Below, in pieces: positions 1 to 64,000 of a stretch of 64,000 nt of DNA (position 1 is the stretch's first letter; the number at the start of each line of letters is the position of its first letter). The notes beneath the pieces are model-generated. The model was not told the DNA's origin. It saw only the letters and a list, made by a program, of their open reading frames with translations, and ran no database searches. Origin of the DNA: an uncultured Methylococcaceae bacterium (GTDB lineage Bacteria > Pseudomonadota > Gammaproteobacteria > Methylococcales > Methylomonadaceae); assembly GCA_903917345.1 (NCBI GenBank), contig CAIXAE010000011.1:1-64000 (forward strand), in the 5' to 3' direction. The position numbers and the translations under genes were made by a program.

Positions 1-150
1 GAAGGTGTAGAGATGGTAATGCCTGGCGATAATATTTCAGTAAAAGTAAAATTAATCTCACCGATTGCGATGGAAGATGGTTTACGCTTCGCGATTCGTG
101 AAGGTGGTCGTACTGTCGGTGCTGGTGTTGTTGCATCAATAATAGAGTAA
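1..150 (+). CDS. tuf: Elongation factor Tu, C-terminal end (partial)
   Basis: The 49 C-terminal residues of EF-Tu, the GTPase that carries aminoacyl-tRNA to the ribosome. The segment is the end of the third beta-barrel domain, recognisable by MVMPGDN and [15 protein letters not shown]. The gene enters from the left edge, so its start and GTPase domain are not visible. The stop codon lies 5 bases before rpsJ, so tuf is cotranscribed with the S10 genes. Confidence 0.96.
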
Positions 151-155
151 TAAAT

Positions 156-467
156 ATGTCAAATCAAACTATCAGAATCCGATTAAAATCATTCGATCAT
201 AAGTTAATTGATCAGTCGGCTGGCGAGATAGTAGAAACTGCAAGACGTACTGGTGCCCAAGTTAAGGGACCAATACCTTTGCCTACTAAAAAAGAACGTT
301 TTACGATATTAATTTCACCACACGTTGATAAAGATGCGCGTGATCAGTATGAATTAAGAACGTACAAAAGATTGCTGGACATCGTCGAGCCAACAGAAAA
401 AACAGTTGATGCACTGATGAAGTTGGATCTTGCAGCTGGTGTTGATGTACAAATCAAATTGAATTAA
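156..467 (+). CDS. rpsJ: 30S ribosomal protein S10
   Basis: S10 of the small-subunit head, also known as the transcription antitermination factor NusE. Full length at 103 residues, with the family signature [16 protein letters not shown] followed by KRLLDIV in the centre. It is the first gene of the S10 cluster. Only 5 bases separate it from tuf, leaving no room for the long attenuator leader that precedes rpsJ in E. coli. Confidence 0.98.
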
Positions 468-485
468 GAATAGAGGAATTGGCAG

Positions 486-1136
486 ATGTCAATAGGTCTT
501 ATAGGTCGTAAATGTGGTATGACCAGAGTATTTTGTGAAGACGGTACATCAGTACCAGTTACTGTTCTCCAAATAGACTCAAATAGAGTTACCCAAGTGA
601 AATGTGAAGATATTGATGGTTATAGATCAATACAAGTTTCAGCTGGAGAAAGAAAAGCATCTAGAGTTAATAAAGCCCTAGCTGGACATTATGCAGCTGC
701 AAATTCAACAGCGGGAAGAGGTCTTTGGGAGTTTAGATTAGAAGATGGTGAAGGCGTTGAATTTACAAAGGGTTCAGAGCTGTCAGTAGATTTATTCTCA
801 GCAGGACAGGTTGTTGACGTACAAGGTAAGAGTATTGGTAAGGGTTTTGCTGGTGGTATAAAAAGACACCACTTTAGTATGCAAGATGCGACACATGGTA
901 ACTCTAGATCACACAGGGTGCTCGGTTCTATTGGTATGTGTCAAACTCCCGGTCGTGTATTTAAAGGGAAAAAAATGGAAGGCCATCTTGGTAACGTCAC
1001 AAGAACCGTCCAAAATTTGACTATACAAGCAGTTGATGTTGAGAGAAATTTAATTTTAGTGAAGGGTGCAGTTCCTGGAGCTAAGGGTGGGGATGTTATA
1101 ATTACTCCCGCTATGAAAATGCGAAATAAAGGTTAA
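486..1136 (+). CDS. rplC: 50S ribosomal protein L3
   Basis: L3, an early 23S rRNA-binding assembly protein that reaches towards the peptidyl-transferase centre. It has 216 residues, the usual bacterial length. The N-terminal [11 protein letters not shown] and the central extension [17 protein letters not shown] are characteristic. The start is preceded by GAGGAA. It sits between rpsJ and rplD, 3 bases before the latter. Confidence 0.98.
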
Positions 1137-1139
1137 GCC

Positions 1140-1760
1140 ATGGGATTGCATATACCTGCTATAAATGAAAACGATTTATCTGGAAATATTGATGTAAGTG
1201 AGTCAGTTTTCGGTCAATCATACAACGAAACTTTAATACATCAATTAGTGGTTCGCTATATGGCTGGATCACGTGCTGGAACAAAGAGTCAAAAAACACG
1301 ATCTGATGTAAGTGGTGGTGGATCAAAGCCGTGGCGTCAAAAAGGAACTGGTAGAGCTAGATCTGGTACTACTAGAAGTCCTGTATGGAGAACAGGTGGT
1401 GTAGCATTCGCTGCAAGACCAAGATCATATGATCAGAAATTGAATAAAAAAATGTTTAGAGTTGGAATCAAATCGATTTTGTCTGAACTATTAAGACAAG
1501 AGAGATTGGTTGTAAGTAGTGATATCTTAACAGTCACTTCAAAAACAAAAGATTTATTCAATAAACTCAAAACTGTTGATGCCAATAGAATATTAATTGT
1601 TGTTGAGGCAATTAATGTTAATTTGGCTTTAGCTTCAAGAAACATACCTTATGTTGAAGTTATTGAGGCTATTAACTTGAATCCAGTTCTATTGGTATCT
1701 GCTGATAAAGTGATTGCAACTCCTGGTGCATTGAAATTGTTAGAAGAGAGATTAGCATGA
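1140..1760 (+). CDS. rplD: 50S ribosomal protein L4
   Basis: L4, a 23S rRNA-binding protein whose extended loop lines the peptide exit tunnel. The loop is visible as KPWRQKGTGRARSG and SPVWRTGGVAF around residues 60-90. In E. coli L4 also represses the S10 operon through a leader before rpsJ; no such leader is present here, so any feedback must act differently. It overlaps rplW by 4 bases (ATGA), which suggests translational coupling. Confidence 0.98.
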   Translation: MGLHIPAINENDLSGNIDVSESVFGQSYNETLIHQLVVRYMAGSRAGTKSQKTRSDVSGGGSKPWRQKGTGRARSGTTRSPVWRTGGVAFAARPRSYDQKLNKKMFRVGIKSILSELLRQERLVVSSDILTVTSKTKDLFNKLKTVDANRILIVVEAINVNLALASRNIPYVEVIEAINLNPVLLVSADKVIATPGALKLLEERLA

Positions 1761-2056
1761 GTTTAAATTCATATTTATTAGCAGGAATATTAGAAGCACC
1801 AATAATTTCTGAAAAAAGCACAAATGCGGCAGAAAAGAATAATCAGTTCGTATTTAAAGTAAAAAAATCTGCAACAAAAAAACAAGTAAAAAGTGCGGTA
1901 GAGTTAATGTTTGAAGTTGATGTTGAGTCAGTTCATGTCCTTAATGTAAAAGGAAAAATTAAAAGAGCTGGTAAAACTATGGGAAAACGTTCTGATTGGA
2001 AAAAAGCATATGTAAAGCTTAAACCTGGTCATGATATAGAATTTTCTGCTGCATAA
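1757..2056 (+). CDS. rplW: 50S ribosomal protein L23
   Basis: L23 lies at the tunnel exit and docks trigger factor and SRP. At 99 residues it is normal length, with the N-terminal PIISEKSTNAAEKNNQFVFKV and the lysine-rich central loop typical of the family. The start ATG overlaps the rplD stop. A 39-base spacer separates it from rplB. Confidence 0.97.
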   Translation: MSLNSYLLAGILEAPIISEKSTNAAEKNNQFVFKVKKSATKKQVKSAVELMFEVDVESVHVLNVKGKIKRAGKTMGKRSDWKKAYVKLKPGHDIEFSAA

Positions 2057-2095
2057 ATTATTACAGTAAAATATCAATAGGAAACGGTAGAAAGC

Positions 2096-2923
2096 ATGGC
2101 GATTGTAAAATCAAAACCGACGTCACCGGGATCACGGTTTGTAGTTCGAATTAAAAATGATGAATTACATAAAGGTAAACCCTTTTCACCTTTACTGGCA
2201 AAAAAATGTAAAAGTGGCGGTCGTAATAATCAAGGGCGTATAACAACGCGTCATATAGGTGGTGGTCATAAGCAGCACTATCGTATCGTAGATTTTAAAC
2301 GAAATAAAATTGATATTCCTGCGATTGTAGAGCGTTTAGAATATGATCCTAATAGAACGGCTAATATAGCCTTGATTCTTTTCAAGGATGGGGAAAGACG
2401 ATATATTATTGCTCCCAAAGGTATTGCAGTCGGTCAGGAAATAATATCTTCAGATACGGTGCCTGTTAAGCCTGGTAATTGTATGCCGCTACGAAATATT
2501 CCAATGGGTACAACTGTTCATTGTGTGGAATTAAAGCCTGGTAAGGGCGCTCAGATTGCTAGAAGTGCTGGTACTTCAGTGCAATTGGTTGCAAGAGACG
2601 GAGCACACGCGACAATCAGATTGAGATCAGGTGAAATGAGAAAAGTTATGGCTGATTGTAAAGCTGTGATTGGAGAAGTTTCAAATTCCGAACATAATTT
2701 AGCGTCGCTTGGAAAAGCAGGTGCATCAAGATGGAAAGGTGTAAGGCCTACAGTTCGTGGTGTTGTTATGAATCCTGTTGACCATCCACATGGTGGTGGT
2801 GAGGGTCGTACATCAGGTGGTAGACATCCAGTATCGCCATGGGGTATGCCTACTAAGGGATACAAAACCAGAAAAAATAAACGTACAGATAATATGATTA
2901 TCAGACGTCGTAAGCAGAAATAG
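2096..2923 (+). CDS. rplB: 50S ribosomal protein L2
   Basis: L2 is needed for subunit joining and peptidyl-transferase activity. It is full length at 275 residues. The C-terminal signature [20 protein letters not shown] carries the conserved histidine near the peptidyl-transferase centre. The start follows a GGAAACGGTAG stretch. A 127-codon open frame on the opposite strand over the C-terminal half is only a shadow. Confidence 0.98.
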
Positions 2924-2935
2924 AGAGGTTTCATA

Positions 2936-3208
2936 GTGCCGCGTTCAATTAAAAAAGGTCCTTTTATTGATCATCATCTTTTGAAAAAAGTTGAAGATGC
3001 GTTGAGTAATAATAATAGGAAACCAATTAAAACTTGGTCAAGAAGATCTATGATTATTCCAGATATGTTGGGATTAACAATAGCAATTCACAATGGAAAG
3101 TTACATATTCCCGTTTTAATATCTGAGAATATGGTTGGTCATAAATTAGGTGAATTTGCACCTACACGTACATATAAAGGCCATGTGGCTGATAAGAAAT
3201 CTAGGTAA
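2936..3208 (+). CDS. rpsS: 30S ribosomal protein S19 (GTG start)
   Basis: S19 binds the head of the 30S subunit with S13. It has 90 residues, with the signature [20 protein letters not shown] and the C-terminal [12 protein letters not shown]. The start is GTG, preceded by AGAGAGG, and no in-frame ATG lies at the conserved N-terminus. It is 12 bases after rplB and 7 before rplV. Confidence 0.98.
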
Positions 3209-3215
3209 GTGATAT

Positions 3216-3551
3216 ATGGAAACTAAAGCAACATTAAAAAACGCTCCGTTATCAGCACAAAAAGCCAGACTTGTTGGTGATCAAATACGTGGTTTATCAG
3301 TGGAAAATGCAATTAATACACTTAAGTTTAGTTCTAAGAAAGCTGCGGCTATTTTTACTAAAATACTAGAGTCTGCAATTGCAAATGCAGAGCACAATGA
3401 AAGTGCTGATATTGACGAATTAAAAGTAACTACTGTATTTGTCAATGAAGGTGCAACCATGAAAAGATTTAGGGCAAGAGCTAAAGGAAATGCGAATCAT
3501 ATCCTAAAAAGAACCTGCCATATTACAGTTAAAGTAGCAGAATACGAGTAG
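3216..3551 (+). CDS. rplV: 50S ribosomal protein L22
   Basis: L22 contacts all domains of 23S rRNA, and its beta-hairpin narrows the exit tunnel at the macrolide-sensitive site. It has 111 residues, with the family pattern [14 protein letters not shown] near the N-terminus and the hairpin [13 protein letters not shown] near residue 90. It lies inside the S10 operon, 10 bases before rpsC. Confidence 0.97.
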
Positions 3552-3561
3552 AGGCATAAAT

Positions 3562-4233
3562 ATGGGTCAAAAAGTACATCCAACTGGTATACGATTAGGT
3601 ATAGTAAAGGACTGGAATTCAAGATGGTATGCAAGTACTCAAGATTATTCTAAGTATCTATTCCAAGATATTAAAGTAAGAGAATTTCTTAAAAAGAAAC
3701 TAGCTCATGCCTCTGTTAGCAAAATACAAATTAATAGACCAGCTAATAATGCACATATAACTATTCACTCAGCTCGACCTGGTATCGTAATAGGTAAGAA
3801 AGGTGAAGACATTGACGTTCTTCGCTTAGAAATATCAAAAATGATCGGTGTGCCAGTTCAACTTAATGTTGAAGAAATCAGAAAGCCTGAATTAGATGCT
3901 CAATTAGTTGCTGAAGGTGTAGCGCAACAATTAGAAAAACGCATCATGTATAGACGTGCTATGAAAAGAGCAGTTACTAATACAATGAGATTAGGTGCAG
4001 AAGGCATTAAAATCAATGTTGGTGGTCGTTTAAATGGTGCTGAAATTGCTAGAAGTGAATGGTATCGCGAAGGTAGAGTCCCTTTGCATACTCTCCGTGC
4101 GGATATAGATTACGCTACTGCTGAAGCTCACACTACTTATGGAATTATAGGTATTAAAGTGTGGATTTTTAAAGGAGAGGTTTTCGATATGGATGCGCAT
4201 CTAGCTTCTATTAACTCTGATACTAAGAAATAG
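3562..4233 (+). CDS. rpsC: 30S ribosomal protein S3
   Basis: S3 forms part of the mRNA entry channel and helicase. It has 223 residues. The N-terminus [13 protein letters not shown], the KH RNA-binding loop [12 protein letters not shown] near residue 75 and the C-terminal domain [20 protein letters not shown] are all present. It is 16 bases upstream of rplP. Confidence 0.98.
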
Positions 4234-4249
4234 TTGAAGGAACAAAATT

Positions 4250-4663
4250 ATGCTTCAACCTAAAAGAACAAAATTCCGTAAGCAACATAAAGGCAGAAAT
4301 AACGGTACTGCTGTAAGAGGATCATCTGTTAGTTTTGGTGAATTCGGTTTAAAATCAATTGGACGTGGCAGAATTACTGCTCGTCAAATAGAAGCTGCCC
4401 GTAGAACGATTACGCGTCACGTTAAAAGGGGTGGCAAACTATGGATCAGAATATTCCCGGATAAACCTATTACAAAGAAACCATTAGAAGTTCGTATGGG
4501 AAAAGGAAAAGGTAGTGTAGAATATTGGGTTGCTCAAGTGAGACCTGGAACTATGCTATATGAAATCCAAGGTGTATCTGAGGAATTGGCACGTGAAGCA
4601 TTCGCTTTAGCGGCAGCTAAGCTACCATTAAAAACATTGTTTACTGCACGGACTATAATGTAA
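4250..4663 (+). CDS. rplP: 50S ribosomal protein L16
   Basis: L16 is a late-assembly protein near the A site. It has 137 residues, beginning [17 protein letters not shown], which is diagnostic. The central motif [13 protein letters not shown] and the segment RMGKGKG carry the arginine region hydroxylated by YcfD-type oxygenases in E. coli. Its last base is the first base of rpmC (TAATG), a tight coupling. Confidence 0.98.
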
Positions 4664-4854
4664 TGAAAGCAAGTGAATTACGTACTAAAAGTACTGAAGA
4701 ATTAGAAAAATTGTTGGTTGAATTATCTCGTGAAAAGTTTAACCTTAAAATGCAAAATGGAATTGGTCAGTTATCGAAACCTGATCAGGTAAAAAAAGTA
4801 AGAAGAAATGTTGCGCGAATACACACTCTTCTTAATCAAAAAGTGAGCGCATAA
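4663..4854 (+). CDS. rpmC: 50S ribosomal protein L29
   Basis: L29 is a small helical protein beside L23 at the tunnel exit. It has 63 residues with [20 protein letters not shown] and the C-terminal [14 protein letters not shown] helix, both typical. It begins within the rplP stop codon and ends 2 bases before rpsQ. Confidence 0.96.
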
Positions 4855-4856
4855 TA

Positions 4857-5120
4857 ATGACTGATAATCAAACTAAGTTACGCACTATTACTGGTAAAGT
4901 CGTCAGCAACAAAATGGACAAAACTATTACAGTTCTAGTTGAACGTGTTGTAAAACATCCTGTATATGGTAAATATATTAAGCGCTCAACTAAGATGATG
5001 GCTCATGATGAGCAAAATAGTTGTAATGAAGGTGATGTGGTGTCAATTACGTCATGTCGCCCTATGTCTAAAAATAAAACATTTAAATTAGTTGCTGTTA
5101 TAGATGCAGCAAAAAAATAA
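4857..5120 (+). CDS. rpsQ: 30S ribosomal protein S17
   Basis: S17 is a primary 16S rRNA binder with an OB fold. It has 87 residues with [18 protein letters not shown] and the C-terminal [13 protein letters not shown] 33-base T-rich spacer separates it from rplN, at the boundary where E. coli switches from the S10 to the spc operon. I see no convincing terminator or promoter in the spacer. Confidence 0.97.
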
Positions 5121-5153
5121 TTGTTTTTTTATATAATAATTTAGGAATAAATC

Positions 5154-5522
5154 ATGATTCAGATGCAAACTAACCTTGACGTCGCCGATAATAGCGGTGC
5201 AAAAAGGGTCATGTGTATCAAAGTACTTGGTGGTTCTCATCGAAGATATGCTGGTATTGGCGATATCATTAAGGTGAGCATAAAAGATGCAATACCACGT
5301 GGTAGAGTTAAAAAAGGTGAAGTTTACAATGCTTTAGTTGTAAGAACTAGAAAAGGCGTTCGTAGGCCTGATGGTTCTGTAATACGTTTTGATGGCAATT
5401 CTGCAGTTATATTAAATAATAATCTGCAGCCCTTAGGTACTCGTATTTTTGGTCCTGTCACACGTGAGTTAAGAGGAGAAAAATTCATGAAAATTATCTC
5501 TTTAGCTCCTGAAGTATTATAA
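5154..5522 (+). CDS. rplN: 50S ribosomal protein L14
   Basis: L14 lies at the subunit interface (bridge B8) and is the docking site of the silencing factor RsfS. It has 122 residues. [20 protein letters not shown] at the start and the central [15 protein letters not shown] are diagnostic. It is the first gene of the spc block; the start is preceded by AGGAATAA. Confidence 0.98.
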
Positions 5523-5532
5523 GGTTACTATA

Positions 5533-5850
5533 ATGGCAAAGATTAAAAAAGGCGACGACGTAATAGTTCGTACAGGTAAAGATAAAGGTAAAAGCGGTAG
5601 GGTCTCTAAAGTACTGAAAGATAATAAAGTATTAGTTGAAGGGATTAACCAAGTAAAGAAGAATCAAAAAGCAAATCCTAATACAGGAATTAGTGGCGGA
5701 ATAATCACAAAAGAAATGCCAATTAATATTTCTAACGTTGGTTTGTATAATCCACAAACAAAAAAAGCTGATAAAGTTGGTTATAAAGTACTAGATGATG
5801 GTAGAAAAGTCAGGTACTTCAAATCAACTAATGAAGTAATTGACGTTTAG
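5533..5850 (+). CDS. rplX: 50S ribosomal protein L24
   Basis: L24 is an assembly initiator that binds the 5' end of 23S rRNA through a KOW motif, visible as [20 protein letters not shown] near the N-terminus. At 105 residues it is normal length. It lies 10 bases after rplN and 14 before rplE. Confidence 0.97.
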
Positions 5851-5864
5851 GTTGGGGATATATT

Positions 5865-6404
5865 ATGGCTAGATTAGAAACAGTATATAAAGAAAAAGTG
5901 TTGCCTGCTTTAATAGAGCAGTTTGGTTATAAATCTGTTATGCAAGCACCAAGAATCACTAAAATTACACTTAATATGGGTGTAGGTGGCGCAGTAGCAG
6001 ACAAAAAAATATTACAATCTGCATTATCAGATATGGAGAAAATATCTGGTCAAAAACCGGTTGTAACATTAGCAAGAAAGTCTATTGCTGGATTTAAAAT
6101 ACGTGACGATATGCCTATCGGATGTAAAGTTACCTTACGAAGTGACCGTATGTTTGAGTTTCTTGATAGACTTATCAGTATATCAATTCCAAGAATACGA
6201 GACTTCAGAGGATTAAGTTCTAAGAGCTTTGACGGTAGAGGAAATTACTCGATGGGTGTTAAAGAACAGATAATTTTTCCAGAAATTGATTATGATAAAA
6301 TCGATGCTCTTCGTGGTATGGATATTACTATAACAACAACTGCGCAGACTAACGAAGAAGGTCTTGCGTTACTTAAGTTATTTAATTTTCCATTCAAGAA
6401 TTAA
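5865..6404 (+). CDS. rplE: 50S ribosomal protein L5
   Basis: L5 binds 5S rRNA in the central protuberance and contacts P-site tRNA. It has 179 residues with [15 protein letters not shown], the loop [20 protein letters not shown] and the C-terminal [16 protein letters not shown]. In E. coli this gene's translation start is the S8-repressed site of the spc operon; I could not recognise the S8 target here. Confidence 0.98.
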
Positions 6405-6416
6405 AAGGTATTTATC

Positions 6417-6722
6417 ATGGCAAAAAAATCAATGATCGCTCGTGAAGAAAAGCGAAAAAAATTAGTTTCTAAATTTAGTGTTAAGCGAAATACGCTTAAA
6501 GAATTAATTAGAGATCCTAATACAAGCTACGAGGATAAAGATAAAGCTCAATTACAACTCCAAAAATTACCAAGGGATTCAAGTGTTACTCGAATTAGAA
6601 ATCGATGTAATTTAACTGGACGTCCTCATGGGTATTATCGCAAGTTCGGTCTAAGTCGTAATAAACTTAGAGAGGCAACAATGCGTGGTGATGTTCCTGG
6701 TGTAGTCAAGGCAAGTTGGTAA
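6417..6722 (+). CDS. rpsN: 30S ribosomal protein S14, zinc-free long form
   Basis: S14 of the 30S head. At 101 residues it is the long form. The C-terminal [20 protein letters not shown] keeps a single cysteine and lacks the paired CxxC motifs of the short zinc-binding form, so it should not need zinc. It is 31 bases upstream of rpsH. Confidence 0.97.
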
Positions 6723-6753
6723 GATCTGTTAGATCAAGTTTGGAGAAATAGAG

Positions 6754-7149
6754 ATGAGTATGACAGACCCAGTAGCAGATATGCTAACTCGTATAAGAAA
6801 CGGGCAATCTGCTGGCAAGAAAAATATAAAACAACCTTCATCTAAATTGAAAGTTTCAATTGCTAAAGTTCTTAAAGATGAAGGATATATTACAGATTAC
6901 ACGACTGAATTGAACGGTAGTCATACTGTTATGACGGTTGAGTTGAAGTATTACAAAGGTGTTCCTGTAATTGAATCAATTAAAAGAGTTAGTAGACCAG
7001 GTTTACGTATATATAAATCTAAAGACGAATTGCCAAAAGTTCTTGGCGGCTTGGGTATTGCTATTGTTTCAACATCTAATGGCGTTATGACTGATAGAGC
7101 TGCACGTGCAATTGGGCATGGCGGTGAAGTTATTTGTACTGTCTGTTAA
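6754..7149 (+). CDS. rpsH: 30S ribosomal protein S8
   Basis: S8 binds the central domain of 16S rRNA and is the autogenous repressor of the spc operon in E. coli. It has 131 residues, starting [18 protein letters not shown] and ending with the usual [14 protein letters not shown]. The upstream spacer contains a short inverted repeat (GATCT/AGATC) of uncertain meaning. Confidence 0.98.
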
Positions 7150-7161
7150 TATAGGTGATTA

Positions 7162-7695
7162 ATGTCTAGAATAGCGAAATCTCCCGTCAATGTACCAAAA
7201 GATGTCGAGATAAAATTAGTTGGAAACAACTTGACTGTGAAGGGATCTAAAGGTGAACTAACACATATTTTAAATTCTAATGTTAGTATTGCAATTAATA
7301 AAGACGTTGCTAACATCGAATGGAATTCTGAAGATAAAGTTGCAACAGCGCAAGCTGGAACAGCAAGAGCTCTTCTAAATAATATGGTTGTAGGTGTTTC
7401 AGAAGGATTTGAGAGAAAACTTACACTAATTGGTGTAGGTTATAGGGCAGCTGCTAAAGATAATATTCTAAACCTATCTTTAGGATTTTCACATCCAGTT
7501 GATTTTATTGTTCCTGCTGGCATTACAGTAGAAACACCTTCACAAACTGAAATAATCGTGAAAGGTACTGATAAGCAATTAGTAGGCGAAGTGTCTGCTA
7601 AAATCCGAGCTTATCGTCCACCAGAACCTTACAAAGGTAAAGGCGTCAGGTATTCTGATGAGCATGTTGTAAGAAAAGAAGCTAAAAAGAAGTAA
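7162..7695 (+). CDS. rplF: 50S ribosomal protein L6
   Basis: L6 sits near the factor-binding site of the 50S subunit. It has 177 residues. The N-terminal [15 protein letters not shown], the domain junction [11 protein letters not shown] and the C-terminal signature [16 protein letters not shown] are diagnostic. Spacing is 12 bases from rpsH and 9 to rplR. Confidence 0.98.
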
Positions 7696-7704
7696 GGTAG
7701 CGTA

Positions 7705-8058
7705 ATGGATAAGAAACAATCTCGTATGAAAAGAGCGTTAAAACTTCGTTCTAAAATTAAAAGTTTAAGTGCAACAAGATTATCGGTTCATAAAACTGCA
7801 TTACATATTTACGCACAAATAATTTCTGGCGACGGTGCAAAAACGATCGTTAGCGCATCTACAAATCAAGATAGTATCAAATCAACATTAAAATATACAG
7901 GTAACGTTGAAGCAGCTACTATGGTAGGTAAATTAATTGCTGAAAAAGCTATAGCTGCGGGTGTGACAGAAGTAGCATTTGATAGATCTGGTTTTAAATA
8001 CCATGGTCGTGTTAAGGCATTAGCTGATGCTGCTCGTGAAGCTGGTTTAAAATTTTAG
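7705..8058 (+). CDS. rplR: 50S ribosomal protein L18
   Basis: L18 delivers 5S rRNA to the ribosome together with L5. It has 117 residues, with an N-terminal basic stretch ([16 protein letters not shown]) and the C-terminal [20 protein letters not shown] signature. It lies inside the spc block, 9 bases before rpsE. Confidence 0.97.
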
Positions 8059-8067
8059 GAGATAAGT

Positions 8068-8574
8068 GTGGCTACTGCAAATGCACAAATAAGCACAGAT
8101 GGTTTACAAGAAAAGTTAGTAAATGTTAGACGTGTCGCCAAAGTTGTTAAAGGTGGTAGAGTCTTTGGTTTTACGGCTTTAACTGTTGTAGGTGATGGAG
8201 AAGGTAGGGTAGGTTATGGTGTTAGTAAAGCAAGAGAAGTACCAATAGCTATTCAAAAGTCATTAGAACAAGCAAGAAAAAACATGCGTAAAGTATCCTT
8301 AAAAGGCGATACTTTACAATATCCTATTATGAATACAACTGGTGCAGCTAAAGTTTACATGCAGCCTGCATCTGAAGGTACAGGAATTATTGCAGGAGGT
8401 GCGATGAGAGCTGTATTTGAGGTTGTAGGTGTTCATAATGTACTTGCAAAATGTATTGGAACTAGTAATCCCATTAATGTTGTAAGAGCAACTATTAATG
8501 GTTTAACTGGCATGCATAACGCTCATCAGATAGCTGCTAAACGTGGTTTATCTGTAGACCAAATTATTGGGTAG
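8068..8574 (+). CDS. rpsE: 30S ribosomal protein S5 (GTG start)
   Basis: S5 acts in decoding fidelity and mRNA unwinding. It has 168 residues, with the double-stranded RNA-binding segment [19 protein letters not shown] near residue 27 and the C-terminal [14 protein letters not shown]. The start is GTG, preceded by AGGAGATA; no ATG occurs near the conserved N-terminus. Confidence 0.97.
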
Positions 8575-8579
8575 TTAAA

Positions 8580-8765
8580 ATGACTAGTTTGAAATTAAAT
8601 GTCACAATGATAAAAAGTAAATTCGGACGATTACCTAAACATCAAGCTTGCTTAAAAGGTTTAGGTTTAAGAAAAATCAATCAATCTGTTATCGTACTAA
8701 ATACTCCTGAAAATAAAGGCATGATAAATAAAGTTTCTTATATGCTTAAAGTGGAGGAAATTTAA
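8580..8765 (+). CDS. rpmD: 50S ribosomal protein L30
   Basis: L30 is a small protein present in most gammaproteobacteria. It has 61 residues with the family pattern [20 protein letters not shown] and [11 protein letters not shown]. Its stop overlaps the rplO start by one base (TAATG), so the two are translationally coupled. Confidence 0.95.
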
Positions 8766-9199
8766 TGTTTTTAAATACAATTCAATCTGCTGAAGGTGCT
8801 CGTAAAAAACGTGTCAGAGTAGGTAGGGGCATCGGTTGTACTTTAGGTAAAACTTGTGGACGAGGTCATAAAGGTCAAAAGGCTCGTAGCGGTGGTTTTC
8901 ATAAGGTAGGCTTTGAAGGTGGTCAAATGCCATTGCAACGTAGACTACCTAAGGTCGGTTTTAAGTCACTGAAAAGTAAATATTCGGCTGAAGTTAGATT
9001 AAGTGAAATTAATAATTTATCCGAACTAGAAATAGATTTAAAAACATTAATTGACGCAAATATTGTTCCGGTATTTACTAAAACTGCAAAAATCATCCAA
9101 TCAGGATTGATTAATAAATCTGTTGTCATTAAAGGACTTAAAGTTACTCCAGGTGCTCGTAATTCTATTGAAGCAGCTGGCGGAAAAATTGAGGCTTAA
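8765..9199 (+). CDS. rplO: 50S ribosomal protein L15
   Basis: L15 is a late 23S rRNA-binding assembly protein. It has 144 residues, with the glycine- and arginine-rich N-terminus ([20 protein letters not shown], then [20 protein letters not shown]) and the C-terminal [13 protein letters not shown]. It immediately precedes secY, 3 bases away, the universal spc order. Confidence 0.97.
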
Positions 9200-9202
9200 G
9201 TA

Positions 9203-10519
9203 GTGTCTTCTTCTAAATTACAAAATAAAAGTAATGGTCTATCTGAATTAAAAGATAGACTGTTATTTGTTGTAGGTGCATTAGTAGTATACAGAATTGG
9301 ATCACACATACCTGTTCCTGGTATCGATCCTAAGGCGCTTGCTGCAATGTTTGAGCAGCAAAGTGGTTCTATACTAGATATGTTTAATATGTTCTCGGGT
9401 GGTGCTTTGATGCGCCTGAGTCTTTTTGCGTTAGGTATCATGCCATATATTTCTGCATCAATCATAATGCAATTAATGACGGTTGTTTTGCCAAGCATGG
9501 AACAATTGAAGAAAGAAGGTGAGTCTGGACGTAGAAAAATATCACAGTTTACTAGATACGGAACGGTTGTGCTTGCAACATTCCAAGCAATTGGAATATC
9601 TATAGCCTTACAAAATCAAACTGCTGGTGGATTATCAGTAGTTTTAAATTCTGGAATAGGATTTATTGCAATAACTACAATTACATTAGTAACAGGAACT
9701 GTTTTCCTAATGTGGTTAGGTGAGCAGGTTACTGAGCGTGGTATCGGCAACGGTATTTCAATGATCATTTTTTCAGGCATTGTATCTGGCCTACCTAAAG
9801 CAATAGGTGGTACGTTGGAACTGGCTAGAACCGGCGAAATGAACAGCGCTTTTATCATTATGTTATTTCTTCTATCTATTTCAGTAACTGCTTTAGTTGT
9901 TTTCGTTGAGAGAGGGCAGCGTAGGATTGTTATTAATTATCCTAAGAGGCAGGAAGGTCGTAAATTATATGGTGGTCAAAGTAGCTTTTTGCCTTTGAAG
10001 ATAAATATGGCAGGTGTAATTCCTCCAATTTTCGCTTCTAGCATTATTCTTTTTCCAGCAACAATTGCTGGCTGGTTCGGTGATACTGATGGTTTATCTT
10101 GGTTACAAGATATTGCAACTATGTTATCACCTGGACAGCCTGTATATGTATTGATATACGCAACTGCAATTATTTTCTTTTGTTTTTTTTATACAGCATT
10201 GGTTTTTAATTCAAAAGAAACTGCTGATAACTTAAAGAAATCTGGTGCATTTTTGCCAGGCATAAGGCCGGGTTTACAGACATCAAATTATATTGATAAA
10301 GTTATGACTAGATTGACACTGATTGGTGCATTCTACATAACCTTAGTTTGTTTGCTACCTGAGTTCTTAATCGTTTATTGGAATGTCCCATTTTATTTCG
10401 GTGGTACTTCATTATTAATTATAGTTGTTGTGGTTATGGATTTTATATCCCAGATTCAAACTCACGTTATGTCGCAACAATACGAAGGATTGATGAAAAA
10501 ATCCAACTTAAAAAAATAA
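9203..10519 (+). CDS. secY: Protein translocase subunit SecY (GTG start)
   Basis: Channel subunit of the SecYEG translocon in the inner membrane. It has 438 residues and about ten hydrophobic helices. The plug-region motif [14 protein letters not shown] lies near residue 30, and [11 protein letters not shown] and [19 protein letters not shown] match the family; the last is the cytoplasmic C4-C5 loop that contacts SecA and ribosomes. The start is GTG. It lies in the canonical place between rplO and rpmJ. Confidence 0.98.
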
Positions 10520-10550
10520 CTAAGAAATATATTTTCGCAGGAGTACAAAT

Positions 10551-10664
10551 ATGAAAGTAAGAGCCTCAGTCAAAGCAATTTGCAGAAACTGTAAAATTGT
10601 TAAAAGAAACGGCGTTGTTAGAGTAATTTGTGTCGATGGTAGACACAAACAGAGACAAGGTTAA
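10551..10664 (+). CDS. rpmJ: 50S ribosomal protein L36
   Basis: A 37-residue protein of the 50S subunit. It begins [19 protein letters not shown]. Cys11, Cys14, Cys27 and His32 form the zinc site of the C+ form, so this copy is zinc-dependent. The start follows CAGGAG. It lies between secY and rpsM as in E. coli. Confidence 0.97.
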
Positions 10665-10670
10665 ATTTTG

Positions 10671-10699
10671 TTGCGACAGAAGCATTCAAATGTTATACT
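10671..10699 (+). promoter_or_regulatory. Sigma-70 type promoter of the alpha operon (rpsM)
   Basis: A -35 box TTGCGA and a -10 box TATACT separated by exactly 17 bases lie in the 75-base gap between rpmJ and rpsM. Transcription would begin near base 10706 and give a leader of about 34 bases. The position fits an alpha-operon promoter and would let rpsM-rplQ be made apart from the upstream array. Confidence 0.6.
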
Positions 10700-10739
10700 T
10701 CTGCGCTTAACTTTAGATTGCTACAAGGGGAGTATCTAG

Positions 10740-11096
10740 ATGGCACGTATTGCCGGGATTAATATACCAGATCATAAACATGCGGTTATAGCTTTAACTG
10801 CTATTTATGGTGTTGGGCGTCAAACTGCAAGTGAAATTTGTGAAAAAGTTGGTATTCAAACGTCAGTTAAAATTAAAGAATTGACAGAGGAACAATTAGA
10901 GTCAATTCGTAGTGTGGTTTCAAAAATGACAGTAGAGGGTGATCTCCGTCGTGAGGTCTCAATGAATATCAAACGTTTGATGGATCTTGGCTGCTATCGT
11001 GGTATAAGGCATCGTCGTGGTTTACCTTTAAGAGGACAAAGAACACGAACTAATGCTCGTACTCGTAAAGGTCCCCGTAAACCAATTAGAAAATAA
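10740..11096 (+). CDS. rpsM: 30S ribosomal protein S13
   Basis: S13 in the 30S head contacts P-site tRNA and bridges to the 50S subunit. It has 118 residues, [20 protein letters not shown] at the start and the basic C-terminal tail [21 protein letters not shown] strong GGGGAG ribosome-binding site precedes the ATG. It is the first gene of the alpha block. Confidence 0.98.
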
Positions 11097-11119
11097 GTAC
11101 CCCTTAGAGGTTTTAATTA

Positions 11120-11506
11120 ATGGCTAGTCCAAATCGCGCTAGAAAACGTATAAAAAAAGAAGTGGCTGACGGTATTGTGCACGTACATGCTTCGTTTAAT
11201 AACACAATTATCACTATTACTGATAGAAAAGGTAATGCTCTATCATGGGCTACTTCTGGAGGTTCAGGTTTCAGAGGGTCAAGAAAAAGCACCCCATTCG
11301 CTGCTCAAGTAGCCGCAGAAAAAGCTGGAATAGTCGCTCAAGAATTTGGCATGAAAAATCTTGATGTTATGATTAAAGGTCCTGGTCCAGGTCGTGAATC
11401 TGCCGTACGTTCTTTGAATAACTTAGGTTTTAAAATTAATAACATCGTTGATGTGACGCCAATTCCACACAATGGATGTCGTCCTCCTAAGAAACGTCGC
11501 GTATAG
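11120..11506 (+). CDS. rpsK: 30S ribosomal protein S11
   Basis: S11 is on the 30S platform near the Shine-Dalgarno helix. It has 128 residues with [19 protein letters not shown], the central [18 protein letters not shown] and the C-terminal [15 protein letters not shown]. It lies 23 bases after rpsM and 15 before rpsD. Confidence 0.98.
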
Positions 11507-11521
11507 AATCGGAGTTGTAAA

Positions 11522-12142
11522 ATGGCAAGATATCTTGGACCTACTTGTAAATTAAGTAGAAGAGAAGGAACTGATCTGTTTTTAAAAAGCAGAGGAAAGT
11601 CTCTAGAAAATAAATGTAAATTAGATCAAAGGCCCGGTCAACATGGTACTAAACGTACAAGAAATTCTGACTATGCCCTACAGTTAAGAGCAAAACAAAG
11701 ATTACGTCGTATCTATGGTATTTTGGAAAAGCAATTCAGGAATTATTATAAAATTGCTGATTTGAAAAAAGGCGCTACAGGTGAAAACCTTTTAAACTTA
11801 TTAGAATCTAGATTAGATAACGTTGTCTATCGAATGGGATTTGCAAGTACACGCGCAGAAGCACGTCAATTGGTTTCACATAAATCTATTATGATTAATG
11901 GATCATTAATTAATGTCCCTTCTTATCAAGTAACCCCTGGTGATGCAATTACGATAAGAGAAAAATCAAAAAAACAACAACGTATTGTTGATGCGCTAAG
12001 TGTAACTGAGCAATACGGATATCCATCATGGGTTGAAGTTAATTCAAAAGAAATGACAGGGGTCTTTAGTTCATTACCTGATCGTGTAGATTTAGGTAGT
12101 GATATTAACGAACAACTAGTAGTAGAACTTTACTCTAAATAA
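11522..12142 (+). CDS. rpsD: 30S ribosomal protein S4
   Basis: S4 is a primary 16S rRNA binder that controls fidelity and represses the alpha operon in E. coli. It has 206 residues with [20 protein letters not shown], the S4 RNA-binding domain ([20 protein letters not shown], residues about 95-160) and a C-terminal segment ending VELYSK. Two cysteines remain in the N-terminal domain. Confidence 0.98.
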
Positions 12143-12163
12143 TAGTAGTACTGAGGGATATAA

Positions 12164-13183
12164 ATGCAGAATCCTATTTCTGGCTTATTAAAGCCAAGAT
12201 TAGTAGAAGTCGAATGTAAGTCGCCTAATCATTCCAGGATTGTAATAGAGCCACTAGAGCGTGGTTTTGGGCACTCACTTGGTAATGCATTAAGACGAGT
12301 ATTATTGTCAACTATACCCGGGTGTGCAGTTACTGATGTAGAAATCGAAGGAGTTTTGCACGAGTACACTACTATTGATGGTGTTCAAGAAGATGTCATC
12401 GATATATTGTTAAACTTAAAGAAACTTGCAGTTATTCTTCATTCTAAAGATGAAGTTGAGCTTATTTTAAGTAAAACTGGAACAGGTCCCGTTACAGCTT
12501 CAGATATTCTTTTGCCACATGACGTTGAGATTGTAAATCCAGAACTTGTTATAGCTAATTTAACTCAGGTTGGTGTTGTACTTAATATGAAAATTAGAGT
12601 GCGACGTGGAAGAGGTTATGAGCCAGTAAGTGTTCGTAAGCTTAATTCTGAAAATACATTTGTAGTCGGTGCATTACAATTAGACGCTGCTTATAGTCCA
12701 ATTGTTAAAGTTGCCTATCAAGTTGAAAGTACTCGTGTTGAGCAACGAACTAATTTAGATAAATTAGTTATTGAGCTTGAGACAAATGGAACTGTTGATC
12801 CAGAGACTACTATAAAGCTTGCGGCTACTATTCTTCATGATCAACTTTCAGTATTTGTTGATTTTGAAAAGGTAAATGATCAAATTGATGATGATGAAGT
12901 TGAGGTTGTCGAAATATTTGATCCTGTATTATTACGTCCTGTTGATGATCTTGAATTAACAGTTCGATCTGCTAATTGTCTTAAAGCTGAGAACATTTTC
13001 TATATTGGTGATTTAATTCAACGTACAGAAGTTGAATTATTAAAAACACCAAATTTAGGTAAAAAATCTCTTACAGAAATTAAAGATATATTAGCACTCA
13101 AAGGATTGTCACTTGGTATGCGTCTAGAAAATTGGCCGCCAGAGAACTTAGCTGACCATTCACACGCAATAACAACACTTTAA
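12164..13183 (+). CDS. rpoA: RNA polymerase alpha subunit
   Basis: The alpha subunit nucleates RNA polymerase assembly and binds UP elements and activators. It has 339 residues. The N-terminal dimerisation domain contains [21 protein letters not shown] near residue 30. The C-terminal domain (about 255-339) contains [20 protein letters not shown] and [14 protein letters not shown], which include the DNA-binding determinants. The gene lies between rpsD and rplQ, the universal alpha-operon order. Confidence 0.98.
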
Positions 13184-13201
13184 CATTAGGTCTTTTTATT
13201 T

Positions 13202-13564
13202 ATGAGACATCGTAAGTCAGGTAGAAAATTAAACATTACTAGCAGCCATCGTAAAGCGTTGTTCAGTAACATGGCAAATTCACTGTTTAAGCATGAGTTG
13301 ATTAAAACAACATTGCCTAAAGCTAAGGAATTAAGAAGTTTTGCAGAGCCATTAATCACACTTTCTAAGGAAGATAGCGTTGCTAAAAGAAGAATTGCAT
13401 TTGCTAGGTTGCGTGATCGTGATATGGTTACTAAATTATTCAATGAGTTAGGTCCAAGATACAAAACTAGAGCGGGTGGTTATTTACGCATCATGAAGTG
13501 TGGTTTCAGACCTGGTGATGATGCTCCTATGGCTTATGTTGAATTAGTTGATAGAGCTGAATAA
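13202..13564 (+). CDS. rplQ: 50S ribosomal protein L17
   Basis: L17 of the 50S subunit. It has 120 residues beginning [20 protein letters not shown], a diagnostic N-terminus, with the central [10 protein letters not shown] and a C-terminal [14 protein letters not shown]. It is the last gene of the array and is followed by a strong hairpin with a T-run. Confidence 0.98.
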
Positions 13565-13582
13565 TCAGTTTTATTCATACAT

Positions 13583-13611
13583 AAAAAAAGCCGGTTATAC
13601 CGGCTTTTTTT
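13583..13611 (+). terminator. Rho-independent terminator, rplQ / fdxA (bidirectional)
   Basis: A stem GCCGGT/ACCGGC with a 3-base loop, extended by seven A on the left and seven T on the right. It works in both directions: it ends the ribosomal array and also lies 50 bases beyond the stop of the convergent ferredoxin gene. Confidence 0.9.
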
Positions 13612-13662
13612 ATGTCTAAAATAATGTATAACACTGTCATAAGTCAGCGTTATACATATGTT

Positions 13663-13986
13663 TTATTGTTCTAATAAATCAATTTTATTTTCTTTACCGT
13701 TCCACTCATCAGCGCCATCCAAAGGAGATTTTACTTCAGTAATGCTTGGCCAATTTTTAGATAGCTCTGCGTTTAGCTCAGCAAATTTTTCTTGTCCTTC
13801 TGGGAGTTCATCTTCTGCAAAAATTGCGTTAGCAGGGCATTCTGGTTCGCACAATGTGCAATCAATACATTCATCTGGGTCAATTACAAGAAAGTTTGGA
13901 CCTTCATGGAAGCAGTCAACAGGACATACGTCAACACAGTCAGTAAATTTACATTTAATACAGTTTTCAGTGACTACAAAAGCCAT
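13663..13986 (-). CDS. fdxA: Seven-iron ferredoxin, FdxA family
   Basis: A small soluble electron carrier of the Azotobacter ferredoxin I type with one [3Fe-4S] and one [4Fe-4S] cluster. It has 107 residues. The N-terminus [20 protein letters not shown] has cysteines at 9, 12, 17 and 21, and the second motif [12 protein letters not shown] lies near residue 40. The 45-residue C-terminal extension is typical of this class. It is convergent with rplQ and is monocistronic. Confidence 0.95.
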
Positions 13987-14073
13987 AATTTATCCGGGAA
14001 AAAGTTTAGGGAACATAATTTATAATCCGAACATTTTATCAGAAAGGATGCCGCGATTAAATACTAACTTTTC

Positions 14074-14760
14074 TTAATTTAATATTTCTTTCTTTACAAA
14101 TGAAGTGAAGATACCATTAGTATCTTCTAGTTTTTTGACTTCTGCTTTTTTTAAGCCTTGTCGAGCGAGCGCTCTTAATTGATCATCTGCAAATTTCTGT
14201 TCTGGTCTAGAGGGTATTGAAATTGCTTTTTTATAGTACTTTTCTGCTTCATCTAATTGATTGAGCGATAATAGAAATTCAGCATAAAAATAATTACTCT
14301 CTAGACCTTCTGGATTTATCTTAATGGCATTCTCAAACATATACTTAGCTACATTTTCATCGCCAAAACCAATAGGCCATAAAGGTGTCATGTAATAAAG
14401 GGCACCAAGTGTTACATAGGCAGATCCACCCAGTGCTGCTGGGTCTCTTTTGATGGCTTCTTGTAACAAATCATGGGCATCATGAATATTTTCTAAAGCC
14501 TTTACTGCATTGATATGGTCTGCGTTACAGGCCTTTATGATGGCTTCCCATATTAACGGTTCAGCTTTGTTGGGATATTCTTTAGCTAAATGCATTACTT
14601 TCGAATAGAGCTTGTTGTACGCAATTTCTTGTTTCTTATCAGGGGTATTGTAATGAATAATCGCCCACTCAGACTCTATATCTTGTAAAGAGTCATTTAA
14701 GCTCCCTGCAAAACACTGAGCTGACAGTATCATTAGTGCAACAATCGTTGTTTTTTTCAT
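14074..14760 (-). CDS. Secreted TPR-repeat protein of unknown function
   Basis: A 228-residue protein starting MKKTTIVALMILSAQCFAGS, a clear signal peptide with a likely cut after CFA. An ATG 12 codons upstream would push the signal peptide inward and is less likely. The remainder is helical with tetratricopeptide-like repeats: YMFENAIKINPEGLESNYFY near 140-160, then LDEAEKYYKKAIS. It is probably a periplasmic scaffold; the partner is unknown. It resembles general TPR proteins rather than a named family. Confidence 0.75.
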   Translation of the reverse strand: MKKTTIVALMILSAQCFAGSLNDSLQDIESEWAIIHYNTPDKKQEIAYNKLYSKVMHLAKEYPNKAEPLIWEAIIKACNADHINAVKALENIHDAHDLLQEAIKRDPAALGGSAYVTLGALYYMTPLWPIGFGDENVAKYMFENAIKINPEGLESNYFYAEFLLSLNQLDEAEKYYKKAISIPSRPEQKFADDQLRALARQGLKKAEVKKLEDTNGIFTSFVKKEILN

Positions 14761-14813
14761 ACAGTCCAATATATATGATAATCGTTTGTATATCAATAGA
14801 CTCCATCAACTAT

Positions 14814-15281
14814 TCACCACTGATTATAAGGATTATTGGCTAGATTGTTGTTGTAGTATCTCAAATCTTCAGTTACTTCTATTCCAATCCATTCTGGATG
14901 TTCGAAATTACTGTTTTGCGATGCTAATTCAATTTCTGCAACAATTAGCCCTTGATTATCACCATGAAATTCATCTATTTCCCATATATTGCCTTTATGT
15001 AGCACATAGTGACGTGTTTTTTCAATGATGGGTTTTTTACAGAGTTGATCAATAATTTCTAATGCATCTTTGTAAGGGATTTCATATTCATACTCACTTC
15101 TTTGATTTCCAATGGTGGCTGATTTAATATTTAACCATGCCTTATCATCACTTATTCTTATCCTAATTGAGCTGGTAGGTAGTGAGTTTAAATAGCCTTG
15201 TTTAAAGATCACTGACTTATTGACGTTACTGCGCCAACTATCATTACTTAACAAAAACTTATGCTCTATTTCAATGGCCAT
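14814..15281 (-). CDS. CYTH domain protein (triphosphate tunnel metalloenzyme)
   Basis: A 155-residue CYTH protein. The ExExK signature that binds divalent metal and triphosphate is MAIEIEHK at residues 1-8. Alternating charged strands follow (RIRISDDKAWLNIK, YEYEIPY, VAEIELAS), consistent with an eight-stranded tunnel. Short bacterial members hydrolyse inorganic triphosphate; the substrate here is inferred only from the family. The start at the ExExK methionine is preferred because longer frames run through the CDGSH gene, whose 3' end it overlaps by 11 bases. Confidence 0.85.
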   Translation of the reverse strand: MAIEIEHKFLLSNDSWRSNVNKSVIFKQGYLNSLPTSSIRIRISDDKAWLNIKSATIGNQRSEYEYEIPYKDALEIIDQLCKKPIIEKTRHYVLHKGNIWEIDEFHGDNQGLIVAEIELASQNSNFEHPEWIGIEVTEDLRYYNNNLANNPYNQW

Positions 15282-15519
15282 TATTTTTACCGCAGTTATT
15301 TGATTTATCGCATAAGGGAGGAGTTTGCGTTTCTGAGCACCCACATAAGTATAAAGTTTTGGATGTTTCGGCAATAAACTTAAATGATTTTTTAGTAGAG
15401 AACTCTCTATGAGCGTTATCACACAAAGGCATATTTTTACTAAAGCCACAGGTACACCAAGAATATTGTTTGCCTTCGATAACATCTACGGCTAAAGGAG
15501 CGTTTATTTTAGTTTGCAT
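15271..15519 (-). CDS. Double CDGSH-type iron-sulfur protein with a substituted ligand
   Basis: An 82-residue protein with two mitoNEET-like cluster motifs. The first is intact: Cys22, Cys24, Cys33, Asp34 and His37 in WCTCGFSKNMPLCDNAH. The second has Cys59, Cys61 and Cys70-Asp71, but the ligand histidine is replaced by Asn74 (CDKSN), with Cys76 just beyond. The family carries 2Fe-2S clusters held by three Cys and one His, and acts in redox or cluster transfer. The stop codon lies inside the downstream CYTH gene, so the two form an operon. Confidence 0.88.
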   Translation of the reverse strand: MQTKINAPLAVDVIEGKQYSWCTCGFSKNMPLCDNAHREFSTKKSFKFIAETSKTLYLCGCSETQTPPLCDKSNNCGKNNGH

Positions 15520-15686
15520 AATTTACAATTATTTGCGTTTTAAATGGTTAGTAGGAAGCGTAATAGTCAATAATACGATGCATCAATTCCATGTATATAT
15601 TATTGTTTTTGCGAGATATCTATTTATTTTAAATATGCTTAAAGTCCTGCTTTATTTAATTGTCTAGCAATGCTAAAGTTACAGGC

Positions 15687-15702
15687 AATCAAAATTTTGA
15701 TT
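15687..15702. promoter_or_regulatory. 16-bp perfect palindrome upstream of sodB
   Basis: AATCAAAATTTTGATT is an exact palindrome 57 bases before the sodB start. It may be an operator in the sodB promoter region. AT-rich palindromes arise by chance fairly easily, so function is only suggested. Confidence 0.3.
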
Positions 15703-15714
15703 TTAATTATAACC

Positions 15715-15726
15715 ACTCTTAAGAGT
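15715..15726. promoter_or_regulatory. 12-bp perfect palindrome upstream of sodB
   Basis: ACTCTTAAGAGT is an exact palindrome 33 bases before the sodB start, 28 bases (centre to centre about 26) from the 16-bp palindrome. It would fall over the promoter or early leader. No known regulator consensus was recognised. Confidence 0.3.
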
Positions 15727-15758
15727 ATTTCTTTTAAACTTTGTATTAGGACATTCAC

Positions 15759-16340
15759 ATGGCTTTTGAATTACCCGCATTACCTTACGCTAGTAACCGA
15801 TTAGTACCTTATATTTCAGAAGAAACTTTAGAGTTTCATCATGGTAAACATCACCAAACTTATGTTACTAACTTAAACAATTTAGTACCTGGCACTGAGT
15901 TCGAAGGATTATCATTAGAAGAAATTATCTTAAAGTCTTCTGGTCCTATATTCAATAATGCAGCACAAGTATGGAACCACACTTTCTATTGGAACAGTTT
16001 AATTCCAAATGGTGGCGGTGCTCCAACAGGTGCACTAGCTGACTTAATCAACAGCACTTTTGGTTCATTTGATAAATTTAAAGAAGAATTCACTAAATGT
16101 GCTGTGACTACATTCGGTTCAGGTTGGGCTTGGTTAGTTAAAAATGCTGATGGTACATTAGCGCTTGTTAGCACTAGTAACGCAGGTTGCCCTTTAACTA
16201 CAGGCCAAACACCATTATTAACATGTGACGTTTGGGAACACGCTTATTACATCGATTATCGTAATGCGCGTCCAGCTTATTTAGAAGCTTTCTGGGCATT
16301 AGTTAACTGGGATTTCGCAGCAGCTAACTACAAGGCTTAA
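15759..16340 (+). CDS. sodB: Superoxide dismutase, iron type
   Basis: Converts superoxide to hydrogen peroxide and oxygen in the cytoplasm. It has 193 residues, the normal FeSOD length. The metal ligands His27, His74, Asp157 and His161 are in place ([18 protein letters not shown] and DVWEHAYY). [11 protein letters not shown] and FGSGWAWLV favour iron over manganese. The start follows AGGACATTCAC. It is monocistronic, with its own terminator and two palindromes upstream. Confidence 0.97.
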
Positions 16341-16351
16341 GTTTTACTCTC

Positions 16352-16387
16352 ACTGCCTCTATACTTTACTATATAGAGGCAGTTTTT
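16352..16387 (+). terminator. Rho-independent terminator of sodB
   Basis: An 11-bp stem CTGCCTCTATA/TATAGAGGCAG with an 8-base loop and a run of five T, starting 12 bases after the sodB stop. Confidence 0.9.
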
Positions 16388-16475
16388 ACCTCTCGATACC
16401 CACTCTGAATAGCACGTTAACTTTTTAGTTGTTTCGGCTCATTCTACTGTCATCACACATTAATTCTTACTCATT

Positions 16476-16982
16476 ATGCGATTAAAACTGTTACTTCTTT
16501 GGTTGTTTTTACCGGAAGTTGTTTTTGCGCAAGCATCAATGCCTGCAGAAATTACGCCACCCAAGGGTCATACACCCTATCTAACAGTTTATGCAAAAGG
16601 CGTGCAGATATATCAATGTACGTTTAATCAGGGGGATTATTCATGGCAGGTGCAGGCGCCTGAGGCAACGCTTTTTAATGAAAAACATGAGGTCATAGGT
16701 AATCATTACAAAGGACCTATTTGGGAGTATAAGAAAGGCAGTCATGTCGTAGGTAAAGTTCTTAACTCGGTAAATAAAACACCTACGGCTATCTCTTGGC
16801 TATTGGTTGAGGTTGTGTCTCATCAAGGTGATGGACCTTTCTCGGCAGCGAGTTATATCAATCGATATGACACAAGTGAAGGACTTGCGCCACTAAATGG
16901 CTGTAATGCTAACCATTTAGGGAGTGAGAAACGCATACCTTACAGCGCCCATTATCTATTCTATAAGATAGCTAAGCTTTAA
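16476..16982 (+). CDS. Secreted DUF3455 family protein
   Basis: A 168-residue exported protein. The N-terminus MRLKLLLLWLFLPEVVFAQA is a signal peptide with a likely cut after VFA. The mature part has the DUF3455 pattern: a P-A-x-I-x-P-P-x-G start, YAKGVQIYQC, GPIWEY and the late SAASYINRYDTSEGLAP. The function of the family is unknown. No operon partner lies on this strand. Confidence 0.8.
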   Translation: MRLKLLLLWLFLPEVVFAQASMPAEITPPKGHTPYLTVYAKGVQIYQCTFNQGDYSWQVQAPEATLFNEKHEVIGNHYKGPIWEYKKGSHVVGKVLNSVNKTPTAISWLLVEVVSHQGDGPFSAASYINRYDTSEGLAPLNGCNANHLGSEKRIPYSAHYLFYKIAKL

Positions 16983-17111
16983 TTTAGGTAAGACGTATTT
17001 CATGCTACGTTAATACATTTCCTAAAAGCCAGTTGAAGGCCATACATTCAGTCTTGGATTAAGCCTCACTAGGCTTATCACTGTTGATTCTTATATAAAG
17101 TAAAAACAGCT

Positions 17112-17819
17112 TTATCTGCTAGTGTCTTGATTTAATATTTCCTTTAAAAAAGGAATGGTCAGTTTGCGTTTAGCAGCTAAAGACGCATGATCCAGATCTA
17201 TCAATAACGCCCATAAATAATTCAAATCTCGATCATAATGCGTCAGGATAAATCGGGCAGTTTGCACAGAGATATCAAAACCCATATGCCCGGCTTTAAA
17301 TATTAAGGCAGCCGTTTTATCATCATCATCTAAAGCCTTTAACTTGAGTGTTAAGCCCCAATTTAAACGGGTCTTAAGGTCAGGTAGGCTCACTTTTAAA
17401 TCTGCAGGTGGACAGGAAGCCGATAGGATCAGTGTATTGCCAAGTTCTCGATGTTGATTAAAGAAATTAAAAAATGCTAACTCCCACTCAGATTTGCCCA
17501 TGATGTGTTCTAAATTGTCAAAGCACACTAGATCAAACGATTCTAATCCGCATAAAGCATCTGGCTCAGGAAGTTGCTCTGCACTTAAATCCAAGTAAAA
17601 AGAACTTAAATTGACGCGTTGCGCCTTATTACAGCAGGCTCTGAGTAAGTGACTTTTGCCTAAACCAGGTTCTCCCCAGATATAGACTTGTGATTCAGTG
17701 CGGTACACGACGGCATCTTGCAATAAGCTAACGGCTTCTAGATTGCAGCCCGTATAGAAATCATCAAACGTTTGATTAGCTCTAAACTCAAAGCTTAATG
17801 GTAATTGTTTTACTGCCAT
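17112..17819 (-). CDS. hda: DnaA inactivator Hda
   Basis: A DnaA-related AAA+ protein that, with the DNA-loaded sliding clamp, stimulates ATP hydrolysis by DnaA and prevents re-initiation. It has 235 residues. The N-terminal clamp-binding motif QLPLSF (residues 5-10), the Walker A GEPGLGKS (49-56) and the Walker B-like LVCFDNLEHI are visible. It is the last gene of an arsC-wrbA-DUF2069-hda operon, a common gammaproteobacterial arrangement. Confidence 0.92.
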   Translation of the reverse strand: MAVKQLPLSFEFRANQTFDDFYTGCNLEAVSLLQDAVVYRTESQVYIWGEPGLGKSHLLRACCNKAQRVNLSSFYLDLSAEQLPEPDALCGLESFDLVCFDNLEHIMGKSEWELAFFNFFNQHRELGNTLILSASCPPADLKVSLPDLKTRLNWGLTLKLKALDDDDKTAALIFKAGHMGFDISVQTARFILTHYDRDLNYLWALLIDLDHASLAAKRKLTIPFLKEILNQDTSR

Positions 17820-17825
17820 GTACCC

Positions 17826-18173
17826 TTATTTCCTTGAGTAGCGCACGAAAAAATTAGCACCAAAAAATAATAATAAACTGAAAACAACTTCCAAAGAAGG
17901 CAATAAGCGCTCAAGATCATTAGCGTAAGCTTCTACTGAGCCATGGATAAAATAAGCCAAGCTGATATAGGCCATCCATGAACAGCTTCTGGCGTTGCGA
18001 TTTAAAAAACCGCGTAAAGGCAGTAATAAAGGGGTAACGGTGACCAGTAATATTAATGCGACTGGAAAAGTAGTGTTAGGCGCTAATACAGTATTCCACA
18101 GCATTAATAAGGCAAACAGTCCTAGATAGGCGCAGACGGCTAAAGTATGAAAATGCACGGGTTTAGCAGTCAT
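17826..18173 (-). CDS. DUF2069 family membrane protein
   Basis: A 115-residue inner-membrane protein with four predicted hydrophobic helices (about 10-30, 33-55, 65-82 and 92-110). The loop NARSCSWMAYISLAYFIHGSVEA is typical of DUF2069 proteins, which usually lie beside wrbA and hda as here. Function is unknown. It ends 6 bases before hda and starts 5 bases after wrbA. Confidence 0.85.
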   Translation of the reverse strand: MTAKPVHFHTLAVCAYLGLFALLMLWNTVLAPNTTFPVALILLVTVTPLLLPLRGFLNRNARSCSWMAYISLAYFIHGSVEAYANDLERLLPSLEVVFSLLLFFGANFFVRYSRK

Positions 18174-18178
18174 GTAAT

Positions 18179-18778
<600 letters not shown>

Positions 18779-19126
18779 TTATAAAATAGTCAGGACAGTT
18801 TCAGGAGGTCGGCCCAGTGCGGCTTTATTATTGAATAGCACGATAGGGCGTTCAATCAAAATAGGGTTGTTTATCATAGCGGTTATTAAAGCGGTTTTAT
18901 CTAGCGCTTTATTGCCGAGGTCTAATGCTTTATAAACGGCTTCTTTTTTACGCATTAAGTCACGTGGGTCAATCGCGAGTTTTTGTAAAATATCTTCGAG
19001 CTCTGCAAAACTAGGCGGCGTTTTAAGATATTCAATGACTTTAATACTGACACCATTTGCTTCTAGGAGCTTTAAGGTGTCGCGCGATTTGCCGCAACGT
19101 GGATTGTGATAAATTTTTGCACTCAT
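18779..19126 (-). CDS. arsC: Arsenate reductase, glutaredoxin-coupled ArsC family
   Basis: A 115-residue ArsC-type thioredoxin-fold protein. The catalytic Cys11 lies in YHNPRCGKSRDTL, and the C-terminal LIERPIVLFNNKAALGRPPE carries arginines used for oxoanion binding in the family. It is chromosomal and operonic with wrbA rather than in an ars resistance cluster, so its native role may be general redox. It is transcribed divergently from ubiA. Confidence 0.9.
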   Translation of the reverse strand: MSAKIYHNPRCGKSRDTLKLLEANGVSIKVIEYLKTPPSFAELEDILQKLAIDPRDLMRKKEAVYKALDLGNKALDKTALITAMINNPILIERPIVLFNNKAALGRPPETVLTIL

Positions 19127-19276
19127 GGTTTACACAGCCCTAGGGCGATAGCCCGCAATAAAATAAATGACGCTATAATAGCATTTTTAATCGATTTTAC
19201 CCTTTAAAAGCACTGTCAACGGGACTTTAAAGCACCGCTTACAAAGCAATAGGGATATATTTTTACAGGTTATCCA

Positions 19277-20161
19277 GTGCCAACAACAAAATTATCTGCC
19301 TTCATAAAAGATCGGTTTATTCAATATTGGTTATTAGCGCGTTTTGATAAGCCCATTGGTATTTTGATATTGTTATGGCCGGCTTTGTGGGCATTATGGG
19401 TGGCGAGTTCTGGACATCCAGATCCTTTAGTTTTAACAGTTATTTGTTCAGGCGTAGTGCTAATGCGAGCAGCAGGTTGTGTGATTAATGACTATGCTGA
19501 TCGGGACTTTGATCCGCATGTAGAGCGCACCAAGCAACGACCCATTGCCGCGGGTAAAGTGAGCCCTAAAGAAGCGCTTTGGTTCTTTGTCATCTTATGT
19601 CTATTGGCCTTTGGGTTGGTTTTATGGCTCAACCTTTTCACGATTGAACTGTCTTTTGTGGGTGCTTTTTTAGCGGCCAGTTATCCTTTTATGAAGCGCT
19701 ACACGCAATTACCACAGGCCTATTTAGGCATTGCCTTTGGCTGGGCGGTGCCTATGTCTTTTTCTGCGCAAACAGATACTATTCCGTCAGTCGCATGGAT
19801 CATGTATTTAGCCGTACTGTTATGGGCATTAGTGTATGACACCATGTATGCCATGGTCGATAAAGACGATGATCTAAAGATTGGGGTTAAATCCACCGCT
19901 ATTTTATTTGGAGCGTATGATCGCCATATCATGGCCGTGCTTCAACTGATTATCATCAGTTTATTGATAACCGTTGGGCAGATGCAAGGTTTAGGTTTGC
20001 CTTATTACAGTGGCTTGGTTGTCGCAACAGGACTGTGTATTTATCAACAAAAGTTGATTTTTCATCGTGAAAAGTCACTGTGCTTTAAAGCTTTTTTAAA
20101 CAGTAACTGGTTTGGATTCGTCGTTTTTCTGGGATTATTCCTTGATTATCTTTTAGCATGA
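19277..20161 (+). CDS. ubiA: 4-hydroxybenzoate polyprenyltransferase (GTG start)
   Basis: Prenylates 4-hydroxybenzoate in ubiquinone synthesis, in the inner membrane. It has 294 residues and about eight or nine hydrophobic helices. Both aspartate-rich motifs that bind the prenyl diphosphate through magnesium are present: [19 protein letters not shown] near residue 72 and [17 protein letters not shown] near residue 190. The GTG start is the only one near the conserved N-terminus. It stands alone, divergent from arsC. Confidence 0.95.
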
Positions 20162-20940
20162 GTAGTGTTTCTTTACTGACTGTTTAATAGTCCTTTTCCC
20201 CATTTGAAAGTTTAGGATCATTGCTCTGGCCCTCTGCTAAGATGTCACAAACTCTAGTTTAAGGGTTGTAATAAGCAGATTCATTGTTACACCCCCTCAG
20301 TTCACCGTTGCAAACTCTAGACTATGTACTGGAAACTTACGTTTGAGTACTAGAGAAGTATTTGCATGGCTTTTTTATCAGAGCTGAATGTTCGGCCGTG
20401 CTTTTCCATCACTGAGTCTATTTAGCAGAGCAGTCGGCTGGATACATTTGACAGATGGGCTAATACTGCATTTCCATGGCAAGATAGTTGAACTGCATGG
20501 TCGGATTGGCTGAGTGATGCAACTTGTTTTTCCACCCATCAAAAATTGTTTCTCGTACAATTTAATGAGAGTTGAGCACTTTGTACAGAGGCTACGAATA
20601 GAGGAATTATTTATGGGTGGAGTGCTTCTGCTCTGCAGGGGGCTTTGATAAGGGCGATGGGGGATGATGCGTATTAGCCGAACACTCAATTATTACAGCA
20701 GATTGACTAGCAAGCACTTTTCAGTAACGAGTCGTGTTGCATAGATATATCGCTAGTCTACCAATGGAATGGCTAAATAAGCCACTCCAGCCATGCGTGA
20801 CTTAAAGTTTGATTGGCTTAAGATTGACAGAATCAATCCAACAAACTTAATAAATAGAACAGCTTATTGATGATTGCATTTCTTTGGGTATTCAAATAGA
20901 CTGCTCAGGAGTTAATTGAAACACTGTTTAAGAAATTGAT
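20162..20940 (+). other. 779-base gap without an intact gene
   Basis: A stretch with no convincing intact ORF between ubiA and the membrane/SPFH-like gene pair. It holds two copies of CAAACTCTAG about 60 bases apart in its first third, then a region resembling decayed coding sequence (a separate entry). A 103-codon open frame on the minus strand is proline- and serine-rich and looks like a shadow. No tRNA or clear promoter was recognised. Confidence 0.6.
20366..20769 (+). pseudogene. Possible decayed tryptophan-rich ORF
   Basis: Reading from the ATG gives protein-like sequence (for example RWANTAFPWQDS, TAWSDWLSDA and GWSASALQGALIRAMGDD) broken by in-frame TAG, TGA, TGA, TAG, TAG and finally TAA. 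The first five stops are each one transition from TGG, which suits decay of a tryptophan-rich gene. The family is not recognised. In this AT-rich DNA other frames are also partly open, so the region could be plain noncoding sequence. Confidence 0.3.
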
Positions 20941-22203
20941 ATGGAAAAAGCCCGTTATACTAAATTTGGCCCTAGTGGTTTAGGCAGTCTACTGAATCGT
21001 ATTCAGACCTTGTTCGTAGGGATGTTGCGCGTTTGGTCTATTCCTATTGTCTTAATGCTGAGTATTTCATCCGGCTTTACGACTTATTATGGGCTGTCTT
21101 ATTTTATCTTACCTTGGATTGCTTTAATTATTACCATAGCGATTCAATCGATTATCGTTATTTGTTCATTAGAAATTGCCAGTATTCATTGGCAAGCGAA
21201 TCGTGGGCGCTATTTAAGTGTGATTTTGTCATTATTAGTGGCCATAACAGCCTCTATTACGTTTTCTTATTTTAAGTTTTACGAGGTGTCACAAGCAGAA
21301 ACGATACGTATTGATCGTATCAATGTGCTTCGCCAAGACGTTAATGGTTATTTAAGTAATATTGTCACCGTTAAAAGTGCGATCTTAAAACAAAAACATG
21401 CTGATTTAGATAAACTCGCTGCAGAAGTGTCGCAAGCTTATTTTGGTACTCATGAACAAGTGCCAGATGCTTATAAAAATATCGTGGGTGAAGGGCCATT
21501 CTGGAAACATTACAATCAGCGTTATCAAACCGAAAAGACTGAGTTTGAACAACTCGATAAAGATTTTCATCAAATTGATGAACATATCCGGTCATTACAG
21601 ACCAGCTTAAATCACTTGTCGGTCGATACCGAAAAAAACTTTCAATTGCTGACATCTGAGTTACAAGAAGTGCAATTAAAGTTTAATGAGTTAGCAACCA
21701 ATGCCGGTTATACCGTCCCAGAATCGCCTATCTTGATGACTTATGCGCAATTTGTGCAAGGCGTTACGCCGTCATTTGCGATGTGGAATGATTTCTCCTT
21801 ATTTGCTTTTGCTTGCGCGGCGATGGTAGATTTCTTTACCTTCTTATTATCCTATCGTTTAGAAACTACCGCGCCAGGGCCCTTGACAGAAGAAGAGCAA
21901 GAGCTCGCTTTTCAATGTTTGAGAGAGTTCTCAGAATTTAGAATTAATAATAATGATGAGCTGGAAATAGTCATAGAAAAAACAGCCATTGAAAAAGCCC
22001 GACATTATTCAGATTGGTCCAGAATGTTTGCGGTAGGCTTTTTATTAAGTCGTGGTTTTTTAAGAAAGATTGATAAACGCTCCGTAGAGTTTGCACCTAA
22101 TCTTTATCCTTTGATGTCTGAAAGAATGAGTGCCCAAATTCAAGAGCTCAAAAATCAAGCGAATTTAGCTAAAGCGGCAGTTAAAGAGGTGGATGATGAG
22201 TGA
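20941..22203 (+). CDS. Uncharacterised multi-pass membrane protein with periplasmic or cytoplasmic coiled coil
   Basis: A 420-residue protein that I do not recognise. Three hydrophobic helices lie at about 31-51, 54-82 and 91-113, and a fourth near 283-305. Between the third and fourth is a 165-residue helical, charged region (RQDVNGYLSN to SELQEVQLKF) likely to form coiled coil. The C-terminal 110 residues are soluble and helical. The start codon has only a weak ribosome-binding site. The gene overlaps the following SPFH-like gene by 11 bases, so they probably act together at the inner membrane. Confidence 0.8.
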   Translation: MEKARYTKFGPSGLGSLLNRIQTLFVGMLRVWSIPIVLMLSISSGFTTYYGLSYFILPWIALIITIAIQSIIVICSLEIASIHWQANRGRYLSVILSLLVAITASITFSYFKFYEVSQAETIRIDRINVLRQDVNGYLSNIVTVKSAILKQKHADLDKLAAEVSQAYFGTHEQVPDAYKNIVGEGPFWKHYNQRYQTEKTEFEQLDKDFHQIDEHIRSLQTSLNHLSVDTEKNFQLLTSELQEVQLKFNELATNAGYTVPESPILMTYAQFVQGVTPSFAMWNDFSLFAFACAAMVDFFTFLLSYRLETTAPGPLTEEEQELAFQCLREFSEFRINNNDELEIVIEKTAIEKARHYSDWSRMFAVGFLLSRGFLRKIDKRSVEFAPNLYPLMSERMSAQIQELKNQANLAKAAVKEVDDE

Positions 22204-23506
22204 TAATCAAGCCTTAATACAAGCCTGGTTAAGAGGCGAACATGGGTTGGTCCCTAATGATCAGTTTGTTTGGGATCCTGGTTTTGATGCGGAGCGTTGT
22301 GTCGTTGTGTCTAAATTAGGTTTTCATAATCGTGTCTTTGAGAAGCCGGTCAATTTTGAACCCCGTTTTTATCAAAAAGTGGTCGCTTTACCCATAGCAC
22401 AGTGGTCTTTGTCGATTGATCACCGGCTTTATGGTGGTTTTTGTGCGTTAACGGCCGATTTACAAATCTATTTTCAGGCCAGCTTAGTGTATGCCCAAAG
22501 TAATAGGGGTGTTATTGTAGAATTAAATAGACATATAAAAACAACCTATGAGAGTGTTATTAATGATTTGGTTAAAACAGAGCTCAACCAACTTAAAGAT
22601 GCGGAATGGGTGCAACAGGGTCTAGCAGAAGTTGAGAGAAAGATAGCATCCGGTATTAACGAAACGTTGCTTTTAAGGCATGTCCAAGCGCGCACGCAAT
22701 GTGAGTTAACCCCTCATTTTGCGTTAACGGCAACCGACACCTTGGAAGGCCGCTTTGCACAGGATGCTGTTTATCACAAAGTCATGCAAAAAGATTTTGA
22801 ATTCCGTGAGAAACAAGCCCTTGATCAATTTAAACAGGCTGAACAATTAGAGCAGATACGCTTAGAGCATGCTAAAAAACAATTAGAAGTTATTCAGCAA
22901 GAAGATGAAATACAGTGCCAAAAACGAGCATTGGAGGCGGAGTTAGCAAAGAAAAAGTTAGCGGAGTTAGAGTTGCAGAGGGAACAGCAACATGAAATAG
23001 AAGTGCGCTTAGAAAGGGATAATGCCCGCTATGAGAAAGAATTAAAAGCCATCGAGTTGGCAAGCGCCTTAGAGTTTGAGAAAGAAAAGCTCGTGCTTGA
23101 ACAGCAGTTAGAACTGCAAAAGCTCGATCAACAACTAGCGCATGAACAGGTTTTAAAAAGTAAGCGAGGCTTCGAAGAATCGGCTACGCTTGCCCAGCAA
23201 CAAAAAGCAGAACAATTGGAGCAAGAAAAAGCCTTACAAAGAAAGCGTTTAGATTTAGAGATACAACTTAAAGAAGAAGAAGCTGAGCAGATTAAGCGGC
23301 AGAAATTAGCTGAAAAATTAGCAGCGCTCAAGATAGAGCATGATTTTAAGATCAATAAAATGAACTTAGAGGCCGAGGTTAAAGCCTTAGAGTTGCGAGC
23401 AGAAACGCTGAAGAGTAAAGATGATTTCTTACATAAAGAAATCGAATGGTTGGTATTAGATAAACAGCGTGCTGAGATGACACGATTAACACAAGAGAAT
23501 AATTAA
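22193..23506 (+). CDS. SPFH/band-7-like protein with long C-terminal coiled coil
   Basis: A 437-residue protein. Residues about 30-195 read like a divergent SPFH (stomatin/flotillin) domain: VVVSKLGFHNRVFEKPVNF, strands around LSIDHRLYGGFCALTADLQI, and helices ending near GINETLLLRHVQARTQCEL. From about 205 to the end it is an almost unbroken charged coiled coil rich in Glu, Lys, Gln and Leu. It has no transmembrane helix of its own. A second ATG one codon later is an equal start. It likely assembles on the membrane through the overlapping upstream gene. The SPFH assignment is inference by pattern. Confidence 0.7.
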   Translation: MMSDNQALIQAWLRGEHGLVPNDQFVWDPGFDAERCVVVSKLGFHNRVFEKPVNFEPRFYQKVVALPIAQWSLSIDHRLYGGFCALTADLQIYFQASLVYAQSNRGVIVELNRHIKTTYESVINDLVKTELNQLKDAEWVQQGLAEVERKIASGINETLLLRHVQARTQCELTPHFALTATDTLEGRFAQDAVYHKVMQKDFEFREKQALDQFKQAEQLEQIRLEHAKKQLEVIQQEDEIQCQKRALEAELAKKKLAELELQREQQHEIEVRLERDNARYEKELKAIELASALEFEKEKLVLEQQLELQKLDQQLAHEQVLKSKRGFEESATLAQQQKAEQLEQEKALQRKRLDLEIQLKEEEAEQIKRQKLAEKLAALKIEHDFKINKMNLEAEVKALELRAETLKSKDDFLHKEIEWLVLDKQRAEMTRLTQENN

Positions 23507-23531
23507 GTTTTTTTAGTATTCCATAAACAGT

Positions 23532-23556
23532 GTAGGCTCTGTGTTGCAGAGCCTAC
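23532..23556. terminator. Inverted repeat between convergent genes
   Basis: A perfect 10-bp stem GTAGGCTCTG/CAGAGCCTAC with a 5-base loop between the SPFH-like gene and the convergent glnN. It lacks a T-run in either direction. Its place suggests a shared transcription barrier. Confidence 0.55.
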
Positions 23557-23572
23557 TGTCAGCAAGAACTAA

Positions 23573-25747
23573 TTATTTAATAAATAACATTTCTTGATAG
23601 GTTGGGAAAGGCCATAACTCATCAGAAATTTCAGTTTCAAGACTATCTGCATACGCTCTCGCTTCGTCCATTAAGGGGCGAATGGTTTTAGCGCAGAATT
23701 GTAGATGATCTTCAATTGTAGCAAAGTCATGTTGCGCTATCGCTGCACTGAGTTTCTCAATGATAGCGGTTAAGCTATTCAAGCTTTCGCTGATGGTTGT
23801 TAAACGACCCGCGTCTAAGGTAATACCGTTGCCTTTTAAACTGCTTAAAGTAGAAGACAATTCGGCTAAATACTTAACAGCCGCAGGATAAATACCGGTT
23901 TTTACCATGCTAACCACCAATTTAGCTTCTACTTCAATCGCTAAAATATATTGTTCTGCATAGATTTCAAAACGGCTGGCTAGTTCTACAGGAGACAGTA
24001 CGCCTAATTTATCAAACAACTCTTCGATATATTTTTCTTTTAAAACAGGTAACGCGTCTGCGGCTGTTTTAAGGTTAGCTAAGCCGCGTTCTTCAACCGC
24101 CATTTTGTGCCATTCAGCTGAATAACCATTGCCACCGAATACCACAGCACCGTGCGTATCAATAATTTCTTTTAAAGTCGCTAGAACAGCGGCCTCTAAA
24201 GCAACGCCTTTCGCTAAATGTGCTTCTAAGGTATCTGCTACCCAGTTTAATGAGTCTGCTAACATTGTGTTCATAGACACTAAAGGGCCTGCAACTGATT
24301 GCCCCGAACCTACCGCTCTAAATTCAAAACGGTTACCGGTAAACGCAAAAGGTGACGTACGGTTTCTGTCGCCTGCATCTTTATTAAATATCGGTAGCGT
24401 AGAAATACCTAAATCCATAACGCCCGCATTTAAAGAGCCGGTGATTTTACCGTTACTGATTTGTTCAAATACGTTATCAATTTGGCTGCCTAGGTACACA
24501 GACATAATCGCTGGAGGCGCTTCGTTAGCACCTAAACGATGATCGTTACTGGCTGATGCGATAACCGCGCGTAATAAAGGGCCGTATTTATGCACGCCAC
24601 GAATAACCGCAGCACAGAATATTAAAAATTGTGTGTTCGAGTGGGGCGTGTTACCTGGATCTAATAAGTTACCTTGTGTTGAGTTACCCACAGACCAGTT
24701 AACGTGTTTACCTGAACCATTAATGCCTTTAAAAGGTTTTTCATGTAATAAGCACACCAGACCATGTTTTTTAGCGGTGTTTTTTAACACAGTCATGATC
24801 ATTTGTTGGTGATCAGTCGCTACGTTGGCTGCTTCATGGAAGGGCGCAATTTCAAATTGACCGGGCGCTACTTCGTTATGACGCGTTTTAGCAGGAATGC
24901 CTAAACGATACAGTTGTTCTTCAACATCTTGCATATACACTTGGACGCGTTCTGGAATCGCACCAAAGTAATGGTCATCAAATTGTTGGCCTTTAGCCGG
25001 TGAAGCACCTAATAAAGTACGACCCGATAATAATAAATCAGGGCGGCTGTTAACAAAGTTAGCATCCACTAAAAAGTATTCTTGTTCTGCGCCACAGCTA
25101 GAGTTAACCGGTGCAATGTCTTTATTGCCTAATAACGATAATACGCGTGTGGCGGCTTTGTTCATTGCCGCATTTGAGCGTAATAAAGGTGTTTTCTTAT
25201 CTAAGGCTTCACCTGTCCATGATACAAACACGGTAGGAATACATAAAGTAGCGCCATTGTCTGTGTTTACGATGTAAGCAGGGCTGGTCACATCCCATGC
25301 GGTATAGCCACGCGCTTCAAATGTAGAGCGAATGCCACCGTTAGGGAATGATGAACCGTCGGGTTCGCCTTGGACTAATAATTTGCCGCTAAATTCTGAG
25401 ATAACGCTACCGTCACTTTGTACAGAAATAAAGCCGTCATGTTTTTCTGCAGTTGCATTCGTTAAAGGATAGAAAACGTGGGCGTAATAAAGCGCGCCTT
25501 TAGATAATGCCCAGTCTTTCATAGCCGCAGCTACAACGTCCGCAACAGATATGTCGAGTTCTGCGCCTGTTTCAACCGTTTTCTTAACTGATTTGAAAAT
25601 TTCTTTCGGCAAACTCTCTTTCATTTTAGCGAGTGTAAACACGTCGCTCGCCCAAAGCGTTGATAAAGGCTCTGGGAAGGTTGTTGCTGTAGGTTGACGA
25701 TTAGTAATGTTTTGAACAGCTTGAATGCGTGCAGCATTTCCAGTCAT
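23573..25747 (-). CDS. glnN: Glutamine synthetase type III
   Basis: ATP-dependent amidation of glutamate with ammonium, by the long GSIII form (usually about 700-730 residues; here 724). Readable family blocks are [71 protein letters not shown] and [18 protein letters not shown], covering the ATP, glutamate and metal sites. It is a second glutamine synthetase next to the GSI gene glnA. A sigma-54 box and an NtrC-like site upstream indicate nitrogen-limited expression. Confidence 0.95.
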
Positions 25748-25797
25748 AGTTTTCCCCTGTACGGTTAGTTTATTGAGTGTTATGTAGTTAAGATTTA

Positions 25798-25813
25798 TGC
25801 AAGAATCGAACCA
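25798..25813 (-). promoter_or_regulatory. Sigma-54 (-24/-12) promoter of glnN
   Basis: On the minus strand the sequence is TGGTTCGATTCTTGCA, matching the TGGCAC-N5-TTGCA consensus at the invariant GG and GC with correct spacing. The start point would fall near 25787, about 40 bases before the glnN ATG. Confidence 0.75.
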
Positions 25814-25929
25814 AAATAAATAAGATGAAAGAGTGGTGTGATAATTCTAAAGATTGCACAGATAACGGGGCTTATATTAATCAGAGTTAAGTTGGGATGC
25901 TGAATTTTTTTAGTGCGTGGCGTTTTTAG

Positions 25930-25946
25930 CGCGCTAAATTGGTGCG
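25930..25946 (-). promoter_or_regulatory. NtrC-like enhancer site upstream of glnN
   Basis: CGCGCTAAATTGGTGCG (plus-strand reading) resembles the NtrC dyad TGCAC-N7-GGTGCA, with symmetrical GCGC ends. It lies about 120 bases upstream of the -24 box of glnN, a usual enhancer distance. Confidence 0.5.
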
Positions 25947-26008
25947 CAGATAGTGTGGGGTTGGGCTTTAGTGATGGGCTGGTTTTTGGCTTTATGTTTT
26001 TTGTGGGC

Positions 26009-26038
26009 AAAAAAAATGCGCCCGTAGGCGCATTTTTA
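26009..26038 (-). terminator. Rho-independent terminator of the porin gene
   Basis: On the minus strand a stem AATGCGCC/GGCGCATT with a 4-base loop is followed by eight T, 26 bases after the porin stop. Confidence 0.88.
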
Positions 26039-26063
26039 TAGACAAGATTTAAACTCGGTAGAC

Positions 26064-27416
26064 TTAGAAAGTAACAGTAAAGTCGTTTGAGAATAATACT
26101 TGGTCTTTTTGGCCGCCGAATGGTGATCCAGCTGCAGTTGAAGTTGTAGTGTCAATCCAGTCATAACGTACGTTTGGACGTAAGTTTAACCATTTAGTAG
26201 GTTTCCAATTTAAGCCCCATGTTAATTCATAGTAACTCGCGGCAACACCAGTAGAGTAGTTTGTGCCGTGTGCTGCGTAACTATAATTTTGGCCATTAGT
26301 TGCCCCACTGATACGACTAGGAGCAAAGACCCTGAAGCCATTTTGGTCTCTGAACCATTCAGCACGCATGCCTGCAGTTAAGTTGTCTTTTAAATCATAG
26401 GTTAAATGTGAGTTAATACCATACCATTCTGCTGTAGTTACATTAGTTGGCGTAATAACGCCTTCCGCAAAGCCGTGGTCGTGTTGTAACACTAAGTGAG
26501 TTTTGTCAGTAATGTTGTGTTTTAAAACAACGCTGTATAAAGCCCATGTTTTGTTGCTGCTTTCTGATGTTTTACCATAAGTGCCGCTAACGTTGGCTGA
26601 AGTGCCCTTGTCGTTGCTTGTCCAAGTGGCGCCACCAATGCCGCTCCAGTTGCCAAGTTGTTTATCCCAACCGCCATCCCAGCCGCCCGTAGCACTGCCA
26701 GTCGTGATTCCGCCCATAACGTTCCAGTTAGAATCTATGTTGTAATTGCTTAAAGCGCCCGTGTGTGTGAACGGTTCGCCATATTGCATGGTATAAGCGT
26801 GAGAGTAAAAGAAGTTCTCATTCGCGGGTACAGTTTCATAACCAATCGGGGTATAAAAGTGACCTACTTTAACGTCAACACCATTGCCGAAGGGTAAATA
26901 AGCTTCGCCATAGGCTTGTGGTAAAGCGAATCCATAAAAACGGTCCGAGCTTAGGATGTTAAGGTCCCAGCTGCCTCTTGGTTGTGCTAAGCCAGTATTT
27001 ACATTAAAAGCCGGTACACCGTATGCTTGCGTAAAAATAGCATCACTACCAAACATGGTGTCTAAACGACCACCGAATGAATATTCAGATCCTTCTGTTG
27101 CCACTGCTTTTTGAATGTTTAAGTTCAATTGGTTTAATTGGAATTCGCTCGCACGGTCACCAAAAGTCACAGGGCCGTTAAAGCCGTTGCTTGGGTTGTT
27201 GCCGTTGTAAGTGATACCTGCGTTCGCGATGCCGCTGACCACGATGCCGTGTTTCTTTAAGAAGCTCGTTTCGTTAACGTCGTATCCAGTTAATGCTTGA
27301 ACAGCACCTTTTGATTCATAAAAATCATTAGCCAATGCGTTAACAGAAGTCAGTGATAGTAAGCCACTGGCTGCTGCAATAAGCATTTTGCTTGTGCGAT
27401 TTGATGGTTGTTTCAT
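26064..27416 (-). CDS. Outer-membrane beta-barrel porin, BBP2 (OmpL-like) family
   Basis: A 450-residue exported protein. The signal peptide occupies about residues 1-29, with cleavage after NALA. The body is rich in glycine, asparagine and aromatic residues with alternating strands, and ends in FTVTF, a terminal phenylalanine as in outer-membrane barrels. The block VGHFYTPIGYETVPANENFF and the EPFTHTGAL segment are typical of the BBP2 porin family. Flanked by the two glutamine synthetase genes and preceded by its own sigma-54 box, it probably admits a nitrogen compound; the substrate is unknown. Confidence 0.88.
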   Translation of the reverse strand: MKQPSNRTSKMLIAAASGLLSLTSVNALANDFYESKGAVQALTGYDVNETSFLKKHGIVVSGIANAGITYNGNNPSNGFNGPVTFGDRASEFQLNQLNLNIQKAVATEGSEYSFGGRLDTMFGSDAIFTQAYGVPAFNVNTGLAQPRGSWDLNILSSDRFYGFALPQAYGEAYLPFGNGVDVKVGHFYTPIGYETVPANENFFYSHAYTMQYGEPFTHTGALSNYNIDSNWNVMGGITTGSATGGWDGGWDKQLGNWSGIGGATWTSNDKGTSANVSGTYGKTSESSNKTWALYSVVLKHNITDKTHLVLQHDHGFAEGVITPTNVTTAEWYGINSHLTYDLKDNLTAGMRAEWFRDQNGFRVFAPSRISGATNGQNYSYAAHGTNYSTGVAASYYELTWGLNWKPTKWLNLRPNVRYDWIDTTTSTAAGSPFGGQKDQVLFSNDFTVTF

Positions 27417-27506
27417 AGTGTTTCCTCTTTGTTGCTTAATAAAAAACTATTTTGTTGTTAAGTGACAACGGGCATAGTGTTATAAGATTCTTACCGTTAT
27501 ATTTAA

Positions 27507-27522
27507 TGCAGAATCTATGCCA
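27507..27522 (-). promoter_or_regulatory. Sigma-54 (-24/-12) promoter of the porin gene
   Basis: On the minus strand TGGCATAGATTCTGCA matches TGGCAC-N5-TTGCA with exact spacing and only two mismatches outside the invariant GG and GC. The start point would be near 27496, leaving a leader of about 80 bases. Confidence 0.78.
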
Positions 27523-27583
27523 CAAATCGAGTATAGCAAAAACAATGACTTGCCGTCTGCATTTAATCTTAATTATTTTTATT

Positions 27584-27600
27584 TGTACTTTTATGGTGCG
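27584..27600. promoter_or_regulatory. NtrC-like enhancer between porin and glnA
   Basis: TGTACTTTTATGGTGCG resembles the NtrC dyad (TGCAC-N7-GGTGCA). It lies about 60 bases upstream of the porin -24 box and about 230 bases upstream of the glnA box, so one enhancer could serve both divergent promoters. Confidence 0.45.
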
Positions 27601-27621
27601 TAATCGTCTCTAAGCGATTCA

Positions 27622-27644
27622 ATGTTGTGCAAAAATAGCAACAT
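27622..27644. promoter_or_regulatory. Inverted repeat ATGTTG-N11-CAACAT
   Basis: A dyad with perfect 6-bp arms and an 11-base centre in the divergent porin/glnA control region, 22 bases from the NtrC-like site. The arm spacing equals that of NtrC dyads, but the arm sequence differs. It may be a second NtrC site or that of another regulator. Confidence 0.35.
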
Positions 27645-27827
27645 GTTGTATCCGTGCAAATACGGCTAAAAACGGATCTTTAGGCTTTTTTGTGTGCCTA
27701 TATATTAAGGAGTCGAAAAGAATAGGGTGGGCTCACTGTGTTATTCAGGCGCTGTTAAGTTCAAGAAGTTAACGGAAAACAGAATATTAGGCGCGGTGTA
27801 TTTTTTGTGGGTAATTGGGTAAAAAAA

Positions 27828-27843
27828 TGGTATCTTTAGCGCG
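27828..27843 (+). promoter_or_regulatory. Possible sigma-54 promoter of glnA
   Basis: TGGTATCTTTAGCGCG keeps the invariant GG and GC at the right spacing but departs from consensus elsewhere. It would start transcription near 27853, about 45 bases before the glnA ATG. Weaker than the glnN, porin and glnK boxes. Confidence 0.45.
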
Positions 27844-27897
27844 TTTGGCAAAAACACAAACTCAATAATAATAAACTACACTAAGGAGACTTCTCTG

Positions 27898-29307
27898 ATG
27901 TCTGTAAAAAAAGTATTAAAAATGATTGAAGAAAACGATGTTAAATTCGTTGATTTTCGTTTCGTTGATACCCGTGGTAAAGAACAGCATGTAACATTCC
28001 CTGCGCATTCAATTGATGAAGATACCTTTGAAGAAGGTAACATGTTCGATGGATCTTCTGTAGCGGGTTGGAAACACATCAATGAATCAGACATGATTTT
28101 AATGCCTGATCCATCAACAGCGGTTATGGATCCCTTTTTTGATGACAACACTTTAATCTTACGTTGTGACATCATTGAGCCAAAAAATATGCAAGGTTAT
28201 GAGCGTGACCCTCGTTCATTAGCTAAACGTGCAGAAAACTATTTAAAATCTACCGGTATCGCAGACACTGCGTTCTTTGGTCCAGAAAATGAATTCTTTA
28301 TCTTTGATGATGTCCGTTGGGGCACTGATATGAGCGGTTCATTCTACAAAGTTGATTCTGAAGAAGCGGGTTGGAACTCAGAAAAAGTATATGCTGACGG
28401 TAACACAGGTCACCGCCCAAGCGTTAAAGGCGGTTACTTCCCAGTACCTCCCGTTGATTCATTCCAAGATATGCGTTCTGCAATGTGCTTAACGTTAGAA
28501 GAAATGGGTCAAACGACTGAGGTTCATCACCACGAAGTGGCGACTGCAGGTCAATGTGAAATCGGCGTTAAATTTAACACGCTAGTTAAAAAAGCAGACG
28601 AAGTTTTAGAATTAAAATACGTTATCGCTAATATCGCGCATGCCTATGGCAAAACAGCAACGTTTATGCCTAAACCATTAGTGGGTGATAACGGTAGCGG
28701 TATGCACGTGCACCAATCGTTAGCGAAAGACGGTAAAAACTTGTTTACAGGTGATTTATACGGTGGTTTATCAGAAACGGCGTTGTATTACATCGGCGGT
28801 ATCATTAAACACGCAAGAGCCTTGAATGCATTTACTAATGCGTCAACTAACAGTTACAAACGTCTAGTACCTGGTTTCGAAGCGCCTGTTATGTTGGCTT
28901 ACTCAGCGCGTAACCGTTCTGCGTCTATCCGTATTCCTTTTGTAAACAACCCAAAAGGCCGTCGTATCGAAGTACGTTTCCCTGATTCAACAGCTAACCC
29001 TTACTTGGCGTTCTCTGCTATGTTGATGGCGGGCTTAGATGGTATTCAAAACAAAATTCATCCTGGCGATGCGATGGATAAAGATTTGTATGACTTACCC
29101 GCAGAAGAAGCAAACTTAATCCCACAAGTGTGTCATTCATTTGACCAAGCCTTAGACGCGTTAGACGCTGATCGTGAGTTCTTGTTAAAAGGCGGCGTAT
29201 TTACTGATGACGTTATCGATGGTTATATTGCATTGAAGATGGAAGAAGTGACTCGTTTACGTATGAGTACTCATCCAGCTGAATACGATATGTACTACAG
29301 CTTGTAA
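27898..29307 (+). CDS. glnA: Glutamine synthetase type I
   Basis: The main ammonium-assimilating enzyme, a cytoplasmic dodecamer. It has 469 residues. Family blocks include FMFDGSS-like [52 protein letters not shown] and the adenylylation site tyrosine in [11 protein letters not shown] near residue 397, so GlnE-type control is expected. A strong AAGGAGAC precedes the ATG. It is followed by a terminator and then ntrBC, the classical glnA-glnL-glnG order. Confidence 0.98.
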
Positions 29308-29345
29308 GGCTTAAGCCTGTGTAATGCAGGCTTAGAGTGATACAT

Positions 29346-29381
29346 AAAAACCCCGCAAGTTTGACTTGTCGGGGTTTTTTT
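29346..29381 (+). terminator. Rho-independent terminator of glnA
   Basis: A long stem AAACCCCGCAAGT/ACTTGTCGGGGTTT with one bulge, a 3-base loop and seven T, starting 38 bases after the glnA stop. It would limit read-through into ntrB. Confidence 0.9.
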
Positions 29382-29524
29382 ATGGCTGCCGATCCATTTT
29401 GGTGCGTTAGTTCCCGTATAATTCCCTATCATCTTATTAAACCTTAATTCTTTAAGGCTTGGTCTATAAATTGCTTTAAAGAATCGTAAATCTTATTGCC
29501 TAAAAGGAACTGATTAGAAAGGCT

Positions 29525-30580
29525 ATGTACAAAAGAATGTTGGATCATCTTAATACCGCTATTTTGCTGTTTAATCGGCAACTAGTGCTCACTTACATTA
29601 ATACCAGTGGTGAGATTTTATTTGCAGACAGTGCGCATCATTTAGTGGGACAAAGTGCCGATGAGTTGTTTAGAACGTCAGATCCAGCGTTGCTGAATAA
29701 TTTAAAGCAATCTTTAGTCATGGTAGAGCCCTTGGTGGATAGAGCGCTCACTTTAGCGAGGTTGCCGCATAACGTGACCACTAACTTTAGTGCTACCCCT
29801 TTGTTGGTTGATGAAAAGGTGAAAGAGATTTTAGTTGAGTTTCAGCAAGTGGATACGCATATACGTATTTCAAAAGAAGAGCAGTTATTAACGCAACAGA
29901 ATACGGCGCGTTTGTTGGTAAGAGGCTTGGCGCATGAAATCAAGAATCCTTTAGGGGGATTAAGAGGGGCGGCTCAGTTGTTGGACTTAGAGCTGCATGA
30001 TCCTGAGCTTAAAGAATATACCCAAATTATTATTAATGAATCGGATCGATTACAAGCGTTGCTCGATAAGATGCTGGGACCTAATAAACTACCTAATAAA
30101 AGTAATATCAATATACATGAGGTTTTGGAGCGGGTTAGGCAGTTAGTGCAAGTCGAATCAAGTAAGGGGCTCCATTTTAAATCGGATTATGACCCTAGTA
30201 TTCCGGATATTTATGCGGATAAAGATCAATTAATCCAAGCTATTCTAAATATTGCTAGAAATGCTGTGCAAGCGATGGAAGGTAAGGGCAATATTATGTT
30301 TAAAACACGTATCTATCGGAACCTGAATATAGGTCGCAAACGCTATAAATTGGCGGTTAAATGCGACATTATAGACAGTGGGCCGGGTATAGATGCCAAT
30401 ATGATGACTCAAATATTTTATCCTATGATTACTGGTAGAGCGGAAGGTACAGGTTTAGGTTTGTCAATTGCACAAGCCTTAATTACGCAACATAACGGTT
30501 TAATTGAATGTAATAGCCAACCGGGAAAAACGGTGTTTTCGGTTTTTCTACCGATGGAGGGTGCGCATGACAAAGCCTGA
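29525..30580 (+). CDS. glnL: Nitrogen regulation sensor kinase NtrB
   Basis: Histidine kinase/phosphatase that sets NtrC phosphorylation in response to PII. It has 351 residues and no membrane segment. An N-terminal PAS domain (about 1-120) is followed by the H-box RGLAHEIKNPLGGLRGAAQ with His137, the N-box ILNIARNAVQAME and the glycine boxes DSGPGID and GTGLGLSIAQALI. The 3' end overlaps ntrC by 14 bases. Confidence 0.96.
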   Translation: MYKRMLDHLNTAILLFNRQLVLTYINTSGEILFADSAHHLVGQSADELFRTSDPALLNNLKQSLVMVEPLVDRALTLARLPHNVTTNFSATPLLVDEKVKEILVEFQQVDTHIRISKEEQLLTQQNTARLLVRGLAHEIKNPLGGLRGAAQLLDLELHDPELKEYTQIIINESDRLQALLDKMLGPNKLPNKSNINIHEVLERVRQLVQVESSKGLHFKSDYDPSIPDIYADKDQLIQAILNIARNAVQAMEGKGNIMFKTRIYRNLNIGRKRYKLAVKCDIIDSGPGIDANMMTQIFYPMITGRAEGTGLGLSIAQALITQHNGLIECNSQPGKTVFSVFLPMEGAHDKA

Positions 30581-31985
30581 TGTGGTGTGGATTATTGATG
30601 ATGATAAATCAATACGTTGGGTGGTTGAAAAAGCACTCCAAAAAGCGGGCATTATTACCCGCAGTTTTTCTTCGGGTCATGATTTGTTAAATGCTTTAGA
30701 AGTTGAATCGCCCGACGCCTTAATCACCGATATACGTATGCCGGGGATGGATGGGTTGGAGTTATTAGATAAACTTCAGATAACACACGCACATCTGCCT
30801 GTGATTGTAATGACAGCACATTCTGATTTAGAAAGTGCGGTTTCTGCGTTTCATGGGGGGGCATTTGAGTATCTGCCTAAACCGTTTGATATAAAAGAGG
30901 TCGTGAGTCTTGCGCAGCGTGCTTGTTTGCATGGCCGACAAGTGCAAGCGGATGCGTCCGAAGAGGCGGCTTCTGCTGTTCAGCCGACCCCCGAAATTAT
31001 AGGTGAAGCTCCTTCAATGCAGGAGGTATTTCGCGCTATTGGTCGTTTAGCACGTTCTCATATTACTGTGTTGATCAATGGTGAATCAGGTACAGGTAAG
31101 GAGTTGGTAGCCAAAGCGTTGCACCGTCACAGTCCACGTGAAAAAAAGCCGTTTATTGCTTTAAACATGGCGGCTATTCCTAAAGATTTAATGGAGTCAG
31201 AGTTATTTGGGCATGAAAAAGGCGCGTTTACCGGTGCTCAGGCCCGTCGATCGGGTCGATTTGAGCAGGCGAATGGCGGTACTTTGTTTTTAGATGAAAT
31301 TGGCGATATGCCCGCAGAATTGCAAACACGTTTATTAAGAGTGTTGGCAGATGGTGAGTTTTATCCCGTAGGTGCACATTTACCCATTAAAGTGGATGTA
31401 CGTATTATTGCAGCGACGCATCAAAATCTTGAAACACTCGTTGAGCAAGGTCGCTTTAGAGAAGACTTGTTTCATCGACTCAATGTGATACGTATTCAGA
31501 TTCCGGCTTTAAAAGAAAGAAAGCAAGATATTCCGCTGTTGTTGAAGCATTTCTTACAACAAGCGGCCACTGAATTGGGCGTGGAAAATAAAATATTAAA
31601 GCCTGAAACAGAAGCTTATCTAAGTACTCTAGAATGGCCGGGTAACGTGAGGCAGTTGGAAAATAGTTGTCGCTGGCTGACGGTAATGGCTTCCAGTAGA
31701 GAGATACATTTACATGACTTGCCTACTGAATTATTAAATACACCCGTAGAAAAAGAGACTTTATTGGGGGATTGGGAGACTGTCTTAAGAACCTGGATAG
31801 ATAAACAATTGCTCACCAAAGAGCCTGAGATTGCTAAACAAATTATTCCTACAGTTGAGGGAATATTAATAAAAGCGGCCCTTGATTATACTAATGGTCG
31901 TCGTCATGAAGCGGCTATCTTGTTGGGCTACGGTCGAAACACCTTAACTCGAAAAATAAAAGAGTTAGATATAGAAGACGAATAG
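30567..31985 (+). CDS. glnG: Nitrogen regulation response regulator NtrC
   Basis: Sigma-54 activator. It has 472 residues from the ATG that follows GGAGGG; an earlier in-frame ATG lies deep inside ntrB and is rejected. The receiver domain has Asp11-13 and the phosphoacceptor Asp55 in [12 protein letters not shown]. The AAA+ domain has Walker A GESGTGKE and the sigma-54 contact loop GAFTGA. The C-terminal Fis-type helix-turn-helix is [20 protein letters not shown]. It should act on the sigma-54 boxes found upstream of glnN, the porin and glnK. Confidence 0.97.
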
Positions 31986-32033
31986 ATTTAAGTACATCCG
32001 ATCATTTTATTTTAAATATATCTTTTGTCTCAT

Positions 32034-32065
32034 AATAAAGCCGTCTATATGACGGCTTTATTGTT
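32034..32065 (+). terminator. Rho-independent terminator of ntrBC
   Basis: A 12-bp perfect stem AATAAAGCCGTC/GACGGCTTTATT with a 5-base loop, 48 bases after the ntrC stop; the T-rich 3' arm (TTTATTGTTT) replaces a pure T-run. Confidence 0.82.
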
Positions 32066-32098
32066 TATAGCGCATCAAAACGGCGATTAATTAATGCG

Positions 32099-32115
32099 TG
32101 TTCTTATTTGGTGCG
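32099..32115 (+). promoter_or_regulatory. NtrC-like enhancer site 1 upstream of glnK
   Basis: TGTTCTTATTTGGTGCG carries the GGTGC half of the NtrC dyad and a poorer left half. It lies about 177 bases upstream of the glnK -24 box. Confidence 0.45.
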
Positions 32116-32142
32116 GTGTAATCGCTTTCTGGTTAAATGGCT

Positions 32143-32159
32143 TGCTTCAGAATGGTGCG
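32143..32159 (+). promoter_or_regulatory. NtrC-like enhancer site 2 upstream of glnK
   Basis: TGCTTCAGAATGGTGCG has TGC and GGTGC at the NtrC dyad spacing. It is 44 bases (about four helical turns) from site 1, so two NtrC dimers could bind on one face of the DNA. Confidence 0.5.
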
Positions 32160-32275
32160 TTTGATTGTGTTTATCCAGATGATTTATGAAAGTCTCATTT
32201 CAATTAGTGATATCAGGGTTATTTACAATGCGATTGATAAGGCTTTTGTATGACATGTGCGAAAAATAGAGCACT

Positions 32276-32291
32276 TGGCACAGTCTCTGCT
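32276..32291 (+). promoter_or_regulatory. Sigma-54 (-24/-12) promoter of glnK-amtB
   Basis: TGGCACAGTCTCTGCT matches the full -24 element TGGCAC and the -12 GC with correct spacing. Transcription would begin near 32302, about 32 bases before the glnK ATG, which follows AGAGAGGA. Confidence 0.85.
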
Positions 32292-32318
32292 TTAACTATC
32301 TCCGAACTGTTACTTTAA

Positions 32319-32672
<354 letters not shown>

Positions 32673-32690
32673 TATTGATATAGGTGAGAT

Positions 32691-34079
32691 ATGAAATATT
32701 TATTTAAAAGTTTTCTTTTTGTTGCTTTATTAGGTTTTGCTGGTTTTGCGCTAGCGGATGCAGTCACACCGACTGTTAATAAAGGTGATACAGCTTGGAT
32801 GATCGTAGCAACAGTCTTAGTTATTTTGATGGTTATTCCTGGTTTAGCATTGTTTTACGGCGGTATGGTTCGCGCTAAAAATATGCTATCAATTTTGATG
32901 CAAGTATTTATCATCTTCTCTTTGATGGCAGTGCTATGGGCCTTATATGGCTACAGTGTTGCCTTTACTGAAGGTAGCCCCTTTATTGGTGGCTTTAGTA
33001 AATTATTCTTAGTGGGTATTACTCCGGACTCAATGGCGGCTACTTTCTCTAAAGGCGTTTATGTTCCAGAATATATCTACGTGGCATTCCAATTAACTTT
33101 TGCGGGTATCACTCCGGCATTGATTATTGGTGCATTCGCAGAGCGTGTTAAATTTTCTGCCATCTTACTATTCATGGTGCTTTGGTTTACATTCGCTTAT
33201 TTGCCAATGGCACATATGGTGTGGTACTGGGCAGGTCCAGATGCATATACTAATGCAGATGCAGGCGCAGCAGCGGGTGCTACTGCAGGCTTCTTGTTCC
33301 AAAAAGGTGCATTAGACTTCGCGGGTGGTACGGTTGTACATATCAACGCAGGTATCGCGGGTTTAATCGGCTGTTTAATTGTTGGAAAGCGTATCGGTTA
33401 CAAAAAAGAATCTTTAGCGCCACACAGCGTGACTATGACAATGATCGGTGCATCATTATTATGGGTAGGTTGGTTCGGCTTTAATGTAGGTTCTAATTTA
33501 GAAGCGAACGGTTTAGCAGCATTAGTATTTGTTAATACTTTGTTGGCCAGTGCGGCAGCAACGTTAGCTTGGAGTGGTGCTGAGTGGATCATTCGTGGTA
33601 AGCCGAGTATGTTAGGTGGTGCTTCTGGCGCTATTGCTGGCTTAGTTGCGATTACGCCTGCTTGTGGTTGGGCCGGCCCAATGGGTTCAATCGTACTAGG
33701 CTTGGTCGCTGGTGTTGTCTGCTTTATCGCGGTAACTAGCCTAAAAAATATTTTAGGATATGACGACTCTTTAGATTCTTTTGGTGTACACGGTATCGGC
33801 GGTATTATTGGTGCTTTAGGTACTGCTGTTGTTGCTGATCCTGCGCTAGGTGGTACGGGTGTATATGATTATGTGGCTAATGCGGTTGCTGAATACAGCA
33901 TGTCTACTCAATTGATTAGCCAAGCTTGGGGTGTAGGTACTTGTATCGTTTGGTCTGCTGTCGTTTCATTTGTAGCCTTTAAGTTAATTGATTTAGTCTT
34001 TGGCTTAAGAGTGAGTGAAGAAGCAGAACGTGAAGGTCTTGATATTGCTGAGCATGGTGAGTCAGCTTATCATTCTTAA
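32691..34079 (+). CDS. amtB: Ammonium transporter AmtB
   Basis: A trimeric ammonium channel of the inner membrane. It has 462 residues: an N-terminal signal-like segment (about 1-22) followed by eleven hydrophobic helices. The pore twin histidines are recognisable in MAHMVWYW and FGVHGIGGI. The C-terminal tail contacts GlnK in the family. It is cotranscribed with glnK from the sigma-54 promoter. Confidence 0.97.
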   Translation: MKYLFKSFLFVALLGFAGFALADAVTPTVNKGDTAWMIVATVLVILMVIPGLALFYGGMVRAKNMLSILMQVFIIFSLMAVLWALYGYSVAFTEGSPFIGGFSKLFLVGITPDSMAATFSKGVYVPEYIYVAFQLTFAGITPALIIGAFAERVKFSAILLFMVLWFTFAYLPMAHMVWYWAGPDAYTNADAGAAAGATAGFLFQKGALDFAGGTVVHINAGIAGLIGCLIVGKRIGYKKESLAPHSVTMTMIGASLLWVGWFGFNVGSNLEANGLAALVFVNTLLASAAATLAWSGAEWIIRGKPSMLGGASGAIAGLVAITPACGWAGPMGSIVLGLVAGVVCFIAVTSLKNILGYDDSLDSFGVHGIGGIIGALGTAVVADPALGGTGVYDYVANAVAEYSMSTQLISQAWGVGTCIVWSAVVSFVAFKLIDLVFGLRVSEEAEREGLDIAEHGESAYHS

Positions 34080-34100
34080 TTTGAGTTTCTCGCTGTAAAC

Positions 34101-34130
34101 AAAAACGGGAGCCTAGGCTCCCGTTTTTTT
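34101..34130. terminator. Bidirectional terminator between amtB and gatB
   Basis: A perfect palindrome ACGGGAGCCTAGGCTCCCGT flanked by A4 and T7, placed between the convergent amtB and gatB. It can serve both strands, more strongly the plus strand. Confidence 0.9.
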
Positions 34131-34154
34131 ATGGCTAAAAAATGTGATTTAAAC

Positions 34155-35585
34155 TTAAGCCAGTTTGTCTTTAAGTATCTTATTCACTTCAGCTGGATTG
34201 GCTTTACCTTTCATTTCTTTCATTACTTGTCCGACAAAGAAAGCAAACACTTTATCTTTACCGCTACGATATTGTTCAACTTGATCGGGGTTATCAGCAA
34301 TTATCTTATCGATAATCGCTTCTATAGCGCCGGTATCAGTGATTTGTTTTAAACCTTTTTCGGCAATGATTTCATCTGCTGAAGCAGAGGATTGCCAAAG
34401 TGCTTCAAAGACTTGTTTAGCAATTTTTCCTGAAATGGTGTTATCGGTAATCCGGGCTAATAAACCTGCCAGTCTTTTATGGCTGATAGGCGATTCAGTG
34501 ATTTCTAGGTCGGCTTTATTCAGCGCAGCAGAAAGATCGCCTGTGATCCAATTGGCACACAATTTTGGTTCGCAACCAGAGGCTTTATGGACGGCCTCAA
34601 AATAATCACTTAAAGCACGAGATGTGGTGAGTATCGTCGCGCTTTCATCATCTAATTGATAATCGGTTTTAAAGCGCAGTTTTTTAGCATGAGGTAACTC
34701 GGGTAAATTCGCTTTAATGTGGGCTTTAAATTCTTCATCAATAATAACCGGCAATAGATCAGGGTCTGGGAAGTAACGATAATCGTTGGCTTCTTCTTTG
34801 CTGCGCATAGAGCGAGTTTCATCTTTGGCTGAATCGTATAAGCGAGTTTCTTGTACGACCTTACCGCCATTTTCAATCAATTCTATTTGACGTTCTATTT
34901 CATGGTTGATGGCTTTTTCAACAAATTTAAATGAGTTGATGTTTTTAATTTCAGCGCGGGTGCCAAATTCTTTTTGACCTTTAGGTCTTACAGAAACATT
35001 GGCGTCGCAACGAAAAGAGCCTTCTTGCATGTTGCCATCACAAATGCCTAAATAGCGCACTAATTCGTGCAACTTACGCATATAGGCGACGGCTTCTTTC
35101 GCAGAACTCATTTCAGGTTCAGATACGATTTCTAATAAAGGTGTGCCAGCACGATTAAGGTCAATACCTGTTAAGCCATGAAAGTTTTCGTGTAATGATT
35201 TGCCGGCATCCTCTTCTAAATGCGCGCGAGTGATGCCGATGCGTTTAGTCACGCCATCGACTTCAATATCTAAGTGACCATTACCTACGATTGGATGATC
35301 CATTTGGCTGATTTGATAGCCTTTAGGTAAATCAGGGTAAAAGTAGTTTTTTCTGGCAAATATTGAGTAAGGTGCAATATGGGCTTCAATAGCCATGCCA
35401 AAGATGACGGCTTTACGCACAGCATCTTCATTTAATACGGGCAATACGCCAGGCAAGCCTAAGTCAACAGCACAGGCTTGGGTGTTGGGCTCTGCGCCAT
35501 AAGCGGTAGATGCGCCTGAAAATATTTTTGATTGAGTAGCGAGTTGTGTGTGAATCTCTAAACCTATAACCGTTTCCCATTCCAT
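34155..35585 (-). CDS. gatB: Asp-tRNA(Asn)/Glu-tRNA(Gln) amidotransferase subunit B
   Basis: The kinase subunit of GatCAB, which phosphorylates the tRNA-bound Glu or Asp before amidation. It has 476 residues from [21 protein letters not shown] before this ATG favours it over one 6 codons upstream. Conserved blocks are [33 protein letters not shown] and [17 protein letters not shown]; the C-terminal YqeY-like tail binds tRNA. It is the last gene of gatCAB. Confidence 0.96.
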
Positions 35586-35595
35586 GATGATCTCC

Positions 35596-37047
35596 TTATT
35601 CAAAGCCTTTCGGTGTTTGTTTGTGCCAATCAGTCACTTGTTGATACTGATGTGCAATATTGAGTAAGTGAGCTTCAGTAAAGTAATTACCAATCACTTG
35701 TAAGCCAATGGGCATGTCATTAATAAAGCCAGCGGGTATAGAGAGCGCCGGTAAGCCGGCTAGATTGATCGCAATGGTATAGATGTCTGATAGGTACATT
35801 TCAACCGGATCAGACATCTTTTCGCCAATGCCAAAAGCGGGAGTAGGGGTCACCGGACCCATAATAACGTCCACTTCTGTGAGTGCTCTTTTAAAATCAT
35901 CACTGATTAAGCGTCTTATTTTTTGTGCCTTTAAATAATAAGCATCGTAATAGCCGGTTGAAAGGGCATAAGTGCCCATTAAGATACGACGCTTAACTTC
36001 TTTGCCAAAACCTTCGCCACGTGAGCGTGTATAGAGGTCTGTTAAATCGACTGGATTCTCACAACGGTGACCAAAGCGTACGCCGTCAAAACGGGATAAA
36101 TTAGCCGAACATTCCGCAGGCGCAATAACGTAATAAGCAGGAATGGCTAGTTTAAGATTAGGCATGGAGACTTCTTTAATCTCTGCTCCCAGCTTACGAT
36201 ATTCGTCTATAGCCTCGGACAATTTAGTAGCCATCGCTGCATTTAAATCAGCGCTAAAAAACTCTTTGGGTAAGCCTATTTTTAGCCCCTTTAAAGGTTG
36301 ATTAAGATTTACACTGTAATCAGGCACGGGTAAATCAACGCTGGTTGAGTCTTTGGGGTCAAACCCCGCCATGGTTTGTAATACGATAGCAGCATCCTCG
36401 GCGCTATGCGTCATTGGACCGCCTTGATCTAAACTAGAGGCATAAGCGATCATGCCATAGCGAGACACTCTGCCATAGGTGGGCTTTAAACCAGTAATGC
36501 CACACAGTGCTGCAGGTTGTCTAATAGAACCGCCGGTATCCGTGCCAGTTGCGTAAGCGGCTAATCTTGCTGCTACAGCAACCCCTGAGCCACCTGATGA
36601 GCCGCCAGGCACTTTATTAGTATTCCAAGGATTTTTAACCGCACCGTAGTAGCTCGTTTCATTAGAAGATCCCATGGCGAATTCATCCATGTTGAGTTTG
36701 CCCAACATAACGGCACCCGCTTGGTTAAACTTCTCAATAACAGTCGCGTTATAGGGCGCGCTAAAGTTATCAAGCATCCTAGAGCCGCAGGTCGTTTTAA
36801 CGTCCAATGTACAAAAAATATCTTTTTGAGCGACTGGAATCCCTGTTAGCGCATCGGCTTTTTTGTTAGCTATTCTGGCATCCGCTGCTTTTGCATTTTG
36901 CAGGGCCAGTTCTTCTGTAACGGTGATGTAAGCGTTTAAGTCTTGGTGTTGATTTATTCTTTTGATAAATGCTTGAGTCAATTCAACACTAGAAAACTCG
37001 CCAGTTTGGAGGCCATGACTTAGCTCAGATAATGATTTCGTATGCAT
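35596..37047 (-). CDS. gatA: Asp-tRNA(Asn)/Glu-tRNA(Gln) amidotransferase subunit A
   Basis: Amidase that releases ammonia from glutamine for GatB. It has 483 residues. The Ser-Ser-Lys triad lies in VAQKDIFC (lysine near 76) and [15 protein letters not shown] with [13 protein letters not shown] (serines near 150-175). Presence of GatCAB suggests that Asn- or Gln-tRNA is made by the indirect route. It lies between gatC and gatB, 10 bases from the latter. Confidence 0.97.
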
Positions 37048-37061
37048 GTTGGGGTAGTCCT

Positions 37062-37349
37062 TTACTCAATGACTTTGGGAACTAGAAATAGGCCATCTTC
37101 AGTTTGTGGCGCGATAGACATAAATTTGTCTCGATTATTTTCTTCTGTAATTTTGTCGGGTCTTAAACGTTGAGCTTGATCCATTGGGTGGGCCATAGGT
37201 TCCACCGCTTCAGTATTCAATTCGCTCATTTGAGTCATTAGATCTAACATCCCAGATAGATCTTTTGCGTATGATTCTGTGTCTTGAGCATCAATTCCCA
37301 AGCGCGCAAGATGCGCAATTTTGTTTACATCATTTGCCGTTAACGACAT
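37062..37349 (-). CDS. gatC: Asp-tRNA(Asn)/Glu-tRNA(Gln) amidotransferase subunit C
   Basis: A small belt-like subunit that stabilises GatA on GatB. It has 95 residues, with the pattern [13 protein letters not shown] near the N-terminus and VEPMAHPMD and LRPDKIT in the middle. It is the first gene of gatCAB; the start follows GGAGACAAAC. It is divergent from mreB across a 248-base gap. Confidence 0.94.
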
Positions 37350-37558
37350 GTTTGTCTCCGTAATTAACTTCGGTGTAGCTTGATAAAGTATCTTTTGAAA
37401 TTAGTAGCTTAGTGGGGTGTTGTTCGTGCGGGTTTAACAAAAATTAAGGGTGGTTTTAAGTGCCCTTGATTTATTAGTCTTGTACCCTATGCAATTGCTG
37501 GGTATATTACTACAATTATGGTACTTATATCTTGCTCAAATGCTGACTTGATTGTTAA

Positions 37559-38644
<1,086 letters not shown>

Positions 38645-38739
38645 ATCTTCTGCAAGATTAGGTTTTTCTGAGTACTAATCATAGTTGTTATTTATAGGGT
38701 CGGGGTTAAAGTACCTTTGCACTGTTATGAGGCATCGTT

Positions 38740-39621
38740 ATAAAACTTTTATTTGCTACTGGCCCATCCATTAATACCCGTATGCTGGTGGCGGTTGTTG
38801 CGTCAATCGCTTTGTTGGTCACCGAGCATCAAAATTCACAGTTAGGGGGGGTGCGTACCACACTCTCTATTTTTGTTGATCCGCTAAAATACTTAGTTTC
38901 CCTGCCTAACACTGTTCTCGATCATTTGTCAGATTCTGTTGTGACTTATCAGGCATTGAAAACAGAGAATGATAGGTTGCGTGAAGAACAATTAGTCCAC
39001 CAAACACGGATGCTTAAATTTGCTGCGCTAGAAAAAGAAAATATTCGTTTGAGGGCCTTATTAGAAAACTCTTTTAAGTTAGGTGAACAAGTTTTAGTGG
39101 CTGAGCTATTGTCGGTCAATATGGCGCCGTATGAACATATTGTGGTGGTTAATAAAGGAACGCGTTTTGGCGTGCATCCTCAACAACCGGTTTTAGATGC
39201 TAATGGTGTTGTAGGACAAGTATTTCGCGCATTGCCGTTTACTTCAGAAATCATGCTGATTACCGACCCTAACCATGCCATACCTGTACAAGTTAATCGG
39301 AATGGTTTATTGACTATCGCGGTGGGTAGTGGCCAACTCAATAGGCTTATTTTACCTTTCCTACCCAGTAATGCAGACATTCGTCCAGGCGATTTATTAA
39401 TCACTTCGGGCTTGGGCGGTACTTTTCCTCAGGGATATCCTGTTGCTGTTGTGGATGAGTTTACTGCACAGCCTAATAAAGCGTTTGCAACGATTACCGC
39501 AACCCCGAAAGCGTCATTAGATAGAAACAGAGAATTAATGATTGTGTGGAGTAAGTCGGTGCCTGTGCCCTTAATTGCGAAGCCAGAAAGCGAAGAAGGA
39601 ACGCCAGATGCCGTTAAATAA
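38740..39621 (+). CDS. mreC: Rod-shape determining protein MreC, apparent AUA start
   Basis: A periplasmic scaffold of the elongasome. Reading from an ATA codon gives KLLFATGPSINTR, which aligns residue by residue with the E. coli start (MKPIFSRGPSLQIR). The first ATG is 14 codons later and would remove this conserved N-terminus, and an in-frame stop lies 3 codons upstream of the ATA. GAGG lies 7 bases before the ATA, ideal spacing. The 293-residue product has one membrane helix (about 15-32), a coiled coil and the beta domain (GVVGQVFRALPFTSEIMLITDP, RPGDLLITSGLGG). It overlaps mreD by 14 bases. Confidence 0.88.
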   Translation: MKLLFATGPSINTRMLVAVVASIALLVTEHQNSQLGGVRTTLSIFVDPLKYLVSLPNTVLDHLSDSVVTYQALKTENDRLREEQLVHQTRMLKFAALEKENIRLRALLENSFKLGEQVLVAELLSVNMAPYEHIVVVNKGTRFGVHPQQPVLDANGVVGQVFRALPFTSEIMLITDPNHAIPVQVNRNGLLTIAVGSGQLNRLILPFLPSNADIRPGDLLITSGLGGTFPQGYPVAVVDEFTAQPNKAFATITATPKASLDRNRELMIVWSKSVPVPLIAKPESEEGTPDAVK

Positions 39622-40096
39622 CACCATTGGTTTTTTCAGAATTTTATTAACGCTCATCTTGGCAATGTGTTTAAGGATTGTGCCTTTATCAGATGATTTG
39701 GCGTTATTAAATCCCGACTGGGTCTTGCTAGTCCTTATTTATTGGTCACTTTATTTGCCCGATCGGGTGGGTATTTTTCATGCGTGGATATTTGGGCTAT
39801 TCACGGATGTTTTATTGGGAAGAATGTTGGGACAATATGCACTCGCTTATTCAATAATCATTTTTGTTTGTCTAAAGTTTCATAAACGCTTGCGACAATT
39901 TCCTTTGTTGCAGCAAGGCTTGTTTATTTTCTTTTGTTTGTTGTTATCCCAACTGCTTTTGTTTTTTATTAAAAATCTTCAGCATCCCGCGCAATTACAT
40001 GCTTCATTTTGGCTGCCTGTGTTTACGGGTACGTTAATTTGGCCTTTCGTTTATGGCGTACTGAGCTTTGTCAGTTTGTTTCGTCGCATAAAGTAA
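39608..40096 (+). CDS. mreD: Rod-shape determining protein MreD
   Basis: An inner-membrane partner of MreC in the elongasome. It has 162 residues from the ATG that follows GAAGGA; an ATG 11 codons earlier, deeper inside mreC, is less likely. Five hydrophobic helices and the pattern NPDWVLLVLIYWSLYLPDRVG followed by GLFTDVLLGRMLGQYAL are MreD features. Confidence 0.93.
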   Translation: MPLNNTIGFFRILLTLILAMCLRIVPLSDDLALLNPDWVLLVLIYWSLYLPDRVGIFHAWIFGLFTDVLLGRMLGQYALAYSIIIFVCLKFHKRLRQFPLLQQGLFIFFCLLLSQLLLFFIKNLQHPAQLHASFWLPVFTGTLIWPFVYGVLSFVSLFRRIK

Positions 40097-40111
40097 GACA
40101 CGATAGCGCTT

Positions 40112-41956
40112 ATGTCTAAGTTGTACGCTATTAAAGATCATATACTTGAAAAAAATTTATTCGTTCGTCGTATTGTTGCGGCTTTAATTGTCATTAGTTT
40201 ATTAACGACTGGCTTGATTGCAAGGCTGGTTTATTTGCAGATAGTAGGACATGAACATTATTCATCTTTAGCCAAAGATAATAGTATTAAGATTGTGCCG
40301 TTGGTGCCTACTAGAGGCATGATTTATGATCGTCATGGTAAAGTCCTGGCCGAAAACACGCCTTCTTATAGTTTAGAAATTATTCCAGAGCAAGTCGCCA
40401 ATATGGATGACACCTTGCAGCGCTTACAAACATTGCTGGATGTTTCTAACGAGGAAATAGATCAGTATCAGAAGTTACGTAAACGTCAAAAACGTTTTGT
40501 AAGTTCGCCTTTGTTACTGAGTATGAATGATGAACAATTGGCTAAGTTCGCAGTGGCTAGGCCTTATTTTCCAGGTGTTGATATTCATCGTCAATTAGTA
40601 CGTCATTATCCTTATGGTGATTTAGCTGCTCATGTTGTAGGTTATGTTGGGCGGATAAATGAATCTGAAATGAAGGACTTGCCTCTCGCTGAATACAGAG
40701 GATCTAGTCATATGGGCAAGTTGGGAATAGAGCTTTCATACGAAAATGCACTTCATGGTAAAACCGGTTACGCTGAAATAGAAACTAATGTTCAAGCGCG
40801 TTTATTAAATACCCTTAATGAGGTTAATCCGCAGCCAGGCGCTAATCTTTATTTGACCTTAGATATCGACTTACAAAAAACCGCTTATGATGCCTTAGCA
40901 GGTTTTAACGGGGCAGTAGTTGCTATTGATCTTAAAACGGGAGGGGTGTTGGTTTTTGTTAGTCGGCCTGGTTTTGATCCCAATCCGTTTGTTATGGGTA
41001 TTAGTAATGAAGATTATGAGGCTTTGCAAGCTAATGAAAATCAACCACTTTATAATCGTGCACTCAGAGGGTTGTACCCTCCAGGCTCTACGGTAAAGCC
41101 TTTTGTTGCTTTAGCGGGACTTGAGTATGAAGCTATTACAGCAGATCAAAAATTATTCTGTCCTGGATATTATCAGTTACCCGGTGTTACTCACAAGTAT
41201 CGCGATTGGAAAAAAGGCGGGCATGGTGCCGTAGATATGAATCAAGCTATCACTGAATCGTGTGATGTCTATTTTTATCGTCTTGCTGCTACGCTAGGCA
41301 TTGATAACATGGTCAGTTTTATGCAGAAATTCGGCTTTGGTGAAAAGACGGGTATCGATTTAGTAGGTGAAAAAACAGGTTTGTTGCCGACGCGGGAATG
41401 GAAGCGGGAGAAGAAAAATCAAGCGTGGTATCCAGGTGAAACACTAATTACAGGTATTGGTCAGGGTTATTTGCAAGTGACGCCGATACAGCTCGCTAAA
41501 GCTATTGCCGCATTAGCAAATCAGGGTAAAGTCATTACTCCTTTTTTAGTAGATAAAATTGTAAGTGCACAGGGTTCTTCGCCTGGGATAGGACTCAATT
41601 ACAATACTGTTTCTGTTAAAACTGAAAATGTAAACTCGGTTATCGCTGGAATGGTTAATGTGGTGCACAGCGCTAGGGGTACCGCAAAAGGGATTAATAA
41701 AAATATAAATTATCAGATCGCCGGTAAAACAGGGACTGCGCAAGTTTTAGGCATCAAACAAAATGCTAAATATGATGAAGATAGTATTGATTTCAAATAC
41801 AGAGATCATGCGTTGTTTGTCTCTTTTGCACCGGTTGACGATCCTAAGATTGCTGTGGTCGTTATTGCTGAAAATGGTGGGCACGGTGGATCAGTTGCTG
41901 CACCGATTGCGGGGCAGGTGATTAAGCAGTATTTAGAGGATAATCATGAAAACTGA
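40112..41956 (+). CDS. mrdA: Peptidoglycan transpeptidase PBP2 (MrdA)
   Basis: The elongasome-specific DD-transpeptidase that works with RodA. It has 614 residues: an N-terminal membrane anchor (about 18-40), a pedestal domain beginning TRGMIYDRHGKVLAENTPSY, and the catalytic domain with Ser326-x-x-Lys329 in PPGSTVKP, the SxN-type SCD motif in ITESCDVYFY and KTG in AGKTGTAQV. It overlaps rodA by 11 bases. Confidence 0.97.
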   Translation: MSKLYAIKDHILEKNLFVRRIVAALIVISLLTTGLIARLVYLQIVGHEHYSSLAKDNSIKIVPLVPTRGMIYDRHGKVLAENTPSYSLEIIPEQVANMDDTLQRLQTLLDVSNEEIDQYQKLRKRQKRFVSSPLLLSMNDEQLAKFAVARPYFPGVDIHRQLVRHYPYGDLAAHVVGYVGRINESEMKDLPLAEYRGSSHMGKLGIELSYENALHGKTGYAEIETNVQARLLNTLNEVNPQPGANLYLTLDIDLQKTAYDALAGFNGAVVAIDLKTGGVLVFVSRPGFDPNPFVMGISNEDYEALQANENQPLYNRALRGLYPPGSTVKPFVALAGLEYEAITADQKLFCPGYYQLPGVTHKYRDWKKGGHGAVDMNQAITESCDVYFYRLAATLGIDNMVSFMQKFGFGEKTGIDLVGEKTGLLPTREWKREKKNQAWYPGETLITGIGQGYLQVTPIQLAKAIAALANQGKVITPFLVDKIVSAQGSSPGIGLNYNTVSVKTENVNSVIAGMVNVVHSARGTAKGINKNINYQIAGKTGTAQVLGIKQNAKYDEDSIDFKYRDHALFVSFAPVDDPKIAVVVIAENGGHGGSVAAPIAGQVIKQYLEDNHEN

Positions 41957-43070
41957 AACGCGGCACGAGCAGTTTGAGGCGCCATCAGTCTTAGGCACTT
42001 TTCTTAGAAAATTACATATCGATATTCCCTTATTTATCGGCTTGTTATTGGCCTGTATATTGAGCATGATCATCTTGTATAGTGCGGGTAGTCAGGATAT
42101 GGATGTGTTAATCCGTCAAATAGGTCGAGTGGGGTTGGCGTTTTTGTTAATGATCGTTTTGGCGCATATAGACCCGTATCAATTCAAACGCTATGCAACC
42201 ATTTTATTTGGCATCGGCATACTTTTATTAATCGCTGTGTTAATAATGGGGCAGATAAGCATGGGTGCGCAACGCTGGCTCGATTTGGGGTTCTTTAGGT
42301 TTCAGCCGTCAGAAATGATTAAATTGACGACCCCCATGATGATTGCTTGGTATCTGGCAGAATATCCCATGCCACCTAAGTCGAGGCAACTCTTTATGGC
42401 ATCGGTATTGATTATTGTGCCTACCTTATTGATTGCGAAACAACCCGATTTAGGAACGGCCCTATTAGTCGCAAGCTCGGGTGCGGGTGTGTTGTTTTTT
42501 GCGGGTTTATCTTGGTGGATAATGGGGGGCGTCGCGGCGGTATTGGCTGCTTTAACGCCGATCATTTGGCGTTTCATGCATGGTTATCAGCGTGATCGCG
42601 TTTTAACTTTTTTAAATCCAGAGGCAGATCCCTTGGGGCGTGGGTACCATATTATCCAGTCCAAAATTGCCATTGGCTCAGGTGGTATTTATGGCAAGGG
42701 TTGGTTGGGGAGTACGCAATCTGAGTTAGAATTTTTACCCGAAAGCTCAACCGACTTTATTTTTGCGGTTTTTGCTGAGGAGTTTGGTCTCTTAGGGAGC
42801 TTAGGTTTGCTTACGTTGTATTTGCTAATCATCGCACGCTGTTTTTATATAGCGTCTCAGACGCAAGATACGTTTAGTCGACTTTTAGCGAGTAGTTTGG
42901 CATTTACTTTTTTTGTGTATGTGTTTGTTAATGTTGGAATGGTGATAGGTGTGTTGCCAGTCGTAGGTGTGCCTTTGCCACTCATTAGTTATGGGGGTAC
43001 TTCTATAGTAACGCTATTAGCGGGTTTTGGTATTTTGATGTCTATACATACACACAAAAAATTTAGATGA
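41946..43070 (+). CDS. mrdB: Peptidoglycan glycosyltransferase RodA (MrdB)
   Basis: SEDS-family polymerase of lipid II in the elongasome. It has 374 residues with about ten hydrophobic helices. SEDS blocks include GAQRWLDLGFFRFQPSEMIK, KQPDLGTALLV, PLGRGYHIIQSKIAIGSGG, LPESSTDFIFAVFAEEFG and PLPLISYGGTS. It overlaps mrdA at the start and directly precedes mltB. Confidence 0.97.
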   Translation: MKTETRHEQFEAPSVLGTFLRKLHIDIPLFIGLLLACILSMIILYSAGSQDMDVLIRQIGRVGLAFLLMIVLAHIDPYQFKRYATILFGIGILLLIAVLIMGQISMGAQRWLDLGFFRFQPSEMIKLTTPMMIAWYLAEYPMPPKSRQLFMASVLIIVPTLLIAKQPDLGTALLVASSGAGVLFFAGLSWWIMGGVAAVLAALTPIIWRFMHGYQRDRVLTFLNPEADPLGRGYHIIQSKIAIGSGGIYGKGWLGSTQSELEFLPESSTDFIFAVFAEEFGLLGSLGLLTLYLLIIARCFYIASQTQDTFSRLLASSLAFTFFVYVFVNVGMVIGVLPVVGVPLPLISYGGTSIVTLLAGFGILMSIHTHKKFR

Positions 43071-43076
43071 GTGGGT

Positions 43077-44135
43077 ATGAATATAAAGTCATTTGTTCGT
43101 AGGAAGTCGTGTTATCAAAATAGGCGTTTTTTGCTTTTAAACAGTGGGGTTATAGTCCTGTCACTAACGTTAGTAGCTTGTTCAAGCCTATCAAAAGAAA
43201 ATGATCGTGACCCTCTGGCTGTTAATGATTTCATCAATAAAATGGTGGTTACTCATCATTTTAATCAAGATGCCTTGGTCCAATTATTGGGCGATGTTGA
43301 AATAAATCCAGACATTATTAAAAAAATTTCAAAGCCAGTTGAAAGCATGCCCTGGTATAAATATCGCCCGATTTTTATAACGGATGCTCGCATAAGTGCA
43401 GGGGTAAAGTTTTGGCAAGAAAACGCCAGTGCTTTAGCCACTGTTCAGCAACAGACGGGCGTTCCTGCCCAGATCATTGTCGCTATTATCGGTGTAGAAA
43501 CAATGTATGGTCAGAAAATGGGTTCCTATCGAGTACTTGATGCTTTAGGTACATTAGCTTTTGCCTATGCCCCTCGTCGTCAGTTTTTTACGGCTGAATT
43601 AGAAAGCTTCTTGTTGTTGTGTCGAGATGAGTATATTAATCCTATCGATCCCTTAGGTTCTTATGCGGGTGCTATGGGTGCGCCACAGTTTATGCCGAGT
43701 AGTTATAGGGCTTATGCTGTTGATTATGACGGCGATGGTCGCCGAGATATTTGGCATAACAATGCTGATGCGATAGCGAGCGTGGCAAATTATTTCAAGA
43801 AACACGAGTGGCAGGTGGAGCAAGACATTGCCGTAACGGTGGCTAAAACAGGAGAAAAATATAAAAAATTTTTGTCTGAGGGTCTTAAGCCTGACTTAAG
43901 GATTGAAGAGTTAGACTTAATCAACTTAAAAACATCGAGGTCGTTACCTTTAAATACAAAAGTAAAGTTGCTCTCTTTTGAAATAGAGGCATCTGAGCAA
44001 GGGAATCGTGAAGAACTTTGGGTGGGCTTAGAGAATTTCTATGTCATTACCCGATATAACCACAGTCCTTTGTACGCTATGGCTGTTTATCAATTAAGCC
44101 TAGCGATTTTAAATAAAAAAGGCGAATTCCCATGA
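43077..44135 (+). CDS. mltB: Membrane-bound lytic transglycosylase B
   Basis: An outer-membrane lipoprotein that cleaves peptidoglycan to form anhydromuropeptides. The N-terminal hydrophobic segment ends in the lipobox LVAC near residue 35. The catalytic glutamate lies in AIIGVETMYGQKMG, followed by family blocks GAMGAPQFMPSSYRAYAVD and NYFKKHEW. A GTG two codons upstream, adjacent to the rodA stop, is an alternative start. It overlaps rlpA by 4 bases. Confidence 0.94.
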   Translation: MNIKSFVRRKSCYQNRRFLLLNSGVIVLSLTLVACSSLSKENDRDPLAVNDFINKMVVTHHFNQDALVQLLGDVEINPDIIKKISKPVESMPWYKYRPIFITDARISAGVKFWQENASALATVQQQTGVPAQIIVAIIGVETMYGQKMGSYRVLDALGTLAFAYAPRRQFFTAELESFLLLCRDEYINPIDPLGSYAGAMGAPQFMPSSYRAYAVDYDGDGRRDIWHNNADAIASVANYFKKHEWQVEQDIAVTVAKTGEKYKKFLSEGLKPDLRIEELDLINLKTSRSLPLNTKVKLLSFEIEASEQGNREELWVGLENFYVITRYNHSPLYAMAVYQLSLAILNKKGEFP

Positions 44136-44950
44136 AAAAAATTATTTTTATAACTACTCTCATTGCGCTAACAGGTTGTTCTCAGTCAAATATCAAAAGC
44201 GCGGATCTAAGCATACAACAGCCTCCTGCATTTCGTTACTCTTCTCTTAATCATTCAGCTAGACAGCATTCTGTATTGCATGTAAATGGCAGTGAGCAAC
44301 TTAAAGACATTGCACAAGAAGAAGGTTTGTTTCCAAGTATTTTAAATAAAGTCAAACAAGGCGTGGCTTCATGGTATGGGCCTGGCTTTCATGGTAAAAA
44401 AACGGCGACGGGCGAGATTTTTGACATGAATGCAATGACAGCGGCTCATAAAACATTGCCGATTCCTTCTTATGCGCGAGTGACTAATTTAGAGAATAAT
44501 CGCAGTATTATCGTCAGAATTAATGATCGTGGTCCTTATGTTGGTAATAGAGAGTTAGATCTTTCTTATGCGGCAGCTAAAAATTTAGAGTTCGATGAAG
44601 AAGGGTTAGGTGATATTGAAATAAAGCCTATTTCACCTAGTCAAGCTTTGCCTCAGATACAGAAAATTGCCGCGACACAAGATCAAAGTGTGTATTTACA
44701 AGTGGGTAGTTTTGGTAACCAAAAGCATGCTTTAAAACTTAAAAATAAAATATTAGCGTCTAATTTACCTGCGCCAGATATTCGTTCGTCTACCTACAAG
44801 AAGTCTACTTTATATAAGGTTCAGATCGGACCTATTTATAATACAACGAAGGTTGATGAGCTAAATCAACAGCTCGCAGAATTGGGTATTACGGATACAC
44901 AATTTGTGACTGAATCCAAACAAAATCAACGCTCGCGTGCTACAATGTAA
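44132..44950 (+). CDS. rlpA: Septal ring / rare lipoprotein A (RlpA)
   Basis: A lipoprotein with lipobox LTGC near residue 16. The double-psi beta-barrel domain (about 70-165) contains GVASWYGPGFHGKKTATGE and NDRGPYVGNRELDLSYAAA, with the aspartate and histidine needed for lytic activity on stripped glycans. The C-terminal SPOR domain (about 190-262) is indicated by YLQVGSFGNQKHALKL and YKVQIGPI. It is placed between mltB and dacA as in many gammaproteobacteria. Confidence 0.95.
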   Translation: MKKIIFITTLIALTGCSQSNIKSADLSIQQPPAFRYSSLNHSARQHSVLHVNGSEQLKDIAQEEGLFPSILNKVKQGVASWYGPGFHGKKTATGEIFDMNAMTAAHKTLPIPSYARVTNLENNRSIIVRINDRGPYVGNRELDLSYAAAKNLEFDEEGLGDIEIKPISPSQALPQIQKIAATQDQSVYLQVGSFGNQKHALKLKNKILASNLPAPDIRSSTYKKSTLYKVQIGPIYNTTKVDELNQQLAELGITDTQFVTESKQNQRSRATM

Positions 44951-44983
44951 GTCATATTTTTATACTGTAGACTTCAAAGAGCA

Positions 44984-46156
44984 ATGATCCCATTGAGACA
45001 ATGTACCCAAGTATTACTTTTTAGCCTGTTTGTTATTTTTCCCCAGGTTCATGCAGAAACAGTTGAAATTTCAACTCCTCCCGCACCTTCTATCGCAGCA
45101 TCCGCTTATATACTTAAAGATTTTCATACTGGTAAAGTTTTAGCCGAGAATAATGCCGATGCTAAATTAGCACCCGCTAGCTTGACTAAAATCATGACGG
45201 TTTATGTTGTCTTTAATGAACTTGCTAGTGGGCATTTGCATTTAGAAGATAATGTGACAATTAGTGAAAAGGCTTGGAAAACATCGGGTTCGCGGATGTT
45301 TTTAGAACTGGGTAATCAAGTTAAAATCGAAGACCTTATTAAAGGGGTCGTTATTCAGTCAGGTAATGATGCTAGCGTGGCTTTAGCTGAGCATGTCGGT
45401 GGTAGTGAAGAGACATTTGCTGACATGATGAATCAACATGCTTCACGTCTGGGCATGGTCAATACGCATTTTAAAAATAGTGATGGATTGCCGGTTGAAG
45501 ATCATTACACCACGGCGCGTGATTTGGGTCTTTTAACCAGTGCATTGATCAAAGAGTTTCCCGAATACTATCGTTGGTTCTCGTTGAAAGAATTCACTTT
45601 TAATAATATTACCCAACAAAATCGTAATAAATTGTTATCACGTGATGAATCAGTGGACGGTGTAAAAACGGGGTTTACTGATGATGCGGGTTATTGTCTG
45701 GTGGCTTCTGCGTTAAGAGAAGATATGCGTTTAATATCTGTGGTTATGGGTGCAAAAGATGCTAACGCTAGAGCCAATGAGAATCAAACTTTATTGAATT
45801 ATGGATTTAGATTTTATGAGTCTCATCGCTTGTATCAGGGTAAAACTTCATTAAATGAAGCTCGGATTTGGAAAGGCACCAATAAAACAATTTCAGTCGG
45901 TGTTGCAGACGATATCTACGTAACAGTTCCACGTCGTTTATTTAAAGATTTAAAAGCGGCTATTATTGTCGATAAAAAAATTACAGCACCTGTTGTTGAG
46001 GGCGCTAAATTGGGTTCTATAAAAGTCACACTTAATAATGAAGTGGTTGAAGAGAAAGACTTGATTGCATTACAGTCAGTTGAGCAAGGTAATATCTTTC
46101 AGCGTCTGGTTGAAAGCGCAATGATGATGTTCGAGAAGCCTGAAGATGGAAAATAA
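44984..46156 (+). CDS. dacA: D-alanyl-D-alanine carboxypeptidase (PBP5/6 type)
   Basis: Trims the terminal D-alanine of peptidoglycan stem peptides in the periplasm. It has 390 residues. A signal peptide runs to about residue 24 (VHA). The active-site motifs are SLTK in APASLTKIMTVY, SGN in IQSGNDASVALAEH and KTG in DGVKTGFTDDAGYC. The C-terminal domain ends in an amphipathic helix (FQRLVESAMMMFEKP) that tethers it to the membrane. It overlaps the aminotransferase gene by 11 bases. Confidence 0.96.
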   Translation: MIPLRQCTQVLLFSLFVIFPQVHAETVEISTPPAPSIAASAYILKDFHTGKVLAENNADAKLAPASLTKIMTVYVVFNELASGHLHLEDNVTISEKAWKTSGSRMFLELGNQVKIEDLIKGVVIQSGNDASVALAEHVGGSEETFADMMNQHASRLGMVNTHFKNSDGLPVEDHYTTARDLGLLTSALIKEFPEYYRWFSLKEFTFNNITQQNRNKLLSRDESVDGVKTGFTDDAGYCLVASALREDMRLISVVMGAKDANARANENQTLLNYGFRFYESHRLYQGKTSLNEARIWKGTNKTISVGVADDIYVTVPRRLFKDLKAAIIVDKKITAPVVEGAKLGSIKVTLNNEVVEEKDLIALQSVEQGNIFQRLVESAMMMFEKPEDGK

Positions 46157-46988
46157 AATAGTTTATTTAAATGGCGAGTATTTACCATTGCCTGAAGCAA
46201 AAGTATCTGTATTAGATCGTGGTTTTTTGTTTGGGGATGGTATTTATGAAGTGATCCCCTCTTATTCGGGAAATTTGTTTCATCTTGATGATCACTTGCA
46301 ACGCTTAGAAAATAGTTTGGTTGGCATTCGTTTAGCCAATCCACATACTCGATTAGAATGGCAGGCGATATTAACGCCGTTATTGGATGCAAATTATGAT
46401 CAATATATCTATTTGCAAATAACACGAGGTACGGCGGCTAAAAGAGATCATGCGTTTCCAGAAAATGTGCCGGCTACTGTGTTTGCCATGTGTTCTAACA
46501 TCGTCCCTTTTGCAGGGTTAAATGCTGGCGTTAAAGCCATTTCGATGGATGATACGCGTTGGGCATTATGCCATATTAAAGCGATTACGCTATTGGGAAA
46601 TATTTTGCATCGGCAAGCGGCCGTAGAACAGGATTGTGCAGAAGCCTTATTAGTTAAGGATGGCTATCTTATTGAAGGTGCAGCTAGTAATGTGTTTGCC
46701 GTTATTGATGGTGTGCTATGTACACCGCCCAAAACCAATGATATTTTGCCGGGTATTACGCGTGATGTTATTTTAGAGTTAGCTAAAAAACATAATATAC
46801 CGTTTTGTGAAGACAAAATTCTTTTTGCAGATGCACAAAAAGCAACGGAGCTTTGGGTAACCAGTTCAACCAGAGAAATAGTGCCTATTGTCGAGCTTGA
46901 TGGCACTGATATTGGCGAGGGGAAACCGGGGCCCGTTTGGCAAACTATGCACACTATTCTGCAAGCTTATAAACAATCGTTATTATGA
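46146..46988 (+). CDS. dat: D-amino acid aminotransferase
   Basis: A fold-type IV PLP enzyme that interconverts D-alanine and D-glutamate or other keto acids. It has 280 residues with YLNGEYLPLPEAKVSVLDRG at the start, the PLP lysine in CHIKAITLLGNIL (near residue 145) and EGAASNVFAVIDG for cofactor phosphate. Overlap with dacA suggests coupling of D-alanine release to its recycling. A branched-chain aminotransferase is less likely given the length and the dacA-linked position. Confidence 0.92.
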   Translation: MENKIVYLNGEYLPLPEAKVSVLDRGFLFGDGIYEVIPSYSGNLFHLDDHLQRLENSLVGIRLANPHTRLEWQAILTPLLDANYDQYIYLQITRGTAAKRDHAFPENVPATVFAMCSNIVPFAGLNAGVKAISMDDTRWALCHIKAITLLGNILHRQAAVEQDCAEALLVKDGYLIEGAASNVFAVIDGVLCTPPKTNDILPGITRDVILELAKKHNIPFCEDKILFADAQKATELWVTSSTREIVPIVELDGTDIGEGKPGPVWQTMHTILQAYKQSLL

Positions 46989-47248
46989 CCGAAGAGACAC
47001 TTTTTGAATTTCCTTGCGAATTTCCCATTAAGGCGATGGGTAAGGCAGATATTGAACTCGATTTAATTGTCGTCGAAATAGTCCGTCGTCATGTGCCTGA
47101 TATTACAGAAGGCTCAGTTAAATCTAGGCCCAGTAAAGATGGTAAGTTTATGGCTATAACCGTTGTAATAGAAGCCTCTAGTAAACAGCAGTTGGACGCT
47201 ATCTATCAAGACTTAACGGATCACCCGCATGTTCTAGTGGCACTCTAG
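46985..47248 (+). CDS. ybeD: YbeD family protein (DUF493)
   Basis: An 87-residue ACT-like protein, always found between dacA and lipB in this gene order. Typical segments are FEFPCEFPIKAMGK at the start and SRPSKDGKFMAITVVIEA in the middle. The molecular role is not established; the link to lipoate genes is by neighbourhood. It overlaps the aminotransferase by 4 bases. Confidence 0.92.
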   Translation: MTEETLFEFPCEFPIKAMGKADIELDLIVVEIVRRHVPDITEGSVKSRPSKDGKFMAITVVIEASSKQQLDAIYQDLTDHPHVLVAL

Positions 47249-47300
47249 GTTTAAATTTAGAGTATTGCCACGGTTAGTTAATCTAAATTGACGAGTCTAA

Positions 47301-47900
47301 ATGATGAAAATAGTTGATTTAGGACTGCAAGACTATGAGGCAACATGGCTTGCAATGAAAAGTTTTAACGAGCAACGCACATCCGTCACTGACGATGAGT
47401 TATGGGTCGTTGAACATCAGCCAGTTTATACCTTGGGTCTTAATGGTAAGTCAGAGCACCTTTTAAATACAGGAGAAATTCCAGTCGTTAAGTGCGATCG
47501 AGGAGGGCAAGTCACTTATCATGGTCCTGGACAACTGGTTATATACACTCTATTAGATGTAGAGCGTTTAAAATTAAATACCCGTTCTTTAGTCACGTTA
47601 TTAGAACAAGCGATGATTAATACCATAGCTCAGATGGGTATTGAAGCCGTTGCTAGGGTTGATGCCCCCGGTGTCTATGTTGAGGGGCAGAAAATAGGTT
47701 CCATCGGACTAAGAATTAAAAAGCAGGGCTGTTATCACGGATTAAGTTTAAATAACGCAATGGATTTGCGGCCGTTTAACAATATTAACCCCTGTGGTTA
47801 CTCGGATCTTAAAGTGACCCAATTGTCTGATTTAGGTGTCATTATCAGTTATAAATCACTTTCTGATTCTCTTACTCATGCTATCACTTCATTGTTGTAA
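47301..47900 (+). CDS. lipB: Octanoyl-[acyl carrier protein] transferase LipB
   Basis: Transfers octanoate from ACP to lipoyl domains, the first step of lipoate synthesis. It has 199 residues. The [14 protein letters not shown] block, the catalytic lysine in [11 protein letters not shown] and the catalytic cysteine in [12 protein letters not shown] are all present. A second ATG one codon in is an equal start. It lies directly upstream of lipA. Confidence 0.95.
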
Positions 47901-47902
47901 AT

Positions 47903-48859
47903 ATGACAAATCAAGCGCCGTCCAGATCAACCCCCGAATCTCATGAACGCAATGCTAAAAAATTAGCGCGCATCCCGATTAAAGTTGAGCCAGCAGAAAC
48001 CGTATTACGCAAACCTGACTGGATACGCGTAAAACTTTCTGCGAGTGATGAAATTACCCGTGTCAAAAACTTATTACGCGAGAATAAATTACATACGGTT
48101 TGCGAAGAGGCGGCTTGCCCAAATTTGTCAGAATGTTTCCAGCACGGCACTGCGACATTCATGATCATGGGGGATTTATGTACACGTCGCTGTCCATTTT
48201 GTGATGTGGCACACGGAAAGCCTTTGCCATTAGACGCTAATGAGCCGCGGCATTTAGCGGATGCGATTAAAGCGATGGCGCTTAAATATGTGGTGATTAC
48301 GTCTGTAGATCGTGATGATTTAAGAGATGGCGGTGCGGGACATTTTGCCGAGTGTATTAAGCATATTCGTCAGCAAACGCCTCAAACTAAGATAGAAATT
48401 TTAGTGCCCGACTTTAGAGGTCGTATCGACAAAGCTATTGCGCTTTTAATAGAGCAACCTTGCGATGTATTTAACCATAATTTAGAAACGGTACCCAGGC
48501 TCTATAAGCAGGTGCGTCCAGGCGCTGATTACAAAGGATCATTAGAGTTATTGGGTAAGTATGCAAAGGCTCATCCGCAAATACCCACTAAATCAGGTTT
48601 AATGTTAGGGGTAGGCGAAAAGATTGAAGAGGTGCATCAAGTAATGAAGGATTTGTTAGAGCACAGCTGTTCAATGTTAACTTTGGGTCAGTATTTACAG
48701 CCCACTAAATCACATTTACCTGTCATGGAGTATATTACCCCTCAACAATTTGATGAGTATGGTGCTTTTGCCTTACAATTAGGTTTTAAGCAAGTCGCGA
48801 GTGCGCCTATGGTCAGGTCGTCTTATCACGCTGATCTTCAAGCTAAAGCGATTATCTAA
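47903..48859 (+). CDS. lipA: Lipoyl synthase LipA
   Basis: A radical SAM enzyme that inserts two sulfurs into octanoyl chains. It has 318 residues. The auxiliary cluster cysteines are in [13 protein letters not shown], the radical SAM CxxxCxxC motif is CTRRCPFC, and the C-terminal RSSY motif is in [11 protein letters not shown]. It is 2 bases after lipB and is followed by a terminator. Confidence 0.97.
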
Positions 48860-48904
48860 TGTAATCAGACTTATTTTAGTATTATCAAACTTATGGCATT
48901 CTAT

Positions 48905-48940
48905 AGGTGGGGTATGGCCTTAGCTTAATCCCACCTTTTA
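48905..48940 (+). terminator. Probable terminator of lipA
   Basis: A 7-bp stem AGGTGGG/CCCACCT with an 18-base loop and TTTTA after the stem, 45 bases after lipA. Confidence 0.65.
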
Positions 48941-48956
48941 GATTATCTTCAATTGC

Positions 48957-49073
48957 TTATGGCCTAACATCACCGTTTGATAAATAGGTGAGTACCATGG
49001 GCATGAATACTGTAATACAATAAAATACAAAGAAACATCCCGCCGCTTTAGCAAACATATATATTTTGTCCAT
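48957..49073 (-). CDS. Possible small single-pass membrane protein
   Basis: A 38-codon frame beginning MDKIYMFAKAAG with a central hydrophobic segment of about 20 residues (FFVFYCITVFMPMVLTYL) and a short polar tail. The length and layout fit small inner-membrane proteins. The ribosome-binding site is poor and no family is recognised, so it may be chance. Confidence 0.25.
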   Translation of the reverse strand: MDKIYMFAKAAGCFFVFYCITVFMPMVLTYLSNGDVRP

Positions 49074-49209
49074 CGTTACATCTTCATTTTGTTATTAGTT
49101 TTTTTACCGTTTTAATGTATCGCGAAGAAATTAAATGGCAAATATTCATAGCGTTTAAGCTTACAAAATTACTAAAAAATGAGTAATTGTTTGTTTTGCT
49201 CTTGTTTAA

Positions 49210-49587
49210 GCATGTGGAATGTGGGTACTTGCTTGCAAAGCTATTGCGCTAGCTTGCATATGGTGAGTTGTGGCTTGTGCAGGTGTTTTGCAAGATAGCA
49301 AAAGGCGGGTTACAGCTTGCAAAGCCAGTGTTTCAGCATGCAAAAGGGGGTTTACTGCTTGTACAGGTCTTGCGCAATCTCGCAAAAGAGAGGTTATTGC
49401 TCGTACAGTCATTTTTAAAGCTTGCAAGGACGGTTTTCCAGATCGAATAAATGGATTTACAGTTTGCACAGGTATTTTTCCAGCTCGCAAAATGGGGACT
49501 ACAGCTTGAAAATTCATTTTGATGGCTTGTGGAAGTTGAACTCTTGCTAACACACCTACTGTTAGTGCTTGTGCATGTTTACGAAGC
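49210..49587. repeat. 21-bp tandem repeat array, about 18 units
   Basis: Eighteen consecutive 21-base units kept in strict register. Units begin GCTTGCAAA or variants (GCTTGTACAGG, GCTCGCAAAA, GCATGCAAAAG) and end in a more variable T- and G-rich half. A weaker unit may precede at 49189. Every second unit is often more similar, giving a 42-base higher-order period. Since 21 is a multiple of three, open frames run through it: on the minus strand it would encode seven-residue repeats of the form QAxxxxL, but no good ribosome-binding site precedes that frame. It may be a DNA element instead. Confidence 0.8.
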
Positions 49588-49708
49588 TTAGTAATCAGTA
49601 TCATTCATTGATAGCTCATTTTCAAAAGTATTAACTATAGTAAATGGTCGTCTCTGCGTTTGTTTGAGGATAATAAGATAATGCCTAGTTTTTTTGAATA
49701 TTTGATAA

Positions 49709-50011
49709 CTAAGCAATTTTTTCTTTACGTGGGCGGCCGCTTCTGGGTTTGTCTAATAAGCCACAAATGCCGTCTTTGGTCCAAGATTTTAACCAAGCAA
49801 TAGTCGTTTGTTTGCAGACTCCAAAAATGTCTGATAATTCTTGAGCTTCAAATCCAGCATTGCTTAGAAGAACGGCATGTGCTCTCATTCTTGGTGTGTG
49901 GCCAGGATGACCCTTTTTCATGTGTTCTAAAGTAATTTTTTCTTCCGCCGTAAGTTCTTTAATAAGAGTCATGGTCATATTTCCTTTTTGAAAGTCAGGT
50001 TTATTATTCAA
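49709..50011 (-). CDS. Orphan helix-turn-helix protein, IS630-transposase N-terminal type
   Basis: A 100-residue protein matching only the DNA-binding head of IS630-family transposases: RMRAHAVLLSNAGFEAQEL, then the helix-turn-helix IFGVCKQTTIAWLKSW, then the linker DGICGLLDKPRSGRPRK. A full transposase has about 340 residues with a DDE domain; no such sequence follows in any frame, though an A6 run near the end resembles the slip site of two-ORF IS630 elements. It is either a transposon remnant or a retained DNA-binding protein. A start 12 codons inside is possible. Confidence 0.7.
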   Translation of the reverse strand: MNNKPDFQKGNMTMTLIKELTAEEKITLEHMKKGHPGHTPRMRAHAVLLSNAGFEAQELSDIFGVCKQTTIAWLKSWTKDGICGLLDKPRSGRPRKEKIA

Positions 50012-50443
50012 TTTTATGAAAGTATTTATTATCTATTGCTGAGTGTTTTACAGAATATAAAGGCTTCTGTTTGTTTCGCTATAAAATTTTCTTTCTCAAT
50101 CTTTAATTGCACTGAATAGAGGAAAGGTTCAACATGAGATATAAAAAAGTTAAATTATTTTATTGATTGTCTGTGAGTGATGAGGCGATTGGTAATAATG
50201 TTCTGATTTTGTTGACTTGTTGGGTAGGTTATTTACTTTTAAATATAAAGATCAACACAGATGAAAGCGTTACTAACTCAAAAATAGCGTAGCGAGTGGT
50301 TTATAGTGTAAGAATTTTACTAAAATCTGTCATTATTTAGGTGTTTAGCTAAATAAAGACAATGACGGCAAGGCCAATGTCGATTAAAATAACCTCGTTT
50401 TACATTAGCTGCGTGCAGTTTCTCTCTGAACTTCATATTTTAA
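50012..50443 (+). other. 432-base gap upstream of pyrG
   Basis: Contains no recognisable gene. It ends in the pyrG promoter region and holds a long imperfect hairpin (a separate entry). The rest is AT-rich sequence without clear features. Confidence 0.6.
50329..50366 (+). promoter_or_regulatory. Imperfect hairpin upstream of pyrG
   Basis: Outer arms GTCAT/ATGAC and inner arms TATTTAG/CTAAATA enclose an 8-base loop. It lies about 78 bases before the pyrG start and could be an operator or a leader hairpin. There is no T-run, so it is not a standard terminator. Confidence 0.3.
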
Positions 50444-54197
<3,754 letters not shown>

Positions 54198-54273
54198 GAT
54201 TCTTAACATATAAGTGCACAGTATCTGGGATTAATAAAATACCTCACTGGGCGCTTAAATTGGCTACAACATT

Positions 54274-54543
54274 ATGAAAGTTATTTTAGCCGTTGTTGTT
54301 TTGTTGATTGGTCTTTTGCAATACCGACTTTGGTATGGTGATGGTGGCATTGAGCAGACCAAAACATTCCAACAAGAACTGAATGATTTAAAAAAACAAG
54401 TTGAAGAAAAGCACTTTCGCAATAAAGCACTTTATGCGGAAGTTGAAGATTTAAGAAAAGGTCAGGAAGCCATCGAAGAGAGAGCCAGAAATGAGCTGGG
54501 TATGATCAAAGAGGGCGAAACCTTTTTTCAGGTACTTGAATGA
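54274..54543 (+). CDS. ftsB: Cell division protein FtsB
   Basis: A bitopic divisome protein that joins FtsL and FtsQ. It has 89 residues: a membrane helix at about 2-20 (VILAVVVLLIGLLQYRLW), a leucine-zipper coiled coil at about 30-70 (QELNDLKKQVEEKH) and the conserved ERARNELGMIKEGE. It lies between eno and ispD as usual, except that an ion-channel gene is interposed. Confidence 0.94.
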   Translation: MKVILAVVVLLIGLLQYRLWYGDGGIEQTKTFQQELNDLKKQVEEKHFRNKALYAEVEDLRKGQEAIEERARNELGMIKEGETFFQVLE

Positions 54544-54561
54544 TGTTATGAGCAGTATATT

Positions 54562-54608
54562 AAGGCGGCAAGCTAAGAGTGCTAAACACTTTTGGATTGC
54601 CGCCTTTT
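54562..54608 (+). terminator. Terminator-like hairpin after ftsB
   Basis: Arms AAGGCGGCAA/TTGCCGCCTTTT enclose about 25 bases that themselves hold a small AGTG/CACT hairpin. The 3' arm merges into a T-run. It would separate ftsB from the ion-channel gene. Confidence 0.6.
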
Positions 54609-54667
54609 CTGTTTGTACGTTATACAAAAAAAATGTTTATAGAGTTATCCTTTTAAAGTTAATCATT

Positions 54668-55114
54668 ATGAATATAGTAGAAACTATTAAAGAAGCGTTA
54701 GCGTTGTTAAGAACGGTACTGAGTGAGTTAAGCAATAAACAAAACTTACTCAATTTATTAATATTGGCCTTTGCTGTATCGGTCGGCGCAGGCACGATAT
54801 TGTATCTATTAGATGCCAATATCCATTCATTATTGGATGGTATTTGGTCTGCATGGGTTACGATGACGCACGTGGGATTTGGGGATGTGGTGCCGACTTC
54901 TTTCTTAGGACGCATTTTATCGGCCGCCTTAATTTTGTTTGGATTGGTTCTATTCTCGTTATTTACTGCTTTATTATCAGTCAATTTAATTGGAAAAAAT
55001 ATTGATGCTTTGGATCATGATGTGAATCATATTGAGGCAGAAGAAAGTCAGATTCTTAAAGAGTTGGCTAGATTACATGTCCGTTTAGATGCTTTGGAAA
55101 AACAAAATAAATGA
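54668..55114 (+). CDS. Two-helix potassium-channel-like protein
   Basis: A 148-residue membrane protein from the ATG after the upstream hairpin; longer frames run through that hairpin and are rejected. A helix at about 28-48, a pore segment with the filter-like T67-H68-V69-G70-F71-G72-D73, and a second helix at about 83-105 match the two-helix ion-channel fold (Ion_trans_2). Residues 115-148 form a coiled coil, likely for tetramers. The filter is HVGFGD rather than TVGYGD, so selectivity is uncertain. It overlaps ispD by 4 bases. Confidence 0.85.
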
Positions 55115-55809
55115 CTATAGATACGAAATTTTGGGCAGTCGTTCCTGCTGCGGGTGTCGGTAAGCGAATGAACGCAGATAGACCTAAACAATATTTGGAA
55201 CTCGCTGATAAAGCAGTGATAGAGCATACTTTATTACGTTTGCTGAGTGCTGATGTATTTAGCGCCATAGCTGTCGCAATATCTAAAGAAGATCCCTATT
55301 GGCCAGAGCTTGAAGTCTCTTTACATGAAAAAATCATCACGGCTGATGGGGGTAAAGAGCGTTCAGATTCTGTTTTATCAGCATTAAAGTCTATTAGAGC
55401 TTTAGCTTCTGACGATGATTGGGTGTTAGTTCATGATGCGGCTAGACCTTGTATTACAGCAACTGATATAAAGTTATTAATTAATACCTTGCGTGATGAT
55501 GATGTGGGTGGCATTTTAGCGCTCTCTTCTCATGATACTTTAAAAGATGTGCAGGGTACGTTTATAAGAGGTACTTTAGATAGAAGCCATATTTGGCGGG
55601 CTTTAACACCTCAGATGTTTAAATACGGTAGTTTGAAAAATGCACTTGAGATTGCTGAAGGTAACCCTGCTATTACCGATGAAGCCAGTGCTCTAGAATT
55701 ACAAGGTTTACAACCCAAGATAGTTGAAGGTCGTCCTGATAATATAAAAATTACTCGACCTGAAGATTTAGCATTAGCACAGTTTTATATGGAGCACCAA
55801 AATGATTAG
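55111..55809 (+). CDS. ispD: 2-C-methyl-D-erythritol 4-phosphate cytidylyltransferase
   Basis: Third step of the MEP isoprenoid pathway, making CDP-methylerythritol. It has 232 residues with the nucleotide-binding [20 protein letters not shown] and [10 protein letters not shown]. The product supplies the isoprene units that the squalene-based sterol genes downstream need. It overlaps ispF by 8 bases. Confidence 0.97.
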
Positions 55810-56275
55810 AGTGGGTATGGGCTATGATGTCCATCGATTTAAAGACGATGGCGATGTTATTTTAGGTGGCGTTAAAATTCCTTATGAACAGGGCTTAGAG
55901 GCGCATTCTGACGGCGATGTGGTTTTACACGCTTTATGTGATGCATTATTAGGTGCCGCTGCTTTGGGAGACATTGGTAAACATTTTCCAGATACAGACC
56001 CTGAGTTTAAAGGCGCTGATAGTCGTGTTTTACTGCGTCATGTCTATAGCATTGTGCAGGATAAAGGCTATTTATTAGTGAATGCGGATATTACTATTAT
56101 TGCTCAGGCACCTAAAATGGCACCCTATATTGTGGCTATGTGTAATCATATTGCTGATGATTTAAACGTAGATCTTGATTGCATTAACGTTAAAGCGACT
56201 ACGACAGAAAAGTTAGGTTTTGAAGGCCGTAAAGAGGGTATTGCTGTCCAAGCCGTGGTTTTAATTGAGAAATAA
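55802..56275 (+). CDS. ispF: 2-C-methyl-D-erythritol 2,4-cyclodiphosphate synthase
   Basis: Fifth step of the MEP pathway, a zinc-dependent trimer. It has 157 residues with the metal motif MGYDVHRF (Asp and His) and the histidine of [19 protein letters not shown]. The C-terminal [18 protein letters not shown] is typical. It overlaps ispD and is followed by truD. Confidence 0.97.
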
Positions 56276-56310
56276 TAAATTATTTGTGTGCTAACAATAA
56301 TATAAATGAT

Positions 56311-57348
56311 ATGGAGACCTATTCAGCTGAAATTGAAATACCCGAGTGGCCTTATGTATGTGGAGGACCTTCAGGCGTCGGTAAGCTTCGGGTTTTACCC
56401 GAAGATTTTAGAGTTATAGAGTATTTGAGTTTTGAGCCTTCTGGGGATGGGGAGCATGCTTTTTTACAAATCCAAAAGACGGGCGAAAACACAGAGTTTG
56501 TAGCTAGGTTGTTAGCACGATTTGCTAATGTTAGACAGCGTGATGTGGGTTTTGCGGGGCTAAAAGATCGGCATGCAGTGACTACGCAATGGTTTAGTGT
56601 GTGGTTGCCCGGTAAGACAGATCCCGATTGGACGCTATTTGAGATGGATACGATCAAGGTGCTTCAAGTTATTCGGCATGCTAGAAAATTAAAGCGTGGC
56701 GTGCTATCGGCTAATAGTTTTATCGTTCGAATTAAAGATTGGCGGGGTGATGAGCAAAAAACGTATCAGAAATTAGAGGTCATTAAGTCAAACGGTATTC
56801 CTAATTATTTCGGCTCACAACGCTTTGGCAATAATGGGTTAAATGTAAAGAAGGCTATAGCCATGTTTAACGGTGCTAAAGTGGGTAGAGAGCAACGCAG
56901 TATCTATCTATCTGCGGCTCGGTCTTTTCTTTTTAATCATATCTTAGCATATCGAGTGGTTCATGAAATATGGAATCAAGCCGTATCGGGTGACACTTAT
57001 TTGTTTGATGGTTCTCATAGTAGTTTTAAATCGGATCAACCTGTTACTGATATTATCAATCGCTTAGCAACAAAAGATATTCATCCTTCCGGCGCCTTGT
57101 TTGGTAAAGGAAACGACGGAGTTTCGATGGATGCTTTAACGTTGGAAAACTTAATACTGCAGGTTTATCCTCAGTTGACTCAAGGATTGATAGCGGCGGG
57201 TGTTGAATACGATAGACGTGCTTTACGCGTTATTGTGAAAGATTTACAGGGACAATTTTTACCAGAGAATATTTTAGAGCTTAGTTTTACCCTGCCAGCA
57301 GGGAGTTATGCAACGGCTGTTTTACGTGAGTTGGTGAACTTTGAGTAA
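56311..57348 (+). CDS. truD: tRNA pseudouridine(13) synthase TruD
   Basis: Forms pseudouridine 13 in tRNA-Glu. It has 345 residues from the first ATG; a TTG nine codons earlier is a possible but weaker start. The catalytic aspartate lies in FAGLKDRHAVTTQ, followed by GVLSANSFIVRI, IPNYFGSQRFG, LSAARSFLFN and the C-terminal LPAGSYATAVLREL. Its 3' end overlaps the convergent smr gene by 27 bases. Confidence 0.94.
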   Translation: METYSAEIEIPEWPYVCGGPSGVGKLRVLPEDFRVIEYLSFEPSGDGEHAFLQIQKTGENTEFVARLLARFANVRQRDVGFAGLKDRHAVTTQWFSVWLPGKTDPDWTLFEMDTIKVLQVIRHARKLKRGVLSANSFIVRIKDWRGDEQKTYQKLEVIKSNGIPNYFGSQRFGNNGLNVKKAIAMFNGAKVGREQRSIYLSAARSFLFNHILAYRVVHEIWNQAVSGDTYLFDGSHSSFKSDQPVTDIINRLATKDIHPSGALFGKGNDGVSMDALTLENLILQVYPQLTQGLIAAGVEYDRRALRVIVKDLQGQFLPENILELSFTLPAGSYATAVLRELVNFE

Positions 57349-57864
57349 TACAAATAATGCGCCTGTACCGCCCGCACTTGGTGGTGCTGAGCAAAAAGCT
57401 TGTACATCTTTGTGTTGCCTTAACCATAAGTTAAGATCGTTTTTGAGTACGGGTTGATTGTCTAAAGAGCGATAACCTTTACCGTGAACTATGTGTACGC
57501 AGCGCAAGTGTGTGGAAACACAGTTATTTAAAAAGTGAAGTAATTGGTTTTTTGCGGTGTTACTCGTTAGGCCATGTAAATCAATATCGGCATCAATACC
57601 ATAAAAGCCCTTGCGTAACTTTTTTAAGACGTTGTTTTGTACGCCAGGTGCAGTATAACTGAGACTGTCTTCAAGGCCTACCTTTTCGGGCTCAATAGCG
57701 GTGTTAAAAAGAGGTGACTCTAAATTTATACTGTTAGATTTGGGGTAAGGCTTGGGCTTTTCTTTTTGATTTAATAAAATTTTATTAGAATTAACGATGG
57801 CTATTTCGCCAATGCTTTGGCGAAATAAATCTATATCTTCTTGAGTCAGGTTTTTTTTTACCAC
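57322..57864 (-). CDS. Smr domain protein (SmrA/SmrB type)
   Basis: A 180-residue protein whose C-terminal Smr domain (about 90-180) has DIDLHGLTSNTAKNQLLHFL, the VHIVHGKG motif and SAPPSAGGTGALFVLLK. Gammaproteobacterial Smr proteins such as SmrB cut mRNA at collided ribosomes; the N-terminal half here is a short basic linker as in that group. The role is inferred from the family. It is convergent with and overlaps truD, and divergent from surE. Confidence 0.9.
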   Translation of the reverse strand: MVKKNLTQEDIDLFRQSIGEIAIVNSNKILLNQKEKPKPYPKSNSINLESPLFNTAIEPEKVGLEDSLSYTAPGVQNNVLKKLRKGFYGIDADIDLHGLTSNTAKNQLLHFLNNCVSTHLRCVHIVHGKGYRSLDNQPVLKNDLNLWLRQHKDVQAFCSAPPSAGGTGALFVLLKVHQLT

Positions 57865-57939
57865 GAAAGCTGATTTTATTGGTTATAGTTGCTAAGATGC
57901 CTGATTTTATAGTTTATTACGCTAATTGGCGAATTGATA

Positions 57940-58695
57940 ATGCATATTTTGTTAAGTAATGATGATGGCTATTTGGCTGAAGGATTAGTCTCATTAGCTA
58001 AAGCTTTAAGCAAGCATGCTGAAATATCAGTGGTTGCGCCGGATAGAAATCGCAGTGCGGCAAGTAATTCCCTCACCTTAGAAATGCCGTTGCGAGCTTA
58101 TAAAGCAGAAAATGGGTTTATAAGAGTTGATGGCACACCGACAGATTGTGTGCATTTAGCCATTACAGGTTTGTTGGATAAAGAACCCGATATGGTTTTT
58201 GCGGGGATTAATCACGGTTCTAATTTGGGTGATGATGTCCTTTACTCTGGGACGGTTGCCGCGGCTACGGAAGGTCGATTTTTAGGGTTACCCGCTATTG
58301 CGATTTCTTTAGTGGGTAGTAATCCGACTCATTTTGAAACAGCTGCCGAAGTGGCGGCAACTTTATTAAAACAAATTATTGCCCATCCATTGCCTAAAGA
58401 TATTATTCTTAATGTGAATGTGCCTGATGTGCCTGTCGAAGATATAAAAGGCTACCAATCTACACGTTTGGGTCAGCGTCATAAGTCTGAAGCTGTCATT
58501 AAAAGTATAGATCCACGAGGGCGTATTATTTATTGGGTAGGGCCGCCTGGTATGGAGCAAGACGCGGGTGAAGGTACAGATTTTTATGCTGTAAATGCGG
58601 GCTATGTTTCTGTAACGCCTTTACAAATTGATTTAACGGATTACGAAAGTATTAATGCATTAAGTACATGGCTGCCTAGGGTAAAAAGGTTATGA
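57940..58695 (+). CDS. surE: 5'-nucleotidase SurE
   Basis: A metal-dependent phosphatase of nucleoside monophosphates and short polyphosphate. It has 251 residues from the ATG giving [11 protein letters not shown]; a TTG two codons earlier is less likely. The metal ligands are in [16 protein letters not shown] and [11 protein letters not shown]. It overlaps pcm by 4 bases, the conserved surE-pcm pair. Confidence 0.96.
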
Positions 58696-59354
58696 ATATG
58701 AGTTTGCAAGGCATGGGGATGACTTCGTTGCGTACCCGAGGTCGCATGATTAAGCGATTGTCTGATCAAGGTATTAAGAATCAAAAAGTGTTAGAAGTCA
58801 TGCGAGATACGCCAAGACATATCTTTATGGATGAGGCGTTATCTAGCCGTGCCTATGAAGATACTGCATTACCGATTGGTTATAATCAAACTATTTCACA
58901 ACCTTATATCGTTGCTAGAATGACAGAGTTGCTTTTGGAGTCTAGTGGGCATTTAGAAAAAGTCCTTGAGATAGGCACAGGGTGTGGCTATCAAACAGCT
59001 ATATTGGCCCCTTTTGTTGATCGTGTTTATTCTGTTGAGCGTATTTTGCCATTACAGCGCAAGGCTAGAAGTCACCTTGTTGATTTGAAGATTAAAAATA
59101 TTAGTTATCTCTATAATGATGGTAATGTGGGTTGGCCAGAATATGCGCCTTATAATGGCATTATTGCTTCTGCCGCACCTACAGAAATTCCTTTTCAATT
59201 AATTCAACAATTAGCCGTTGGTGGCGTTATGGTCATTCCCGTAGGGCATAACGGACAGCAAGTGTTGCAACGGGTGACACGTAAAGCAAGCGGTTATGAA
59301 GTTGAAGAGATTGAGCCGGTTACATTTGTACCTTTTTTGGCAGGAAAAGAATAA
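58692..59354 (+). CDS. pcm: Protein-L-isoaspartate O-methyltransferase
   Basis: Repairs isoaspartyl residues using S-adenosylmethionine. It has 220 residues. [35 protein letters not shown] and the SAM-binding [14 protein letters not shown] are signatures. In many relatives nlpD and rpoS follow; here the sterol genes follow after a 128-base gap. Confidence 0.95.
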
Positions 59355-59482
59355 GGTTTGTACAATAATCAGTCACCGCGTAAAATCATACCAGGCTTGG
59401 GATTTTACTGAATGACTAAAAGTTTGTGCTTTTTGGGATCAATGATTAACCCTTCGTAGTAATTTTTTATAATGATTGAGTT

Positions 59483-61123
59483 ATGACGAAACCAAATCAA
59501 GAAACTTCCCTGTTTTCTGGTCTAGAACCTCCAAAGATGCCAGGCGCATTACCTCTCTTCGGGCACATGCTCAAGTTCGGCAAGAATCCTTTTTTATACA
59601 TGATGAATCTTAGAAACAGCCTAGGAGAAATAGGCGAGTTTCGTATGTTTCATCAAAAAATGGTTTTGATGACCGGACCAGAAGCTAATGAGGCTTTTTT
59701 TCGTGCGCCCGATGCACAGCTTGATCAAAGCCAAGCATATAAAATTATGACGCCTATCTTTGGCAAAGGTGTCGTGTTTGATGCGCCTCCGCATAAAAAA
59801 GATCAACAACTCAAAATGCTAATGCCAGTTTTGCGTGATAAACCTATGCGTGGCTATGCGCAAGTTATCGTGCAAGAAGTCGAAGATATGATTGCCGGCT
59901 GGGGTGAAGCAGGTGAAATTGATTTGTTGGAGTTCATGAAAGAACTCACGATTTACACCTCTAGTCATTGTCTATTGGGCGATGAGTTTCGTTATGAGTT
60001 AAATGAAGAATTTGCCAAGATTTATCATGATTTGGAAAAAGGCGTTAATCCTTTAGCGTTTGTCTTTCCGTACTTGCCACTCCCCGTATTTCGTCGCAGA
60101 GATAAAGCGCGAGCTCGCTTACAAGAGTTAGTGACGGGTATTATTGCTAAAAGAGCTTTAAAAGCTGAAAAAAGTGATGATGCATTTCAGTTATTAATCG
60201 ATTCAAAATATGATGATGGTACCTCTTTATCTCCCCATGAAATTACGGGCATGTTAATTGGGACTATCTTCGCTGGCCATCATACAACTGCTGGGACTGC
60301 CGCTTGGACTTTATTAGAATTAGCTAGAAGACCTGAGCAATTGGAGTTGGTTTTAACTGAATTAGATCAACTGTTTGGTTTTGATGGTGACGTGACTTTT
60401 CAGTCCTTGCGTGAAATTCCGGTTCTAGAGAATGTTGTTAAAGAAGTCTTACGATTGCATCCGCCATTGATCTTTTTAATTCGAAAAGTGATGAAGGATT
60501 TTCACTTTAAAGGGTATACCGTTAAGGCAGGTAAATACGTATGCGCTTCGCCACGCGTGTCACATCGTATTGCAGAAATATTTCCTGATCCAGAAAAGTT
60601 TGATTTAGAGCGGTATTCAGAAGAACGTCAAGAAGATGCAAGACCGTTTAGTTGGATTGCTTTTGGTGGTGGCAAGCATAAGTGTACGGGCAATGCCTTT
60701 GCTATGTTGCAGTTAAAAGCTATTTTTAGCATCTTATTACGACGCTATACTTTTGAATTGGTTGATGAAAAAGATCAATATCAAGATGATTTTACTCAGA
60801 TGGTGGTGCAACCGTTATCACCTTGTCGAGTGCGTTATGTTAAGCGCAAAAGTCTGCAGGCTAGTACTGAAGAAATTGCTGAGTCTAGCGTGGCGCAGAC
60901 GGAAACCGTTGAACCAACAGGCTTTCAAATTCATTTAGATAGAGAATTATGTCAAGGGCATGCGACTTGTATGGCAGAAGCACCAGAGCTTTTTCAGGTA
61001 GATGACGAAGGCAATGTGACGGTACTTCAGGATAACCCTAGTTTAGAGGCTTTAGAAAAAGCCCAGCTCGCTGAAAAATATTGCCCTACCAAAGCAATTC
61101 TTATTAAAACCACAAATACGTAA
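59483..61123 (+). CDS. Sterol 14-alpha-demethylase (CYP51) fused to a 3Fe-4S ferredoxin
   Basis: Removes the C14 methyl group of a lanosterol-type sterol. It has 546 residues. The P450 part (about 1-450) has the CYP51 B-C signature YKIMTPIFGKGVVFD, the I-helix AGHHTT (His266-267), the ExxR pair Glu321/Arg324 and the heme loop FGGGKHKCTG with Cys401. A Ser/Thr/Glu-rich linker (about 455-478) joins a C-terminal ferredoxin with Cys490, Cys496 and Cys534-Pro, three cysteines as for a [3Fe-4S] cluster. The same fusion is known in Methylococcus capsulatus. It is the first gene of the sterol operon. Confidence 0.95.
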   Translation: MTKPNQETSLFSGLEPPKMPGALPLFGHMLKFGKNPFLYMMNLRNSLGEIGEFRMFHQKMVLMTGPEANEAFFRAPDAQLDQSQAYKIMTPIFGKGVVFDAPPHKKDQQLKMLMPVLRDKPMRGYAQVIVQEVEDMIAGWGEAGEIDLLEFMKELTIYTSSHCLLGDEFRYELNEEFAKIYHDLEKGVNPLAFVFPYLPLPVFRRRDKARARLQELVTGIIAKRALKAEKSDDAFQLLIDSKYDDGTSLSPHEITGMLIGTIFAGHHTTAGTAAWTLLELARRPEQLELVLTELDQLFGFDGDVTFQSLREIPVLENVVKEVLRLHPPLIFLIRKVMKDFHFKGYTVKAGKYVCASPRVSHRIAEIFPDPEKFDLERYSEERQEDARPFSWIAFGGGKHKCTGNAFAMLQLKAIFSILLRRYTFELVDEKDQYQDDFTQMVVQPLSPCRVRYVKRKSLQASTEEIAESSVAQTETVEPTGFQIHLDRELCQGHATCMAEAPELFQVDDEGNVTVLQDNPSLEALEKAQLAEKYCPTKAILIKTTNT

Positions 61124-61134
61124 TAGAGACAACC

Positions 61135-61737
61135 ATGGCGGTATATCCCAGAGCAGAACTTGAAGAAATGGTAGAACGTTGGTTACAAGCTAACCGTGAC
61201 GCAGAAAAAGAAGGTAACTGGCCTAAATATTTAGGGGCAATGTATACCGATGATGCGGAATACCGTTGGAATATTGGCCCAAATGAAGAGTTTGTCGCGC
61301 GCAGTCGTAAAGAGATTGAAGAGTGGGCCTTAGGCGTACAAATGGAAGGTTTTGAAGAATGGCGTTATCCTTATCATCGTATTTTAATTGATGAAAAACA
61401 GGGTGAGGTTATTGGTTTGTGGACCCAAGTTTCTCCCGCAGTGCGAGAAGATGGCACGCATTATCAAGTAGAAGGGATTGGCGGTTCTTGGTTTCGTTAT
61501 GGCGGCAACTATAAATGGGAATGGCAACGCGATTTCTTTGATTTAGGTAATGTAAAAGCCTTGTTTTTTGAGTTGGCTGGTGATGGGAAACTAGATCCTG
61601 CAGTAAAAACAAAAATTGGTAAATTAGCAAAAGGTCAATTATTACCTGGTCATGAGCGATTAAGACCACAGCCTAGTTTGTTTAAGAAATTGAAAGGCTT
61701 TATGGCAATGGTGCGTATTGCTTTATTTAATCGTTAA
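61135..61737 (+). CDS. NTF2-like (SnoaL-type) protein in the sterol operon
   Basis: A 200-residue protein of unknown function. Residues about 5-140 read as an NTF2-like alpha-plus-beta barrel: an N-terminal helix (AELEEMVERWLQANRDAEKE), then MYTDDAEYRWNIGPNEEF, GEVIGLWTQVSP and GIGGSWFRYGGNYKWEWQRDF. The C-terminal 60 residues are basic and end in a hydrophobic helix (LKGFMAMVRIALF) that could touch the membrane. It lies 11 bases after CYP51-ferredoxin and 5 before the cyclase, so it is almost certainly cotranscribed. NTF2-like folds include ketosteroid isomerase and polyketide cyclases; a sterol role is inferred from context. Confidence 0.82.
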   Translation: MAVYPRAELEEMVERWLQANRDAEKEGNWPKYLGAMYTDDAEYRWNIGPNEEFVARSRKEIEEWALGVQMEGFEEWRYPYHRILIDEKQGEVIGLWTQVSPAVREDGTHYQVEGIGGSWFRYGGNYKWEWQRDFFDLGNVKALFFELAGDGKLDPAVKTKIGKLAKGQLLPGHERLRPQPSLFKKLKGFMAMVRIALFNR

Positions 61738-61742
61738 AAGCT

Positions 61743-63986
61743 ATGCATAGTGTAAAACCTAGTTGGAAAAACTGGCAGTTATTGACTGAGCAAGGCCGAC
61801 ATATCTGGGCTTTTAAGCCGACATCAACGGATATCAATCAGCATTTACAAAATGCCCATAACATCTCGGCTCAGGAAATATCTTTAGCAGTTGAAGATTT
61901 TAAGTTTGATAAGCAAGTCAATCCCAACTCAGGTGATAAAGTCTTTAGATTTGCAGCAGTCGCTAATAACTTTAGAAGTTTTACAGGGGTAACGCCGCAA
62001 ACAAATAATCCTGAACAGCAAAAAGTAGCGGACTCGGTTATAAAGGGGATCAACTACTTTGCTAGTTTACAATGTGCTGATGGGCATTGGGCTGGCGATT
62101 ATGGCGGGCCATTATTTTTATTACCGGGCTTATTAATTGCCTCTTATGTCACTCACACGCCCTTTCCAAAAGCCCATCAAGAAATGATGAAGCTTTACGT
62201 GTTTAATCACCAAAATGCAGATGCAGGTTGGGGAATGCATATTGAAGGTGAATCGACTATGTTTGGCACGGTGATGCAATATGTATCATTAAGGTTGTTG
62301 GGCGTAGATAAAGATGAGCCGGCATTAGTTAAAGCCAGAGCATGGATTAAGCTTAATGGTGGTGCCACGGGTATTCCATCTTGGGGTAAGTTTTATTTAT
62401 CCATCTTAAATTTATATGACTGGCAGGGCTTTAATAGCCTGTTTCCAGAGATGTGGTTATTTCCTAAAGGGTTACCGTTTCATCCTTGGCGTTATTGGTG
62501 CCATAGTCGTATGGTGTATTTGCCAATGGCTTATTGTTACGCGCAACGTATCAAAATGCCCGAAAATGATTTGATTTTATCGCTAAGGACAGAGATTTAT
62601 AGCGAAGACTATGCTGAGATTAATTGGCCTCAGCAACGTAATACAGTGTGTGATAAAGATTCGTATACGGTTTTATCGCCAGTATTAAAGTGGATGAATT
62701 TATTCACTAACAGTTATGAAAAAATCAGTTGTGGTTGGTTGCGTAAAAAAGCGACAGATTACATTTTGCGTTACTTAAATGCGGAAGATCAGCAAACGGA
62801 TTACATTAATATTGGTCCAGTCAATAAAGTGATTAATTCCATTTGTATCTGGCATGCTTACGGTGCTGACTCAGAGCAGTTTAAACAACATGTGACGCGT
62901 TGGTTTGATTACCTATGGGTGGCAGAAGATGGTATGAAGATGAGCGGTTATAATGGCTCTCAACTTTGGGATACAGCCTTTTCAACGCGCGCCATACTAG
63001 AGAGTGATTTAGGCCAATTGTTTCCAGAGACTGTTCAGAAAGCTTATCAATTTATTGATCATTCGCAAATCAAGTCTGAACACGCTACTCATGCGGAATT
63101 TTTTAGACATCCTATGATCGGTAGTTGGCCGTTTTCTACTGCAGAGAATGGTTGGCCCGTTGCAGATTGTACGGCGGAAGGTTTAAGTGCTAGTTTGGCA
63201 GTCCATGAGTCGGGGTTAATTAAGCCAACGATTGATGAGAAGCGTATTCAGAAAGCGGTGGATATTATTTTGTCATATCAAAATAAGGATGGTGGCTGGG
63301 CAACTTATGAGTTATCAAGAGCGCCTAAGTGGTTGGAGAAACTAAATCCGTCAGAAGTGTTTGCCGATATAATGATCGATTATTCTTGGACTGAATGTAC
63401 GGCGGCTTGTGTTATTTCTTTAATAGAGATTCAACAGATTTATCCTGGTTATAAAAGTGTTGAGTTGAAAGAATCGATTAGTGCGGGTCTAGCGTTTATA
63501 CTTAAGCAACAAAAAACTGATGGTTCTTGGTACGGTGGTTGGGCTGTCTGTTTTACTTATGCTACTTGGTTTGCTGTTGATGCTTTAAGCAAAGCTAAAG
63601 CGAAGGGATATTATAATGATATTGTGTTAGTCGAAAGTATGCAAAAAGCCGCTGAATTTTTAGTGAAAAAACAAAAAGTAGATGGTGGTTGGGGTGAGAC
63701 TTTTAAATCTTGCTCAAAGTTAGTTTATACTGAGGCCGAGAAATCACAAGTGGTCAATACGGCTTGGGCCTTATTAGCTTTATTGCTTATAGAGGGTGTT
63801 GATAATTCGGTGATTAATTCTGGTGTCCATTTGCTTCTATGTAGACAAACCACCGAGGGTGATTGGGAACAAGAAAGTATTTCTGGTGTATTTAATTATA
63901 ATTGTATGATTACCTACGCTAATTATAGAAATATATTTCCGATCTGGGCCTTGAGTCGCTACTATAGGAAAACAAATCAGAAATGA
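61743..63986 (+). CDS. Oxidosqualene cyclase (lanosterol/cycloartenol synthase type)
   Basis: Cyclises 2,3-oxidosqualene to a protosterol. It has 747 residues, the full family length. The acid motif is ADCTAE with Asp475 and Cys476; this DCTAE form separates it from squalene-hopene cyclases (DxDD). QW-type motifs occur at DGHWAGDYGG, KDGGWATYE, TDGSWYGGWAV and VDGGWGET, and GVFNYNCMITYANYRNIFPI is the usual C-terminal block. Residues that steer product choice are Tyr403 in SGYNGSQ, Asn469 and Val473 just before the DCTAE motif, a mixed set. It is the third gene of the sterol operon; no squalene epoxidase is seen before the window ends. Confidence 0.95.
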   Translation: MHSVKPSWKNWQLLTEQGRHIWAFKPTSTDINQHLQNAHNISAQEISLAVEDFKFDKQVNPNSGDKVFRFAAVANNFRSFTGVTPQTNNPEQQKVADSVIKGINYFASLQCADGHWAGDYGGPLFLLPGLLIASYVTHTPFPKAHQEMMKLYVFNHQNADAGWGMHIEGESTMFGTVMQYVSLRLLGVDKDEPALVKARAWIKLNGGATGIPSWGKFYLSILNLYDWQGFNSLFPEMWLFPKGLPFHPWRYWCHSRMVYLPMAYCYAQRIKMPENDLILSLRTEIYSEDYAEINWPQQRNTVCDKDSYTVLSPVLKWMNLFTNSYEKISCGWLRKKATDYILRYLNAEDQQTDYINIGPVNKVINSICIWHAYGADSEQFKQHVTRWFDYLWVAEDGMKMSGYNGSQLWDTAFSTRAILESDLGQLFPETVQKAYQFIDHSQIKSEHATHAEFFRHPMIGSWPFSTAENGWPVADCTAEGLSASLAVHESGLIKPTIDEKRIQKAVDIILSYQNKDGGWATYELSRAPKWLEKLNPSEVFADIMIDYSWTECTAACVISLIEIQQIYPGYKSVELKESISAGLAFILKQQKTDGSWYGGWAVCFTYATWFAVDALSKAKAKGYYNDIVLVESMQKAAEFLVKKQKVDGGWGETFKSCSKLVYTEAEKSQVVNTAWALLALLLIEGVDNSVINSGVHLLLCRQTTEGDWEQESISGVFNYNCMITYANYRNIFPIWALSRYYRKTNQK

Positions 63987-64000
63987 TAAAAACCAACGCA

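Follow-up and report, generated by a model that had tools for sequence, protein, structure and literature searches.

A probable 8,14-sterol reductase gene between the CYP51-ferredoxin and oxidosqualene cyclase genes of an uncultured Methylococcaceae bacterium

CYP51 leaves a 14-double bond in its product, which sterol C-14 reductase (ERG24, family PF01222) removes to give an 8-sterol. In 2016, tested methanotrophs were reported to lack an ERG24 homologue although they remove this double bond (PMC4919349). A bacterial 8,14-sterol reductase, 8,14-Bsr, was published in May 2026 for Methylococcus capsulatus (H156_RS0106965; PMC13277303), and among the literature matches listed no second paper on this enzyme was found. 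In E. coli that also expressed CYP51, M. capsulatus 8,14-Bsr turned all detectable 4,4-dimethylcholesta-8,14,24-trienol into the 8(14),24-dienol; besides the M. capsulatus protein, those of Sandaracinus and M. tuberculosis were shown to convert an 8,14-diene to an 8(14)-sterol (PMC13277303).

Other enzymes described as NTF2-like catalyse different reactions. Ketosteroid isomerase has the same fold class and acts on a steroid substrate, according to the 8,14-Bsr report, and its active-site residues do not align with those of Bsr (PMC13277303). It shifts a double bond without reduction. The dehydratases BaiE, Hsh2 and SteC are SnoaL/NTF2-like and act on steroid rings, whereas their reaction is the removal of water (PMC13101464, PMC12175502).

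We analysed a window of 64,000 nucleotides from an uncultured Methylococcaceae bacterium, the whole stretch of DNA considered here. Comparison with the M. capsulatus enzyme makes us confident that positions 61135-61737 encode the 8,14-Bsr of the window organism.

The gene, its neighbours and the predicted pathway

The open-frame list of the window contains at 61135-61737 (+) an ORF of 200 aa with an ATG start, on the same strand as its neighbours. The features of the locus are:

59483..61123, + strand: CYP51 (sterol C-14 demethylase) with C-terminal ferredoxin fusion; Pfam p450 2.4e-78, Fer4_15 1.9e-10
61135..61737, + strand: probable 8,14-Bsr orthologue, 200 aa; 68% identity to M. capsulatus Texas; Y37, Y43, Y78, Y80, D133 and D136 at the published positions
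61743..63986, + strand: oxidosqualene cyclase, 747 aa; TIGR01787 8.7e-201; DCTAEG motif
contig 64031-65377, just beyond the window, same strand: squalene epoxidase; Pfam SE 8.1e-82

The 11-base gap TAGAGACAACC separates the end of CYP51-ferredoxin (61123) from the ORF, and the 5-base gap AAGCT separates the ORF from the cyclase start (61743). These coordinates agree with a sequence-only reading of the locus, which had placed a 200-residue ORF labelled NTF2-like between CYP51-ferredoxin and the cyclase, with spacers of 11 and 5 bases. CYP51-ferredoxin (59483-61123) displays the heme motif FGGGKHKCTG and the ferredoxin cysteine pattern CxxHxxC...CP, and its CYP51 is 60% identical to the sole match in M. 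capsulatus Texas (E up to 1e-20). The cyclase scores above the cut-off of TIGR01787 (668.8 bits, cut-off 322.7) and below that of the narrower TIGR03463 model (640.7 bits, cut-off 851). Downstream of the epoxidase, on the same strand, follow genes for phosphofructokinase and others not known for sterols, as named by eye. Elsewhere in the window, at 49709-50011, a 100-aa frame resembles by eye the N-terminal part of an IS630-type transposase.

The ORF at 61135-61737 is a real gene, being present in 47 of 101 genomes with low pairwise dN/dS (0.02-0.10 in four of six comparisons; dS was saturated in the other two). Its protein has a single match in the genome of the window organism. A search of our genome collection with an alignment of 11 relatives revealed 179 encoding stretches, the best 80 of which were used.

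Alignment of the window protein with its homologue from M. capsulatus str. Texas (L118) showed 133 identical residues of 197 (68%) without gaps, and the Texas genome holds this one homologue only. Residues Y37, Y43, Y78, Y80, D133 and D136 of the published enzyme have the same letters and numbers in the window protein, and they are identical in all 55 rows of an alignment (A2) comprising the window protein and 54 of the best 80 loci; the 26 omitted loci are 89-100% identical to the window. We take the Texas gene to be almost certainly the published M. capsulatus gene, judging by strain, single copy, residue numbers and a setting apart from sterol genes. The window gene resembles this 8,14-Bsr in its 68% identity, in the same tested residues and numbers and in the same association with CYP51-ferredoxin. 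It differs in its position: in M. capsulatus neither CYP51 nor the cyclase is next to the gene (PMC13277303; none within 5 kb in L118), whereas the window gene lies between both.

The window gene adds one more orthologue to a known enzyme, whose reaction was demonstrated for the M. capsulatus orthologue and is predicted for the window gene. The sequence-only reading had suggested a missing sterol enzyme that catalyses an isomerisation or reduction step, and had pointed to a catalytic Asp/Tyr. This idea is supported, yet it was already in print: the orthologue reduces the 8,14-diene and moves the remaining double bond to 8(14), and its activity depends on Tyr43 and Asp133 (PMC13277303).

By sequence the NTF2-like label is weak, as the Pfam matches fall below their gathering cut-offs (SnoaL_2 21 bits against 27, SnoaL_4 15.9 against 24), and the fold assignment is drawn mainly from a model published for M. 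capsulatus 8,14-Bsr (PMC13277303). Bsr profiles run against PDB sequences matched neither BaiE nor any other NTF2-like chain up to an E value of 10, and gave one chance match apiece. Scone propeller proteins in the PDB (E 1.5e-6) were rejected as relatives because one short stretch was matched, which is repeated along their chains. The C-terminal tail FKKLKGFMAMVRIALFNR is basic, hydrophobic and conserved in A2, is absent from the Nonomuraea protein and four distant relatives described below, and has an 18-residue helical moment of 0.10, which is low for an amphipathic helix. This tail may dock on the membrane; the published 8,14-Bsr was suggested to touch the membrane loosely or to contact CYP51 (PMC13277303).

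In the predicted pathway squalene epoxidase and oxidosqualene cyclase would form lanosterol, CYP51-ferredoxin would convert it to 4,4-dimethylcholesta-8,14,24-trienol, and 8,14-Bsr would add two hydrogens to the conjugated 8,14-diene so that one double bond, 8(14), stays. These four genes would suffice to turn squalene into a sterol that is demethylated at C-14 and reduced. A search for the ERG24-type reductase (PF01222) revealed no match in the genome of the window organism, and a Pfam scan of the window protein gave no PF01222 match at E up to 1. Among the 101 genomes the ERG24 family is full-length in four, a fifth lies above the cut-off with a short match only, and another eight have short matches below the cut-off.

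A Rieske search in the genome of the window organism found no long SdmA-type oxygenase, the only open frames detected being 110 and 205 aa long. Frames of 375-380 aa were found in M. capsulatus, M. luteus and G007, with two of 519 aa also in M. luteus, and none longer than 248 aa in M. lenta, G021 and G029. Judged by this family search and the open-frame lengths, the window organism appears to be without SdmA, which we regard as a lead, and with no long Rieske frame its end product would probably be a 4,4-dimethyl 8(14)-sterol.

Occurrence of Bsr with CYP51 and with the cyclase

Among 101 genomes including that of the window organism, the gene was found in 47, CYP51-ferredoxin (counted at E below 1e-100) in 50 and both in 47; none of the 101 has the gene without CYP51. 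A true cyclase is present in 50 of the 101, counted with a limit of E below 1e-100 that was set after inspecting the matches and that separates true cyclases (best match at least 402 bits) from squalene-hopene cyclases (at most 160 bits). In the three genomes with CYP51 only (G008, G030, G052), CYP51 is truncated by a contig end, so the gene that follows cannot be judged.

Four genomes have a cyclase without Bsr. CYP51 is cut at the contig end in two of them (G030, G052), and the contig of a third (G015) starts within the cyclase. In the fourth (G071), of the same order and 99% complete, the cyclase adjoins the epoxidase (L132, G071:C29), and searches revealed neither a Bsr match nor a CYP51 match (E up to 1e-20); this organism may therefore end the pathway at lanosterol. 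Conversely, G017 has Bsr without a cyclase, on a contig that stops 58 bases past the Bsr match. Two gammaproteobacteria outside the 101, HdN1 (L123) and M0112 (L110), have Bsr and CYP51 at 58-60%, and no cyclase match was found in HdN1 (complete genome) or in M0112 (an assembly of unstated completeness). In Nonomuraea gerenzanensis (L141) P450, ferredoxin and Bsr are consecutive, with no cyclase in the 12.5 kb viewed around Bsr. HdN1, M0112 and Nonomuraea perhaps modify externally acquired sterols.

Bsr presence tracks CYP51, not the cyclase, as is expected where an enzyme acts on the product of CYP51; trees also led to a tie of Bsr to CYP51 (PMC13277303). The co-occurrence with CYP51 and the cyclase that the sequence-only reading had proposed as a test holds within these 101 related genomes, with CYP51 in all 47 gene-positive ones; the tie is to CYP51 and not to the cyclase as such, which departs in both directions. 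CYP51-positive genomes without a cyclase match (HdN1, M0112) narrow the link to CYP51 and do not refute it.

Homologues are not widespread in genomes without sterol genes: across a sample of the class, 4 of 369 genomes gave matches, namely the window organism, two members of the same order and G260 with distant proteins only, which leaves the sterol reading standing. Outside the class, sampling covered plasmid records, 12 of 72,556 of which matched (10 Sphingobium, one Novosphingobium and one Nonomuraea of chromosome size); what is said here about mycobacteria and myxobacteria comes from PMC13277303.

Linkage was counted at the best 80 of the 179 loci, which were picked for containing Bsr. CYP51 or its ferredoxin is present at 75 of these 80. 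In 61, CYP51-ferredoxin ends at most 60 bases upstream on the same strand, including one locus (L102) whose contig holds just the ferredoxin end; in six more it is found on that strand at a distance of up to 5 kb, in eight it is divergent, and none was seen in five. At two Methylococcus loci (L117, L118) 5 kb on either side are present and CYP51 is absent. The order P450, ferredoxin, Bsr is constant, either with the first two fused (window; HdN1, L123) or as separate genes (Nonomuraea, L141). For Methylobacter luteus, MetluDRAFT_1253, 1255 and 1256 were tabulated (PMC4919349) and are read here as CYP51, cyclase and epoxidase; from locus L080, MetluDRAFT_1254 is by position probably Bsr.

Apparent fusions of Bsr were rejected. 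Long open frames around the gene in G063, G078 and G020 could have been fusions pointing to the hydride donor. The extra N-terminal parts in G063 and G078 are Arg/Pro-rich by eye, like high-GC read-through. In G020 a 592-aa frame runs from CYP51 into the first Bsr residues (L042, G020:C211). A two-N gap at G020:C211 3546-3547 shifts the frame, and beyond it the end of the ferredoxin and its stop lie in another frame; this CYP51-Bsr fusion is therefore taken as an assembly artefact. G020 holds a second, full Bsr copy on a different contig.

Comparison with the Methylococcus-type loci (L113, L115, L119, L122, L124) showed 34-42% identity for the window cyclase and 21-24% for the epoxidase, compared with 60-67% for CYP51 and 63-70% for Bsr. 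On these identities the order Methylococcales has two very different sets of predicted cyclase and epoxidase, with CYP51 and Bsr in common; methanotroph cyclases were also reported as two groups (PMC4919349). One in-frame TAG was observed within the cyclase match in each of two related genomes (G018:C1:670426-672648 and G034:C101:15075-17297). Three assemblies labelled Crenothrix polyspora (L065, L074, L075) have Bsr, CYP51 and a cyclase, and C. polyspora serves as a non-producer in PMC13277303; the assembly labels of this species may be loose.

Order of proton and hydride transfer and alternative roles

Mutants of the M. capsulatus enzyme showed decreased function for D133A, Y43F and Y43A and no effect for D136A, Y80F and Y80A; Y37F and Y78F were fine, whereas Y37A and Y78A were impaired, so that at these two positions the ring is required and the hydroxyl group dispensable (PMC13277303). 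According to the same report, 8,14-Bsr is without homology to known cofactor sites. The net change would be a 1,4-addition of hydrogen at C15 and C9, and the question is in which order the two hydrogens arrive.

We somewhat favour an acid-first route, with a proton going to C15 and hydride then going to C9. Tyr43 and Asp133 would aid the protonation of C15, an allylic cation across C14-C8-C9 would be stabilised by the aromatic rings of Tyr37 and Tyr78, and the hydride for C9 would probably come from NAD(P)H, a guess shared by the authors of the published work (PMC13277303).

The reverse order, in which hydride first goes to C15 and a proton is then added to the allylic anion at C9, is a serious contender that we rate behind the acid-first route; it concerns the order of steps, not the identity of the enzyme. 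It is the proposal of the authors of PMC13277303, made by analogy with the canonical C-14 reductase, which they describe as hydride-first, and in that report no mutant gave a half-reaction with reduction apart from isomerisation. However, the diene is not activated for hydride, as no carbonyl renders it electrophilic. The eukaryotic C-14 reductase protonates its substrate first, contrary to the wording of the 8,14-Bsr report, and is inhibited by carbocation mimics. The need for aromatic rings without hydroxyl groups at positions 37 and 78 would suit a cation better than an anion. For these three reasons protonation before hydride transfer is preferred here.

A different electron source seems improbable to us, namely that the CYP51 ferredoxin feeds electrons to the sterol and that CYP51-ferredoxin and Bsr form one complex passing on both substrate and electrons. 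The kept order of P450, ferredoxin and Bsr, fused or separate, and the frequency of CYP51 or its ferredoxin at the Bsr loci described above would fit such a complex; the single electrons of a ferredoxin are by general chemistry ill-suited to reducing an isolated diene, and CYP51 is missing within 5 kb at L117 and L118 and divergent in eight loci. The E. coli assay contained CYP51-ferredoxin whenever the trienol was made and so does not decide the point (PMC13277303). That the protein is a non-catalytic sterol carrier or holder of an intermediate, as the sequence-only reading had also entertained, is very improbable and found no support: steroids can bind NTF2-like cones (PMC13277303) and the basic C-terminal tail is conserved, but the orthologue turned over all detectable trienol, Y43 and D133 mutants lower its function (PMC13277303), and a search of the genome of the window organism revealed no further C-14 reductase.

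Distant relatives and implications

Distant relatives at 29-32% were detected on 11 sphingomonad plasmids, and the gammaproteobacterial genome G260 holds two (L130 and L131, E 2.5e-18 and 2.0e-9). We analysed four settings. On Sphingobium pTomMM15a (L143; protein BDX62839.1) the neighbours are 3-oxosteroid 1-dehydrogenase, oxygenase and short-chain dehydrogenase genes; TomMM15 is an isolate in a study of tomatine breakdown (PMC10653915). This cluster is the only one of the four with an annotated steroid gene. The neighbours on Novosphingobium pNL2 (L142) are dehydrogenase, FAD-binding and more NTF2-like genes, none annotated as steroid genes; L131 lies by eye among dehydrogenase- and hydratase-like genes and L130 among housekeeping genes. 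No CYP51 match was found in the stretch around any of the four, and G260 showed no cyclase match and only distant P450s.

At position 37 these four proteins (25-31% identity) have Y, Y, Y and F; all have Y43, F78 and D133, so that the changes at these four positions are only those tolerated by the mutants. Position 80 is I, I, Y and Q, three of the four thus being without Y80, and position 136 is D, D, D and N. The alignment of 10 sequences omits L131, which was judged from a separate alignment. Of three further NTF2-like proteins encoded in the two plasmid clusters, which serve as poorly alignable controls, none matches more than one of the four needed positions.

The shared Tyr43/Asp133 pair and the aromatic cage at 37 and 78 raise the speculative idea that NTF2-like steroid enzymes form a wider family of which 8,14-Bsr is a single branch. 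Its distant members would then be so far undescribed diene reductases or isomerases that act in steroid breakdown through a cation and dispense with a Rossmann fold. With four sequences at 25-31% identity behind it, we consider this idea rather unlikely, and known Hsh2-type dehydratases may be among the four.

The window gene supplies an orthologue that is only 68% identical to the tested enzyme, with its active residues unchanged. The association of Bsr with CYP51 rather than with the cyclase, in both directions, is an independent addition to the published result. The findings raise the questions of the hydride source and the order of transfer, and of the function of the distant relatives. 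If the assignment is true, it fills for this organism the gap described in 2016, the removal of the 14-double bond without ERG24 (PMC4919349).
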